Assembly: GCA_019113675.1 (NCBI GenBank)
Contig: DXHA01000068.1
Coordinates: forward strand, 1-40,127
Direction: 5' to 3'
Source: Candidatus Yaniella excrementigallinarum
Lineage (GTDB): Bacteria > Actinomycetota > Actinomycetes > Actinomycetales > Micrococcaceae
Length of the DNA stretch: 40,127 bases
Position numbers and translations under genes: made by a program. Positions 1 through 40,127 of this stretch are shown piece after piece. How positions within the stretch are numbered: position 1 is the stretch's first letter; the number at the start of each line of letters is the position of its first letter. The notes beneath the pieces are model-generated. The model saw only the letters and a program-made list of their open reading frames with translations, was not told where the DNA came from and ran no database searches.

Positions 1-1763
1 TCTCGGCCGGCGTCTTGGAGTTCATAGCCTTTTACCCGGTAGACGCGCCCATAGTTGGTGAAGAATAGTAGCCAGTTGTGTGTGGAGGTGGTGAAGAAGT
101 GTTCTACCACGTCTTCGTCCTTCAGGGCTGCCCCGCGTACGCCTTTACCACCGCGGTTTTGTGCCCGGTAGCTGTCAACGCGGGTGCGTTTGACGTAGCC
201 GGAGCGGGTGATGGTGACAACAACTTCTTCTTCTGGGATGAGGTCTTCAACCGACATGTCGCCGTCATAGCCGTAGAGGATTTCGGTGCGACGTTCATCC
301 CCGTGGCGTTCGATGATGCCGGCAAGTTCTTCTGAGATGACTTCACGCTGACGGGTGGGTGATTCCAGAATCGCAATGTATTCGGCGATTTTGGCTTGCA
401 GTTCATCGTATTCATCCTGGATGTTTTGGCGTTCCAACGCGGCCAGCTGACGCAGCTGCATCAGCAGGATAGCTCGGGCTTGTTCGTCATCGATGCTCAA
501 CAGGTTTTTGAGTTCTTCGCGGGCCACATCGGCGGATGCCGAAGCCCGAATGGTGGAGATGACTTCGTCGAGCATATCCAGGGCTTTGAGCAGGCCCTGT
601 AGGATGTGTGCGCGTTCTTCGGCTTTGCGTTTGCGGTAGGCGGTACGGCGCACAATAACTTCGATCTGGTGTTTAACCCAGTAGTGGACGAAACCATCTA
701 GCGATAGGGTGCGTGGCACACCGTCAACCAGTGCCAGCATGTTGGCGGAGAAGTTTTCTTGTAGTGCGGTGTGCTTATACAGGTTATTGAGTACGACCTT
801 GGGCACCGCATCGCGTTTCAGAATGATAATGAGCCGCTGGCCGGTGCGCCCGGAGGTTTCATCCCGCACATCGGCGATACCGGACAGTTTGCCTTCGTTG
901 ATGAGCTCGGCGATACGGCGTGCAAGGTTATCCGGGTTGGTCATGTATGGCAGTTCGGTGACTACCAGTGCCGTACGGTTTTGGATTTCTTCGACATTGA
1001 CCACCGCACGCATGGTGATGGAGCCACGACCGGTGCGGTAGGCCTGTTCGATTCCGGAGTGGCCCAGAATTTGGGCACCGGCTGGGAAGTCTGGGCCCTT
1101 GATGCGTTTTAGTAGGGCTTCTAGTAGTTCTTCGCGGCTGGCTTCTGGGTTGTCCAGGTACCATTGCACGCCTTCGGCTACATCGCGCAGGTTATGCGGT
1201 GGGATTTGGGTTGCCATGCCCACGGCAATGCCGGTGGAGCCGTTGCCTAACAGATTGGGGTAGCGCGATGGCAGGACGGTGGGTTCTTGTTGTTTGCCGT
1301 CGTAGTTGTCTTGGAAGTCGACGGTGTCTTCGTCGATATCGCGGACCATTTCCATGGCCAGCGGCGCCATTTTGGTTTCGGTATACCGCTGAGCTGCTGC
1401 CCCATCGTTACCGGGGGACCCGAAGTTGCCTTGGCCCAGGGCCAGCGGGTAACGCATGACCCAGTCTTGGACGAGGCGTACCAGGGTGTCGTAGATGGCG
1501 GTGTCGCCGTGGGGGTGGTAGTGACCCATGACGTCGCCGACGACGCGCGCTGACTTATTGAAGGCGCGGTCGGGGCGGTAGCCGCCGTCGAACATGGCGT
1601 AGATGACGCGGCGGTGTACTGGTTTCAGGCCGTCTCGCACATCGGGCAGGGCACGTCCCACGATCACGGCCATGGCGTAATCGAGGTATGACCGTTTCAT
1701 TTCGGTCTGCAGGTCGATCTGGTTTACACCTTGGTCGGTGGTGGGTGTTTGCTCGTCACTCAC
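1..1763 (-). CDS. gyrA: DNA gyrase subunit A (partial, 3' end outside window)
   Basis: Catalytic subunit of DNA gyrase, which cuts, passes and religates DNA to introduce negative supercoils, in an A2B2 complex with GyrB. About 587 codons are visible from a GTG start at 1763 ([10 protein letters not shown]...); an upstream ATG at about 1772 is closed by a stop after four codons, so GTG is preferred. The reading frame is open to the window edge. It shows the winged-helix region with [10 protein letters not shown], the breakage-reunion tyrosine in AAAQRYTE, the coiled-coil arm ([10 protein letters not shown]...) and the start of the C-terminal beta-pinwheel ([11 protein letters not shown]). The position equivalent to E. 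coli Ser83 is Thr here (GDTAIYD), which I read as natural variation, not a resistance mutation. It follows gyrB by 61 bp on the same strand, so the two are probably cotranscribed. Confidence 0.97.
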
Positions 1764-1824
1764 GGGCTGTCATCTCTCAAGTGGTCGTTGAAAAAGTGGG
1801 TTTCTCGCGTTTGGGCTTGGGACG

Positions 1825-3945
1825 TTAGATGTCGAGGAATCGGACGTCTTTGGCGTTTTCTTGGATGAAGTTACGCCGGGATTCCACATCTTCACCCATC
1901 AGCATGGAAAAGACTTGGTCTGCTGCTGCGGCGTCGTCCATGGTGACTTGCAGCAGGGTGCGCCGTTCTGGGTCCATGGTGGTTTCCCAGAGTTCCTGGT
2001 AGTTCATTTCGCCCAGGCCCTTATAGCGTTGGATGGAGTTGTCTTTGGGTAGTCGCCAACCTTTTTCTTCGCCCCGTTCCAGTGCGGCATCGCGTTGTTC
2101 GTCGGTGAAGACGTGTTCATCGGGCTGGTTGGACCATTTGATTTTGTATAGCGGTGGCTGGGCTAGGTAGACGTAACCGTGTTCGATCAGCGGGCGCATG
2201 TACCGGAATAACAGGGTCAATAACAAGGTGGTGATGTGCTGACCGTCCACATCGGCATCGGCCATCAGCACGATGCGATGGTAGCGCGCTTTGGCGATAT
2301 CGAAGTCTTCGCCAATACCGGTACCAAAGGCAGTGATCATGGCTTGGACTTCAGCGTTGCCCATGGCCCTATCCAGGCGGGCGCGTTCGACATTGAGAAT
2401 CTTGCCGCGTAACGGCAGGATGGCCTGGGTGCGTGGGTCGCGGCCTTGTTTGGCTGAGCCACCGGCCGAGTCACCTTCAACAATGTAGATTTCGGATTCT
2501 TCCGGGTTGGTCGAAGAGCAGTCCGAGAGTTTGCCGGGCATGCCAAAGGATTCCAACGGCGATTTGCGGCGCGCGTTTTCGCGGGCTTTGCGGGCGGCCA
2601 CGCGTGCTTGGGCGGCAAGTTGGGCTTTGCGAATAATATCGCGGGCCGGGCCCGGATGGCTTTCCAACCAGTCGCCTAGCTGTTCGGTCATCACCGAGTA
2701 CACATAGCCGCGGACCTCGGAGTTGCCCAGTTTAGTTTTGGTTTGGCCTTCGAACTGGGGTTCGGCCAGTTTGACCGAAATGACGGCGGTCAGACCTTCG
2801 CGAATGTCGTCACCGGTGAGGTTATCGTCTTTATCGCGCAGGAGTTGTTTATCGCGGGCGTACCGGTTGACCAGCGAGGTCAGTGAACCGCGGAAGCCTT
2901 CTTCGTGGGTACCACCCTCGTGGGTGTTGATGGTGTTGGCATAGGTGTGTACCGATTCGGAGTATGCGGTGGTCCACTGCATGGCCACTTCAATGGACAT
3001 GCCAAGATCGGTGTCTTCCTTCTCGAAGGCAATGACGTCGTCGTGGATAATTTCGGCGCGCTTGGATTTATTGAGATGGGTGACATAGTCCAGCAGACCG
3101 TTTTCGTAGAGGTAGTCCACCATACGAACAGTATTTTCGGTGGCTTCGGCAGTTTCGTCACCATCAGCTTGGATTTCGGCTTCTGCATCAGCCAGGGTTT
3201 CGCTGTCGGTTTCCCCAGCAATTTCATCGGCGTAGGTCGTTTCCTCAATGATTTCACGTTCATCAGTGAGCGTGATGCGCAAGCCTTTATTCAAAACGGC
3301 CATCTGTTGGAAGCGCGCGCGAATCGTTTCGAAATCAAAGTAGGTGGTTTCAAAGATTTCTGGATCCGGGTAGAAGGTCTGCGTCGTCCCGGTTTCATCG
3401 GTGGTACCGACTTCTTGTAAGGCGGTATCCAGGATGCCACCGTTTTTGAACGAGATTTTCCAAATGTGGCCATCACGCCGAATTTCGGTTTCAACGCGCG
3501 CAGAAAGCGCATTAACCACTGAGACGCCGACACCGTGTAGCCCACCGGAAACGGCATACCCGCCGCCACCGAATTTACCCCCGGCGTGCAATACAGTCAT
3601 AACCACTTCAACGGTGGGTTTATTTTCAGTGGGGTGCATTTCCACCGGGATGCCGCGGCCGTTATCTTCCACACGGACGCCGCCGTCTTTTTGTAAGACG
3701 ACGTTGATGGTGTCGGCATAACCGGCAAGTGCCTCATCCACGGAGTTGTCTACGACTTCATAAACCAGATGGTGTAGCCCGCGTTCGGAAGTCGATCCGA
3801 TGTACATCCCCGGACGTTTCCGAACCGCTTCGAGCCCCTCCAAGACGGTAATGTCGCCGGCTTCGTAGGAATGCTCTACGCGCTGCATTTCGGAATGCAC
3901 TTCAGTAGGCGCAGCTACATTATTGTCAGTTAGGTTTTCAGACAC
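1825..3945 (-). CDS. gyrB: DNA gyrase subunit B
   Basis: ATPase subunit of DNA gyrase, partner of the adjacent GyrA. The 706 residues carry the GHKL ATPase motifs (EDNGRGIP at about 93-100, GGLHGVGVS at about 134-142), the transducer domain, and the TOPRIM metal site (EGDSAGG at 490-496 and DADVDG at 563-568). The C-terminal tail has the usual QRYKGLGEM motif at about 639-647. An acidic stretch at about 235-272 lies within the transducer region and resembles the insert common in actinobacterial GyrB. The start is GTG at 3945, preceded by AAGGAG about 11 bases upstream. The gene lies 230 bp downstream of dciA; that gap holds no gene I can see and probably contains the gyrBA promoter, though I could not identify clear -35/-10 boxes. 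Confidence 0.98.
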
Positions 3946-4175
3946 GGGCCGTTTTGCTCCTTAACAGCACTGCAGATCAAAATCAGAAAGGCTATAACGT
4001 CCCTATTCTACGACATTTATTGCAGTTTCGCCCAAAATTCAGGGGTGCTGTGGGCTAAAACAGTGGTCAGAACGTCCAGAATGGCCTCTGTGGGCGCGTG
4101 GTGGGACGGATTATGTGGGCGTATTCGTCTTCGGAGCCATAAAACGCTCTGCAGGCCGTTGTAACGCTTCGAAAC

Positions 4176-4670
4176 TTAGCGCCGTCCAGGTCTCGCCCGG
4201 TGACCATAGTTTCTGCCCGCCGGGCCTTTAATCTCTAGTTTCGTGATCACTCCGGTACCTAAGACCTCGTCGAATTTATGCATTAATTGCGGGGTGAGTA
4301 GGCGCAATTGGGTGGCCCATGCCGTAGATGAGGCACGCAGCACCAATTGGGCGTTTTCAAATTTCTCAACTTCGGTATTTTCTGCGATCTGTGGGCCAAC
4401 GATCGATGCCCAATCTGCCAATACTGATCCAACAGCTACCGGTTCTTTCCAGCCTCGCTGGGCGAGAAATTTTGAAAAAATATCCCCTAATGGTTGGGGT
4501 CCGGCAGAGCGGACCGGCGTATCGTTTGTGGTGCGTTTCCGTTTGGCACGGCGTTGGTGCTGGCCTGCCATGCCGGGTTGATATCCGGCTTCGGCGGCGG
4601 CCTGTCTAACACGCTGTAATGCCGCAGCGGCTGCGTCAATGTCGTCGTGGTCCTGGGTATCTTCAGTCAT
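4176..4670 (-). CDS. dciA: DUF721 / DciA-family replicative helicase loader
   Basis: 164-residue protein of the DUF721 family. Its members (DciA; Rv0004 in Mycobacterium tuberculosis) are known to act in loading or operating the replicative helicase DnaB in bacteria that lack DnaC/DnaI. The first ~60 residues are charged and low-complexity, with a basic KRKRTTND segment. The conserved DUF721 fold follows from about 62 to 153 (LGDIFSKFLAQRGWKEP..., VLADWASIVGPQIAENT, LRASSTAWATQLRLL). The ATG start at 4670 overlaps the recF stop by eight bases (ATGACTGA), which indicates translational coupling in a dnaN-recF-dciA operon. The position directly after recF is the standard actinobacterial one and supports the call. 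Confidence 0.9.
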   Translation of the reverse strand: MTEDTQDHDDIDAAAAALQRVRQAAAEAGYQPGMAGQHQRRAKRKRTTNDTPVRSAGPQPLGDIFSKFLAQRGWKEPVAVGSVLADWASIVGPQIAENTEVEKFENAQLVLRASSTAWATQLRLLTPQLMHKFDEVLGTGVITKLEIKGPAGRNYGHRARPGRR

Positions 4671-5931
4671 CAGCTACCCCATCCGATGGATCATCGGGTG
4701 TATCTATTGGCTGGCTTCCTTCAGCATCGGCAAAATAATTGGCCTCAAGAATCCTAAGGGCCTCAAGTGACTCGTGGTGTTCGCCCGAGGTCGATAGCCC
4801 ATCCGACATTTGGATGGGGATATGGGTTCCGCTGAGTTCTTCGGGGATATCCGCAGTCACCGCAGCAGTGATAATTAATTGTTCTGCATCTCGAGTCATT
4901 TCGACCAGGCGTGTTCGTCGGGCGGCATCAAGTTCAGCGAATACATCGTCCAGGATCAACACCGGTTGGGCTGCCGGATTGGGATCATCTTGGCAAAGCA
5001 CATTATAGGAAGCCAAGCGCAGGGCTAGCGCTAGCGACCAGGTTTCTCCGTGGGAGGCGAAGCCTTTTGCTGGTGCCGGTCCTAAGGTGATCACAAGATC
5101 GTCGCGGTGAGGTCCCACCAGTGTGACGCCGCGGTCTCGTTCTGCTTGGTAGGCCTCTTCCAGTGCAGCTAAGACGGCTTCATATAATTGTGTTTCATCG
5201 GGCACTTCGGCGTGTTGGCCCGTTGCTAAAGGGACAGTGGATTGGTAGGCAAAACCGGCGGGTTTATTGCCATTGGATAGTTCTGCATACGCTTTGGAGG
5301 TGGGGGCAGCCAGTAGCCGTAAGGCATGTAATCGTCCGTTGATTAGTCGTGCGGCTGCCTTTGATAAGTGTTCGTTCCACACTGCCAGTGTGGATTCGTG
5401 TTCTGGGGTCCAGGCTCCCGGTTTCCGTCCGGATTTAAGTAGCGCATTGCGTTGGCGTAGGACCCGATCAAAATCCCGTCGTGCATCGCCAAGGGCCGGT
5501 CGCATTTGCACGATGAGGTCATCCATGAATCGACGGCGGATATCTGGTTGGCCGCTAATGAGTTCGATATCTTCGGGGGCAAAGAGGACGGCTTTGAAAA
5601 TACCGTAGGCCTGTCGTGCGGCCTGTGGTGCTCCACGGTTAATTGCCACCCGGTTGGATTTTCCGGGGTTGATTTCGTATTCGATGGATACGGCTTGTTC
5701 GCCACGGTGAATTCGCCCGCGAGCTAGTGCCTGGGTTTGGCCGATGCGCACAAGCGGGTGATCATTGGACACCCGGTGGGAGTGCTGGACAGCCAAATAG
5801 TTGATTGCTTCAGCAACATTGGTTTTTCCGACACCATTTGCACCAATCAGAATGTTTGGGCCGGGGTTGAGCGCAATCTCGGCCTGTTCATAGGAACGAT
5901 AATTCGTAAGCGAAAGGTGTGAAAGATACAC
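4663..5931 (-). CDS. recF: DNA replication and repair protein RecF
   Basis: SMC-like ATPase that helps RecA load at single-strand gaps and stalled forks. The 422 residues carry a Walker A motif GANGVGKTN (30-38), an ABC-type signature region (SHGETWSLALALRLA, about 293-307) and a Walker B VLILDD (324-329) followed by the D-loop region (FAELDAARR). A family motif VGPHRDDL is at about 272-279. The final ~40 residues are acidic and probably disordered. The GTG start at 5931 is two bases after the dnaN stop, and the end overlaps dciA, so it sits in the middle of an operon. The length is slightly above the usual 360-400 residues because of the acidic tail. Confidence 0.97.
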   Translation of the reverse strand: MYLSHLSLTNYRSYEQAEIALNPGPNILIGANGVGKTNVAEAINYLAVQHSHRVSNDHPLVRIGQTQALARGRIHRGEQAVSIEYEINPGKSNRVAINRGAPQAARQAYGIFKAVLFAPEDIELISGQPDIRRRFMDDLIVQMRPALGDARRDFDRVLRQRNALLKSGRKPGAWTPEHESTLAVWNEHLSKAAARLINGRLHALRLLAAPTSKAYAELSNGNKPAGFAYQSTVPLATGQHAEVPDETQLYEAVLAALEEAYQAERDRGVTLVGPHRDDLVITLGPAPAKGFASHGETWSLALALRLASYNVLCQDDPNPAAQPVLILDDVFAELDAARRTRLVEMTRDAEQLIITAAVTADIPEELSGTHIPIQMSDGLSTSGEHHESLEALRILEANYFADAEGSQPIDTPDDPSDGVADD

Positions 5932-5933
5932 GG

Positions 5934-7064
5934 TTAATTCGGTATGCGGATCGGCATCACCAGATACCGATAATCCTCATTCTGTGGTCCTTCAAGTTCT
6001 TGCTTGCCGGTCAGTAAGGCGGGTTTTGGTGCACTGGTGAATGCAAAACGGGTGTATTGGCCCCCGATCACATTGAGCCCTTCGGAAAGGTAAGCGGGGT
6101 TGAAAGCTACGGTGATATCTTCACCTTCCAGCTGGACTGGGACCGATTCGGTAGCTGAGGCGTCGTCACCTTGGCCTGCAGAAAGGGCAACTTCGTTTCC
6201 GCTAAACATCATCATTAGCGAAGTGTTGCGTTCAGCAACCAGAGCAACACGCTTGACGGCTTCAACAAGTTGGCCGGTATCTACGGTTGCATAAATATTG
6301 GATTCTTCAGGGAACAGGGAACGAATCTTGGGATATTCGCCATCGACGAGCAGGCTGGTGGTACGACGACCACCAGATGAAAAGCCAACAAGTTCGGCCT
6401 CGTCTTCGTCTGCTGCAAGACGAAATTCGATTTCTCCTCCACCACCTAGTGAACGGGCAACTTCGGTAAGGGTGCGGGATTTGACCAGTACCGAAGTGGA
6501 AATCTGTGGATTGTGTGGTGTCCAAGTAATTTCTTTCATGGCCAGACGATAACGGTCGGTGGCCAAAAAGGTGATCGTGTCGCCTTCGATTTCGATCTTG
6601 ACGGCGGTCAAGATCGGTAAGGTGTCATCTTTGGATGCTGCAGCTGCAACTTGGGAGATAGCCTCGGAAAATACTGAGCCATCAATAGTGCCGGCAACTT
6701 CAGGCATTGCAGGTAAAGCCGGATATTCTTCAACCGGCATGGTCGCCAGGGTAAATGTTGAATTTTGACAGGTCAGGATAACTCGAGATTCGGTGAGCTC
6801 AATAGTGACCGGTGCATTCGGCAATGATTTGACGATGTCATTGAGCATGCGACCTTCGACCAGAATCTGGCCGTCGGTTTCAATATGAGCTTCAACATCG
6901 AGCTGAGCTGAAGTTTCGTAGTCGAAACTGGCGATCGAAACTAAGTTATTTTCTGCGGTGATTAGCAAACCACGTAAAACGGGAACGGGTGGTCGAGGAG
7001 ACAAAGAACGTGCGGTCCATGTGACAGCGTCAGTAAGAACATCCCGTCCGATTGTGAACTTCAC
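5934..7064 (-). CDS. dnaN: DNA polymerase III sliding clamp (beta subunit)
   Basis: Ring-shaped processivity clamp that tethers DNA polymerase III and other factors to DNA. The GTG at 7064 (VKFTIGRDVLTDAV...) gives 376 residues and has AGGGAAGG about nine bases upstream. A longer reading from TTG at 7100 would add a 12-residue Cys-rich extension without support. The three repeated clamp domains are recognisable (start FTIGRDVLTDAVTWTARSL, middle PALPAMPEVAGTID, end with the YRYLVMPIRIPN tail). The C-terminal MPIRI segment is the conserved strand at the partner-binding pocket. recF follows after two bases. Upstream lies the DnaA-box-rich spacer before dnaA. Confidence 0.97.
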   Translation of the reverse strand: MKFTIGRDVLTDAVTWTARSLSPRPPVPVLRGLLITAENNLVSIASFDYETSAQLDVEAHIETDGQILVEGRMLNDIVKSLPNAPVTIELTESRVILTCQNSTFTLATMPVEEYPALPAMPEVAGTIDGSVFSEAISQVAAAASKDDTLPILTAVKIEIEGDTITFLATDRYRLAMKEITWTPHNPQISTSVLVKSRTLTEVARSLGGGGEIEFRLAADEDEAELVGFSSGGRRTTSLLVDGEYPKIRSLFPEESNIYATVDTGQLVEAVKRVALVAERNTSLMMMFSGNEVALSAGQGDDASATESVPVQLEGEDITVAFNPAYLSEGLNVIGGQYTRFAFTSAPKPALLTGKQELEGPQNEDYRYLVMPIRIPN

Positions 7065-7470
7065 GAAGAGTCTGCCTTCCCTCAGAAAATTGCAACACAA
7101 GTTTGCTTAATGACAACGAATTTGGACACCCGAAAAATATAGGGGTGCTTAGACAGCTTAGCGTGATTTAGCTGTTTACGTCGACTAGTGATTTCGAAGC
7201 TCAGTTCTTTGTGGTGAACCAAAAATTCGGCTCATCGTTATTTAGAGGTATTTAAAGGATCAGGGGTGTTAGTAAGTGCTGTGGATATTGTGGAAAAGCT
7301 TGTGCATCGTCGGTATTGCAACCCTATTCCTGTGGAGGATTAAGTGCATTATCCACGTTTTGCTTGTGAGCATTGTGTGTAGAGACGATGGTCTTACATC
7401 GTTGTGATTCCACCGTTTTAGTGACTTATCCTCAGTCCTACTACCGTTATCCCCTTAATTATCAACAGGG

Positions 7471-7479
7471 TTATCCACA
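7471..7479 (+). promoter_or_regulatory. Consensus DnaA box
   Basis: Exact match to TTATCCACA in the middle of the densest cluster of DnaA-box-like 9-mers. It is flanked by degenerate boxes at 7447, 7459, 7505, 7517 and 7527. Confidence 0.85.
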
Positions 7480-7665
7480 GCCTGAAAAGACTACTGAATT
7501 TACCTGTGGAAAACCTTGTGGATCTCTGTGGATTGCAGTGGACCCCTATTTTTAGCAGATCGGTGCGTGGTACGCGTTCAAGCCACAATAGGGTTAATAG
7601 GGGTATGTGGAGATGGCTTCAACCTTAACCTCAAGGTAGGCAGGCGTAATCGGAAAAATTTAGTT

Positions 7666-7694
7666 ATTTTTGTGCTGCTATGCACCACAAAAAT
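7666..7694 (-). terminator. Probable dnaA terminator hairpin
   Basis: Nine-base inverted repeat (arms 7666-7674 and 7686-7694, ATTTTTGTG / CACAAAAAT) with an 11-base loop, placed two bases after the dnaA stop codon. Reading on the minus strand, AACTAAATTTTT follows the hairpin. The stem has few G-C pairs, so termination may be weak. The same AT-rich bases could serve as part of the DNA-unwinding element. Confidence 0.5.
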
Positions 7695-7696
7695 TT

Positions 7697-9217
7697 TTAA
7701 ACGTTTCTTGCCCGTTGCTTGATTTTGTTCGTTAATTCAGTGACCTGGTTGTAAATAGCATGACGTTCGCTCATCAGATCTCGGATTTTCCGATCTGCGT
7801 GCATCACTGTGGTGTGGTCTCGTCCACCGAATTCTGCGCCAATGCGCGGCAATGACATTTCGGTTAGCTCCCGCAGCAAATACATGGCTATTTGACGTGC
7901 GGTTACCAGTGTTCTGGTGCGGGATTTAGATTGCAGATCCGCCAGGGTAAAACCGAAATAGCTTGCCGTTTCGTCCAAGATCAAATCGGATGTAATTTCT
8001 TGGGCATTGTCGTCGGTGATCAGATCTTTGAGGATGTACTGGGCCTGGTCCAAATTAATTGGTTCATTATTCAATGAGGCATAGGCAGTGACACGGGTCA
8101 GAGCACCTTCCAGTTCACGAATGTTGGTATCGATGCGTGAAGCGATGTATTCCAGTGCGTCTTTGGGCACAGTGATACCTTCTGAATCGGCCTTTTTCGC
8201 CAAGATCGCAATTCGGGTTTCAAGATCCGGTGGCTGGATGTCTGTTGTAAGACCCCATTCGAAACGAGAACGAAGACGCTCTTCGAATCCTGACAGCTGC
8301 TTAGGTGGCAGATCGGAAGTGATCACAACTTGTTTATGGTTGTTGTACAAGGCGTTGAATGTGTGGAAGAACTCTTCAACGGTGGCTTCTTTATTGGCCA
8401 TGAATTGGATGTCATCAATTAGCAGAATGTCTACATTGCGGTAGATCTGCTTGAAGGAAGCACCTTCGTCGTGGCGAATAGAATTAATAAAATCGTTAGT
8501 GAATTCTTCAGAATTAACGTAGCGAACGCGTAAACCGGGGAAGAGTTCTTGAGCATAGTGCCCAATAGCATGGAGTAAGTGGGTCTTTCCGAGCCCTGAC
8601 TCTCCATAGATAAATAACGGATTATACGATTTCGCAGGTTGTTCCGATACCGCATATGCAGCGGCGTGAGCAAAACGGTTGGATGAACCTGTAATGAAGT
8701 TATCGAAGTGGTAGTGGACATTGAGCCGGGAGCGTTCCCCAGAACTTGGTGGCACCGTGAGCTGAGTACCACCGCTTGGCGATGGTGCTGGATTGGTTTG
8801 GGAACTAAATAATTCTTCTATAAGCGTTTCACCGGTAGGTTCTTCTTCGGTGGGAGCTTCTGGGGCTTCAGAGATATCCACAACGTTATCCACATGTTCA
8901 GTGTCGGGGATAGTGCGCTGGGGAGAAGTCGAGATTTCCGGTGTGGTGGCATGCAGATTGGTGTCAATAGAGTAGGCACAATTGATATCAGTGCCAAAAA
9001 CGTCCGTGAGTGCATCGGCAAGATATTGATGGAGATGGTTCTCGAGGATATCTCGGGTCATTTCATTGGGAACCGCTAAAAGTAACGTGTTGGCGATGAG
9101 CCCTTGGGGATGTGCAAGATCTAAAAAGCCCATCTGACTTAGCCCCACGTCACCAGAAGCGCGTACTTTCTCAACAACTCGCTGCCACGAGTTGATGATC
9201 GAATCGCTTACACTCAT
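7697..9217 (-). CDS. dnaA: Chromosomal replication initiator DnaA
   Basis: AAA+ initiator that binds DnaA boxes, melts oriC and recruits the helicase. The 506 residues show the N-terminal interaction domain (about 1-80), an acidic linker (about 95-160), the AAA+ domain with Walker A GESGLGKT (205-212) and Walker B LLIDD (265-269), and the C-terminal DNA-binding domain with the DnaA signature (IGAEFGGRDHTTVMHADRKI, 459-478). The ATG at 9217 has no good ribosome binding site of its own. It overlaps, as ATGA, the stop of a seven-codon leader ORF with a strong AGGAGG, so translation is probably coupled. A perfect DnaA box lies inside the coding region at 8886-8894. DnaA boxes on both sides suggest autoregulation. 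Confidence 0.98.
   Translation of the reverse strand: MSVSDSIINSWQRVVEKVRASGDVGLSQMGFLDLAHPQGLIANTLLLAVPNEMTRDILENHLHQYLADALTDVFGTDINCAYSIDTNLHATTPEISTSPQRTIPDTEHVDNVVDISEAPEAPTEEEPTGETLIEELFSSQTNPAPSPSGGTQLTVPPSSGERSRLNVHYHFDNFITGSSNRFAHAAAYAVSEQPAKSYNPLFIYGESGLGKTHLLHAIGHYAQELFPGLRVRYVNSEEFTNDFINSIRHDEGASFKQIYRNVDILLIDDIQFMANKEATVEEFFHTFNALYNNHKQVVITSDLPPKQLSGFEERLRSRFEWGLTTDIQPPDLETRIAILAKKADSEGITVPKDALEYIASRIDTNIRELEGALTRVTAYASLNNEPINLDQAQYILKDLITDDNAQEITSDLILDETASYFGFTLADLQSKSRTRTLVTARQIAMYLLRELTEMSLPRIGAEFGGRDHTTVMHADRKIRDLMSERHAIYNQVTELTNKIKQRARNV
8886..8894 (+). promoter_or_regulatory. Consensus DnaA box inside dnaA coding sequence
   Basis: Exact TTATCCACA within the dnaA linker-encoding segment, about 325 bp inside the gene from its start. 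It may be chance, or it may be part of the origin-proximal DnaA-binding landscape. Confidence 0.55.
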
Positions 9218-9237
9218 CCGTTAAAACCCCAATTCAT
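9214..9237 (-). CDS. Seven-residue leader peptide upstream of dnaA
   Basis: A short reading frame encoding MNWGFNG. Its ATG is at 9237, six bases after a full AGGAGG. Its TGA stop (9216-9214) overlaps the dnaA ATG (9217-9215) as ATGA. The dnaA start otherwise has only a weak GGGG upstream. The arrangement suggests that ribosomes initiate on the leader and re-initiate on dnaA. No leader at this place is known to me; the function (coupling, or attenuation through ribosome stalling) is inference. Confidence 0.55.
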   Translation of the reverse strand: MNWGFNG

Positions 9238-9292
9238 CCTTGCCCTCCTGATAAACGAATTTTGCATCAGGGCGCAATATTTTCGCCACGCT

Positions 9293-9301
9293 TTATCCAC
9301 A
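9293..9301 (+). promoter_or_regulatory. Consensus DnaA box upstream of dnaA
   Basis: Exact TTATCCACA about 76 bases upstream of the dnaA start codon. The position suits DnaA autoregulation of its own promoter or an origin function. Confidence 0.8.
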
Positions 9302-9447
9302 AGTTGTGTCCGTACTCTGCCAGTACCTGCAATGTTCTGGCACATCTACTGTCACAACCTTAGCCTTTATATCCACAGGGTGAACAAAGATATGCACAGC
9401 TTATTCACATAGTGGCACTCAGAGGTAACTGAATTACGATCTCGAAT

Positions 9448-9476
9448 TTGACCAAACGGTTTGCTATTCATAGACT
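9448..9476 (+). promoter_or_regulatory. Candidate rpmH promoter
   Basis: TTGACC (9448-9453), a 17-base spacer, then TAGACT (9471-9476), close to the housekeeping consensus. Transcription would start near 9483 and leave a leader of about 150 bases before rpmH. Confidence 0.5.
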
Positions 9477-9635
9477 TATTGAGTCTTAACCGGGGTAGTA
9501 GCGTGCCCTTTTTGGCCGCCGCCGGAAAGATATGAACAGCAAATGACCTAATATCGCCGAAGTTTTTGGGCAAACTCAGTTTGAACGTACTTCCCAAGCA
9601 TGCTTCTGCGTTTGATTGAGTGTGGAGAATTAACA

Positions 9636-9773
9636 GTGACTAAGCGGACTTTTCAGCCGAATAACCGCCGCCGTGCCCGTAAGCATGGCTTCCGTTCCCG
9701 TATGCGTACTCGCGCCGGTCGTGCAGTCTTGTCCGCCCGCCGTGGCAAGGGTCGCGCACGTCTAAGCGCCTAG
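9636..9773 (+). CDS. rpmH: 50S ribosomal protein L34
   Basis: 45-residue basic ribosomal protein starting at GTG 9636 ([20 protein letters not shown]...) and ending GRARLSA. The sequence matches the full length of bacterial L34, with the conserved [19 protein letters not shown] core. A GGAG lies eight bases before the start. It heads the rpmH-rnpA-yidD-yidC-jag-rsmG cluster, the standard order to the right of dnaA. Confidence 0.97.
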
Positions 9774-9813
9774 TAGGACGTGTCGGTGCCGGTGGCGACA
9801 GGAGCCTGATCGA

Positions 9814-10194
9814 GTGCTACCGCAACACCAACGGATACGCACTGCAGCACAATTTTTTGATACACAACGTTCCGGTTCCCGTTTCGGCAATCGGAACGTT
9901 GTTGTATCTGCAAATATTCGTCCCACCGAGGATGAGCCGAGGGCGGGGTTTATTGTTTCCAAGGCCGTCGGCAACGCGGTTACCCGAAATAAAACCAAAC
10001 GTCGGCTGCGTGCCATCATCGCCGAGCTTTTTGAAAGTGGGCTGGGCATGGAGGTAGTTGAGGGCTCAGTTGATCTGGTCATCCGAGCACTACCGGCTTC
10101 AAGCAGCGCCAGTTTTGCTGAGCTTCAAGAAGCAACGACCCATGCGGTTCGCGGGGCACTGAGAAAGTATATGCGTCGTGCAGAACAGCTGTGA
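9814..10194 (+). CDS. rnpA: Ribonuclease P protein component
   Basis: Protein cofactor of RNase P, which matures tRNA 5' ends together with the RNA encoded elsewhere. The 126 residues start at GTG 9814 with a GGAG nine bases upstream. The hallmark RNR-type RNA-binding segment is clear (GFIVSKAVGNAVTRNKTKRRLR, about 45-66), and the N-terminal MLPQHQRIRTAAQF is typical of the family. It follows rpmH by 40 bp. yidD appears to begin inside its last 17 bases. Confidence 0.95.
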   Translation: MLPQHQRIRTAAQFFDTQRSGSRFGNRNVVVSANIRPTEDEPRAGFIVSKAVGNAVTRNKTKRRLRAIIAELFESGLGMEVVEGSVDLVIRALPASSSASFAELQEATTHAVRGALRKYMRRAEQL

Positions 10195-10588
10195 GCACCA
10201 GGAAGAACCTAATGGGATACAGCCATCGCCGTTTGTCGTAAAAGATAGCGCAACGGAATGGGGTGTACTTCGTGCTCTGCCGTCTACACTTATGGGTTGG
10301 CTCCTGCGGGCATATCGAAAAGTTATCTCTCCAAGCTACGGAGATGTATGTAAATTCTTTCCGACGTGTTCAGCTTACGGCCTAGAAGCTGTTTATACGC
10401 ACGGGGCCATTAAGGGTAGCCTTATGGCAGGACGACGAGTGCTGAGTTGTCATCCTTGGCAAGATGGTGGCATAGATCCGGTTCCACCAGGGAATAGGAT
10501 TTGGCCGGATGGCAAACAACCATTCATTATTGAACTGAACCACCCGGTAATTCCACCGGACAATGAGGCCACCGAAGAGGATAAATAA
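10178..10588 (+). CDS. yidD: Membrane protein insertion efficiency factor YidD
   Basis: Small membrane-associated protein that helps YidC-dependent insertion, encoded between rnpA and yidC as in most bacteria. The diagnostic core is intact: YRKVISPSYGDVCKFFPTCS, then AYGLEAVYTHGAIKGSLMAG and SCHPWQDGGIDPVP, with the three conserved cysteines. From GTG 10178 it is 136 residues and overlaps rnpA by 17 bases, with a non-standard ~38-residue N-terminus. An in-frame ATG at 10292 (MGWLLRAYRKVISP) would give about 98 residues, closer to the usual family length, but has no visible ribosome binding site. The start is therefore uncertain. A polar tail of about 40 residues follows the core. Confidence 0.9.
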   Translation: MQNSCEHQEEPNGIQPSPFVVKDSATEWGVLRALPSTLMGWLLRAYRKVISPSYGDVCKFFPTCSAYGLEAVYTHGAIKGSLMAGRRVLSCHPWQDGGIDPVPPGNRIWPDGKQPFIIELNHPVIPPDNEATEEDK

Positions 10589-10591
10589 ACT

Positions 10592-11554
10592 ATGGGATTT
10601 TTTGACACAATTCTCCTCCCCTTCAAATGGGCGGTGTCATGGGTGCTCAGTGTCTTCCACTCGTTACTGAGCGGGTTGGGCATGGAATACGACTCCGGCT
10701 GGACCTGGACCTTAGCGCTATTTTTACTGGTAATTCTCATCCGAACACTGCTGATCCCAGTGTTCGTGAAGCAGATCAAATCCCAACGTGCCATGCAAGA
10801 ACTGCAGCCAGAGATCAAAAAACTGCAGGAAAAATACAAAAACAAAAAAGACCAGCTATCGCGTCAAGCGATGGCTATGGAACAGCAACAGCTGTTTAAG
10901 GAACGCGGCACGAGTCCGTTTGCGGCATGTCTGCCGATGCTTGTGCAGATGCCATTCTTCTTTGCTCTCTACCGGGTACTAGTAGGAGCCTCAGGAGCAG
11001 CCGACAGTGGCGAATCTATCGGCGCGCTGTCAACCGAAGAAGTTCATTCTTTTGCAAACTCGTCGTTTGCTGGCGCGCAGATGTCCGATGTGCTGAAAGA
11101 TAACATCGGTGAAAACTTCGACCTCAATGTCGTGATCGTATCGGTCATCTTGATTATCTTGATGGTCACGGCGATGTTCTATATGCAAAAAACCCTGATG
11201 GGTAAGAACATGTCTGAGGCGGCACAAACCGGTCAATTTGCCCAAACCCAAAAGATCATGCTGTATGCATTCCCAGCGATTTTTGCCATCGGTGGTTTCA
11301 ACTTCCCAATTGGTGTCTTGATTTACTGGACCGCGACCAACTTCTGGGCAGTTGGACAACAACTCTTTATTATTCGGCGTAACCCTACCCCAGGCTCCAT
11401 TGCAGAACGTGAACTCAATGAGCGCCGGGCAGCTAAAGGCCTTCCACCGGTAGGTAAAGCTGCTGATGAAGCTCGTGAAAAAGCTGAGGCTCAAGAAGAT
11501 AAGCCAAAGGGCCAGCGCAAACAACCTGTGAGGAAACCTAGGAAGAAACGATGA
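10592..11554 (+). CDS. yidC: Membrane protein insertase YidC/Oxa1 family
   Basis: Inserts and folds inner-membrane proteins, alone or with Sec. The 320 residues form the short Gram-positive type without the large periplasmic domain. Hydrophobic segments are near 36-57, 107-125, 173-195 and 220-260. The groove arginine is probably Arg51 in ALFLLVILIRTLLIPVFVKQ. It is followed by the cytoplasmic helical hairpin (QRAMQELQPEIKKLQEKYK) and the FAACLPMLVQMPFFFALYRVL segment. The C-terminus is highly basic (KGQRKQPVRKPRKKR), which in this family aids ribosome contact. It starts three bases after the yidD stop and overlaps jag by four bases (ATGA). Confidence 0.97.
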   Translation: MGFFDTILLPFKWAVSWVLSVFHSLLSGLGMEYDSGWTWTLALFLLVILIRTLLIPVFVKQIKSQRAMQELQPEIKKLQEKYKNKKDQLSRQAMAMEQQQLFKERGTSPFAACLPMLVQMPFFFALYRVLVGASGAADSGESIGALSTEEVHSFANSSFAGAQMSDVLKDNIGENFDLNVVIVSVILIILMVTAMFYMQKTLMGKNMSEAAQTGQFAQTQKIMLYAFPAIFAIGGFNFPIGVLIYWTATNFWAVGQQLFIIRRNPTPGSIAERELNERRAAKGLPPVGKAADEAREKAEAQEDKPKGQRKQPVRKPRKKR

Positions 11555-12075
11555 ATGTAGAACAGTCCAACTCAATGGAAGACGTCGCTGAAGAGACCAA
11601 CGAGGTTTCAGATATTGAAGCGGAAGGCGATTACGCCGCCGACTATGTGGAAGAACTTCTCGATATCGCCGATCTTGATGGCGATATCGACATCGAAGTG
11701 CGTAATAATCGCACATACCTCTCTGTTCTAGCACCCGATGACGATGAGGAAGTTCAGGGACTTGTAGGCAAGGACGGTAAGACGCTGGAAGCACTGCAAG
11801 AACTGACTCGCTTAGCTGTGCTGTCCTCCACCGGTCAACGCTCACGGTTGATTTTGGACATTGCCAACCACCGGGTGCAACGTGCTGAAAACCTGCGCAA
11901 GCAGGCACGCGAAGCTATTGCTAGGGTCGAAGAAACCCGCGATGTTGAGCATATGAAACCAATGAGCCCATACGAACGTAAAATCGTCCACGACGTTGTA
12001 GCTGAAGCAGGCCTGCATTCTGAATCGGAAGGTGAAGGTCCACGCCGTCACGTTGTCATTAGCGTCGGAGAGTAG
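11551..12075 (+). CDS. jag: Jag/KhpB family RNA-binding protein (KH and R3H domains)
   Basis: Single-strand nucleic-acid-binding protein found after yidC in many Gram-positives; in firmicutes the homologue KhpB works with KhpA in RNA binding and cell-shape control. The 174 residues have an acidic N-terminus (1-45), a type II KH domain with the GKDG loop (LVGKDGKTLEALQELTRLAV, 71-90) and a C-terminal R3H domain (MKPMSPYERKIVHDVV..., about 135-173). The Jag-N domain of firmicute proteins is missing, as is usual in actinobacteria. The ATG start overlaps the yidC stop, which points to translational coupling. rsmG follows after two bases. Confidence 0.92.
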   Translation: MNVEQSNSMEDVAEETNEVSDIEAEGDYAADYVEELLDIADLDGDIDIEVRNNRTYLSVLAPDDDEEVQGLVGKDGKTLEALQELTRLAVLSSTGQRSRLILDIANHRVQRAENLRKQAREAIARVEETRDVEHMKPMSPYERKIVHDVVAEAGLHSESEGEGPRRHVVISVGE

Positions 12076-12077
12076 CG

Positions 12078-12758
12078 TTGACGAATCGACCTGTACCGGA
12101 AACAGACCCCTCGGTCGCCCAACTCGAACGTCAGGACGCCTGGATTGTCGATGCTGTTGAAGTGCTCTTCGGTGAACAGACAGACCTTGCTGAACGGTTC
12201 GTAGAACACCTGGTTACTACCGGTATCGAATGGGGTTTACTGGGTCCCCGTGAGATCACTAAAATGTGGGATCGCCATGTGCTGAACTGTGCAGTGGTAC
12301 ACGAGCTGATTCCTAAGGGTGCTTTAGTTGCTGATGTCGGCTCTGGGGCAGGCCTCCCTGGCATTGCGTTGGCTATTGCGCGCCCAGATGTACAATTTAT
12401 TCTCATTGAGCCATTGGAACGCCGAGTTGATTGGCTCGATATGGTTATTGACGATTTGGAACTGGAGAATGTTGACGTGTTGCGTGCTCGTTCGGAGCAG
12501 GTTGTTGAGACGGTAGATGTCGATATTGTGACTGCCAGAGCTGTCTCGGCAATGAAGTCGTTGATACCAATGACAGTTCCCTTGTTGCATGGCAGTGGAG
12601 AGTTATTGGCGATTAAGGGTCAAAGTGCTGCCAATGAACTTGAAAAGGCCGATAAGGTTTTACGAAAATTCCAAACCCAACATAGTGAAGTGGTAACTGT
12701 CGGAGACGAACTCTTGGAAGTGCCTACAACAGTTGCAAGACTTACCTATGGCTCGTAA
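12078..12758 (+). CDS. rsmG: 16S rRNA (guanine527-N7)-methyltransferase RsmG (GidB)
   Basis: SAM-dependent enzyme that methylates G527 of 16S rRNA; loss in actinobacteria is known to give low-level streptomycin resistance. The 226 residues start at TTG 12078, which has GGAG about seven bases upstream and lies two bases after jag. The SAM-binding motif is VADVGSGAGLPGIALA (84-99). The family segment ITKMWDRHVLNCAVV (60-74) and the later DVDIVTARAVSAMKSLI are clear. The candidate parA promoter lies at its extreme 3' end. Confidence 0.95.
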   Translation: MTNRPVPETDPSVAQLERQDAWIVDAVEVLFGEQTDLAERFVEHLVTTGIEWGLLGPREITKMWDRHVLNCAVVHELIPKGALVADVGSGAGLPGIALAIARPDVQFILIEPLERRVDWLDMVIDDLELENVDVLRARSEQVVETVDVDIVTARAVSAMKSLIPMTVPLLHGSGELLAIKGQSAANELEKADKVLRKFQTQHSEVVTVGDELLEVPTTVARLTYGS

Positions 12759-12770
12759 TCGGAATATAAT
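12742..12770 (+). promoter_or_regulatory. Candidate parA promoter
   Basis: A perfect TATAAT at 12765-12770 with TTACCT (12742-12747) 17 bases upstream; the -35 is poor. Transcription would start near 12777, leaving a short leader to the TTG start of parA. The first parS site would then be about 43 bases into the transcript region, so bound ParB could repress it. Confidence 0.5.
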
Positions 12771-12801
12771 TTAGTTCAAATTTAAAGTAATGGAGGCTGG
12801 T

Positions 12802-13740
12802 TTGGTCGATCAGGAGAAAGTTTCACGTGAAACGCCGAAGAGTGCCACGAGTGCTGCATCGACTCCGCTGGCCCGTGAATTGGAATCAGAGAAGCGTCGG
12901 CGTGAAAAGCTAAAAACCAAACGGATGGCTCGCCCCGATCATACCCGTATCATTACTATCTCGAATCAAAAGGGTGGCGTTGGCAAAACGACCACAACCG
13001 TAAATCTCGCCACGGCTATGGCACGTGCTGGAATGAATGTCGTGGTTATTGATACTGACCCGCAGGGTAACGCGTCAACGGCATTGAATATTCCACACCA
13101 ACAGGGCGTCCCTTCAATTTATAATGTGCTCATCGAAGACTATGAACTCAAAGATGTCCTGTATGAAAATCCAGACACGGATAATCTGTTGGTGGCACCG
13201 TCAACGATCGACTTAGCTGGGGCTGAGATCGAGCTGGTGTCCTTGGTAGCAAGGGAGCAACGTTTATCGCGGGCTTTACAACGGTACTTTGAATATCGTG
13301 AAGAGAGCGGCTTAGAACGTATTGATTATATCTTTATCGACTGTCCACCTAGCCTTGGGCTGCTAACCGTAAACGCTTTCGTTGCGGCGAATGAAGTACT
13401 CATTCCAATTCAGACAGAATATTATGCCCTTGAAGGTCTCTCGCAATTAGTTAAAAACATTCAAATGATTCAAGAGCACCTCAATCCAGAGCTCCATGTA
13501 TCTACTATCGTGCTCACGATGTTCGATTCAAGGACCAATTTAGCGGTTCAAGTCGCTGAAGAAGTCCGCGAGTATTTCCCAGGTCAGGTATTGAAAACTG
13601 TGATTCCTAGGAATGTCAGGATCTCAGAGGCACCTTCGTACCAGCAAAGTGTTCTCACTTACGATCCAAGTTCTACGGGTGCTCTGAGCTACCGTGAGGC
13701 AGCTATGGAGATCGCCGACCGTGGTGTAAAAGCCTCATAG
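12802..13740 (+). CDS. parA: Chromosome partitioning ATPase ParA (Soj)
   Basis: Walker-type ATPase that binds the nucleoid when ATP-bound and drives movement of ParB-parS complexes. The deviant Walker A KGGVGKTT is at about 57-64, followed by VVVIDTDPQGNAST and the Walker B region IDYIFIDCPPSLGLL. An N-terminal extension of about 48 mostly basic residues precedes the fold. I prefer the TTG at 12802 because GGAGG lies five bases upstream; the ATG at 12790 overlaps that GGAGG and has no binding site of its own. A perfect parS lies within codons 7-11 (reads as V-S-R-E-T). parB is separated from parA by 1.87 kb instead of following directly. Confidence 0.96.
   Translation: MVDQEKVSRETPKSATSAASTPLARELESEKRRREKLKTKRMARPDHTRIITISNQKGGVGKTTTTVNLATAMARAGMNVVVIDTDPQGNASTALNIPHQQGVPSIYNVLIEDYELKDVLYENPDTDNLLVAPSTIDLAGAEIELVSLVAREQRLSRALQRYFEYREESGLERIDYIFIDCPPSLGLLTVNAFVAANEVLIPIQTEYYALEGLSQLVKNIQMIQEHLNPELHVSTIVLTMFDSRTNLAVQVAEEVREYFPGQVLKTVIPRNVRISEAPSYQQSVLTYDPSSTGALSYREAAMEIADRGVKAS
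12820..12833. promoter_or_regulatory. parS site 1, inside parA
   Basis: Exact 14-bp palindrome GTTTCACGTGAAAC, the universal ParB-binding core, within the first codons of parA. The position would allow ParB to affect parA expression. Confidence 0.92.
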
Positions 13741-13946
13741 AAAGCGTTATTAAAGTCAATCTACTTTAGTTGTCTATATCAAAGTAGGCGCCGAGACTGA
13801 ATTCTTGCGTGTAAGCCGAATTGATGCTTTTGTATAGCGCAAGCGGTCCAAAATCTTAATGCCGAATAACAACGAACGAACACCCAAATTCGTCTGATAC
13901 CGTTGCTTCTATCTGGGTCGGTATTTTTTTGTTCCATGCTATTAGT

Positions 13947-13960
13947 GTTTCACGTGAAAC
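13947..13960. promoter_or_regulatory. parS site 2
   Basis: Exact GTTTCACGTGAAAC, 206 bp after the parA stop. Confidence 0.93.
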
Positions 13961-14082
13961 TCGACAGGTGGATCTGGTTGTTATCTGCTTAGTTTCCGGC
14001 GCAGAGTATTGTTGCGTAATAATGTTCCCGAAATCATAGAAAATGTTGCCTCCCCTGCCGTCTTCTAAAATATTCTCGACGA

Positions 14083-14096
14083 ATTTCACGTGAAAC
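14083..14096. promoter_or_regulatory. parS site 3
   Basis: 13 of 14 match (first base A): ATTTCACGTGAAAC. The central 12-bp palindrome is intact. Confidence 0.87.
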
Positions 14097-14412
14097 CACT
14101 CTTGGTGCCTCTACGCGTCAGCCGGTATATTTGAAACATAAGGCTCCAGTTTTGGCACTCTTTACGACATTCTCGATGCCGGTATAAATTTTTCATGGCC
14201 AAAAGAAGACCTACACACGAATAAATCTGCAGTGGCTGATCCAGTATTGTTTTACGTGACCTTGAGATGTACTGAAGCTGCCTTTATGTCTTCGCTTTTG
14301 CTTTGCAAACGCTCCCTTTAGTGCCCAAATACTGCTTTCTGATGGGACGGTGGCTAGAGGCCACACGGTTAGGAAATCTGAAGTCTTCGTAATTAAGGCA
14401 GTGTCGAGTGCG

Positions 14413-14426
14413 TTTTCACGTGAAAC
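14413..14426. promoter_or_regulatory. parS site 4
   Basis: 13 of 14 match (first base T): TTTTCACGTGAAAC. The central 12-bp palindrome is intact. Confidence 0.87.
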
Positions 14427-14589
14427 GGTTTCTGTTAGGATACCACTCTGTCGAGAAGCAGAGTAAAGGTTCCAAGAGAATTATAGTAGTTGCCAACTCA
14501 GTTCAGTATTCGAGTATTCCAGTCGGAATTGGTGGTTGCGCCGTATTCTTTAGTCCTGTTTATATGAACTAGGAAGGATCAGTAACTTC

Positions 14590-14603
14590 GTTTCACGTGA
14601 AAC
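14590..14603. promoter_or_regulatory. parS site 5
   Basis: Exact GTTTCACGTGAAAC. Confidence 0.93.
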
Positions 14604-14980
14604 AATGCAATATCTGTAAGCCTAATCGCAAAGCCTAAACTATTGGGTTGAATATAGGTTGCTCATTGTCTCGACCAGATGTGCAGTTGCAGATACTGCC
14701 GGATTCACATGAGAGTTTTTGGTCATTTAGGGCACTATTCGCACACCCTCGTCTGGGTCAACAAATTTCAAATTTTGTTTCACAATAGTCAGAAGAGCAG
14801 TATTGGGTAGAGTGATTTTGCAATGGCATTCGCTAGTCATGGTCGCCATCCAGGTTGTTGATTGTTTGATACGTGTACTAAGGAGAAACCATTTACACCC
14901 AAAATTATTATAAGCTACCCGGTGCTATCAGTATTGATAGTCTGAAGTCTAGTCAGCTATAAATTGGGTATATCCGGTCC

Positions 14981-14994
14981 GTTTCATGTGAAAC
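14981..14994. promoter_or_regulatory. parS site 6 (variant)
   Basis: GTTTCATGTGAAAC, one change in the centre (C to T). Such central variants are tolerated in some known parS sets, so ParB binding is likely but may be weaker. Confidence 0.75.
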
Positions 14995-15213
14995 ATTACG
15001 AGCATGTTGGGTCCTTTCGGAAGGTTCTGCGCCATTGGTTTATGTCTATAGATGCGTATTCGAGAGGCAATGGATGGGTAATTTTAGATTCCGGAGTAGG
15101 TTCCTCGGTAATAAACGCATTTTACCGTGTAACGTCGCGTTTACTGTCTGGTTCCTACGAAAATGGATTCTTCATCGAATCTATTCTTTAAGGCAAAGAC
15201 GAAGATCACTCCT

Positions 15214-15227
15214 ATTTCACGTGAAAC
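15214..15227. promoter_or_regulatory. parS site 7
   Basis: 13 of 14 match (first base A): ATTTCACGTGAAAC. Confidence 0.87.
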
Positions 15228-15390
15228 GTCGATACTTGGCCCGAATAATAATCTTTGATCACTATGGGGCGCGTAAAAGGTAAAACTTATTGCTCATCAC
15301 AGATTGAATGGCGACGGAGGCAACGTGTTGCTTGGCTACTTTGGAGGAATTGCGGCTGCAGCCATCAATATATGCAATCATTGATGTCCA

Positions 15391-15404
15391 GTTTCACGTG
15401 AAAC
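15391..15404. promoter_or_regulatory. parS site 8
   Basis: Exact GTTTCACGTGAAAC. Confidence 0.93.
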
Positions 15405-15525
15405 ACGCAGTTATTGACCATCGAATAGCTTTTGGTAGTGGTTCATACGGTAGGAGGAGTAAATTCATTGTCCCTACTCCTTTCTCATAGTCAGTTAAAA
15501 TAATCATCCGCAAAACGCCATGGTC

Positions 15526-15539
15526 GTTTCACGTGAAAC
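15526..15539. promoter_or_regulatory. parS site 9, upstream of parB
   Basis: Exact GTTTCACGTGAAAC, 74 bp upstream of the parB start. It lies just before an AT-rich stretch (tatgataat, 15564-15572) that may hold the parB -10 element, so it could mediate autoregulation. Confidence 0.93.
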
Positions 15540-15613
15540 AGCGCAAAATCTTGCCAAAAAAGCTATGATAATAGAGGTGGAGTCAAGGTTTCTGAAGCAG
15601 CGGAGGAGAACGA

Positions 15614-16807
15614 ATGACGCAGCAACCAAAAAAGAGTAGACGTGGACTAGGACGGGGCCTAGGAGCACTGATCCAAAACACATCTGAGATAGAACCCGAA
15701 GAGGAAAACGACACAGACAGCAACGAGAGTTCTGAAGCCACCCAAATCACAGATCAAGCACCTGCAGTTGATTCAACGAAGCCAAAGGACTCTATTGAGC
15801 TTCGATACCTCGACGGCGCAAAGCCTGCCCGAGATCGTAAACGACCTTCTGATCTTTTTTTTGGTGATGCCGGCACCAGTCAAACTGAATCAACAAAGCA
15901 CAAGGCATCGCGGGCAGCAATGCCCAACCCCATACTGGATCGTACACGTACGTCATGGGACAACGAGGATTCGACAGAAACAAAGGTCGAGTCCGGTGAC
16001 GGTAGTCTCCTTAATGAAATTCTAGTCGACGACATCGTTCCCAATCCCCGGCAACCACGTGATGAGTTCGATGAAGAATCCATGATCGAACTTGTTGCGT
16101 CGATATCCGAGGTTGGTGTCTTACAGCCGGTAGTTGTAAGGACAACGGAAACACCCAACAAATATGAATTGATTATGGGTGAACGCCGCTGGCGGGCGTC
16201 TAAGCGTGCTGGTTTAGACACTATCCCTGCAATCATTCGGGATACCGCAGACGAAGATATGCTTCGTGAAGCGCTACTCGAGAATATTCACCGCAGTGAG
16301 TTGAACGCGTTAGAGGAGGCAGCAGCCTACCAGCAACTCATGAACGATTTCGGTTGGTCCCAGGAGATCTTGTCGAAACGTATCGGGCGTTCCCGGCCGC
16401 ATATTTCGAATACGCTGCGCTTGATGAATTTGCCACCCGCCATCCAAAGGCAGGTTGCCTCCGGGGTGTTGTCGGCTGGACATGCCAGAGCAATTCTTGG
16501 GCTCTCAGACCAATCGCTGATGAACCAGCTGGCTCAACGGGTGATCAATGAGTCTTTATCTGTTCGCGCAACAGAAGAGCTGGCAACGCTTATGGCACGA
16601 AACCAGGAGGACGCTGCTAAAGCACCCGTCCGGCCGCGACGTAATACTCAGCAGTTTGATGAGATGGCATCGTCGTTAACTGATCTCCTTGATACATCGG
16701 TAAAAATCACCCTTGGTGCCAAAAAAGGGCGTATCGCAATCGATTTCGCTTCAGTTGATGATTTGAACCGAATTATGGCAGTCATTAGCCCAGAATCTGC
16801 TGACTGA
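15614..16807 (+). CDS. parB: Chromosome partitioning protein ParB (Spo0J)
   Basis: CTP-dependent clamp that loads at parS, spreads along DNA and recruits ParA and condensin. The 397 residues have the N-terminal ParA-stimulating peptide (RRGLGRGLGAL, 9-19), a long polar linker of about 110 residues (22-130), the CTPase/N-engagement domain with GERRWRA (189-195) and ENIHRSELN (223-231), the helix-turn-helix (WSQEILSKRIGRSRPHISNTLRL, about 248-270) and the C-terminal dimerisation domain (from about 345). The linker is longer than in many chromosomal ParBs. The ATG at 15614 has a strong GGAGGAG five bases upstream. The gene ends 63 bp before a shared terminator hairpin. Confidence 0.96.
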   Translation: MTQQPKKSRRGLGRGLGALIQNTSEIEPEEENDTDSNESSEATQITDQAPAVDSTKPKDSIELRYLDGAKPARDRKRPSDLFFGDAGTSQTESTKHKASRAAMPNPILDRTRTSWDNEDSTETKVESGDGSLLNEILVDDIVPNPRQPRDEFDEESMIELVASISEVGVLQPVVVRTTETPNKYELIMGERRWRASKRAGLDTIPAIIRDTADEDMLREALLENIHRSELNALEEAAAYQQLMNDFGWSQEILSKRIGRSRPHISNTLRLMNLPPAIQRQVASGVLSAGHARAILGLSDQSLMNQLAQRVINESLSVRATEELATLMARNQEDAAKAPVRPRRNTQQFDEMASSLTDLLDTSVKITLGAKKGRIAIDFASVDDLNRIMAVISPESAD

Positions 16808-16870
16808 GATCTAACAGTGGTCTACGAATGAGCCTGTACTCGTTAGACCCAAGAGGAGTAGACGCAAAAA

Positions 16871-16900
16871 GGTGGGGCTGTCGACAACGACAGCCCCACC
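16871..16900. terminator. Bidirectional terminator between parB and trxA
   Basis: Perfect 13-bp GC-rich stem (arms 16871-16883 and 16888-16900) with a four-base loop ACAA. Five A precede it on the plus strand (a U-run for trxA transcripts on the minus strand), and TTT follows for parB. The position between convergent genes supports termination in both directions. Confidence 0.9.
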
Positions 16901-16915
16901 TTTGTCTATCTAGTT

Positions 16916-17239
16916 TTAGCTAAGGTAGTCAGCGAACTCCTGTTCAAAGACATGTAAAGGTTTCGCCCCTACTGAAGTAGCAACACGTTCACCATCTTTG
17001 AAAACGTAGACCGTTGGGATGCTAGTGATGCCGTACTGTGCAGCAATTCCAGGGTTATCATCGACATTAACTTTGGCAACAGTAACCTGATCTGAGTATT
17101 TTTCGCCAAGTTCATCAAGAACGGGCGAGACCTGACGGCATGGCCCGCACCAGACGGCCCAAAAGTCAACGATGACAGTTTTATCGGAGTCAATAACTTT
17201 TTCTTGGAAATCCTGGTCTGTTACATCAATAGTCGCCAT
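16916..17239 (-). CDS. trxA: Thioredoxin
   Basis: 107-residue disulfide reductase. The active site is WCGPC (30-34) and the cis-proline loop is SIPTVYVF. The sequence has the usual thioredoxin length with no signal peptide, so it acts in the cytosol. It lies 47 bp downstream of trxB on the same strand, forming a trxBA operon probably driven by the SigR-type promoter upstream of trxB. A strong hairpin terminator follows. Confidence 0.97.
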   Translation of the reverse strand: MATIDVTDQDFQEKVIDSDKTVIVDFWAVWCGPCRQVSPVLDELGEKYSDQVTVAKVNVDDNPGIAAQYGITSIPTVYVFKDGERVATSVGAKPLHVFEQEFADYLS

Positions 17240-17286
17240 GTGTGTGATCCTTCCGTTTGAAAATGATAAGTCAAAACTGTGGGCTT

Positions 17287-18228
17287 TTAGACTAGGTAAT
17301 CTTCGACGTCGATAGCAGCCTTGGCGCCCATACCAGCTGCGGTGATGGCCTGACGATATTTGCCATCGACGACGTCACCGGCCGCAAATACACCTGAAAT
17401 TTTGGTCTTAGTAGACGGTTCTTGGACCACAATGGTGCCATCAACCTCATTGATGTCAAGTTGTCCTTGAACAAGGTCGGTTCTTGGATCGGAACCGATA
17501 GCGATAAAGACACCGTTCACGTCGAGAGTGCTGGTCGTATCGTCAACTACATTATGTAAGTCAACTGATTCAACTTTAGCGTCCCCGTTGATGGCAGTGA
17601 CTTCCGAATTCCAGATAAACTCGATTTTTTCATTGGCTAGTCCCCGTTCGGCCATAATTTTCGAGGCCCGCAGTTCATCGCGGCGGTGAATAACATAGAC
17701 CTTCGAAGCGAATTTGGTGAGGAACAGGGCCTCTTCCATAGCAGAGTCTCCGCCACCAACGACAGCAAGCGGTTGGTCGCGGAAGAAGAAACCGTCACAA
17801 GTAGCACACCAGGAGACCCCCTTACCCATCAAGGCGCTCTCTCCTGGTAGTCCCAGCTCACGGTATTGCGAACCGGTAGCTAGGATAACCGCTCGAGCCT
17901 GATGTACCGTGCCATTGGCCAGTGTGATGCGCTTGGGTTCAGCAGTCAGGTCCAGATCGGTAACATCCTCATATTGCACATCGGTGCCGAAGCGACGTGC
18001 TTGTGCCTCAAAATGGCTCATAAGCTCCGGGCCCATGATACCTTCGGGGAATCCAGGGTAGTTTTCCACGTCGGTGGTGTTCATGAGTTCGCCACCTGCT
18101 TCGACGGAGCTGGTGAATAGCACGGGGTTCAGATTGGCACGAGAGGCATAGATTGCCGCGGTATAACCAGCTGGTCCAGATCCGATGATGACAACGTCGT
18201 GCACGTCGGCGGTGAGGTTCTCTGCCAA
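17287..18228 (-). CDS. trxB: Thioredoxin-disulfide reductase
   Basis: FAD-dependent enzyme that uses NADPH to reduce thioredoxin. It shows the FAD motif GSGPAGYTAAIYA near the N-terminus, the redox-active CATC (WCATCDG, about 140-146) and the NADPH motif GGGDSAMEEA, with the C-terminal FAD motif GVFAAGDVVDGKYRQAITAAGMG. I chose TTG 18228 (MAENLTADVHDVVIIG) because AAAGGA lies about eight bases upstream, giving 313 residues, the usual length. A GTG at 18267 would add 13 residues without precedent. In mycobacteria and Streptomyces trxB-trxA also lies near the origin and responds to thiol stress. Confidence 0.96.
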   Translation of the reverse strand: MAENLTADVHDVVIIGSGPAGYTAAIYASRANLNPVLFTSSVEAGGELMNTTDVENYPGFPEGIMGPELMSHFEAQARRFGTDVQYEDVTDLDLTAEPKRITLANGTVHQARAVILATGSQYRELGLPGESALMGKGVSWCATCDGFFFRDQPLAVVGGGDSAMEEALFLTKFASKVYVIHRRDELRASKIMAERGLANEKIEFIWNSEVTAINGDAKVESVDLHNVVDDTTSTLDVNGVFIAIGSDPRTDLVQGQLDINEVDGTIVVQEPSTKTKISGVFAAGDVVDGKYRQAITAAGMGAKAAIDVEDYLV

Positions 18229-18303
18229 GAGTAAGTTCCTTTGCTCTGCTGTGGGCTGTGGGCACACATAGCATGGCCCGAGGTTTGTGGTTCATTGAGT
18301 GAC

Positions 18304-18329
18304 AACGAAGGCACCATGAAGAATATTCC
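18304..18329 (-). promoter_or_regulatory. SigR/SigH-type promoter of trxBA
   Basis: On the minus strand GGAAT (18329-18325) is followed by exactly 18 bases and GTT (18306-18304), the consensus of actinobacterial SigR/SigH thiol-stress promoters (GGAAT-N18-GTT). Transcription would start about 65-70 bases before trxB. trxBA is a classical SigR/SigH target, which makes the match more credible. Confidence 0.7.
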
Positions 18330-18347
18330 ATTCTTATGGTGCCTTCG
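18306..18347 (-). terminator. Long hairpin after the pseudokinase gene
   Basis: Inverted repeat of 12 bp (18306-18317 with 18336-18347), extended by six more pairs after a one-base bulge, with a five-base loop. It starts 9 bp after the pseudokinase stop, where a terminator is expected, but no U-run follows on the minus strand. It overlaps almost completely with the trxB promoter, whose -35 GGAAT sits in the loop. Confidence 0.55.
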
Positions 18348-18356
18348 GCTGACAGA

Positions 18357-20003
18357 CTAGTTCACATCAATTTCGGAGATGCGCAGACCGTATGGTCGTT
18401 CCGGGGAGTTGGTATTCGACAGTGTGGGGAGCTCGGTGAAGTTGATAATCACATATCTGGCTTCGATGGGGTCGCCATCTTCATTAACCGCATCGGCTGT
18501 ATAATCTGGTCCTGTGAAGGAACCATCGGTGATCATGACCGCGTTGTCAGGATCCGGTTCGTTGGAAACGGCAACAGTGAATGCACCACCAGAACCTTGG
18601 TTTTGCGAAATGGTAATTTCTGAAATTGGTGCTTTTTCTTCAAGTTCGACCACTAACGCCATATTGGAGGCAAACCCACCAAAATCGGGGCTGGTAAAGG
18701 TCAGTGTGTGCCACGCAGTGGCTTTATTGCCGTCCACGATGGCTGGTAGATCTGCATCATATTCGTTGGAGAGTTCCGGAGCGCCGGGTACAACACGTTC
18801 TACGGATGCCGGTACCGGATCCGGTAGGTCCTCTTCGCTCTCCTCGGGTTCTGGTTCCTCAGATGCTTCATCTTCGGCGGGTACTTCGGTAGTAGGGTCA
18901 TCGGCTACCTGAGGCTCTTCGTCGTCGGGGTTACCCAGGAAATAGAATCCGATGATGACGGCGCCGACGAGTACCGCAACCAACAACAGCCCGGCAAGCC
19001 AGCGGCCAACCGCAGAACGCTGTGGCTCATCGGTGTACTGGATTGCATAGCCTGCCTCAGGGGTCTCCTCTGAACGAGCTGCTGGTGGAGGAATTGGTGT
19101 GGGGCCGCGTTGGGAATCTTCGTTTTGGGTTGGTTCGGTCTGCTCGGCGGAGGCTGCAGCAGCCTGGGGCTGGCCGGAGGTAACGGGCGGGACCACCTGG
19201 GTACGATCCTGCTCATTCTGTGGTTCAGGTTCTACAGGCGTTTCCGGCTCGGCTGGTTTTTGCGATTCTGCAGGCGCTTCCGGTTCCTCGGGCTCATCAT
19301 CGAGAATTGGAAGATGTGACCTGGCTGGAGTCGGTGGCTCTTCTCGCTCCGTTACACCTTCATCCTCGGTTTGTTGGTCTTCAGCAGGTTTGCGATTCTG
19401 GCGTGCGGCTGCAGCGGCCGCAGCAGCATTGGCGGCAGCTTTATCTGTTGAGGAGTATTGGCCAGGGACCACGGGGGCCTCATCGCTATCCTCGTGTAGC
19501 CAGTCATCGATGCGATTGGACAACTTATTCAGAAACTCTGGGCGCTTGGAGCTGTCTTCTTCCTCTTCGGCAAGCTCATCTTGCAGCTCGGCGTAGTACT
19601 CGTCGTCGTCTTCAAAAGTTTGAGGAGTATGCGACCGGGATTCGCCGAATAGCTCGGTGCCCAGGGCTTCGGTGAAAAACGGTTCAACGTAGACTTCTTC
19701 GTTGGTCAGTAGCGCCAGCAGATCTTCGACGTCGGAATTGCCCGGGGCCACCAGGTAGGTGCGATTATCAGATAGCCCCAAGTCCAGGATTTGGATGGAA
19801 CTGGCGCGCTCACCGGTGGCAAGCTGACGGGCCGATTGCGCTGCCTGGGAAGCGTTTTCGGTGGATGCAACCAAGATAAGAACTTCGCGGTTAAGTACCT
19901 GATCGATGCCGGTTAGTACTTGGTCCTGTTGCGCGGACGCCATGACTCGCCCGGTGACCTGGTATCGCCCGCCAAGTACCGCACCTTCGTCTATGTTGGC
20001 CAC
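18357..20003 (-). CDS. Membrane protein with kinase N-lobe remnant and discoidin-like domain (MurJ-associated)
   Basis: 548-residue protein from GTG 20003 (GGAGG five bases upstream), 103 bp after murJ. Residues about 10-110 resemble the start of a Ser/Thr kinase N-lobe (LGGRYQVTGRV..., REVLILVA), but no HRD or DFG motif follows, so it cannot be an active kinase. Next come an acidic, Ala/Pro/Glu-rich region (about 130-330), one transmembrane helix (about 335-357) and an extracellular domain (about 400-548) resembling a discoidin-like fold (LPAIVDGNKATAWHT, PYGLRISEI). In mycobacterial MviN the same elements, pseudokinase plus extracellular domain, are fused to the C-terminus of MurJ and bind FhaA after PknB phosphorylation. 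Here the protein is separate and the kinase part reduced. A role in controlling MurJ is inference. Confidence 0.75.
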   Translation of the reverse strand: MANIDEGAVLGGRYQVTGRVMASAQQDQVLTGIDQVLNREVLILVASTENASQAAQSARQLATGERASSIQILDLGLSDNRTYLVAPGNSDVEDLLALLTNEEVYVEPFFTEALGTELFGESRSHTPQTFEDDDEYYAELQDELAEEEEDSSKRPEFLNKLSNRIDDWLHEDSDEAPVVPGQYSSTDKAAANAAAAAAAARQNRKPAEDQQTEDEGVTEREEPPTPARSHLPILDDEPEEPEAPAESQKPAEPETPVEPEPQNEQDRTQVVPPVTSGQPQAAAASAEQTEPTQNEDSQRGPTPIPPPAARSEETPEAGYAIQYTDEPQRSAVGRWLAGLLLVAVLVGAVIIGFYFLGNPDDEEPQVADDPTTEVPAEDEASEEPEPEESEEDLPDPVPASVERVVPGAPELSNEYDADLPAIVDGNKATAWHTLTFTSPDFGGFASNMALVVELEEKAPISEITISQNQGSGGAFTVAVSNEPDPDNAVMITDGSFTGPDYTADAVNEDGDPIEARYVIINFTELPTLSNTNSPERPYGLRISEIDVN

Positions 20004-20106
20004 CAAGACCTCCCCTTTTACCGGTGTATGTTCGTCAATTGCCTCTAGTTTATGTTATCTGCAGGCATCTGTTGGGGATCTGACGCCGCTGTGGTCACAT
20101 AAGATT

Positions 20107-21825
20107 TTACGTGGTGGTTTTGCGGTGCAGTCGGTTGGTGATGGGTGCTGTGAACTGCTTGAGTTCATGCACCTCGAAGACGCGGCAGGCCAACATGTAT
20201 ACGGCAACCATAACGACACCAACTATTGCGCATGCGATGATGGCATTGGGGATGGTGGACATGGCCCAACCACCGGTATAACCACCCATCGGGTAGAGCA
20301 GGGCAACCCCGAAGATGCCGGCGACCACAGCCGCCCACCCGGTACGAATGTAGGTACCGATAACACCTTTGACCCCGTAGTTGCCGAAATAGCGCAGCAC
20401 CAGAACATGGGTGAGCCCGAATTGCAGGAAGTGGACGACAGTGAAGATTATTGCCACCAAATAGGCGCGGTCTTCCACGGGCACCAAAGGCGCCAATCCG
20501 TAGGCCAGACTCAGTGATACGGCAGCTGCTCCGACTTGCACAATCATGGGGATCAACGCATTTTCGGCAGCATAGAACACGCGCAGCAGGTAGAAATGCC
20601 CCGAGCGTAGCGGCATGCCGACCGCCAGCAGGATAAGGATTTGTGCCGTGGCATGGGCCGCGATGATGGCGGTATCAGCCGAGCTGGCAAATAAGCGTGC
20701 CACAGGGGTGGCCAGGACGATGACGCCGGCCACCGAGATCATCATGGGAACGGCAAAGATGCGCAGCCCAGAGCCGGTGGTACGTAGTGCTGCGGACATG
20801 TCTTCTGCCTGCATGGAACGGGCCAGCTGATTGAATAACACCGTGGAAATAGACAGGACAAACACCGAGTGGGGCAGCACAGTGATCAGCTGGGTGATGT
20901 TTAGGGCCTGTAGGCCGGGGACGGCGGCTTGTTCGGCGGCGGTTTCCAGTTGGCTGCGTGCTTCAGTGGCCCCGGTAACTAACCGGTTGATCATCAGATT
21001 TGAGAGGTTACCGATCATCATGGTGACGATGGTGAATCCGGCTAATTGTCCGGTGTGGCGTAGGCCCATGCCCTTCCACCCGAATTTAGGTTTGAGGTTT
21101 AAGCCCAAACGTTTTAACGGCCACAACAGCACAACAGCCTGGAAAATAATCCCCAGCGTATGCCCGCCGGCTAACACCACGGTTTGCGTTGTCGACCAGT
21201 CGTTGAGTTGTTCTTGGCCGGGTTCGCCGGTATAGGCGCCGAAGGCAAAAATATAGAAGATGATGAACCCGATGGCGATGATGTTATTGGCCACCGGGGC
21301 CCACATATAGGCCCCGAACCGGCCGTGGGCGTTGAGTACCTGACCGATGATGGCGTACATGCCATAGAAAAAGATCTGCGGCAGCGTCCAGAACGCAAAG
21401 ACGGTGCCCAGCACGAGTTTTGGTTCCGACCACCCCATGGTTAACGCCTTGATAATTGGCATGGCCAACAGTGTGATGGCAATGGTAAAACCGCCAATAA
21501 TCAGCGCCGTTAGGGTGATGAGGCGGGAGGTGTAATCGGCGCCGCGATCAGGTTTTTTGGCCTGTTTGATGATCTGAGGCACCAGCACCACGTTGAAGAC
21601 CCCACCGGCCAGCAACATGTAAATAACGTTGGGGATGGTGTTGGCGGTTTCAAAAACGTCTGCAACCAGCGCGGTGTTGCCGATGGCGATGGCCAACAGC
21701 GAGGTGCGAATAAACCCCAGCACCCTGGAGACTAATGTTCCAGCACCCATGAGTGCTGAAGCACGGGTAGCCAGGGATCGGGACCGGGAAGCGTCCTTGG
21801 GGTCTGTCTGTTCGGTTTCGGTCAT
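20107..21825 (-). CDS. murJ: Lipid II flippase MurJ (MviN)
   Basis: Polytopic MOP-superfamily protein that moves lipid II across the membrane for peptidoglycan synthesis. The 572 residues begin with a soluble tail, then the diagnostic first helices (ALMGAGTLVSRVLGFIRTSLLAIAIG, about 24-49; FETANTIPNVIYMLLAGGVFNVVLVP). About 14 hydrophobic segments are visible, and the family motif FYAAENALIPMIVQ occurs late. No cytoplasmic pseudokinase is fused to the C-terminus; that part is a separate downstream gene. The ATG start overlaps the NUDIX gene stop (ATGA), so translation is coupled. Confidence 0.95.
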   Translation of the reverse strand: MTETEQTDPKDASRSRSLATRASALMGAGTLVSRVLGFIRTSLLAIAIGNTALVADVFETANTIPNVIYMLLAGGVFNVVLVPQIIKQAKKPDRGADYTSRLITLTALIIGGFTIAITLLAMPIIKALTMGWSEPKLVLGTVFAFWTLPQIFFYGMYAIIGQVLNAHGRFGAYMWAPVANNIIAIGFIIFYIFAFGAYTGEPGQEQLNDWSTTQTVVLAGGHTLGIIFQAVVLLWPLKRLGLNLKPKFGWKGMGLRHTGQLAGFTIVTMMIGNLSNLMINRLVTGATEARSQLETAAEQAAVPGLQALNITQLITVLPHSVFVLSISTVLFNQLARSMQAEDMSAALRTTGSGLRIFAVPMMISVAGVIVLATPVARLFASSADTAIIAAHATAQILILLAVGMPLRSGHFYLLRVFYAAENALIPMIVQVGAAAVSLSLAYGLAPLVPVEDRAYLVAIIFTVVHFLQFGLTHVLVLRYFGNYGVKGVIGTYIRTGWAAVVAGIFGVALLYPMGGYTGGWAMSTIPNAIIACAIVGVVMVAVYMLACRVFEVHELKQFTAPITNRLHRKTTT

Positions 21826-22763
21826 GTGTTTCGTTTACGGTGTTTCTCAAATAGTTCAGCCGAAGGTTTGGGAATCTTGGGCTGCTCTGGTTGTGGGGAA
21901 GATGATTCCGTAGTGGAATCCTTGGGTACATTATCAGGCGTTACTTGAGAATCCGTGGGCGTGTTGTCCGTGTCGGACCCGGTTTCGGCTTGGCTGGGCG
22001 TCGGGCTTTCGCTTGGTTGTTTGGCTCGAGCAAGCTTTTGGGCTAATTCATAGGGGGTAGGCGGTTTTTTGGCCGCATCGGCGTCGTCATCACGAAATTG
22101 GGCAGGAATCAGCCCGGAGGGTAATCTGCGCATCATCGGGATAATTCTGCGGGGCCGCATGATGGCCGGTGCTGGTGAAATGTCGAAGAATTGGGCCATC
22201 AGATCGCGAGCCATTTCCACGATTCGACGCTCGTTGAGAAAGGTGAGCTGGCCGGTGAGCCGATCCACGTCCACCCAGGCGACATCCACGGCTTCATGGT
22301 CCGGATCGTTTTCGATGGTCAGCTCGCCACCGGTGGCACGTAATAAGAAGTGATGCACGGTTTTGTGGATACGTCGACCCGGCACGGTAAAGGTATATTC
22401 GATGTGGCCCAGTTCGGTGAGGATATCCCCGGAAATGCCGGTTTCTTCGGCGACTTCACGCATTGCGGCTTCGTGGTGTTCTTCTTCGCCTTCGGGGTGG
22501 CCCTTGGGTAGCACCCACTCGAGTCGCCCGCCACGGTTATACCGTGCGATAATGGCTACCTGGTGGGAGCCACGGTGTTCGCGCACAACCATGCCACCGG
22601 CGGAAATTTCCCTTACAGTGGGTATCTGGCCCGAACCCGGTATCGCTTCGGATCGAAGCCGCCCCGTTTGTGGGTCGCGACGAACCCGACGGCGTGCGGA
22701 CGCACCAGTGCCCCAGACATTGGGTGGGGTGCGATCGGAGGCACCGCGGGCATGATGGGACAT
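21822..22763 (-). CDS. NUDIX hydrolase upstream of murJ
   Basis: Hydrolase of nucleoside-diphosphate-linked compounds; the substrate is unknown. The complete Nudix box is visible (GHPEGEEEHHEAAMREVAEETGI, G-x5-E-x7-REVxEETGI), preceded by WVLPKG. A Pro/Ser/Thr-rich tail of about 90 residues follows the domain and is probably disordered. I use ATG 22763 (MSHHARGASDRTPP); an ATG at 22799 would add 12 residues and neither has a clear ribosome binding site. In actinobacteria a NUDIX gene typically stands between pcnA and murJ, divergent from pcnA, as here. Its overlap with murJ suggests a linked envelope role, which is unproven. Confidence 0.88.
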   Translation of the reverse strand: MSHHARGASDRTPPNVWGTGASARRRVRRDPQTGRLRSEAIPGSGQIPTVREISAGGMVVREHRGSHQVAIIARYNRGGRLEWVLPKGHPEGEEEHHEAAMREVAEETGISGDILTELGHIEYTFTVPGRRIHKTVHHFLLRATGGELTIENDPDHEAVDVAWVDVDRLTGQLTFLNERRIVEMARDLMAQFFDISPAPAIMRPRRIIPMMRRLPSGLIPAQFRDDDADAAKKPPTPYELAQKLARAKQPSESPTPSQAETGSDTDNTPTDSQVTPDNVPKDSTTESSSPQPEQPKIPKPSAELFEKHRKRNT

Positions 22764-22874
22764 ATATTCCACTCTAACCCGTAGCACCCGGTAGGGCATG
22801 CCCTGCGCGCAACACGAGCACCGCCAGAACTAAAAAATTTACTGCAATCGGATAGATCGAATACCACAAACCTC

Positions 22875-24359
22875 ATGCCAAAACACTCCTGGACCAGTCA
22901 AGCAACCGTGCCCCTGCCGGCCGGCTTTCCCGCCGATGTGACCGTACCCAAATTCGTGATCGAACTGGGGCAACGATTTGCTGATGCCGGTTATGAACTA
23001 GCCCTGGTGGGTGGTCCGGTGCGCGATATGTTTTTGGGTTCTTCGGTCACCGATTTGGATTTCACTACCGATGCGGTGCCGGAAACGATTCAACACATTT
23101 TGACCGGTTGGTCGCACGCCCAATGGGATATTGGTGCAGCATTTGGCACGATCGGGGCTCGCTATGACGACTGGATTGTGGAGATCACCACCTACCGGGA
23201 TGAAAAATATGACCCGGATTCGCGTAAACCACAAGTTGTGTTCGGTACCGAACTGGTGGAAGATTTGCGTCGACGGGATTTTACCGTCAACGCGATGGCC
23301 CTGCGCCTGCCAGATTTCGAGCTGGTGGACCCCTTCGGCGGGATCAAAGCCCTGGTAGCCGGTGTGCTGGAGACCCCGGGAACACCGCAGGCCTCGTTTT
23401 CCGATGACCCATTGCGCATGATGCGGGCGGCACGCTTTGCCGCACAGCTGGGGGTGACCGTTTCTCAACACGTTGCCAAGGCTATGGCAGAAATGTCGGA
23501 GCGCATTGGTATTATCTCGCCGGAGCGGGTGCGTGAAGAACTGGTCAAATTGGTCCTTGCACCCCAGCCGCGACGAGGACTGGAGCTGCTGGTGGCTTCG
23601 GGGATCGCCGATCATGTGCTGCCCGAGCTGCCGGCCATGCGCCAGGCCTCGGATGCTACCCATCGCCATAAAGACGTGTATGAGCACTCACTGCAGGTGA
23701 TGGAAAACGCGATGCAGCACGAGGCCGATTATGTTGAGGCACCAAATTTTGTGCTGCGGTTTGCCGCGCTCATGCATGATATCGGCAAACCGAAGACGCG
23801 CCGGTTTGAAAAAAATGGCAAAGTCACGTTTTTGCACCACGACGTCGTCGGGGCAAAGCTGGTGGCTAAACGCATGCGGGCGCTGCGCTTTGATAAAGAT
23901 ACCACCAAGGCGGTAGCCCGTCTGGTGGAATTGCACATGCGCTTCTACGGCTATGGGGATGGCGAATGGACAGATTCTGCCGTGCGCAGGTATGTGACCG
24001 ATGCCGGCAAGTTGTTGGCACACCTGCATGCCCTGACGCGGTCTGATGTGACTACCCAGAATAAGCGCAAGGCCCGGCGGCTTGCCGCAGCCTACGATGA
24101 TTTGGAAACCCGGATTGAAAAGCTCGCCGAAGAAGAAGAACTCGCGGCGATTCGTCCGGATCTGGACGGCCAACAAATCATGCAGATCCTTGACATCAAG
24201 CCCGGCCCACTGGTGGGGCGGGCTTATAAATACTTGCTGAATTTGCGGTTGGATGAAGGCCCAGCAGATTTCGAGACGGCCAAAGCAGCCCTGTTGGACT
24301 GGTGGTCGGATCAGCCGGAAGCCCAAACATCTGACGACGGCGACAATGGGCGAGCATAA
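22875..24359 (+). CDS. pcnA: CCA tRNA nucleotidyltransferase / poly(A) polymerase family protein
   Basis: Adds or repairs the 3' CCA end of tRNA. The 494 residues contain the nucleotidyltransferase core with GGPVRD (46-51), the metal-binding TDLDFTTDA (59-67, Asp60 and Asp62) and RRDFTVNAMAL (133-143), then the NTP-recognition segment DDPLRMMRAARFAAQLG (178-194). A C-terminal HD domain has HKDVYEHSLQVMENA and LMHDIGKPKTRRF (His301-Asp302). This is the class II actinobacterial type with an HD domain. It is transcribed away from the NUDIX gene, with a 111-bp shared upstream region. Confidence 0.93.
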   Translation: MPKHSWTSQATVPLPAGFPADVTVPKFVIELGQRFADAGYELALVGGPVRDMFLGSSVTDLDFTTDAVPETIQHILTGWSHAQWDIGAAFGTIGARYDDWIVEITTYRDEKYDPDSRKPQVVFGTELVEDLRRRDFTVNAMALRLPDFELVDPFGGIKALVAGVLETPGTPQASFSDDPLRMMRAARFAAQLGVTVSQHVAKAMAEMSERIGIISPERVREELVKLVLAPQPRRGLELLVASGIADHVLPELPAMRQASDATHRHKDVYEHSLQVMENAMQHEADYVEAPNFVLRFAALMHDIGKPKTRRFEKNGKVTFLHHDVVGAKLVAKRMRALRFDKDTTKAVARLVELHMRFYGYGDGEWTDSAVRRYVTDAGKLLAHLHALTRSDVTTQNKRKARRLAAAYDDLETRIEKLAEEEELAAIRPDLDGQQIMQILDIKPGPLVGRAYKYLLNLRLDEGPADFETAKAALLDWWSDQPEAQTSDDGDNGRA

Positions 24360-24400
24360 TTGATGCGTAGCAACAACATTCACACCGGTTGGGAGTGAGC

Positions 24401-24916
24401 GTGGGAAACGGCGCCTGGTACAACCCCATGACCTGGGACGGACCCTGGATATGGGTGTGGGCGGCACTCTTTGTGATCGTCTTTTGCCGCGCCGGAGCTA
24501 CCTACCTGCTCGGCAGTGCCGCACGCGCGGGTATTGCCCGTTTCAAACCCGTACAAAAACTTATGCGTGCAAGCGTCTACCAGCGAGCCGAACGAGCCCT
24601 AGACCGTTGGGGACCACCGGCGGTGGCCGCATCATTTCTGACCGTGGGGTTGCAAACCGCGATGAACCTGGCCGCCGGGGTGATCCGGATGCGTTGGTAC
24701 CGTTACATTCCCGCCCTGGTGGTTGGCGGTGCGGTATGGGCAACGATTTACACCACGATTGGTTCTGTTTCGGTGGCGGCCATTGCCGCAGCGTATACTC
24801 GGTGGCCGGTGCCGACCGTAGTCGTGACTGTCCTATTGGGTTTGGCGCTGGTGGGCTGGATCATTTGGCGCCTGACATTCGTAAAGTCGGCGCAGCATCA
24901 AGAAACGCAATCTTAA
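24401..24916 (+). CDS. Small DedA/VTT-like membrane protein
   Basis: 171-residue membrane protein. It has about four or five hydrophobic segments and a pattern reminiscent of DedA/VTT proteins: GWATYLLG-like start (CRAGATYLLGSAARAG), then DRWGPPAVAASFLTVGLQTAMNLAAGVIRMRWYRYI and GGAVWATIY. The classical DedA motif with E and R residues is only partly kept (no clear RFxPG-R). The GTG at 24401 has GGGAG five bases upstream; a TTG at 24389 reads through that site and is less likely. Members of this family take part in lipid carrier recycling and membrane homeostasis. The exact role here is unknown. Confidence 0.65.
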   Translation: MGNGAWYNPMTWDGPWIWVWAALFVIVFCRAGATYLLGSAARAGIARFKPVQKLMRASVYQRAERALDRWGPPAVAASFLTVGLQTAMNLAAGVIRMRWYRYIPALVVGGAVWATIYTTIGSVSVAAIAAAYTRWPVPTVVVTVLLGLALVGWIIWRLTFVKSAQHQETQS

Positions 24917-24964
24917 TGTGGTGGGCTCTTCCTAAAAAACAGTGACGTAGCTAACCTTGCAGCT

Positions 24965-26653
24965 ATGAATGATGCCGAAATTTCAGCAGCTGCAACGCTT
25001 CAACCAATTTCTGACATTGCCGCCACCGTCAACATCAATGACGAGGCGCTGATCCCCTACGGCCACCACATGGCCAAAGTTGATACTGAAAAAGTTCAGA
25101 CCTCCGGTAAACGGGGCAAACTTGTGCTGGTAACCGCCGTCTCGCCAACACCGGCGGGGGAAGGCAAATCGACCGTTTCAGTTGGTATTGCCGAGGCGCT
25201 GAACCTGGTGGGGTCCAACACCATGGTGGCCCTGCGTGAGCCGTCACTTGGTCCGGTATTTGGTATGAAAGGCGGTGCCACCGGTGGCGGATACGCCCAG
25301 GTGGTGCCCATGGAAAATATCAACCTGCACTTCACTGGGGATTTTCATGCAATCTCTGCGGCACACAACCTGCTGTGCAACCTGGTGGATAACCATATTT
25401 ATCATGGCAACGAACTGGGCATCGACCCGCGGACCGTGCGCGTGAAACGTGTGCTGGACATGAATGACCGTAACCTGCGCAATGTGGTGGTTGGCCTGGG
25501 CGGCCGTTCTTCCGGGACACCGCGGGAGGATCATTTTGAAATTACCGTGGCCTCGGAAACCATGGCCGTGTTTTGTCTAGCCCGCAACATGGATGACCTC
25601 AAAGACCGGTTAGCACGCATCGTGGTGGCCGAAAATTATGATCGGCAACCGGTCACGGCCGCTCAGCTGGGAGAAAATGGTGCTCAGGGTGCCATGGCTA
25701 TCCTGCTGCGTGATGCCCTTCGACCCAATCTGGTGCAAACTCTGGCCGGTACCCCAGCGTTGATTCACGGTGGCCCGTTTGCCAATATCGCACACGGTGC
25801 AAATTCGGTAATCGCCACCAATACTGCCCTGGATCTGGCCGATACTGTGGTTACTGAGGCCGGTTTCGGGGCCGATCTTGGTGCCGAAAAATTCGTCAAT
25901 ATCACCGGCCCGGCCGGAGGATTTGCCGCCAATGCGGTCACCGTGGTGGCCACCGTGCGGTCAGTGAAGTATAACGGTGGGCTATCACTGGATGACGTCA
26001 ATAACCCGGGTGATGATCGTTCCGGACACATTGAAGCCATGGAGAAAGGTTCAGAGAATCTGGCCCGCCACCTCGAAAACGTCAAATCCTTTGGCGCGCC
26101 AGTGATCGTGGCGATCAACCAATTCCCGCAGGACACCGAAGAAGAACTCCAGTGGGTCAAAGACTTCTGCGAGGCCCGCGGGGCCCAAGCCGAAGTGGTG
26201 AGTGTTTGGGCCAATGGCGGCGAGGGTGCCACAGAGTTTGCCAAGAAACTTCGCGACATGCTCGATGAGGGTAAAGATCCCGTCCAACCCATGTTCACAG
26301 CCGACACCGGTGTGCGTGAGCGTATCGAACACATTGTCACCAAGATCTATGGCGGCGAAGGTGTCGACTTCTCCTCGACAGCAGAAAAGCAGCTGCAACA
26401 ACTTGAAGAAGCCGGCGAAGACAAAGTACCGGTTTGTATGGCCAAAACACAGTACTCCTTTAGTGACGACCCCAAAACACTGGGCGCACCGGAAGGGTTC
26501 CGTGTGACCGTGCGTGAACTCAATGTTCGTGCCGGTGCAGGTTTCGTTGTCGCGTTGACCGGGGCCATGATGACTATGCCCGGGTTGCCCACCAAACCGG
26601 CCTCAGATCACATGGATGTCAATGACGAAGGCGATATCGTCGGTTTATTCTAG
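24965..26653 (+). CDS. fhs: Formate-tetrahydrofolate ligase
   Basis: ATP-dependent enzyme that makes 10-formyltetrahydrofolate from formate and THF for one-carbon metabolism. The 562 residues show the P-loop VSPTPAGEGKSTVSVGI (59-75), the conserved LREPSLGPVFGMKGGATGGGYAQV segment (about 90-113), FTGDFHAI, and the C-terminal MMTMPGLPTKPA motif. Length matches the family. Its stop lies five bases from the stop of the convergent downstream gene, so no dedicated terminator fits between them. Confidence 0.97.
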   Translation: MNDAEISAAATLQPISDIAATVNINDEALIPYGHHMAKVDTEKVQTSGKRGKLVLVTAVSPTPAGEGKSTVSVGIAEALNLVGSNTMVALREPSLGPVFGMKGGATGGGYAQVVPMENINLHFTGDFHAISAAHNLLCNLVDNHIYHGNELGIDPRTVRVKRVLDMNDRNLRNVVVGLGGRSSGTPREDHFEITVASETMAVFCLARNMDDLKDRLARIVVAENYDRQPVTAAQLGENGAQGAMAILLRDALRPNLVQTLAGTPALIHGGPFANIAHGANSVIATNTALDLADTVVTEAGFGADLGAEKFVNITGPAGGFAANAVTVVATVRSVKYNGGLSLDDVNNPGDDRSGHIEAMEKGSENLARHLENVKSFGAPVIVAINQFPQDTEEELQWVKDFCEARGAQAEVVSVWANGGEGATEFAKKLRDMLDEGKDPVQPMFTADTGVRERIEHIVTKIYGGEGVDFSSTAEKQLQQLEEAGEDKVPVCMAKTQYSFSDDPKTLGAPEGFRVTVRELNVRAGAGFVVALTGAMMTMPGLPTKPASDHMDVNDEGDIVGLF

Positions 26654-26658
26654 AACCA

Positions 26659-27819
26659 TCAGAGGTTAGAGATTTTTTCCAACTCGTCGAAAAACGCGTC
26701 GAAGTGATAGTCCAACAGTAGCTGTGCTAAGAATCCCGCCGTTTGAATATCGGGCACCCAGTTAAACAACACCCACGCAGCGTTATCTACCGATTGGCGC
26801 TGAGCGCGTTCATAGAGCATCAGCGTTGCAGGTTCTTCGGTGGCGGCGTCCTCCACCAGCTGGCGGGTTTGAAACATGTCGGCGGAGATCGTGCCAAGAA
26901 TTCCGCGATCTTGGATCTGCTCAACCCGAGATACCAAGTCTTCGATATACAGTTCCCGATGCTCATCCGAGGCGATTTCGGGATGCGGTGACAGACACTG
27001 CGAAGCCCAAGCTACCCCCATAGTGGCCTCCAAACGGGCGCGTACCAGGGCATCGTCATCCCATGGTGTCGGCACCGAGTCATCTTGCAGTGCACGGGTA
27101 AGCATGGTCAGTTCATGAATCATTTGCTGTTGGGCCTCAGCCAGCGTCGAGACAGCTTTTGGTTTAATCGACGACGGCCAGTAAGCGAAACCGTCTTCAT
27201 TGACCGGCTCATCGGCATCCATGGCACGCAAATCCAGCTCATGAACAATGCTGAGGTTCAAAGCCTGCTGCGGTCGTCGAAACACTGAATCCGCGCCTCG
27301 TTCTAAGGCTTCAACGGAGAGTTCTTGTTCTAATTGTTGGCCAACAGCAGGCAGTACACGTTCGATAAGCCGGGCATAATTGCCGGACATGAAATGGGCC
27401 AGCAACTGTCGATTGGCCACAGTTGGTGCACCGTAGTTGAGTACAACGTGGGTGCCTAAGCGGCATATATCGTCGACATGCTGCCGGGATAAATAGGTGG
27501 CATCGGCCGTGCGCCCTGCGGTATTCAGATCCCGCTGGTACTGATAGACCGCACTGGTTAGGAGTATCTGCAACCAACCATAAACACCGTAATTACTTAG
27601 TAATTGTTGATGGGCCTGAACCACCTGGCCCAACTGTGACCGTGCCGGAAAGTTTTTGGAACGGCCTAACCATTTTGCCCAGTCAGCAATATTTGTCGGA
27701 CCATAGAGTTCAAAACTGCGGGCTGCCATCTTCTCGGCCGAGGTGATCGTTTTGAGCCCCAGAGCCAGTTTGCGGTGTTTGGCCAGCAAAGCATCGGTAT
27801 CTATTTGATAATCGGTCAC
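26659..27819 (-). CDS. Unrecognised soluble protein downstream of the nitrite reductase
   Basis: I do not recognise the family. From GTG 27819 the product is 386 residues (a TTG at 27834 would add five: MYYGA). It looks mainly alpha-helical and cytosolic: no signal peptide, no transmembrane segment, no metal-binding or nucleotide motif. Two cysteines are isolated. It is somewhat Gln- and Leu-rich with repeated long helices (QLGQVVQAHQQLLSNYGVYGWLQILL; LAEAQQQMIHELTMLTRAL). It starts 43 bp after the multicopper nitrite reductase stop on the same strand and may be cotranscribed with it. Its codon use looks like that of its neighbours. Confidence 0.7.
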   Translation of the reverse strand: MTDYQIDTDALLAKHRKLALGLKTITSAEKMAARSFELYGPTNIADWAKWLGRSKNFPARSQLGQVVQAHQQLLSNYGVYGWLQILLTSAVYQYQRDLNTAGRTADATYLSRQHVDDICRLGTHVVLNYGAPTVANRQLLAHFMSGNYARLIERVLPAVGQQLEQELSVEALERGADSVFRRPQQALNLSIVHELDLRAMDADEPVNEDGFAYWPSSIKPKAVSTLAEAQQQMIHELTMLTRALQDDSVPTPWDDDALVRARLEATMGVAWASQCLSPHPEIASDEHRELYIEDLVSRVEQIQDRGILGTISADMFQTRQLVEDAATEEPATLMLYERAQRQSVDNAAWVLFNWVPDIQTAGFLAQLLLDYHFDAFFDELEKISNL

Positions 27820-27862
27820 GGCGCCATAGTACAACCTAGGCCCCGTATCGGCTACGTTGGGC

Positions 27863-30490
27863 TTAGTCGTGGACTTCTACTATGCCTGAAGCCCCCTGTT
27901 CGGCATCAGCCATGACGTGGTTGACCATTGTATAGTGACCAGCCTCCGGAAATTCGACTTCCACGAACCCTCCCTGCCCCGGCAATAGGTCCAGCGCTTG
28001 CGAGCCACCAGCAGTATAATCCGGTGGGTCCATTGGCCCTCGACCATTGCGCAAGAGATAAGTGCCCTCTTTATAGACGGTATCGAATTGCCCGCCAATG
28101 ATATGGAAACTTAGTGGCCTATTTGGCCCAATATCGAGCACCCAAAAGCGCACGCGGTCTCCGGTGGTGACTGTGATGGGTTGATCGATGTATTGGTTGA
28201 CATAGCCATTAAACATCACGGCATCTGCGTCGTCGCTGAGCGCTTTTTCAGCATCAATGGAGGTATCATCACCCAGATATAGCTCGGACTGAGTAATCAC
28301 ATATTCATGATCTACCGGATCTAGATCGGGTGGGTCGATGATAACTGCCCCGGCCATACCAGCACCAATATGGGCCGTCACAGGAGCAGTGCCGCAATGA
28401 TACATCCAGACCCCGGCTCGTTGAGCGGTGAACTCGTATTCCAATGATTCTCCCGATTCGATGGTGCGCATCGGCTCATCTGGTGCCAGATGTGAAGCGT
28501 GAAAATCTACGGAATGGCCCATGCTGCCGTTATTGACCAAAGTGATCTTGAACTTATCGCCGATCTTTCCCCGTAAGGTTGGGCCGGTAGAATCACCATT
28601 AAACGTCCAACGAGTTTGCGTGACGCCCGGAGCGACTTCAATTGGCTCTTCGGTGACTTCAAAAGTGTACTCATGTGTGGTTCCAGACGGTGCTGGTGCG
28701 AGTTCCGGGTCGTAGCCTTCGAAGTCTTGTGACCAGGTGGCCTGAAAATCCAGGTCTTCGGTGGTGTCCTGCTCAGTGGAGGGTGTTACATCGTCTGGAG
28801 ATGTATCACTTTCGGTAGGGTCAGCATTGTCGACGACGTGGATATCAAAGACCATGCCCATCTGGCGGTGGCCGGCAACGGAACACCAGCCTTCGATATC
28901 TTGATCGACTACCCCGACATCTAGCGTGGCAGATTCTCCGGGTGATAGGCGCTCCGAAGTGACACCGTTTTCCAGTGTTAAATCGTGTACTTCTGAGGCA
29001 TCAGTATTGGTTAATTCGATAATCAACTCGTTTCCTGCTGGCACGTCTATCGACTCGGGTGTAAAACGCATATTGGCCATTGTCACCTCCACTCGGGTGA
29101 CTTCGCCGGTTGGCTCTACGTCACCGGAACTGCCGGGAGAGGTATTCCACCCAGCAGCGCTGGGGTCTAAACCGATGCCAAGCCCGGCTCCCAAAGCAAC
29201 AACGATCACCGAAGCCATGAATTGTGGTAGCGAAAACTTAGGCGCGGTCGTTGCTGGCTTGTTGCCCGTCGTCGCGGGGGCCGGCTGAGCTTTAAGTTTC
29301 CGTTTCGTGCGGATCATAACGAAAATTGCCCGCAGGATCAGCACGAGCGTAGAGGCAAGTGCTATGAGAGCGATACTCGATACAATCACCCGCACCAAGG
29401 ACGGAACTGGCAGTAAACACAGCCCGATGGCCAAGTTGGTGGTGCACACCCGCCAGGTGCCTAGCCGATTGAGTTCGGCGATACCGGCTTTTACCGGGCG
29501 TGGGCCTCCGCCGATGACCACCGGAATCAAATGACTCAGGGCTCCGAAGAGCATTTGTAAAGCAAAACCCACAAGGAACATCACGGTCAGTGCGCCATAG
29601 TTGGTGGCTAAGGATTCCCAACCGTTAGTTATGATCTTCACCGCAAGGGTGACCAATGCGATGGGTAGCCAGATAAGCGCGGCGGTTGCCGAAAACGTGG
29701 GAAAGGAGTGCGGCGTTTTGCCTCGTGCAGCCTGAACTATGGGTATATAGACGAATGCGGTTCCACATAAATAAACACCCACCCCGACGACACCTAACCA
29801 CCGAAGATCAAGAAGCGGGCCTAATACAACGATGGCCAAGCCCGCTGACAACACGGGCAGAGCTCGGATGGATGCTATTTCGGCACCTTCTGCCATCCTG
29901 GTTCGCAACATGGTGGGCCATAAGGTTACTAACGTGCCCAAGATGGCTAATCCTACCCAGCCCAAAAGGTTAACCATGGTGTGGGCCACCAGTAATTTAC
30001 CGTGCCATGAGCCTGGTAACCCATAGGCAAGAAGTACCCCGAATGTTGCCCCAACGGGTAGGAAAATAGCAGCAACTATGTAATAGCGCACACTGATCCG
30101 GAACCGTCCTAGCAGTGCGATACGTAACCGATTCATCAGTATGACCGCGTGCCACAAAATGACACCAGAAATAATTGTCGCACCGACTAATGTCAGCCAC
30201 CACAAGTTTGTGGGCACCCCAATGAATACCGCTAGCATCCCAAGCTGCAGTAGCCCCAACCGGATATTTTGGGGCAGTCGCGTTTCTACTTGTTTGGTCT
30301 TGAGTAGTGCATCAGTGAAGTGCACGCTCCAGACCATGATCGAGTGGGTGAATCCACCTAGCGCGACCAAATGCACCATTAGCCAACGAGACGCATCAAA
30401 AAATGGGTGGATTAGCGCAATCACAACCGCAGCACTTAGCCAAATGATGACCGGTATATCACGCATGAACCAAGCGCCGCGGGTGTTCAT
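27863..30490 (-). CDS. nirK: Membrane-anchored copper nitrite reductase fused to a polytopic domain and a cupredoxin
   Basis: 875-residue fusion. Residues about 10-440 form 12-13 hydrophobic helices containing several His (40, 49, 57, 114, 163, 170, 320), reminiscent of NnrS or heme-copper-type membrane domains; the exact family is uncertain. Residues about 465-555 are a cupredoxin with type 1 copper ligands His502, Cys536, His541 and Met546 (C-x4-H-x4-M, as in sulfocyanin/rusticyanin). Residues about 600-875 match two-domain NirK/AniA. Type 1 ligands are His659, Cys699, His707 and Met712; type 2 ligands are His664, His698 and His858; catalytic Asp662 and His796 are present. All are visible. 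The expected reaction is nitrite to nitric oxide on the outer face. ATG 30490 has AAAGGA upstream. The cupredoxin probably feeds electrons to the NirK unit (inference). Confidence 0.85.
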   Translation of the reverse strand: MNTRGAWFMRDIPVIIWLSAAVVIALIHPFFDASRWLMVHLVALGGFTHSIMVWSVHFTDALLKTKQVETRLPQNIRLGLLQLGMLAVFIGVPTNLWWLTLVGATIISGVILWHAVILMNRLRIALLGRFRISVRYYIVAAIFLPVGATFGVLLAYGLPGSWHGKLLVAHTMVNLLGWVGLAILGTLVTLWPTMLRTRMAEGAEIASIRALPVLSAGLAIVVLGPLLDLRWLGVVGVGVYLCGTAFVYIPIVQAARGKTPHSFPTFSATAALIWLPIALVTLAVKIITNGWESLATNYGALTVMFLVGFALQMLFGALSHLIPVVIGGGPRPVKAGIAELNRLGTWRVCTTNLAIGLCLLPVPSLVRVIVSSIALIALASTLVLILRAIFVMIRTKRKLKAQPAPATTGNKPATTAPKFSLPQFMASVIVVALGAGLGIGLDPSAAGWNTSPGSSGDVEPTGEVTRVEVTMANMRFTPESIDVPAGNELIIELTNTDASEVHDLTLENGVTSERLSPGESATLDVGVVDQDIEGWCSVAGHRQMGMVFDIHVVDNADPTESDTSPDDVTPSTEQDTTEDLDFQATWSQDFEGYDPELAPAPSGTTHEYTFEVTEEPIEVAPGVTQTRWTFNGDSTGPTLRGKIGDKFKITLVNNGSMGHSVDFHASHLAPDEPMRTIESGESLEYEFTAQRAGVWMYHCGTAPVTAHIGAGMAGAVIIDPPDLDPVDHEYVITQSELYLGDDTSIDAEKALSDDADAVMFNGYVNQYIDQPITVTTGDRVRFWVLDIGPNRPLSFHIIGGQFDTVYKEGTYLLRNGRGPMDPPDYTAGGSQALDLLPGQGGFVEVEFPEAGHYTMVNHVMADAEQGASGIVEVHD

Positions 30491-30599
30491 AGTTTCCTTT
30501 TGTCAGAGAGGCAATCGTTGTCAGAGGGGTCTTGCATCCACTGTAAAACCTCTGATCGGCGTGTACGTAGCGATTGCCCCTGATTGTTGCTAAAGGCGA

Positions 30600-31961
30600 T
30601 TAGGCTTCATGTGATTCCAGGTCGAGATCCTTTGATTCGCGCGTGAGCAAAATGGCTGCCGCCGAGACAATGGCCAAACCAGTTAGGTACATAATCACCG
30701 GCGTCACGGAGGTACCGTCAGTCAAGGCATACAGCGAAGCCAAAATGCTTGGGGTAAAGCCTGCGCCGATCAGAGTTGCCAACTGATAACCCAGGGAAGC
30801 TCCGGTGTATCGGGAGCCGGTACCAAACTGTTCGGAGATGAAAGCAGCCAGTGGTCCGAAGATTACCGCGTGGAGTGCCAAGGCAATGGTGAACGCAGCG
30901 AAAATGAGAAACCAGTTATTGGATTCCAGCATGCTAAAGAATGGTTTGAGAAACGCTACGAAGAGCACTAGCCCAACTAGCATGACGGGGCGTCGTCCAA
31001 GTTTGTCGGAAATGTGTGCGAAGAACACCACAAAGAACACCGAGGCGACTGAAGCAATTGCGAAAGCATATAGTACAGCGGAACGTTCGGCACCGTATTC
31101 AGTGGCGTAGCTGACGGAGAACGTTGATAGTAGGACTTGCAAGGCGAAACCGGAAGCACCGGCCAGCATGGTCAGAATCAATGCCTTGGGGCGGCGGAGC
31201 ACCTGGAGGATCGGTAGTTTATTTTTTGGTTTGTCTTGGTCCTGTTTTTCTTTGGCGAGGGCGGCAAGAAAAATTGGTGACTCGGAAATTTTCGAGCGGA
31301 CAACCATGCCCACAATGAGCAGTACGAAGGACAGCAGGAACGGCACACGCCAGCCCCAGGCCATAAAAGCATCGGCAGGTAAGACAGCGGCAAACGTACC
31401 CAGAACAAAGGTTCCTAGTGCGGCCCCGGTTGGTGCACCAGCATTTGTAAATGATGCAGCGAAACCGCGCCGGCCTTTTTCTGAATGCTCAAGAGCCATC
31501 AGTGCGGCACCACCCCATTCACCACCGACGGCGATGCCCTGCAACATGCGCAGCAGCACAAGAATGACCGCACCCCACGAGCCAATGGTGGCAGCGCCCG
31601 GGACCAGGCCAATCAGCGTTGAGGCGATTCCCATGATGAACATCGACAGTACCAGCATCTTTTTGCGGCCCAGCTTGTCACCGAAGTGACCAAAGATCAC
31701 TCCGCCGAGTGGCCGTGCAAGATAGCCGGCGGCAAAGGTGCCATAAGAGGCAATGGTGCCGGCCAGTGGGTCTAGATTTTGGAAAAAGACCGTTGGGAAT
31801 ACGAGCGCTGAGGCCGAGGCGTAGAGCAAAAAATCATAGTATTCGATGGATGAGCCCAAATAGCTGGACAAGATCACCCGACGCGATTCCTTGCGCTGCT
31901 GTTTTGGGCTCAGCTGCTCAAGTGCTGCATTGGGGTCAGTGGTTGTCGATGAGACACTCAT
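30600..31961 (-). CDS. MFS transporter, MHS (metabolite:H+ symporter) family
   Basis: About 453-residue, 12-helix permease. It begins with a polar tail and the MHS start RVILSSYLGSSIEYYDFLLYASASAL, then the loop motif GHFGDKLGRKKML between helices 2 and 3 and GGEWGGAALMALEHS, both characteristic of the MHS group (ShiA, ProP, KgtP-like). The substrate cannot be read from sequence; this group carries organic acids, shikimate, betaines and similar compounds with protons. I chose ATG 31961 because AGGAG stands about ten bases upstream; the GTG at 31970 is too close to it. A 23-bp inverted repeat (31978-32000) covers the leader next to the binding site. The nitrite reductase gene follows after 109 bp on the same strand. 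Confidence 0.9.
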   Translation of the reverse strand: MSVSSTTTDPNAALEQLSPKQQRKESRRVILSSYLGSSIEYYDFLLYASASALVFPTVFFQNLDPLAGTIASYGTFAAGYLARPLGGVIFGHFGDKLGRKKMLVLSMFIMGIASTLIGLVPGAATIGSWGAVILVLLRMLQGIAVGGEWGGAALMALEHSEKGRRGFAASFTNAGAPTGAALGTFVLGTFAAVLPADAFMAWGWRVPFLLSFVLLIVGMVVRSKISESPIFLAALAKEKQDQDKPKNKLPILQVLRRPKALILTMLAGASGFALQVLLSTFSVSYATEYGAERSAVLYAFAIASVASVFFVVFFAHISDKLGRRPVMLVGLVLFVAFLKPFFSMLESNNWFLIFAAFTIALALHAVIFGPLAAFISEQFGTGSRYTGASLGYQLATLIGAGFTPSILASLYALTDGTSVTPVIMYLTGLAIVSAAAILLTRESKDLDLESHEA

Positions 31962-31977
31962 GACAGGCACTCTCCTT

Positions 31978-32000
31978 TATGTGGTTCAGGTCACCACATA
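31978..32000. promoter_or_regulatory. Inverted repeat upstream of the MHS transporter (candidate operator)
   Basis: Perfect 8-bp arms TATGTGGT and ACCACATA with a 7-bp spacer, ending next to the ribosome binding site of the transporter gene. The TGGT...ACCA core recalls GntR-type operators but the spacer is longer. No regulator gene is adjacent. In the mRNA it could also fold as a hairpin just before the binding site. The rest of the 288-bp gap to the divergent TAXI operon shows no gene. Confidence 0.45.
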
Positions 32001-32249
32001 TCCAAGCGTTAATAGATGAAAGTGTCAAGTATATGTAACGACATTGATTGTTATTCTGAACGTTCTGCTCCGGTCCGGCTCGTCACGATGTTCGATGCGA
32101 ATCGCCAACGCGCTCGGGTGCCTGCTGAGTCCTTGAGCCAAGCGGATTCTGTATAGTAGGTTCCTAACGCAAGTGGCATTTATCACGCCCATCGATGAGA
32201 TAGTTCGCACGGCGAAGGTGGGCACCGAAACACACCGAAGGGATATCAC

Positions 32250-33296
32250 ATGGTATTTAGACTGACGTTTAATGCTGTCCAAGCCAGCCGTCGAAAACTG
32301 TTGGCCAAAGCAACCGGAATCTTGGCCGCATCCGTTCTCGTGCTGACCGCGTGTGGCGGTGATGACAACGGCGCAGACAATGACGCAGAAGGTGCCGGCG
32401 ACCAGGACGCGGAATTTCTGACCATTGCAACCGGTGGGTCATCAGGGGTTTATTACCAGGTTGGGGCCACTTTCTCGGATCTGTTGGAGGACGAACTGGG
32501 ATCAGATAGCTCAGTTCAAGCCACAGGTGCATCGGCCGAAAATATCAACCTGCTTACCGATGGTAATGCTGAACTGGCCTTTACGATGGGCGATGCTAAC
32601 GCACAGGCGCTTGAGGGAAGCGGACCATTCGAAGATGATGCACGGGAAGGCCTTATGGCCATCGCCGCGCTCTACCCCAATACCGTACAGGTCGTGGCAA
32701 CCACCGAATCAGGTATTGAATCCATTGACGACCTTGCTGGCCGTAACGTCGCGGTCGGAGATGTTGGTTCCGGCGTCGAGCTCAACGCCCAGTTAGTTTT
32801 GGATGCCTACGATATGTCCTACGACGATATGGAAGCTGACTTCCTGTCCTACGCTGAGGCAACCGATCAGATGGCCAATGGTCATATCGAAGCCGCATTC
32901 GTTACCTCGGGTGTACCGAACCCGTCGCTAACCGAGCTGGCCACTAACACTGACTTCATTGTTGTACCGATTGACGGTGAAGGTAAAGACAAGCTCCTTG
33001 ATGAATACGACTTCTTTATTGACGACGAAATCGCAGGAGACACCTACGAACAATCCGAAGATGTTGAGACCGTAGGGGTCATGAACCACCTGATGGCAAG
33101 TTCAGAACTCAGTGAAGATGCGGTATACGACATCACAGAGACCTTCTTTGACAATCTTGATGCCATCCACAATTCCCATGCGGCAGCTGAAGATATCACG
33201 TTAGAGGATGCAACTGAGGGACTCACCGTGCCATTGCACCCTGGTGCCGAGAAATACCTTGAAGAAAATGACGTAGAAATCCCCGACGACGCATGA
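32250..33296 (+). CDS. TAXI family TRAP transporter solute-binding lipoprotein
   Basis: 348-residue extracytoplasmic binding protein. The N-terminus has a basic RRKLLAK stretch, a hydrophobic segment and the lipobox LTAC with Cys35, so it is a membrane-anchored lipoprotein, possibly Tat-exported. The mature part starts with an acidic linker and the TAXI hallmark LTIATGGSSGVYYQVGATFSDLL (about 56-78), then TGASAENINLLTDGNAELAFTMGDA and the later VGDVGSGVELNAQLVLDAY. GAAGGGA lies six bases before ATG. It delivers a small carboxylate or amino acid to the permease encoded two genes downstream; the true ligand is unknown. Its stop overlaps the next start by four bases. Confidence 0.93.
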   Translation: MVFRLTFNAVQASRRKLLAKATGILAASVLVLTACGGDDNGADNDAEGAGDQDAEFLTIATGGSSGVYYQVGATFSDLLEDELGSDSSVQATGASAENINLLTDGNAELAFTMGDANAQALEGSGPFEDDAREGLMAIAALYPNTVQVVATTESGIESIDDLAGRNVAVGDVGSGVELNAQLVLDAYDMSYDDMEADFLSYAEATDQMANGHIEAAFVTSGVPNPSLTELATNTDFIVVPIDGEGKDKLLDEYDFFIDDEIAGDTYEQSEDVETVGVMNHLMASSELSEDAVYDITETFFDNLDAIHNSHAAAEDITLEDATEGLTVPLHPGAEKYLEENDVEIPDDA

Positions 33297-33775
33297 TCGT
33301 AGGCGATCTGACGCGACGGCAGTTGGGCACCATTGCGGTAACTGCCGTCGTTTCAGCCCTCGGGGTTTCGCTGGCTGGATGTACATCCAAACAGCGAACA
33401 CTGGTATGTCGCCACCAGCGCACCCACCAGGTGTATGCAGAAGTGGAAGTCGATATCGGAGCAGAAATCACCCTGTCATGGATACACTCCATTGAGCTGA
33501 CCCGTTGGAGCGATACATTCAAACTTGTCGGTGACGAGTTCTCGCTGACTCGTACCGTCTTTAGCTCCTATGGAGCCGGCATGCCCATGGACGAAGGTAC
33601 GCTTCGACGCGACGGAGATCGGATCATCATCGAAGATATTGATAAACCGTTTGAGGCTATCCGATGGGTACATTCCCACGATGTCGATTATCGTGTTGCC
33701 ATCAACGGTGATGAGACCCTTATTGACGCGATGACGCTTCCCGACCACGAACTATTGGAACTGAGACCGTCATGA
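33293..33775 (+). CDS. DUF1850 lipoprotein of the TAXI-TRAP operon
   Basis: 160-residue protein with a DUF1850-type domain, a small family found almost only between TAXI binding proteins and fused TRAP permeases. The N-terminus has a twin-arginine-like TRRQLG, a hydrophobic segment and the lipobox LAGC with Cys30. The conserved ISWIHSIELTRWSDTFKL-type core (about 61-79) and YGAGMPMDEG are visible. It overlaps both neighbours by four bases (ATGA at 33293 and 33772), so the three genes are translationally coupled. Its role in transport is unknown; an assembly or ligand-transfer part is plausible. Confidence 0.82.
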   Translation: MIVGDLTRRQLGTIAVTAVVSALGVSLAGCTSKQRTLVCRHQRTHQVYAEVEVDIGAEITLSWIHSIELTRWSDTFKLVGDEFSLTRTVFSSYGAGMPMDEGTLRRDGDRIIIEDIDKPFEAIRWVHSHDVDYRVAINGDETLIDAMTLPDHELLELRPS

Positions 33776-35799
33776 ACACGAAAAATTCCGGATCCACAGA
33801 ACCGCTTGAGGTTTCATCAGACGACACTGCGATGTCGCCGCAAAGCGACGAACAGCGCATAGCTCAGGAAGCAGCCGCCGCCGAGATCGCAGCACAGTAC
33901 GATGCTGAATCACGGACACGTACAACGACGTGGCGGCCACTGGCGATGCTCATTACCGCCGTGGCAGCATTCTTGGCGCTTTACCATATGTACACCGCTT
34001 ATTTTGGTACGCCGCCAACGCTGATCCATCGTTCCATTCACGTCAGCGCCATCCTCTTTTTGATCTTCCTGCTTTATCCGCCATTCCGTAAAGCACAGGG
34101 TAAAACCTGGCATCTTATTGATGCGGCCTTAGCCGTCTTGTCGCTCATACCCACCCTGTACTTAATTATCAACTATGAAAAGCTCGTACTACAGGCTGGC
34201 CGATTCAGCGAAACCGATATTCTGGTAGCCACCTTGCTCGTCGTCCTCGTCTTGGAGGCAGCCCGTCGTGTGTCAGGCATGGCGTTACCGATTCTGGCCA
34301 TTTTGTTTATTCTCTTTGGCCTCTTCGGCCGCGATATGCCCGGAATTCTACGACACCGTGGTTACGATTGGGACACCTTGGCGTACAACTTTCTGGCCAC
34401 AACAGAAGGCATTTTTGGTACCGCAATTGGGGTATCAGCCACCTACATTATTTTGTTTATTCTCTTCGGTGCCTTCCTGGCCAAGTCAGGAATGTCTACC
34501 CTGTTTAATGATCTGGCGCTGGCCATTGCCGGCCAGACTCGCGGCGGCCCCGCCAAAGTGGCGGCCATAGCTTCAGGTTTCATGGGTTCTATCAATGGAT
34601 CTGCGATTGCCAATGTCGTATCCACTGGGGCCTTTACGATCCCGATGATGAAAAAGGTTGGGTATTCCAGAACCTTTGCCGGCGCGGTGGAATCCACGGC
34701 TTCGGTTGGTGGCCAGATTCTGCCACCGGTGATGGGTGCCGCAGCGTTCATCATGGCTGAAACACTGGGCGTGCCCTACACCACCGTGGCAATTACCGCC
34801 ATTGTTCCTGCTCTGCTCTACTACATCAGCCTGATCGTCCAAATCCACTTGCGTGCCACACGGGAAGGTCTCAAGGGTGTTTCCCGTGAAAACTTACCGG
34901 CAGTGTGGGATGTGCTTAAAGAACGCGGACATCTGCTCATTCCACTGCTGTTTTTGATTTACATGCTGTTCTTTTCTGGGCGCACGATCCTATATTCGGC
35001 GTTACTGACCATCATTGTCACCGTTGTTATGGCGACCCTGCGCAAAAGTACCCGCATGAACATCACAGATATTATTGGTGCACTGGAAGACGGCGTACGT
35101 CAGACGCTGGGTGTAGCAGCAGCCTGTGCAGCAGTGGGCATCATTGTTGGAGTGGTTACGCTATCCGGCTTCGGCGTGACGCTAGCCGGAGCCATCGTCT
35201 CACTCTCCGGAGGGATTCTCTTTTGGACCTTGGTGTTCACGATGTTGGCATGCCTGGTGCTGGGAATGGGCCTACCATCCATTCCGGCATATATTGTTAC
35301 AGCCACCATGGCCGCACCGGCGTTAACAACGCTGGGTGTAGAACCCATCGTCGCCCACCTGTTCGTGTTTTATTTTGGGCTGTTCGCTAACATCACACCC
35401 CCGGTGGCTCTGGCAGCATTTGCTGCAGCCGGCATATCTGGTGGCAACCCGATGCGCACCGGATTTGCCGCGTTGAAACTTGCCACCGCCGGTTTCGTTA
35501 TCCCCTTTATTTTCGCCTACAGTCCTGAGCTATTGCTGCGTGACGTCACAGTTGGGGAAGGCGTCGCTGTCGTCGCCACCGCATTAATCGGCATCCTTTT
35601 GTTGTGTACTGCTATGGAACAGCACTTCATGGTGAACATGTCGTGGTATTTAGCGATCATTATGGCCATCGGCGCGATTATGATGCTCAATAGCGACATG
35701 GTGTTCTCAATACTTGGCGCCGGTATCGGTATCGCGGTGCTGTTAGTACAAATGGCGAAAGCTAAAAAACTTGGACGACTTGCGCTGCAATCCATCTAA
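33772..35799 (+). CDS. TRAP transporter permease, fused DctQ-DctM (4TM/12TM) type
   Basis: 675-residue permease that imports the TAXI ligand with Na+ or H+. A polar Glu/Gln/Ala-rich tail (1-45) precedes the helices. The small DctQ-like part (about 50-170) leads into the DctM-like part with GGPAKVAAIASGFMGSINGSAIANVVSTGAFTIPMMKKVGY, VGGQILPPVMGAAAFIMAE and GMGLPSIPAYIV, all typical of TAXI-associated fused permeases. About 16-18 hydrophobic segments are visible. It completes a three-gene operon. After it, 131 bp hold a weak hairpin (arms 35892-35897 and 35905-35910, then a T-run at 35916-35920) before the DoxX gene. Confidence 0.94.
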   Translation: MNTKNSGSTEPLEVSSDDTAMSPQSDEQRIAQEAAAAEIAAQYDAESRTRTTTWRPLAMLITAVAAFLALYHMYTAYFGTPPTLIHRSIHVSAILFLIFLLYPPFRKAQGKTWHLIDAALAVLSLIPTLYLIINYEKLVLQAGRFSETDILVATLLVVLVLEAARRVSGMALPILAILFILFGLFGRDMPGILRHRGYDWDTLAYNFLATTEGIFGTAIGVSATYIILFILFGAFLAKSGMSTLFNDLALAIAGQTRGGPAKVAAIASGFMGSINGSAIANVVSTGAFTIPMMKKVGYSRTFAGAVESTASVGGQILPPVMGAAAFIMAETLGVPYTTVAITAIVPALLYYISLIVQIHLRATREGLKGVSRENLPAVWDVLKERGHLLIPLLFLIYMLFFSGRTILYSALLTIIVTVVMATLRKSTRMNITDIIGALEDGVRQTLGVAAACAAVGIIVGVVTLSGFGVTLAGAIVSLSGGILFWTLVFTMLACLVLGMGLPSIPAYIVTATMAAPALTTLGVEPIVAHLFVFYFGLFANITPPVALAAFAAAGISGGNPMRTGFAALKLATAGFVIPFIFAYSPELLLRDVTVGEGVAVVATALIGILLLCTAMEQHFMVNMSWYLAIIMAIGAIMMLNSDMVFSILGAGIGIAVLLVQMAKAKKLGRLALQSI

Positions 35800-35930
35800 G
35801 CCGCAGACAGATACTGTTTTAGCCCTGGTCGTCTTGAGTAAGAGTTCACGTATCTAGGTCAGTCAGATGAAAATGTATCCTCGATGAGGTCGAGGCCGTT
35901 CTGTGGCCTCAGCTATTTTTGGAGGACTAT

Positions 35931-36293
35931 ATGAAAATTGTGAACACGCTAGGCAGAGCAGTCGTCGGTACTGCTTTTATGATGTTCGGCTATGAAGCGG
36001 TTAAAGAACCCGGCGGAAGAGTACAGGCTGTGGAAGCCCTCGGGGTGCCTCAACCCGAATTGGCTGTGCGAGTTAACGGTGCCGCGATGATTGCTGGTGG
36101 GGCAGCCTTAGCCACAGGTATATGCGCACGAACAGGTGCTGCTGGATTGGCACTAGCCTTGGTCCCCACATCGTTGGCTGGACACCCATACTGGAAAGAA
36201 TCGGACGATAGTAAGCGATTTTCAGAGATTATTCACTTCCGAAAGAATATGGCTCTAGCGGGCGCCTTGGCTGCATACGCCTTTAGAAAGTAG
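35931..36293 (+). CDS. DoxX-like small membrane protein
   Basis: 120-residue membrane protein starting at ATG 35931, with GGAGG five bases upstream (an in-frame upstream start at 35919 is less likely). About four hydrophobic segments are present (GRAVVGTAFMMFGYEAV; AAMIAGGAALATGICA; GLALALVPTSLAG; MALAGALAAYAF). The pattern, including GHPYW and HFRKNMALAGALA, fits DoxX-family proteins of actinobacteria. Some members take part in thiol redox homeostasis in the membrane. No redox cysteine pair is obvious, so the function is uncertain. Confidence 0.8.
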   Translation: MKIVNTLGRAVVGTAFMMFGYEAVKEPGGRVQAVEALGVPQPELAVRVNGAAMIAGGAALATGICARTGAAGLALALVPTSLAGHPYWKESDDSKRFSEIIHFRKNMALAGALAAYAFRK

Positions 36294-36306
36294 CTCAGTA
36301 GAAAAA

Positions 36307-36334
36307 CGCGCCACCGGTGTTCTCCGGTGGCGCG
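36307..36334 (-). terminator. Terminator after inositol-3-phosphate synthase
   Basis: Perfect 11-bp GC-rich stem (arms 36307-36317 and 36324-36334) with a six-base loop. Five A stand before it on the plus strand and read as a U-run for minus-strand transcripts, 22 bp after the synthase stop. It may also serve the convergent DoxX gene, though without a U-run. Confidence 0.88.
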
Positions 36335-36356
36335 CATAGTAAGAAGGTTTTGTGGT

Positions 36357-37445
36357 TTAGCGTTCGATATCCCCAGCGATGAAGGCCTCAACCAGATCGT
36401 GGGCCTGTTCATCGTGGTGCTGTACCGGTGGGGACTTCATGAAGTAGCTAGACGCCGATAAGATCGGTCCGGCAATTTTACGATCCAGCGCAATCTTTGC
36501 AGCCCGAATCGCATCGATAATTACACCGGCTGAGTTCGGAGCGTCCCAGACCTCAAGCTTATATTCCAGCGATACTGGAGCATCACCAAAGTTTCGCCCT
36601 TCTAAGCGCACAAAAGCCCATTTGCGGTCATCCAGCCAGGAAACATAATCTGATGGGCCAATGTGGACGTCGTCGGCGGCAAGATCGGCCTTCATATTCG
36701 AGGTCACTGCCTGGGTTTTCGAAATCTTTTTGGATTCCAGGCGCTCGCGTTCCAACATGTTCTTAAAGTCCATGTTGCCGCCAACATTGAGCTGGTAGGT
36801 GCGGTCTACGGTGACACCGCGGGACTCAAAGAGTGCCGCCAGGGCACGGTGGGTGATGGTTGCACCAATTTGGGATTTGATGTCGTCACCAACAATGGGT
36901 ACTCCGGCATCGGTGAACTTCTGGGCCCATTCTGGGTCCGAAGCGATAAACACCGGTAGCGCGTTGACAAAAGCAACACCGGCATCCATGGCAGCCTGGG
37001 CATAGTGCTTAGCAGCCTGTTCGGAACCTACCGGCAGATAGGCGACCAAGACGTCGACCTGATCAGCTTTGAGCTGTTGGACCACATCAACCGGTTGGGC
37101 TTCGGATTCTTCAATGGTCTCACGGTAATACTTGCCTAGTCCGTCCAGGGTTGGCCCGCGCAGTACTTTGACACCGGTTTCTGGGACCTGGGTGAGTTTG
37201 ATGGTGTTATTTTCTGACGCGCGCATCGCTTGTGAGATGTCGAGCCCGACTTTTTTGGCGTCGACTTCAAACGCGGTGACAAACTCGAGATCCGACACAT
37301 GATAGTCGCCGAATTGTACGTGCATAAGGCCTGGAACTGTGTCGTCACGTGCGGCGTTCTTATAGTATTCAACGCCTTCGATGAGTGAGGTAGCGCAGTT
37401 GCCCAGACCGGCGATTGCCACGCGAACTTTTTGGTTGGACAGCAC
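36357..37445 (-). CDS. ino1: Inositol-3-phosphate synthase (actinobacterial type)
   Basis: Converts glucose-6-phosphate to inositol-3-phosphate, the first step to inositol phospholipids and mycothiol. The 362 residues show the NAD-binding [18 protein letters not shown] (8-25), [17 protein letters not shown] and [15 protein letters not shown] motifs of the short archaeal/actinobacterial class. The start is GTG 37445 with AAGGAG four bases upstream. In Micrococcales this gene usually lies near the rpsF end of the origin region beside a GT87-type gene, which matches the neighbour here. With trxBA it belongs to thiol homeostasis in a broad sense, since mycothiol needs inositol. Confidence 0.97.
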
Positions 37446-37559
37446 GAGACTCCTTGGATGATGTGTTTAAGCCTTGAATCTTTTGTATTGTACGACAGAT
37501 TATCGGCCGTACGCCTCACGTGATGCGGTATAACCACCTGTATCGGTAGACTTTTGCTC

Positions 37560-39062
37560 ATGGCGAGTGAACACGACATGTTGAGGGTAAAAGATCCGAG
37601 GTCACAGCACCCCGGTTCCGGCCACAGCAGAATTTCACCGCGCGGCAAATACACCATCGCTGGACGAATCCGCACCAGATTTACCCCCGCACGCATTCTC
37701 ATCCTGCTAGTAACACTGGCCGCCGTGGTTGCTGCCGTACTTAAAACCCCGTGCCGGGTGGGCGGCTGGGGCGCACCCGAGGTCTATTTTGGGGGTTGCT
37801 ATGCCGACTGGACGGGACTGTGGACTTCACGCGGTTTCGCTGATGATCCATGGGCCCCTTTCCGTACTGACAGCACATTTGAATACCCCGTCCTCATCGC
37901 CGTGATTGCGTCCTTACTCGCCTGGGTCGCCCACGGGCTTGCTGCGCTGGCTGAAATCCTTGGGGTGGAAGCCGGCGCCAATCTGATCTTCTATGACCTA
38001 AACTTTTTGGCTGTGGTTGCGCTGTGGATGGTCATCACCATACTGGTGGCCAAGCTGGCCGGGCTACGATATTGGGATGCAACCATGGTCGCAGTCGCCC
38101 CGGGGATTATCTTCGCCGGGTTCATTAACTGGGATATGTGGGCTCTCGCCTTACTTCTAGCGGCCATGTGGGCCTTTGCCAAACACCGCTACGGTTGGGC
38201 AGGAGTCCTCATCGGATTGGGTACCGCCGTCAAAATTTTCCCATTATTACTGCTGGGCGCCATCACCGTACTGGCCATCCGCACCGGCCGTTACTACCCA
38301 TTGCTTATCACTACCGCTGGTGCTGTGACTACCTGGACACTGGTCAACCTGCCGCTGATGGTGTTCAACCCCGACGCATGGTCGGTCTTTTATACCTATT
38401 CGGCCGAACGAGCGCCAGGCTGGTCATCACTGTGGCACGCCTATGGCATGGCCACCGGCACCCAGATCAGCGGCGACAAATTGTCCGCATATGCCTTTTG
38501 GTCCTTCTTTGTTGCCTGCGGGATTATCGCTGTGCTCGGACTAACCACACGACACCGCCCGCGCCTGGCCCAATTGCTGTTTCTGATCGTTGCGGCCTTC
38601 ATTTTAGTCAATAAGGTCTATTCCCCACAGTTTGTGCTCTGGCTGATCCCACTGTTAGTGCTTGCCCTGCCCAACTGGCGTGACTTCCTGATCTTCTCCG
38701 CAGCTGAATTACTGCACTTTTGGGCCATCTGGGGCTTCTTATCGGGCCAAACCTCCGGTTACGAAACCCAACATCTGATGGATGAAAAAATCTATCTGGC
38801 CAGCGTGGCACTGCACGTCACCGTGCTGATCTACCTGATCATCCGAGTCATCGTCGATATGTACGACCCAATCCACGACCCCGTGCGCACCGCCCTTCAA
38901 GAACAGCACCACTCACAGCTGCCCGTTGACGACCCGCTGGGTGCTGAGTTCGACGGCGCCGACGACGTTTTGGTGCTGCGCCGTACTCCACACGATGCCA
39001 CAACCTTTCAAGACAACCTGGACTCCAAGCGCCTAGACTCGGAACATGACCAGCTACCTTGA
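37560..39062 (+). CDS. GT87/DUF2029-like polytopic glycosyltransferase
   Basis: About 500-residue membrane protein with roughly 10-11 hydrophobic segments. It contains the family pattern (YADWTGLWTSRGFADDPWAPFRTDSTFEYPVL in the first loop; GLGTAVKIFPLLLLGAI; NKVYSPQFVLWLIPLL) of GT87-type mannosyltransferases that use polyprenyl-phosphate sugars outside the membrane. The substrate is unknown; lipoglycan or arabinogalactan-like assembly is plausible in an actinobacterium. The start is uncertain: TTG 37554, ATG 37560 and ATG 37578 are in frame and none has a good binding site. The acidic C-terminal tail is cytoplasmic. The 3' end overlaps the next gene by 17 bases. Confidence 0.8.
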   Translation: MASEHDMLRVKDPRSQHPGSGHSRISPRGKYTIAGRIRTRFTPARILILLVTLAAVVAAVLKTPCRVGGWGAPEVYFGGCYADWTGLWTSRGFADDPWAPFRTDSTFEYPVLIAVIASLLAWVAHGLAALAEILGVEAGANLIFYDLNFLAVVALWMVITILVAKLAGLRYWDATMVAVAPGIIFAGFINWDMWALALLLAAMWAFAKHRYGWAGVLIGLGTAVKIFPLLLLGAITVLAIRTGRYYPLLITTAGAVTTWTLVNLPLMVFNPDAWSVFYTYSAERAPGWSSLWHAYGMATGTQISGDKLSAYAFWSFFVACGIIAVLGLTTRHRPRLAQLLFLIVAAFILVNKVYSPQFVLWLIPLLVLALPNWRDFLIFSAAELLHFWAIWGFLSGQTSGYETQHLMDEKIYLASVALHVTVLIYLIIRVIVDMYDPIHDPVRTALQEQHHSQLPVDDPLGAEFDGADDVLVLRRTPHDATTFQDNLDSKRLDSEHDQLP

Positions 39063-40127
39063 TGATTTAGCCGACTTTATCCACACCTGTCCAACCCCCT
39101 ACCATGTCACCGCCGAGGTCGCCGCCCGCGCCACCGATGCCGGATTTACCATCATCGACGACGCACCAGGCCCGTTACCAAGCGCTCCTGGCGGATACGT
39201 GTTGGTCCGTGATGGTGCCGTCATCGTCTGGCGCATCCCCGAAAACCTACCCGAGCACCCGACGTTCCGTATTGTTGGGGCCCACACTGATTCGCCCACC
39301 TTCCGCGTCAAGCCCACACCCGATAACACCTCTGCCGGATACAGCCGCGTAGGTGTGGAAGTCTATGGTGGCGCACTGGTGAACTCCTGGCTGGATCGTG
39401 ACTTGGCTTTTGCCGGTCGACTCATCACCGACGACGGCGCACATCTGGTGCATACACCCGCCATGGCCCGGATACCACAATTAGCCATCCACCTGGATCG
39501 CAGCGTCAATGAAGGACTAAAACTCGACCGCCAACAGCACCTGGTCCCCATTATTGGAATCGGCGAACAGACCAACATCATCGAAGCCGTGGCGCAGCAC
39601 ACCACAATCGATCCCGCCGATATTCGAGGCTTTGACTTAGTCCTCACCGATACACAGCCACCGGCCACCTTCGGCATTGACGATGCATTCTTTGCCGCCC
39701 CACGCCTGGATAACCTGGTCTCCGTCCACGCCGGATTGCGCGCCATCTTAGACGCCGAATCAGAGCACATCACGGTATTAGCGGCCTTTGATCACGAAGA
39801 GGTCGGTTCCGAAACCCGCACCGGTGCCGGTGGGCCAATGTTGGACGAGATGCTGCAGCTGATTCTGGCCAGTCAAAATATCCCCGCACAGCTACACCGC
39901 AGTGTTATCGCCCATTCCACGTTGTTATCTGCCGACGGCGGTCATTTGGTGCACCCCAACTACCCGGAACGCCACGATCCTGAGCATCGACCACAGCCAA
40001 ACGCCGGGCCGATCCTAAAGGTCAACGCCACCCAGCGTTACCTCTCTGATGGTCGTGGGGCAGCAAAATTTAACCGCTGGGCCGAAAGCGCTGGGATTCC
40101 ACACCAAGTGTTCGTCTCAAACAACAA
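39046..40127 (+). CDS. M18 family aminopeptidase (partial, 3' end outside window)
   Basis: Metallo-aminopeptidase of the M18 (aspartyl aminopeptidase) group; 360 codons are visible from ATG 39046 (MTSYLDDLADFIHTCPTPYH) to the window edge. Visible hallmarks are the N-terminal SPTPYH-like motif (TPYHVTAEVA), the zinc-binding VGAHTDSP (His80 with Asp82), NSWLDRDLAFAGR, the metal-binding Asp in RLDNLVS and FDHEEVGSET. The second half of the active site is partly present. It begins inside the last 17 bases of the glycosyltransferase gene, so the two are probably transcribed together although their functions look unrelated. Confidence 0.92.
   Translation, partial: MTSYLDDLADFIHTCPTPYHVTAEVAARATDAGFTIIDDAPGPLPSAPGGYVLVRDGAVIVWRIPENLPEHPTFRIVGAHTDSPTFRVKPTPDNTSAGYSRVGVEVYGGALVNSWLDRDLAFAGRLITDDGAHLVHTPAMARIPQLAIHLDRSVNEGLKLDRQQHLVPIIGIGEQTNIIEAVAQHTTIDPADIRGFDLVLTDTQPPATFGIDDAFFAAPRLDNLVSVHAGLRAILDAESEHITVLAAFDHEEVGSETRTGAGGPMLDEMLQLILASQNIPAQLHRSVIAHSTLLSADGGHLVHPNYPERHDPEHRPQPNAGPILKVNATQRYLSDGRGAAKFNRWAESAGIPHQVFVSNN

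Follow-up and report, generated by a model that had tools for sequence, protein, structure and literature searches.

A gene-free parS array between parA and parB in Yaniella and its position across the Micrococcaceae

Introduction

Bacterial centromeres are usually described as short sites scattered near the origin, and parA and parB usually form a tight, though not obligatory, operon. In the locus described here the two genes are set apart, with parS sites between them. It lies in a stretch of 40,127 nucleotides from Candidatus Yaniella excrementigallinarum (contig DXHA01000068.1), termed the window in what follows. An initial annotation, made from the sequence alone, proposed that the parA-parB spacer is a discrete centromere free of genes and coding constraint, which would place parB under a promoter of its own. 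We summarize the composition of this array, its conservation in Yaniella and its position in related bacteria, and discuss its putative role in chromosome segregation and parB expression. It is established that ParB depends on CTP, is loaded at parS and then spreads by sliding along the DNA (PMC7053999, PMC8367383).

Genomic context and partition proteins

The genes gyrB, recF, dnaN and dnaA (7697-9217) are located on the minus strand, and five of the six DnaA-box matches in the window fall at 7289-9301. Next, on the plus strand, come genes coding for a 60KD_IMP (YidC-like) protein and an R3H protein, followed by rsmG (GidB), parA, the parS-bearing spacer and parB, and thereafter, again on the minus strand, genes for a thioredoxin and a pyridine nucleotide-disulphide oxidoreductase. 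The spacer, called the island below, starts 4.5 kb from dnaA (Table 1).

The domain content of ParA and ParB is ordinary. ParA matches AAA_31 with 198.4 bits (cut-off 27) and CbiA with 100.1 bits (cut-off 25.4), and ParB scores above the cut-offs of PF02195, PF17762 and PF23552, which correspond to its N-terminal domain, the HTH and the C-terminal dimerisation domain, respectively. ParB also has a long N-terminal stretch before ParB_N, where the segment RYLDGxKPAR..RPSDLFFGD (15788-15877) appears in the A1 consensus (8 of 10 rows from Yaniella) and is possibly a partner-binding motif.

Among the NCBIfam models nucleoid_noc scores highest against this protein (221.9 bits), as might be expected if the palindromes served Noc-type nucleoid occlusion and not ParB-type segregation. 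Such a function is scarcely credible, given that the score falls short of the curated cut-off (315), that the protein does exceed the cut-off of TIGR00180 parB_part (196.2 vs 58.45), that the gene stands beside parA, and that Noc has a binding site different from parS.

Table 1. Features of the parA-parB region; positions refer to the window
Feature	Position	Strand	Description
parA	12790..13740	+	316 aa, ParA-type ATPase; Pfam AAA_31 E=1.2e-58, CbiA E=1.2e-28
parS, exact, intragenic	12820..12833	+	5' coding end of parA; reads VSRET (motif search and translation)
Island (parA-parB spacer)	13741..15613	.	gene-free, parS-bearing, 1873 bp, GC 0.43
Possible parA terminator	13896..13930	+	stem GATACCG..CGGTATT, then T run; local fold -8.1 kcal/mol; missed by consensus scan
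parS, exact	13947..13960	+	motif search
parS, one edge change	14083..14096	+	motif search
parS, one edge change	14413..14426	+	motif search
parS, exact	14590..14603	+	motif search
parS, one central change	14981..14994	+	motif search
parS, one edge change	15214..15227	+	motif search
parS, exact	15391..15404	+	motif search
parS, exact, promoter-proximal	15526..15539	+	88 bp before parB start
Candidate -10 element of parB promoter	15564..15569	+	TATGAT, 24 nt after parS
parB	15614..16807	+	397 aa; ParB_N, HTH_ParB, ParB_C; Pfam E=4.1e-35, 6e-34, 4.7e-07

The parS array of the island

With GTTTCACGTGAAAC as the exact parS motif, the island harbours eight sites, four exact and four with a single change, and a ninth, exact site is found inside parA. 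This matches precisely the earlier count, in which four of the spacer sites are exact, three are altered at an edge and one in the centre, and a further exact one lies in parA. Throughout the window ten matches occur at up to three mismatches, where 1.87 are expected, and no shuffle out of 100 attains this number. A search of the entire genome (2.56 Mb, 99 contigs, 99.75% complete) returned the same nine sites at up to one mismatch and no others; all nine are confined to parA and the spacer. Five further sites with two mismatches are scattered over the genome and represent chance level, since a reversed control pattern yields 13 matches at up to two mismatches. The island is also AT-rich, as had been noted, with a GC content of 0.43 vs 0.51 for the enclosing 20-kb stretch. 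The confinement of the sites agrees with the proposal of a discrete parS island, which, judged from its sequence, very probably acts as a centromere.

Two of the sites, at 14588-14615 and 15524-15551, resemble each other beyond the 14-mer (89% over 28 nt) and perhaps reflect the duplication of one site. The parS inside parA is represented by a centrally changed copy, GTTTCAGGTGAAAC, in three Yaniella species, and two have no site at up to one mismatch at this place; the intragenic parS thus seems dispensable.

Conservation in Yaniella

The Yaniella sample comprises nine genomes, of which eight contain ParB (the ninth is 71% complete) and seven carry parA and parB on one contig. In these seven (the window's genome, G001, G002, G003, G004, G005 and G008) the spacers measure 1873, 3403, 1684, 2149, 2872, 1907 and 1844 bp and include 8, 6, 8, 10, 8, 10 and 9 parS sites, respectively. 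The contig of G006 breaks off within the array; the 1878 bp that remain upstream of parB include six exact parS. G004 is exceptional in having one site in parB and two one-mismatch sites outside the locus, the latter number being also reached by the reversed control. The expectation that relatives share a long spacer with conserved 14-mers is therefore borne out in all seven measurable genomes, in which the parB-proximal edge is conserved too, and an assembly artefact is rejected, as the other measurable Yaniella genomes agree on the long spacer.

Positions and numbers of parS vary between Yaniella species. Two-mismatch sites exceed simulation in three of the seven spacers (G002, G003 and G008), but not in the other four, and such possible relic sites are at most suggestive of turnover. 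A regular spacing of sites was likewise considered: the Yaniella arrays look more even than random in five of seven cases (rank under 0.03), yet regularity is not claimed, since at the level of genera 8 of 10 genus means lie below 0.5 (binomial p = 0.11).

A spacer without genes

Four ORFs of 60-82 aa occur in the island, the longest of which (82 aa) compares to a shuffled mean of 82.2. Pfam yielded no match for three of these four ORFs of at least 60 aa, the fourth (15308-15490, 60 aa) lying outside the scan, and Rfam, which covers known RNA families only, yielded none in the window's spacer up to E = 1. Among the Yaniella spacers, compared by tblastx with parS masked, 0 of 21 pairs share a frame at E<1e-4, and their best codon scores (-22 to +6) are near the shuffled maxima (-6 to +5). 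The codon-score test does detect gene-like ORFs elsewhere, namely in the spacers of two other Micrococcaceae, G050 (+113, 420 aa) and G074 (+43, 345 aa). Hence, ORF length, codon score, tblastx and Rfam are all negative in Yaniella, as anticipated for DNA under no coding constraint between the sites; by tblastx and codon score the Yaniella spacers share no gene, and a gene in the spacer is rejected for this genus.

An alignment of three close species (G002, G005 and G008) specifies which parts of the island persist. In the background, 201 of 956 ungapped columns are identical, compared to 183-218 of 878-1028 in eight shuffled controls, whereas identity amounts to 219/300 in parA and to 51/85 in the remainder of the final 100 bp upstream of parB; the value for ungapped parS columns, 110/190, is inflated, since MAFFT seeds on the 14-mers. 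With its background at shuffled identity, the island is saturated in these species except for parS and the parB-proximal edge. The earlier description of a spacer with nothing but parS thus holds with regard to genes, but not for the last ~100 bp, which form a conserved promoter-like stretch for parB.

Two alternative readings of the spacer are weighed against these data. An unrecognised small RNA or small protein gene could reside in the four ORFs of 60-82 aa or belong to a family beyond those known to Rfam; such a gene is very improbable in view of the negative Rfam and tblastx searches and of a background identity that equals the shuffled one in three species. Long spacers in bacteria are often relics, and the gene-like ORFs in G050 and G074 would be in keeping with a decayed gene or insertion, in which parS is incidental or decaying. 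A relic appears hardly conceivable here, since the spacer is present in several other genera and in all 7 Yaniella genomes that could be measured, including one assembled as a single contig, shows neither frame nor codon signal in Yaniella and retains arrays of 6-10 sites at up to one mismatch.

A conserved terminator of parA was sought downstream of the gene and rejected: for the possible terminator of the window (Table 1), the six other Yaniella genomes offer a hairpin of -8.4 kcal/mol in G003, a weak one (-2.8) in G005 and none in the remaining four. In G003 (L023) the hairpin is a parS palindrome followed by a T run, which lies ~78 nt past the parA stop and could fold like an intrinsic terminator.

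Position of the array in Micrococcaceae and beyond

The family search covered 129 genomes; ParA and ParB were each found in 128, and the spacer could be estimated in 126, of which 42 have a parA-parB gap of at least 1000 bp. Detailed maps were drawn for 86 loci, i.e., 7 from Yaniella and 79 of 82 further family regions (G063 and G064 were left out, and G015/L162 was dropped because tblastn did not find parB in it). The selection favours genera with long spacers and includes at most two genomes per short-spacer genus, and consequently the 86 loci are not a fair sample of frequencies. Named groups among them are Rothia (g3), Galactobacter (g11), Pseudoglutamicibacter (g12), Nesterenkonia (g13) and Micrococcus (g15).

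Within this set, parS sites in the parA-parB gap outnumber those downstream of parB in 43 loci, the opposite is true of 40, and 3 tie. The numbers in the two slots are anticorrelated (Spearman -0.84, 86 loci), and the median total is similar for both (8 vs 7). On a quick tree of ParA, ParB and RsmG the slot needs 5 changes, compared to a minimum of 21 and a mean of 28 in 200 label shuffles; this count omits the three tied genomes and does not distinguish gains from losses. Of the 43 middle-slot loci, 35 fall into one clade of 43 rows (SH-aLRT 95, no bootstrap), and the other eight belong to g14 (3) and g21 (5). The exceptions within the clade are g17 (one genome), four of six Rothia loci and three of Pseudoglutamicibacter (one downstream, two ties). 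The g17 genome (G024, L165), placed beside Yaniella on a long branch and unsure in its position, has a 98-bp gap and downstream sites. Several genera (g12, g14 and g18) carry parS on both sides of parB. The middle-slot arrangement is thus common to several genera of the Micrococcaceae and not peculiar to the window's genome, while the sites of other members lie mainly downstream of parB.

The share of genome-wide parS (up to one mismatch) within the fetched locus is 261/280 for the middle and 253/297 for the downstream slot, and all such sites are located there in 18 of 33 and 23 of 39 genomes, respectively. In four genomes of three other genera (L164, L161, L167 and L180) the parB-trx gaps extend over 4.0-6.4 kb and include 7-10 parS without coding signal (G017, 6372 bp and 8 sites; G014, 5502 and 7; G027, 5932 and 8; G046, 4015 and 10); other parB-trx gaps contain gene-like ORFs, e.g., in G039 and G026. 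In G050 (L127) a 7.5-kb parA-parB gap combines 11 parS with the 420-aa gene-like ORF (8490-9752, minus strand).

Outside the family, 77 of 80 named loci gave a row, and six of these 77 have at least four parS in an rsmG-parA gap of at least 1.5 kb. Georgenia and Occultella (L056, L099) keep 9/9 sites of the fetched locus in 3010 bp and 7/7 in 2502 bp of this gap, respectively. The gap before parA is possibly a third parS slot.

A putative parB promoter at the island edge

The separation of parA from parB implies the need for a separate parB promoter, which seems to sit at the right edge of the island. In all eight Yaniella genomes with parB, the distance from the start of an exact parS to the parB start codon is 82-90 bp, and 24-25 nt separate the end of this parS from a downstream TANNNT, which we take to be the actinobacterial -10 core. 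TANNNT is degenerate, three of its letters being fixed, and its frequency in Yaniella spacers is 0.013 per position; the genomes being related, 8/8 does not mean eight independent events. In the window the -10-like element, 24 nt after the last parS, would place this site at about -37 to -50 from the transcription start. A generic sigma-70 scan did not report the candidate (4 matches vs 4.0 in shuffles), and no good -35 was seen. As to the idea that parB has a promoter of its own, the -10-like element is indeed present at a fixed distance from the last parS, and transcription would presumably start from it.

A different geometry is found in g2 (1 genome) and g4 (6 genomes), where in 7/7 the nearest upstream parS (one mismatch allowed) is separated from TANNNT by 4-5 nt and starts 41-61 nt before a possible parB start. 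Three of the g4 starts were set upstream, and the corresponding spacers measure 1984, 1777 and 2267 bp. In g17 a one-mismatch parS lies just before TANNNT upstream of parB, despite the parA-parB gap of 98 bp, and in Nesterenkonia TANNNT follows 45-47 nt after parS in 4/5. No fixed spacing between the parB-nearest parS and TANNNT was found in g6, Galactobacter, Micrococcus and g21; promoter wiring is therefore not necessary for an island in this slot, and a promoter-parS rule for all genera is ruled out. The parS in the rsmG-parA gap showed no general TANNNT spacing either.

These patterns bear on the question of whether the layout is functional or accidental. The array could function as a centromere and yet be no more than a usual cluster of parS near the origin, its slot and promoter spacing being due to neutral drift and parB not being regulated by ParB. 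This is a distinct possibility, though one that we rather doubt. The nearly equal site numbers in the two slots, the differences in site position and number between Yaniella species and the several genera with the same slot and no fixed promoter spacing are compatible with drift, but the parS-TANNNT distance is fixed in Yaniella (8/8) and, at another value, in g2 and g4 (7/7), and this spacing has been kept although the background is saturated in the three Yaniella species compared.

A model for the island

We consider it likely that the island is the chromosome's ParB-loading centromere, with its last site placed to let ParB control parB. The island would be a compact element whose main task is to provide sites for ParB loading. 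After loading at parS, ParB dimers would form closed CTP-dependent clamps that slide along the island and on into parA and parB. Traction by ParA on the resulting ParB-island complex would segregate the origin. The lack of genes would reduce passing transcription and would allow loading sites to be closely packed and to be gained and lost without hindrance, as the intervening DNA drifts.

The middle slot would also expose the parB promoter to ParB. A parS that abuts or lies inside a core promoter makes control of parB by ParB likely, and loading at the last parS would control parB expression, most likely through repression, tying the supply of ParB to the occupancy of the centromere. Judged from the arrangement of sites, we put the chance that ParB controls its own gene at slightly better than even. 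Autoregulation is common in plasmid partition systems. Repression is proposed because it fits these systems as well as the action of Pseudomonas aeruginosa ParB at parS3/parS4 (PMC7022226).

Relation to known systems

Chromosomal ParABS systems of the Soj/Spo0J type share with the Yaniella locus the ParA and ParB domains, the palindrome, the vicinity of dnaA and the presence of several sites. In contrast, parA and parB do not form a tight operon here but are set apart by 1873 bp, and all sites at up to one mismatch reside in this gene-free gap and in parA.

The nearest published parallel found (PMC9040568) is the 3parS locus of the repABC megaplasmid pAMI4, a noncoding, AT-rich stretch of 2047 bp with three parS that is reported to be essential for partition, together with an analogous region of 1.5-2.4 kb and two parS on chromosome 2 of Allorhizobium vitis. 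Like the Yaniella island, 3parS is a kilobase-scale, gene-free and AT-rich stretch with several parS. It differs in belonging to a plasmid or chromid with repABC proteins and a parS sequence of its own, whereas the Yaniella island employs GTTTCACGTGAAAC in a chromosomal dnaA/dnaN/gyrB context, and in its location, which is not between the partition genes but at a distance from repC of 11.5 kb in pAMI4 and of 30-90 kb in the A. vitis type. The same source describes Rhizobiales repABC modules with parS between parA-like and parB-like genes and a proposed role in transcription; these are plasmid sites that occupy the repA-repB gap or the 5' end of repB, and not a kilobase-scale chromosomal array (PMC9040568).

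A precedent for regulation is P. aeruginosa, where ParB represses adjacent genes through the intergenic sites parS3/parS4 (PMC7022226). As is proposed for Yaniella, transcription is influenced by a chromosomal parS next to a promoter, yet the regulated genes are PA0011 and PA0013 and not parB.

Within the family, the parB-trx stretches of other Micrococcaceae resemble the island in being gene-poor and similar in site number, and in the best cases, e.g., G017 with 6372 bp and 8 sites, they extend over several kb without coding signal. They are found on the other side of parB, some contain gene-like ORFs, and the parA-parB gap of G017 is 67 bp.

None of the open-licence matches listed, judged by titles and the beginnings of abstracts, describes a chromosomal array placed between parA and parB; this applies to open-licence papers and not to subscription ones, such as the 2007 parS survey. 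An open-licence search for Yaniella together with ParB gave no paper, and the excerpts of PMC4255298 and PMC10547168 have no bearing on the layout of a parA-parB array.

Conclusions

The island of Yaniella is real and conserved, and it represents a new layout of a ParABS centromere, not a new kind of system. From the sites and their surroundings we infer that ParB binds there and that the origin is segregated through this complex. As a tentative generalisation, which may well hold but falls somewhat short of probable, Micrococcales would keep one parS island, for which a fixed gene row offers three alternative slots: upstream of parA, in the parA-parB gap or downstream of parB. The slot would change by gain and loss of 14-mers and not by movement of DNA. 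In the middle slot the last parS would more than once have become part of the parB promoter, with at least two arrangements, one in which the site directly precedes the -35 region and one in which it falls between -35 and -10, and centromere occupancy would directly set the supply of ParB.

The locus depicts a probable chromosomal centromere as a discrete, gene-free and fast-evolving island, of which close species share hardly more than the ParB sites and the edge with the putative parB promoter. The different slots adopted by different lineages provide a natural experiment on the requirements of ParB loading in terms of site number, spacing and freedom from transcription, and the same differences may serve to ask whether ParB controls its own dose.
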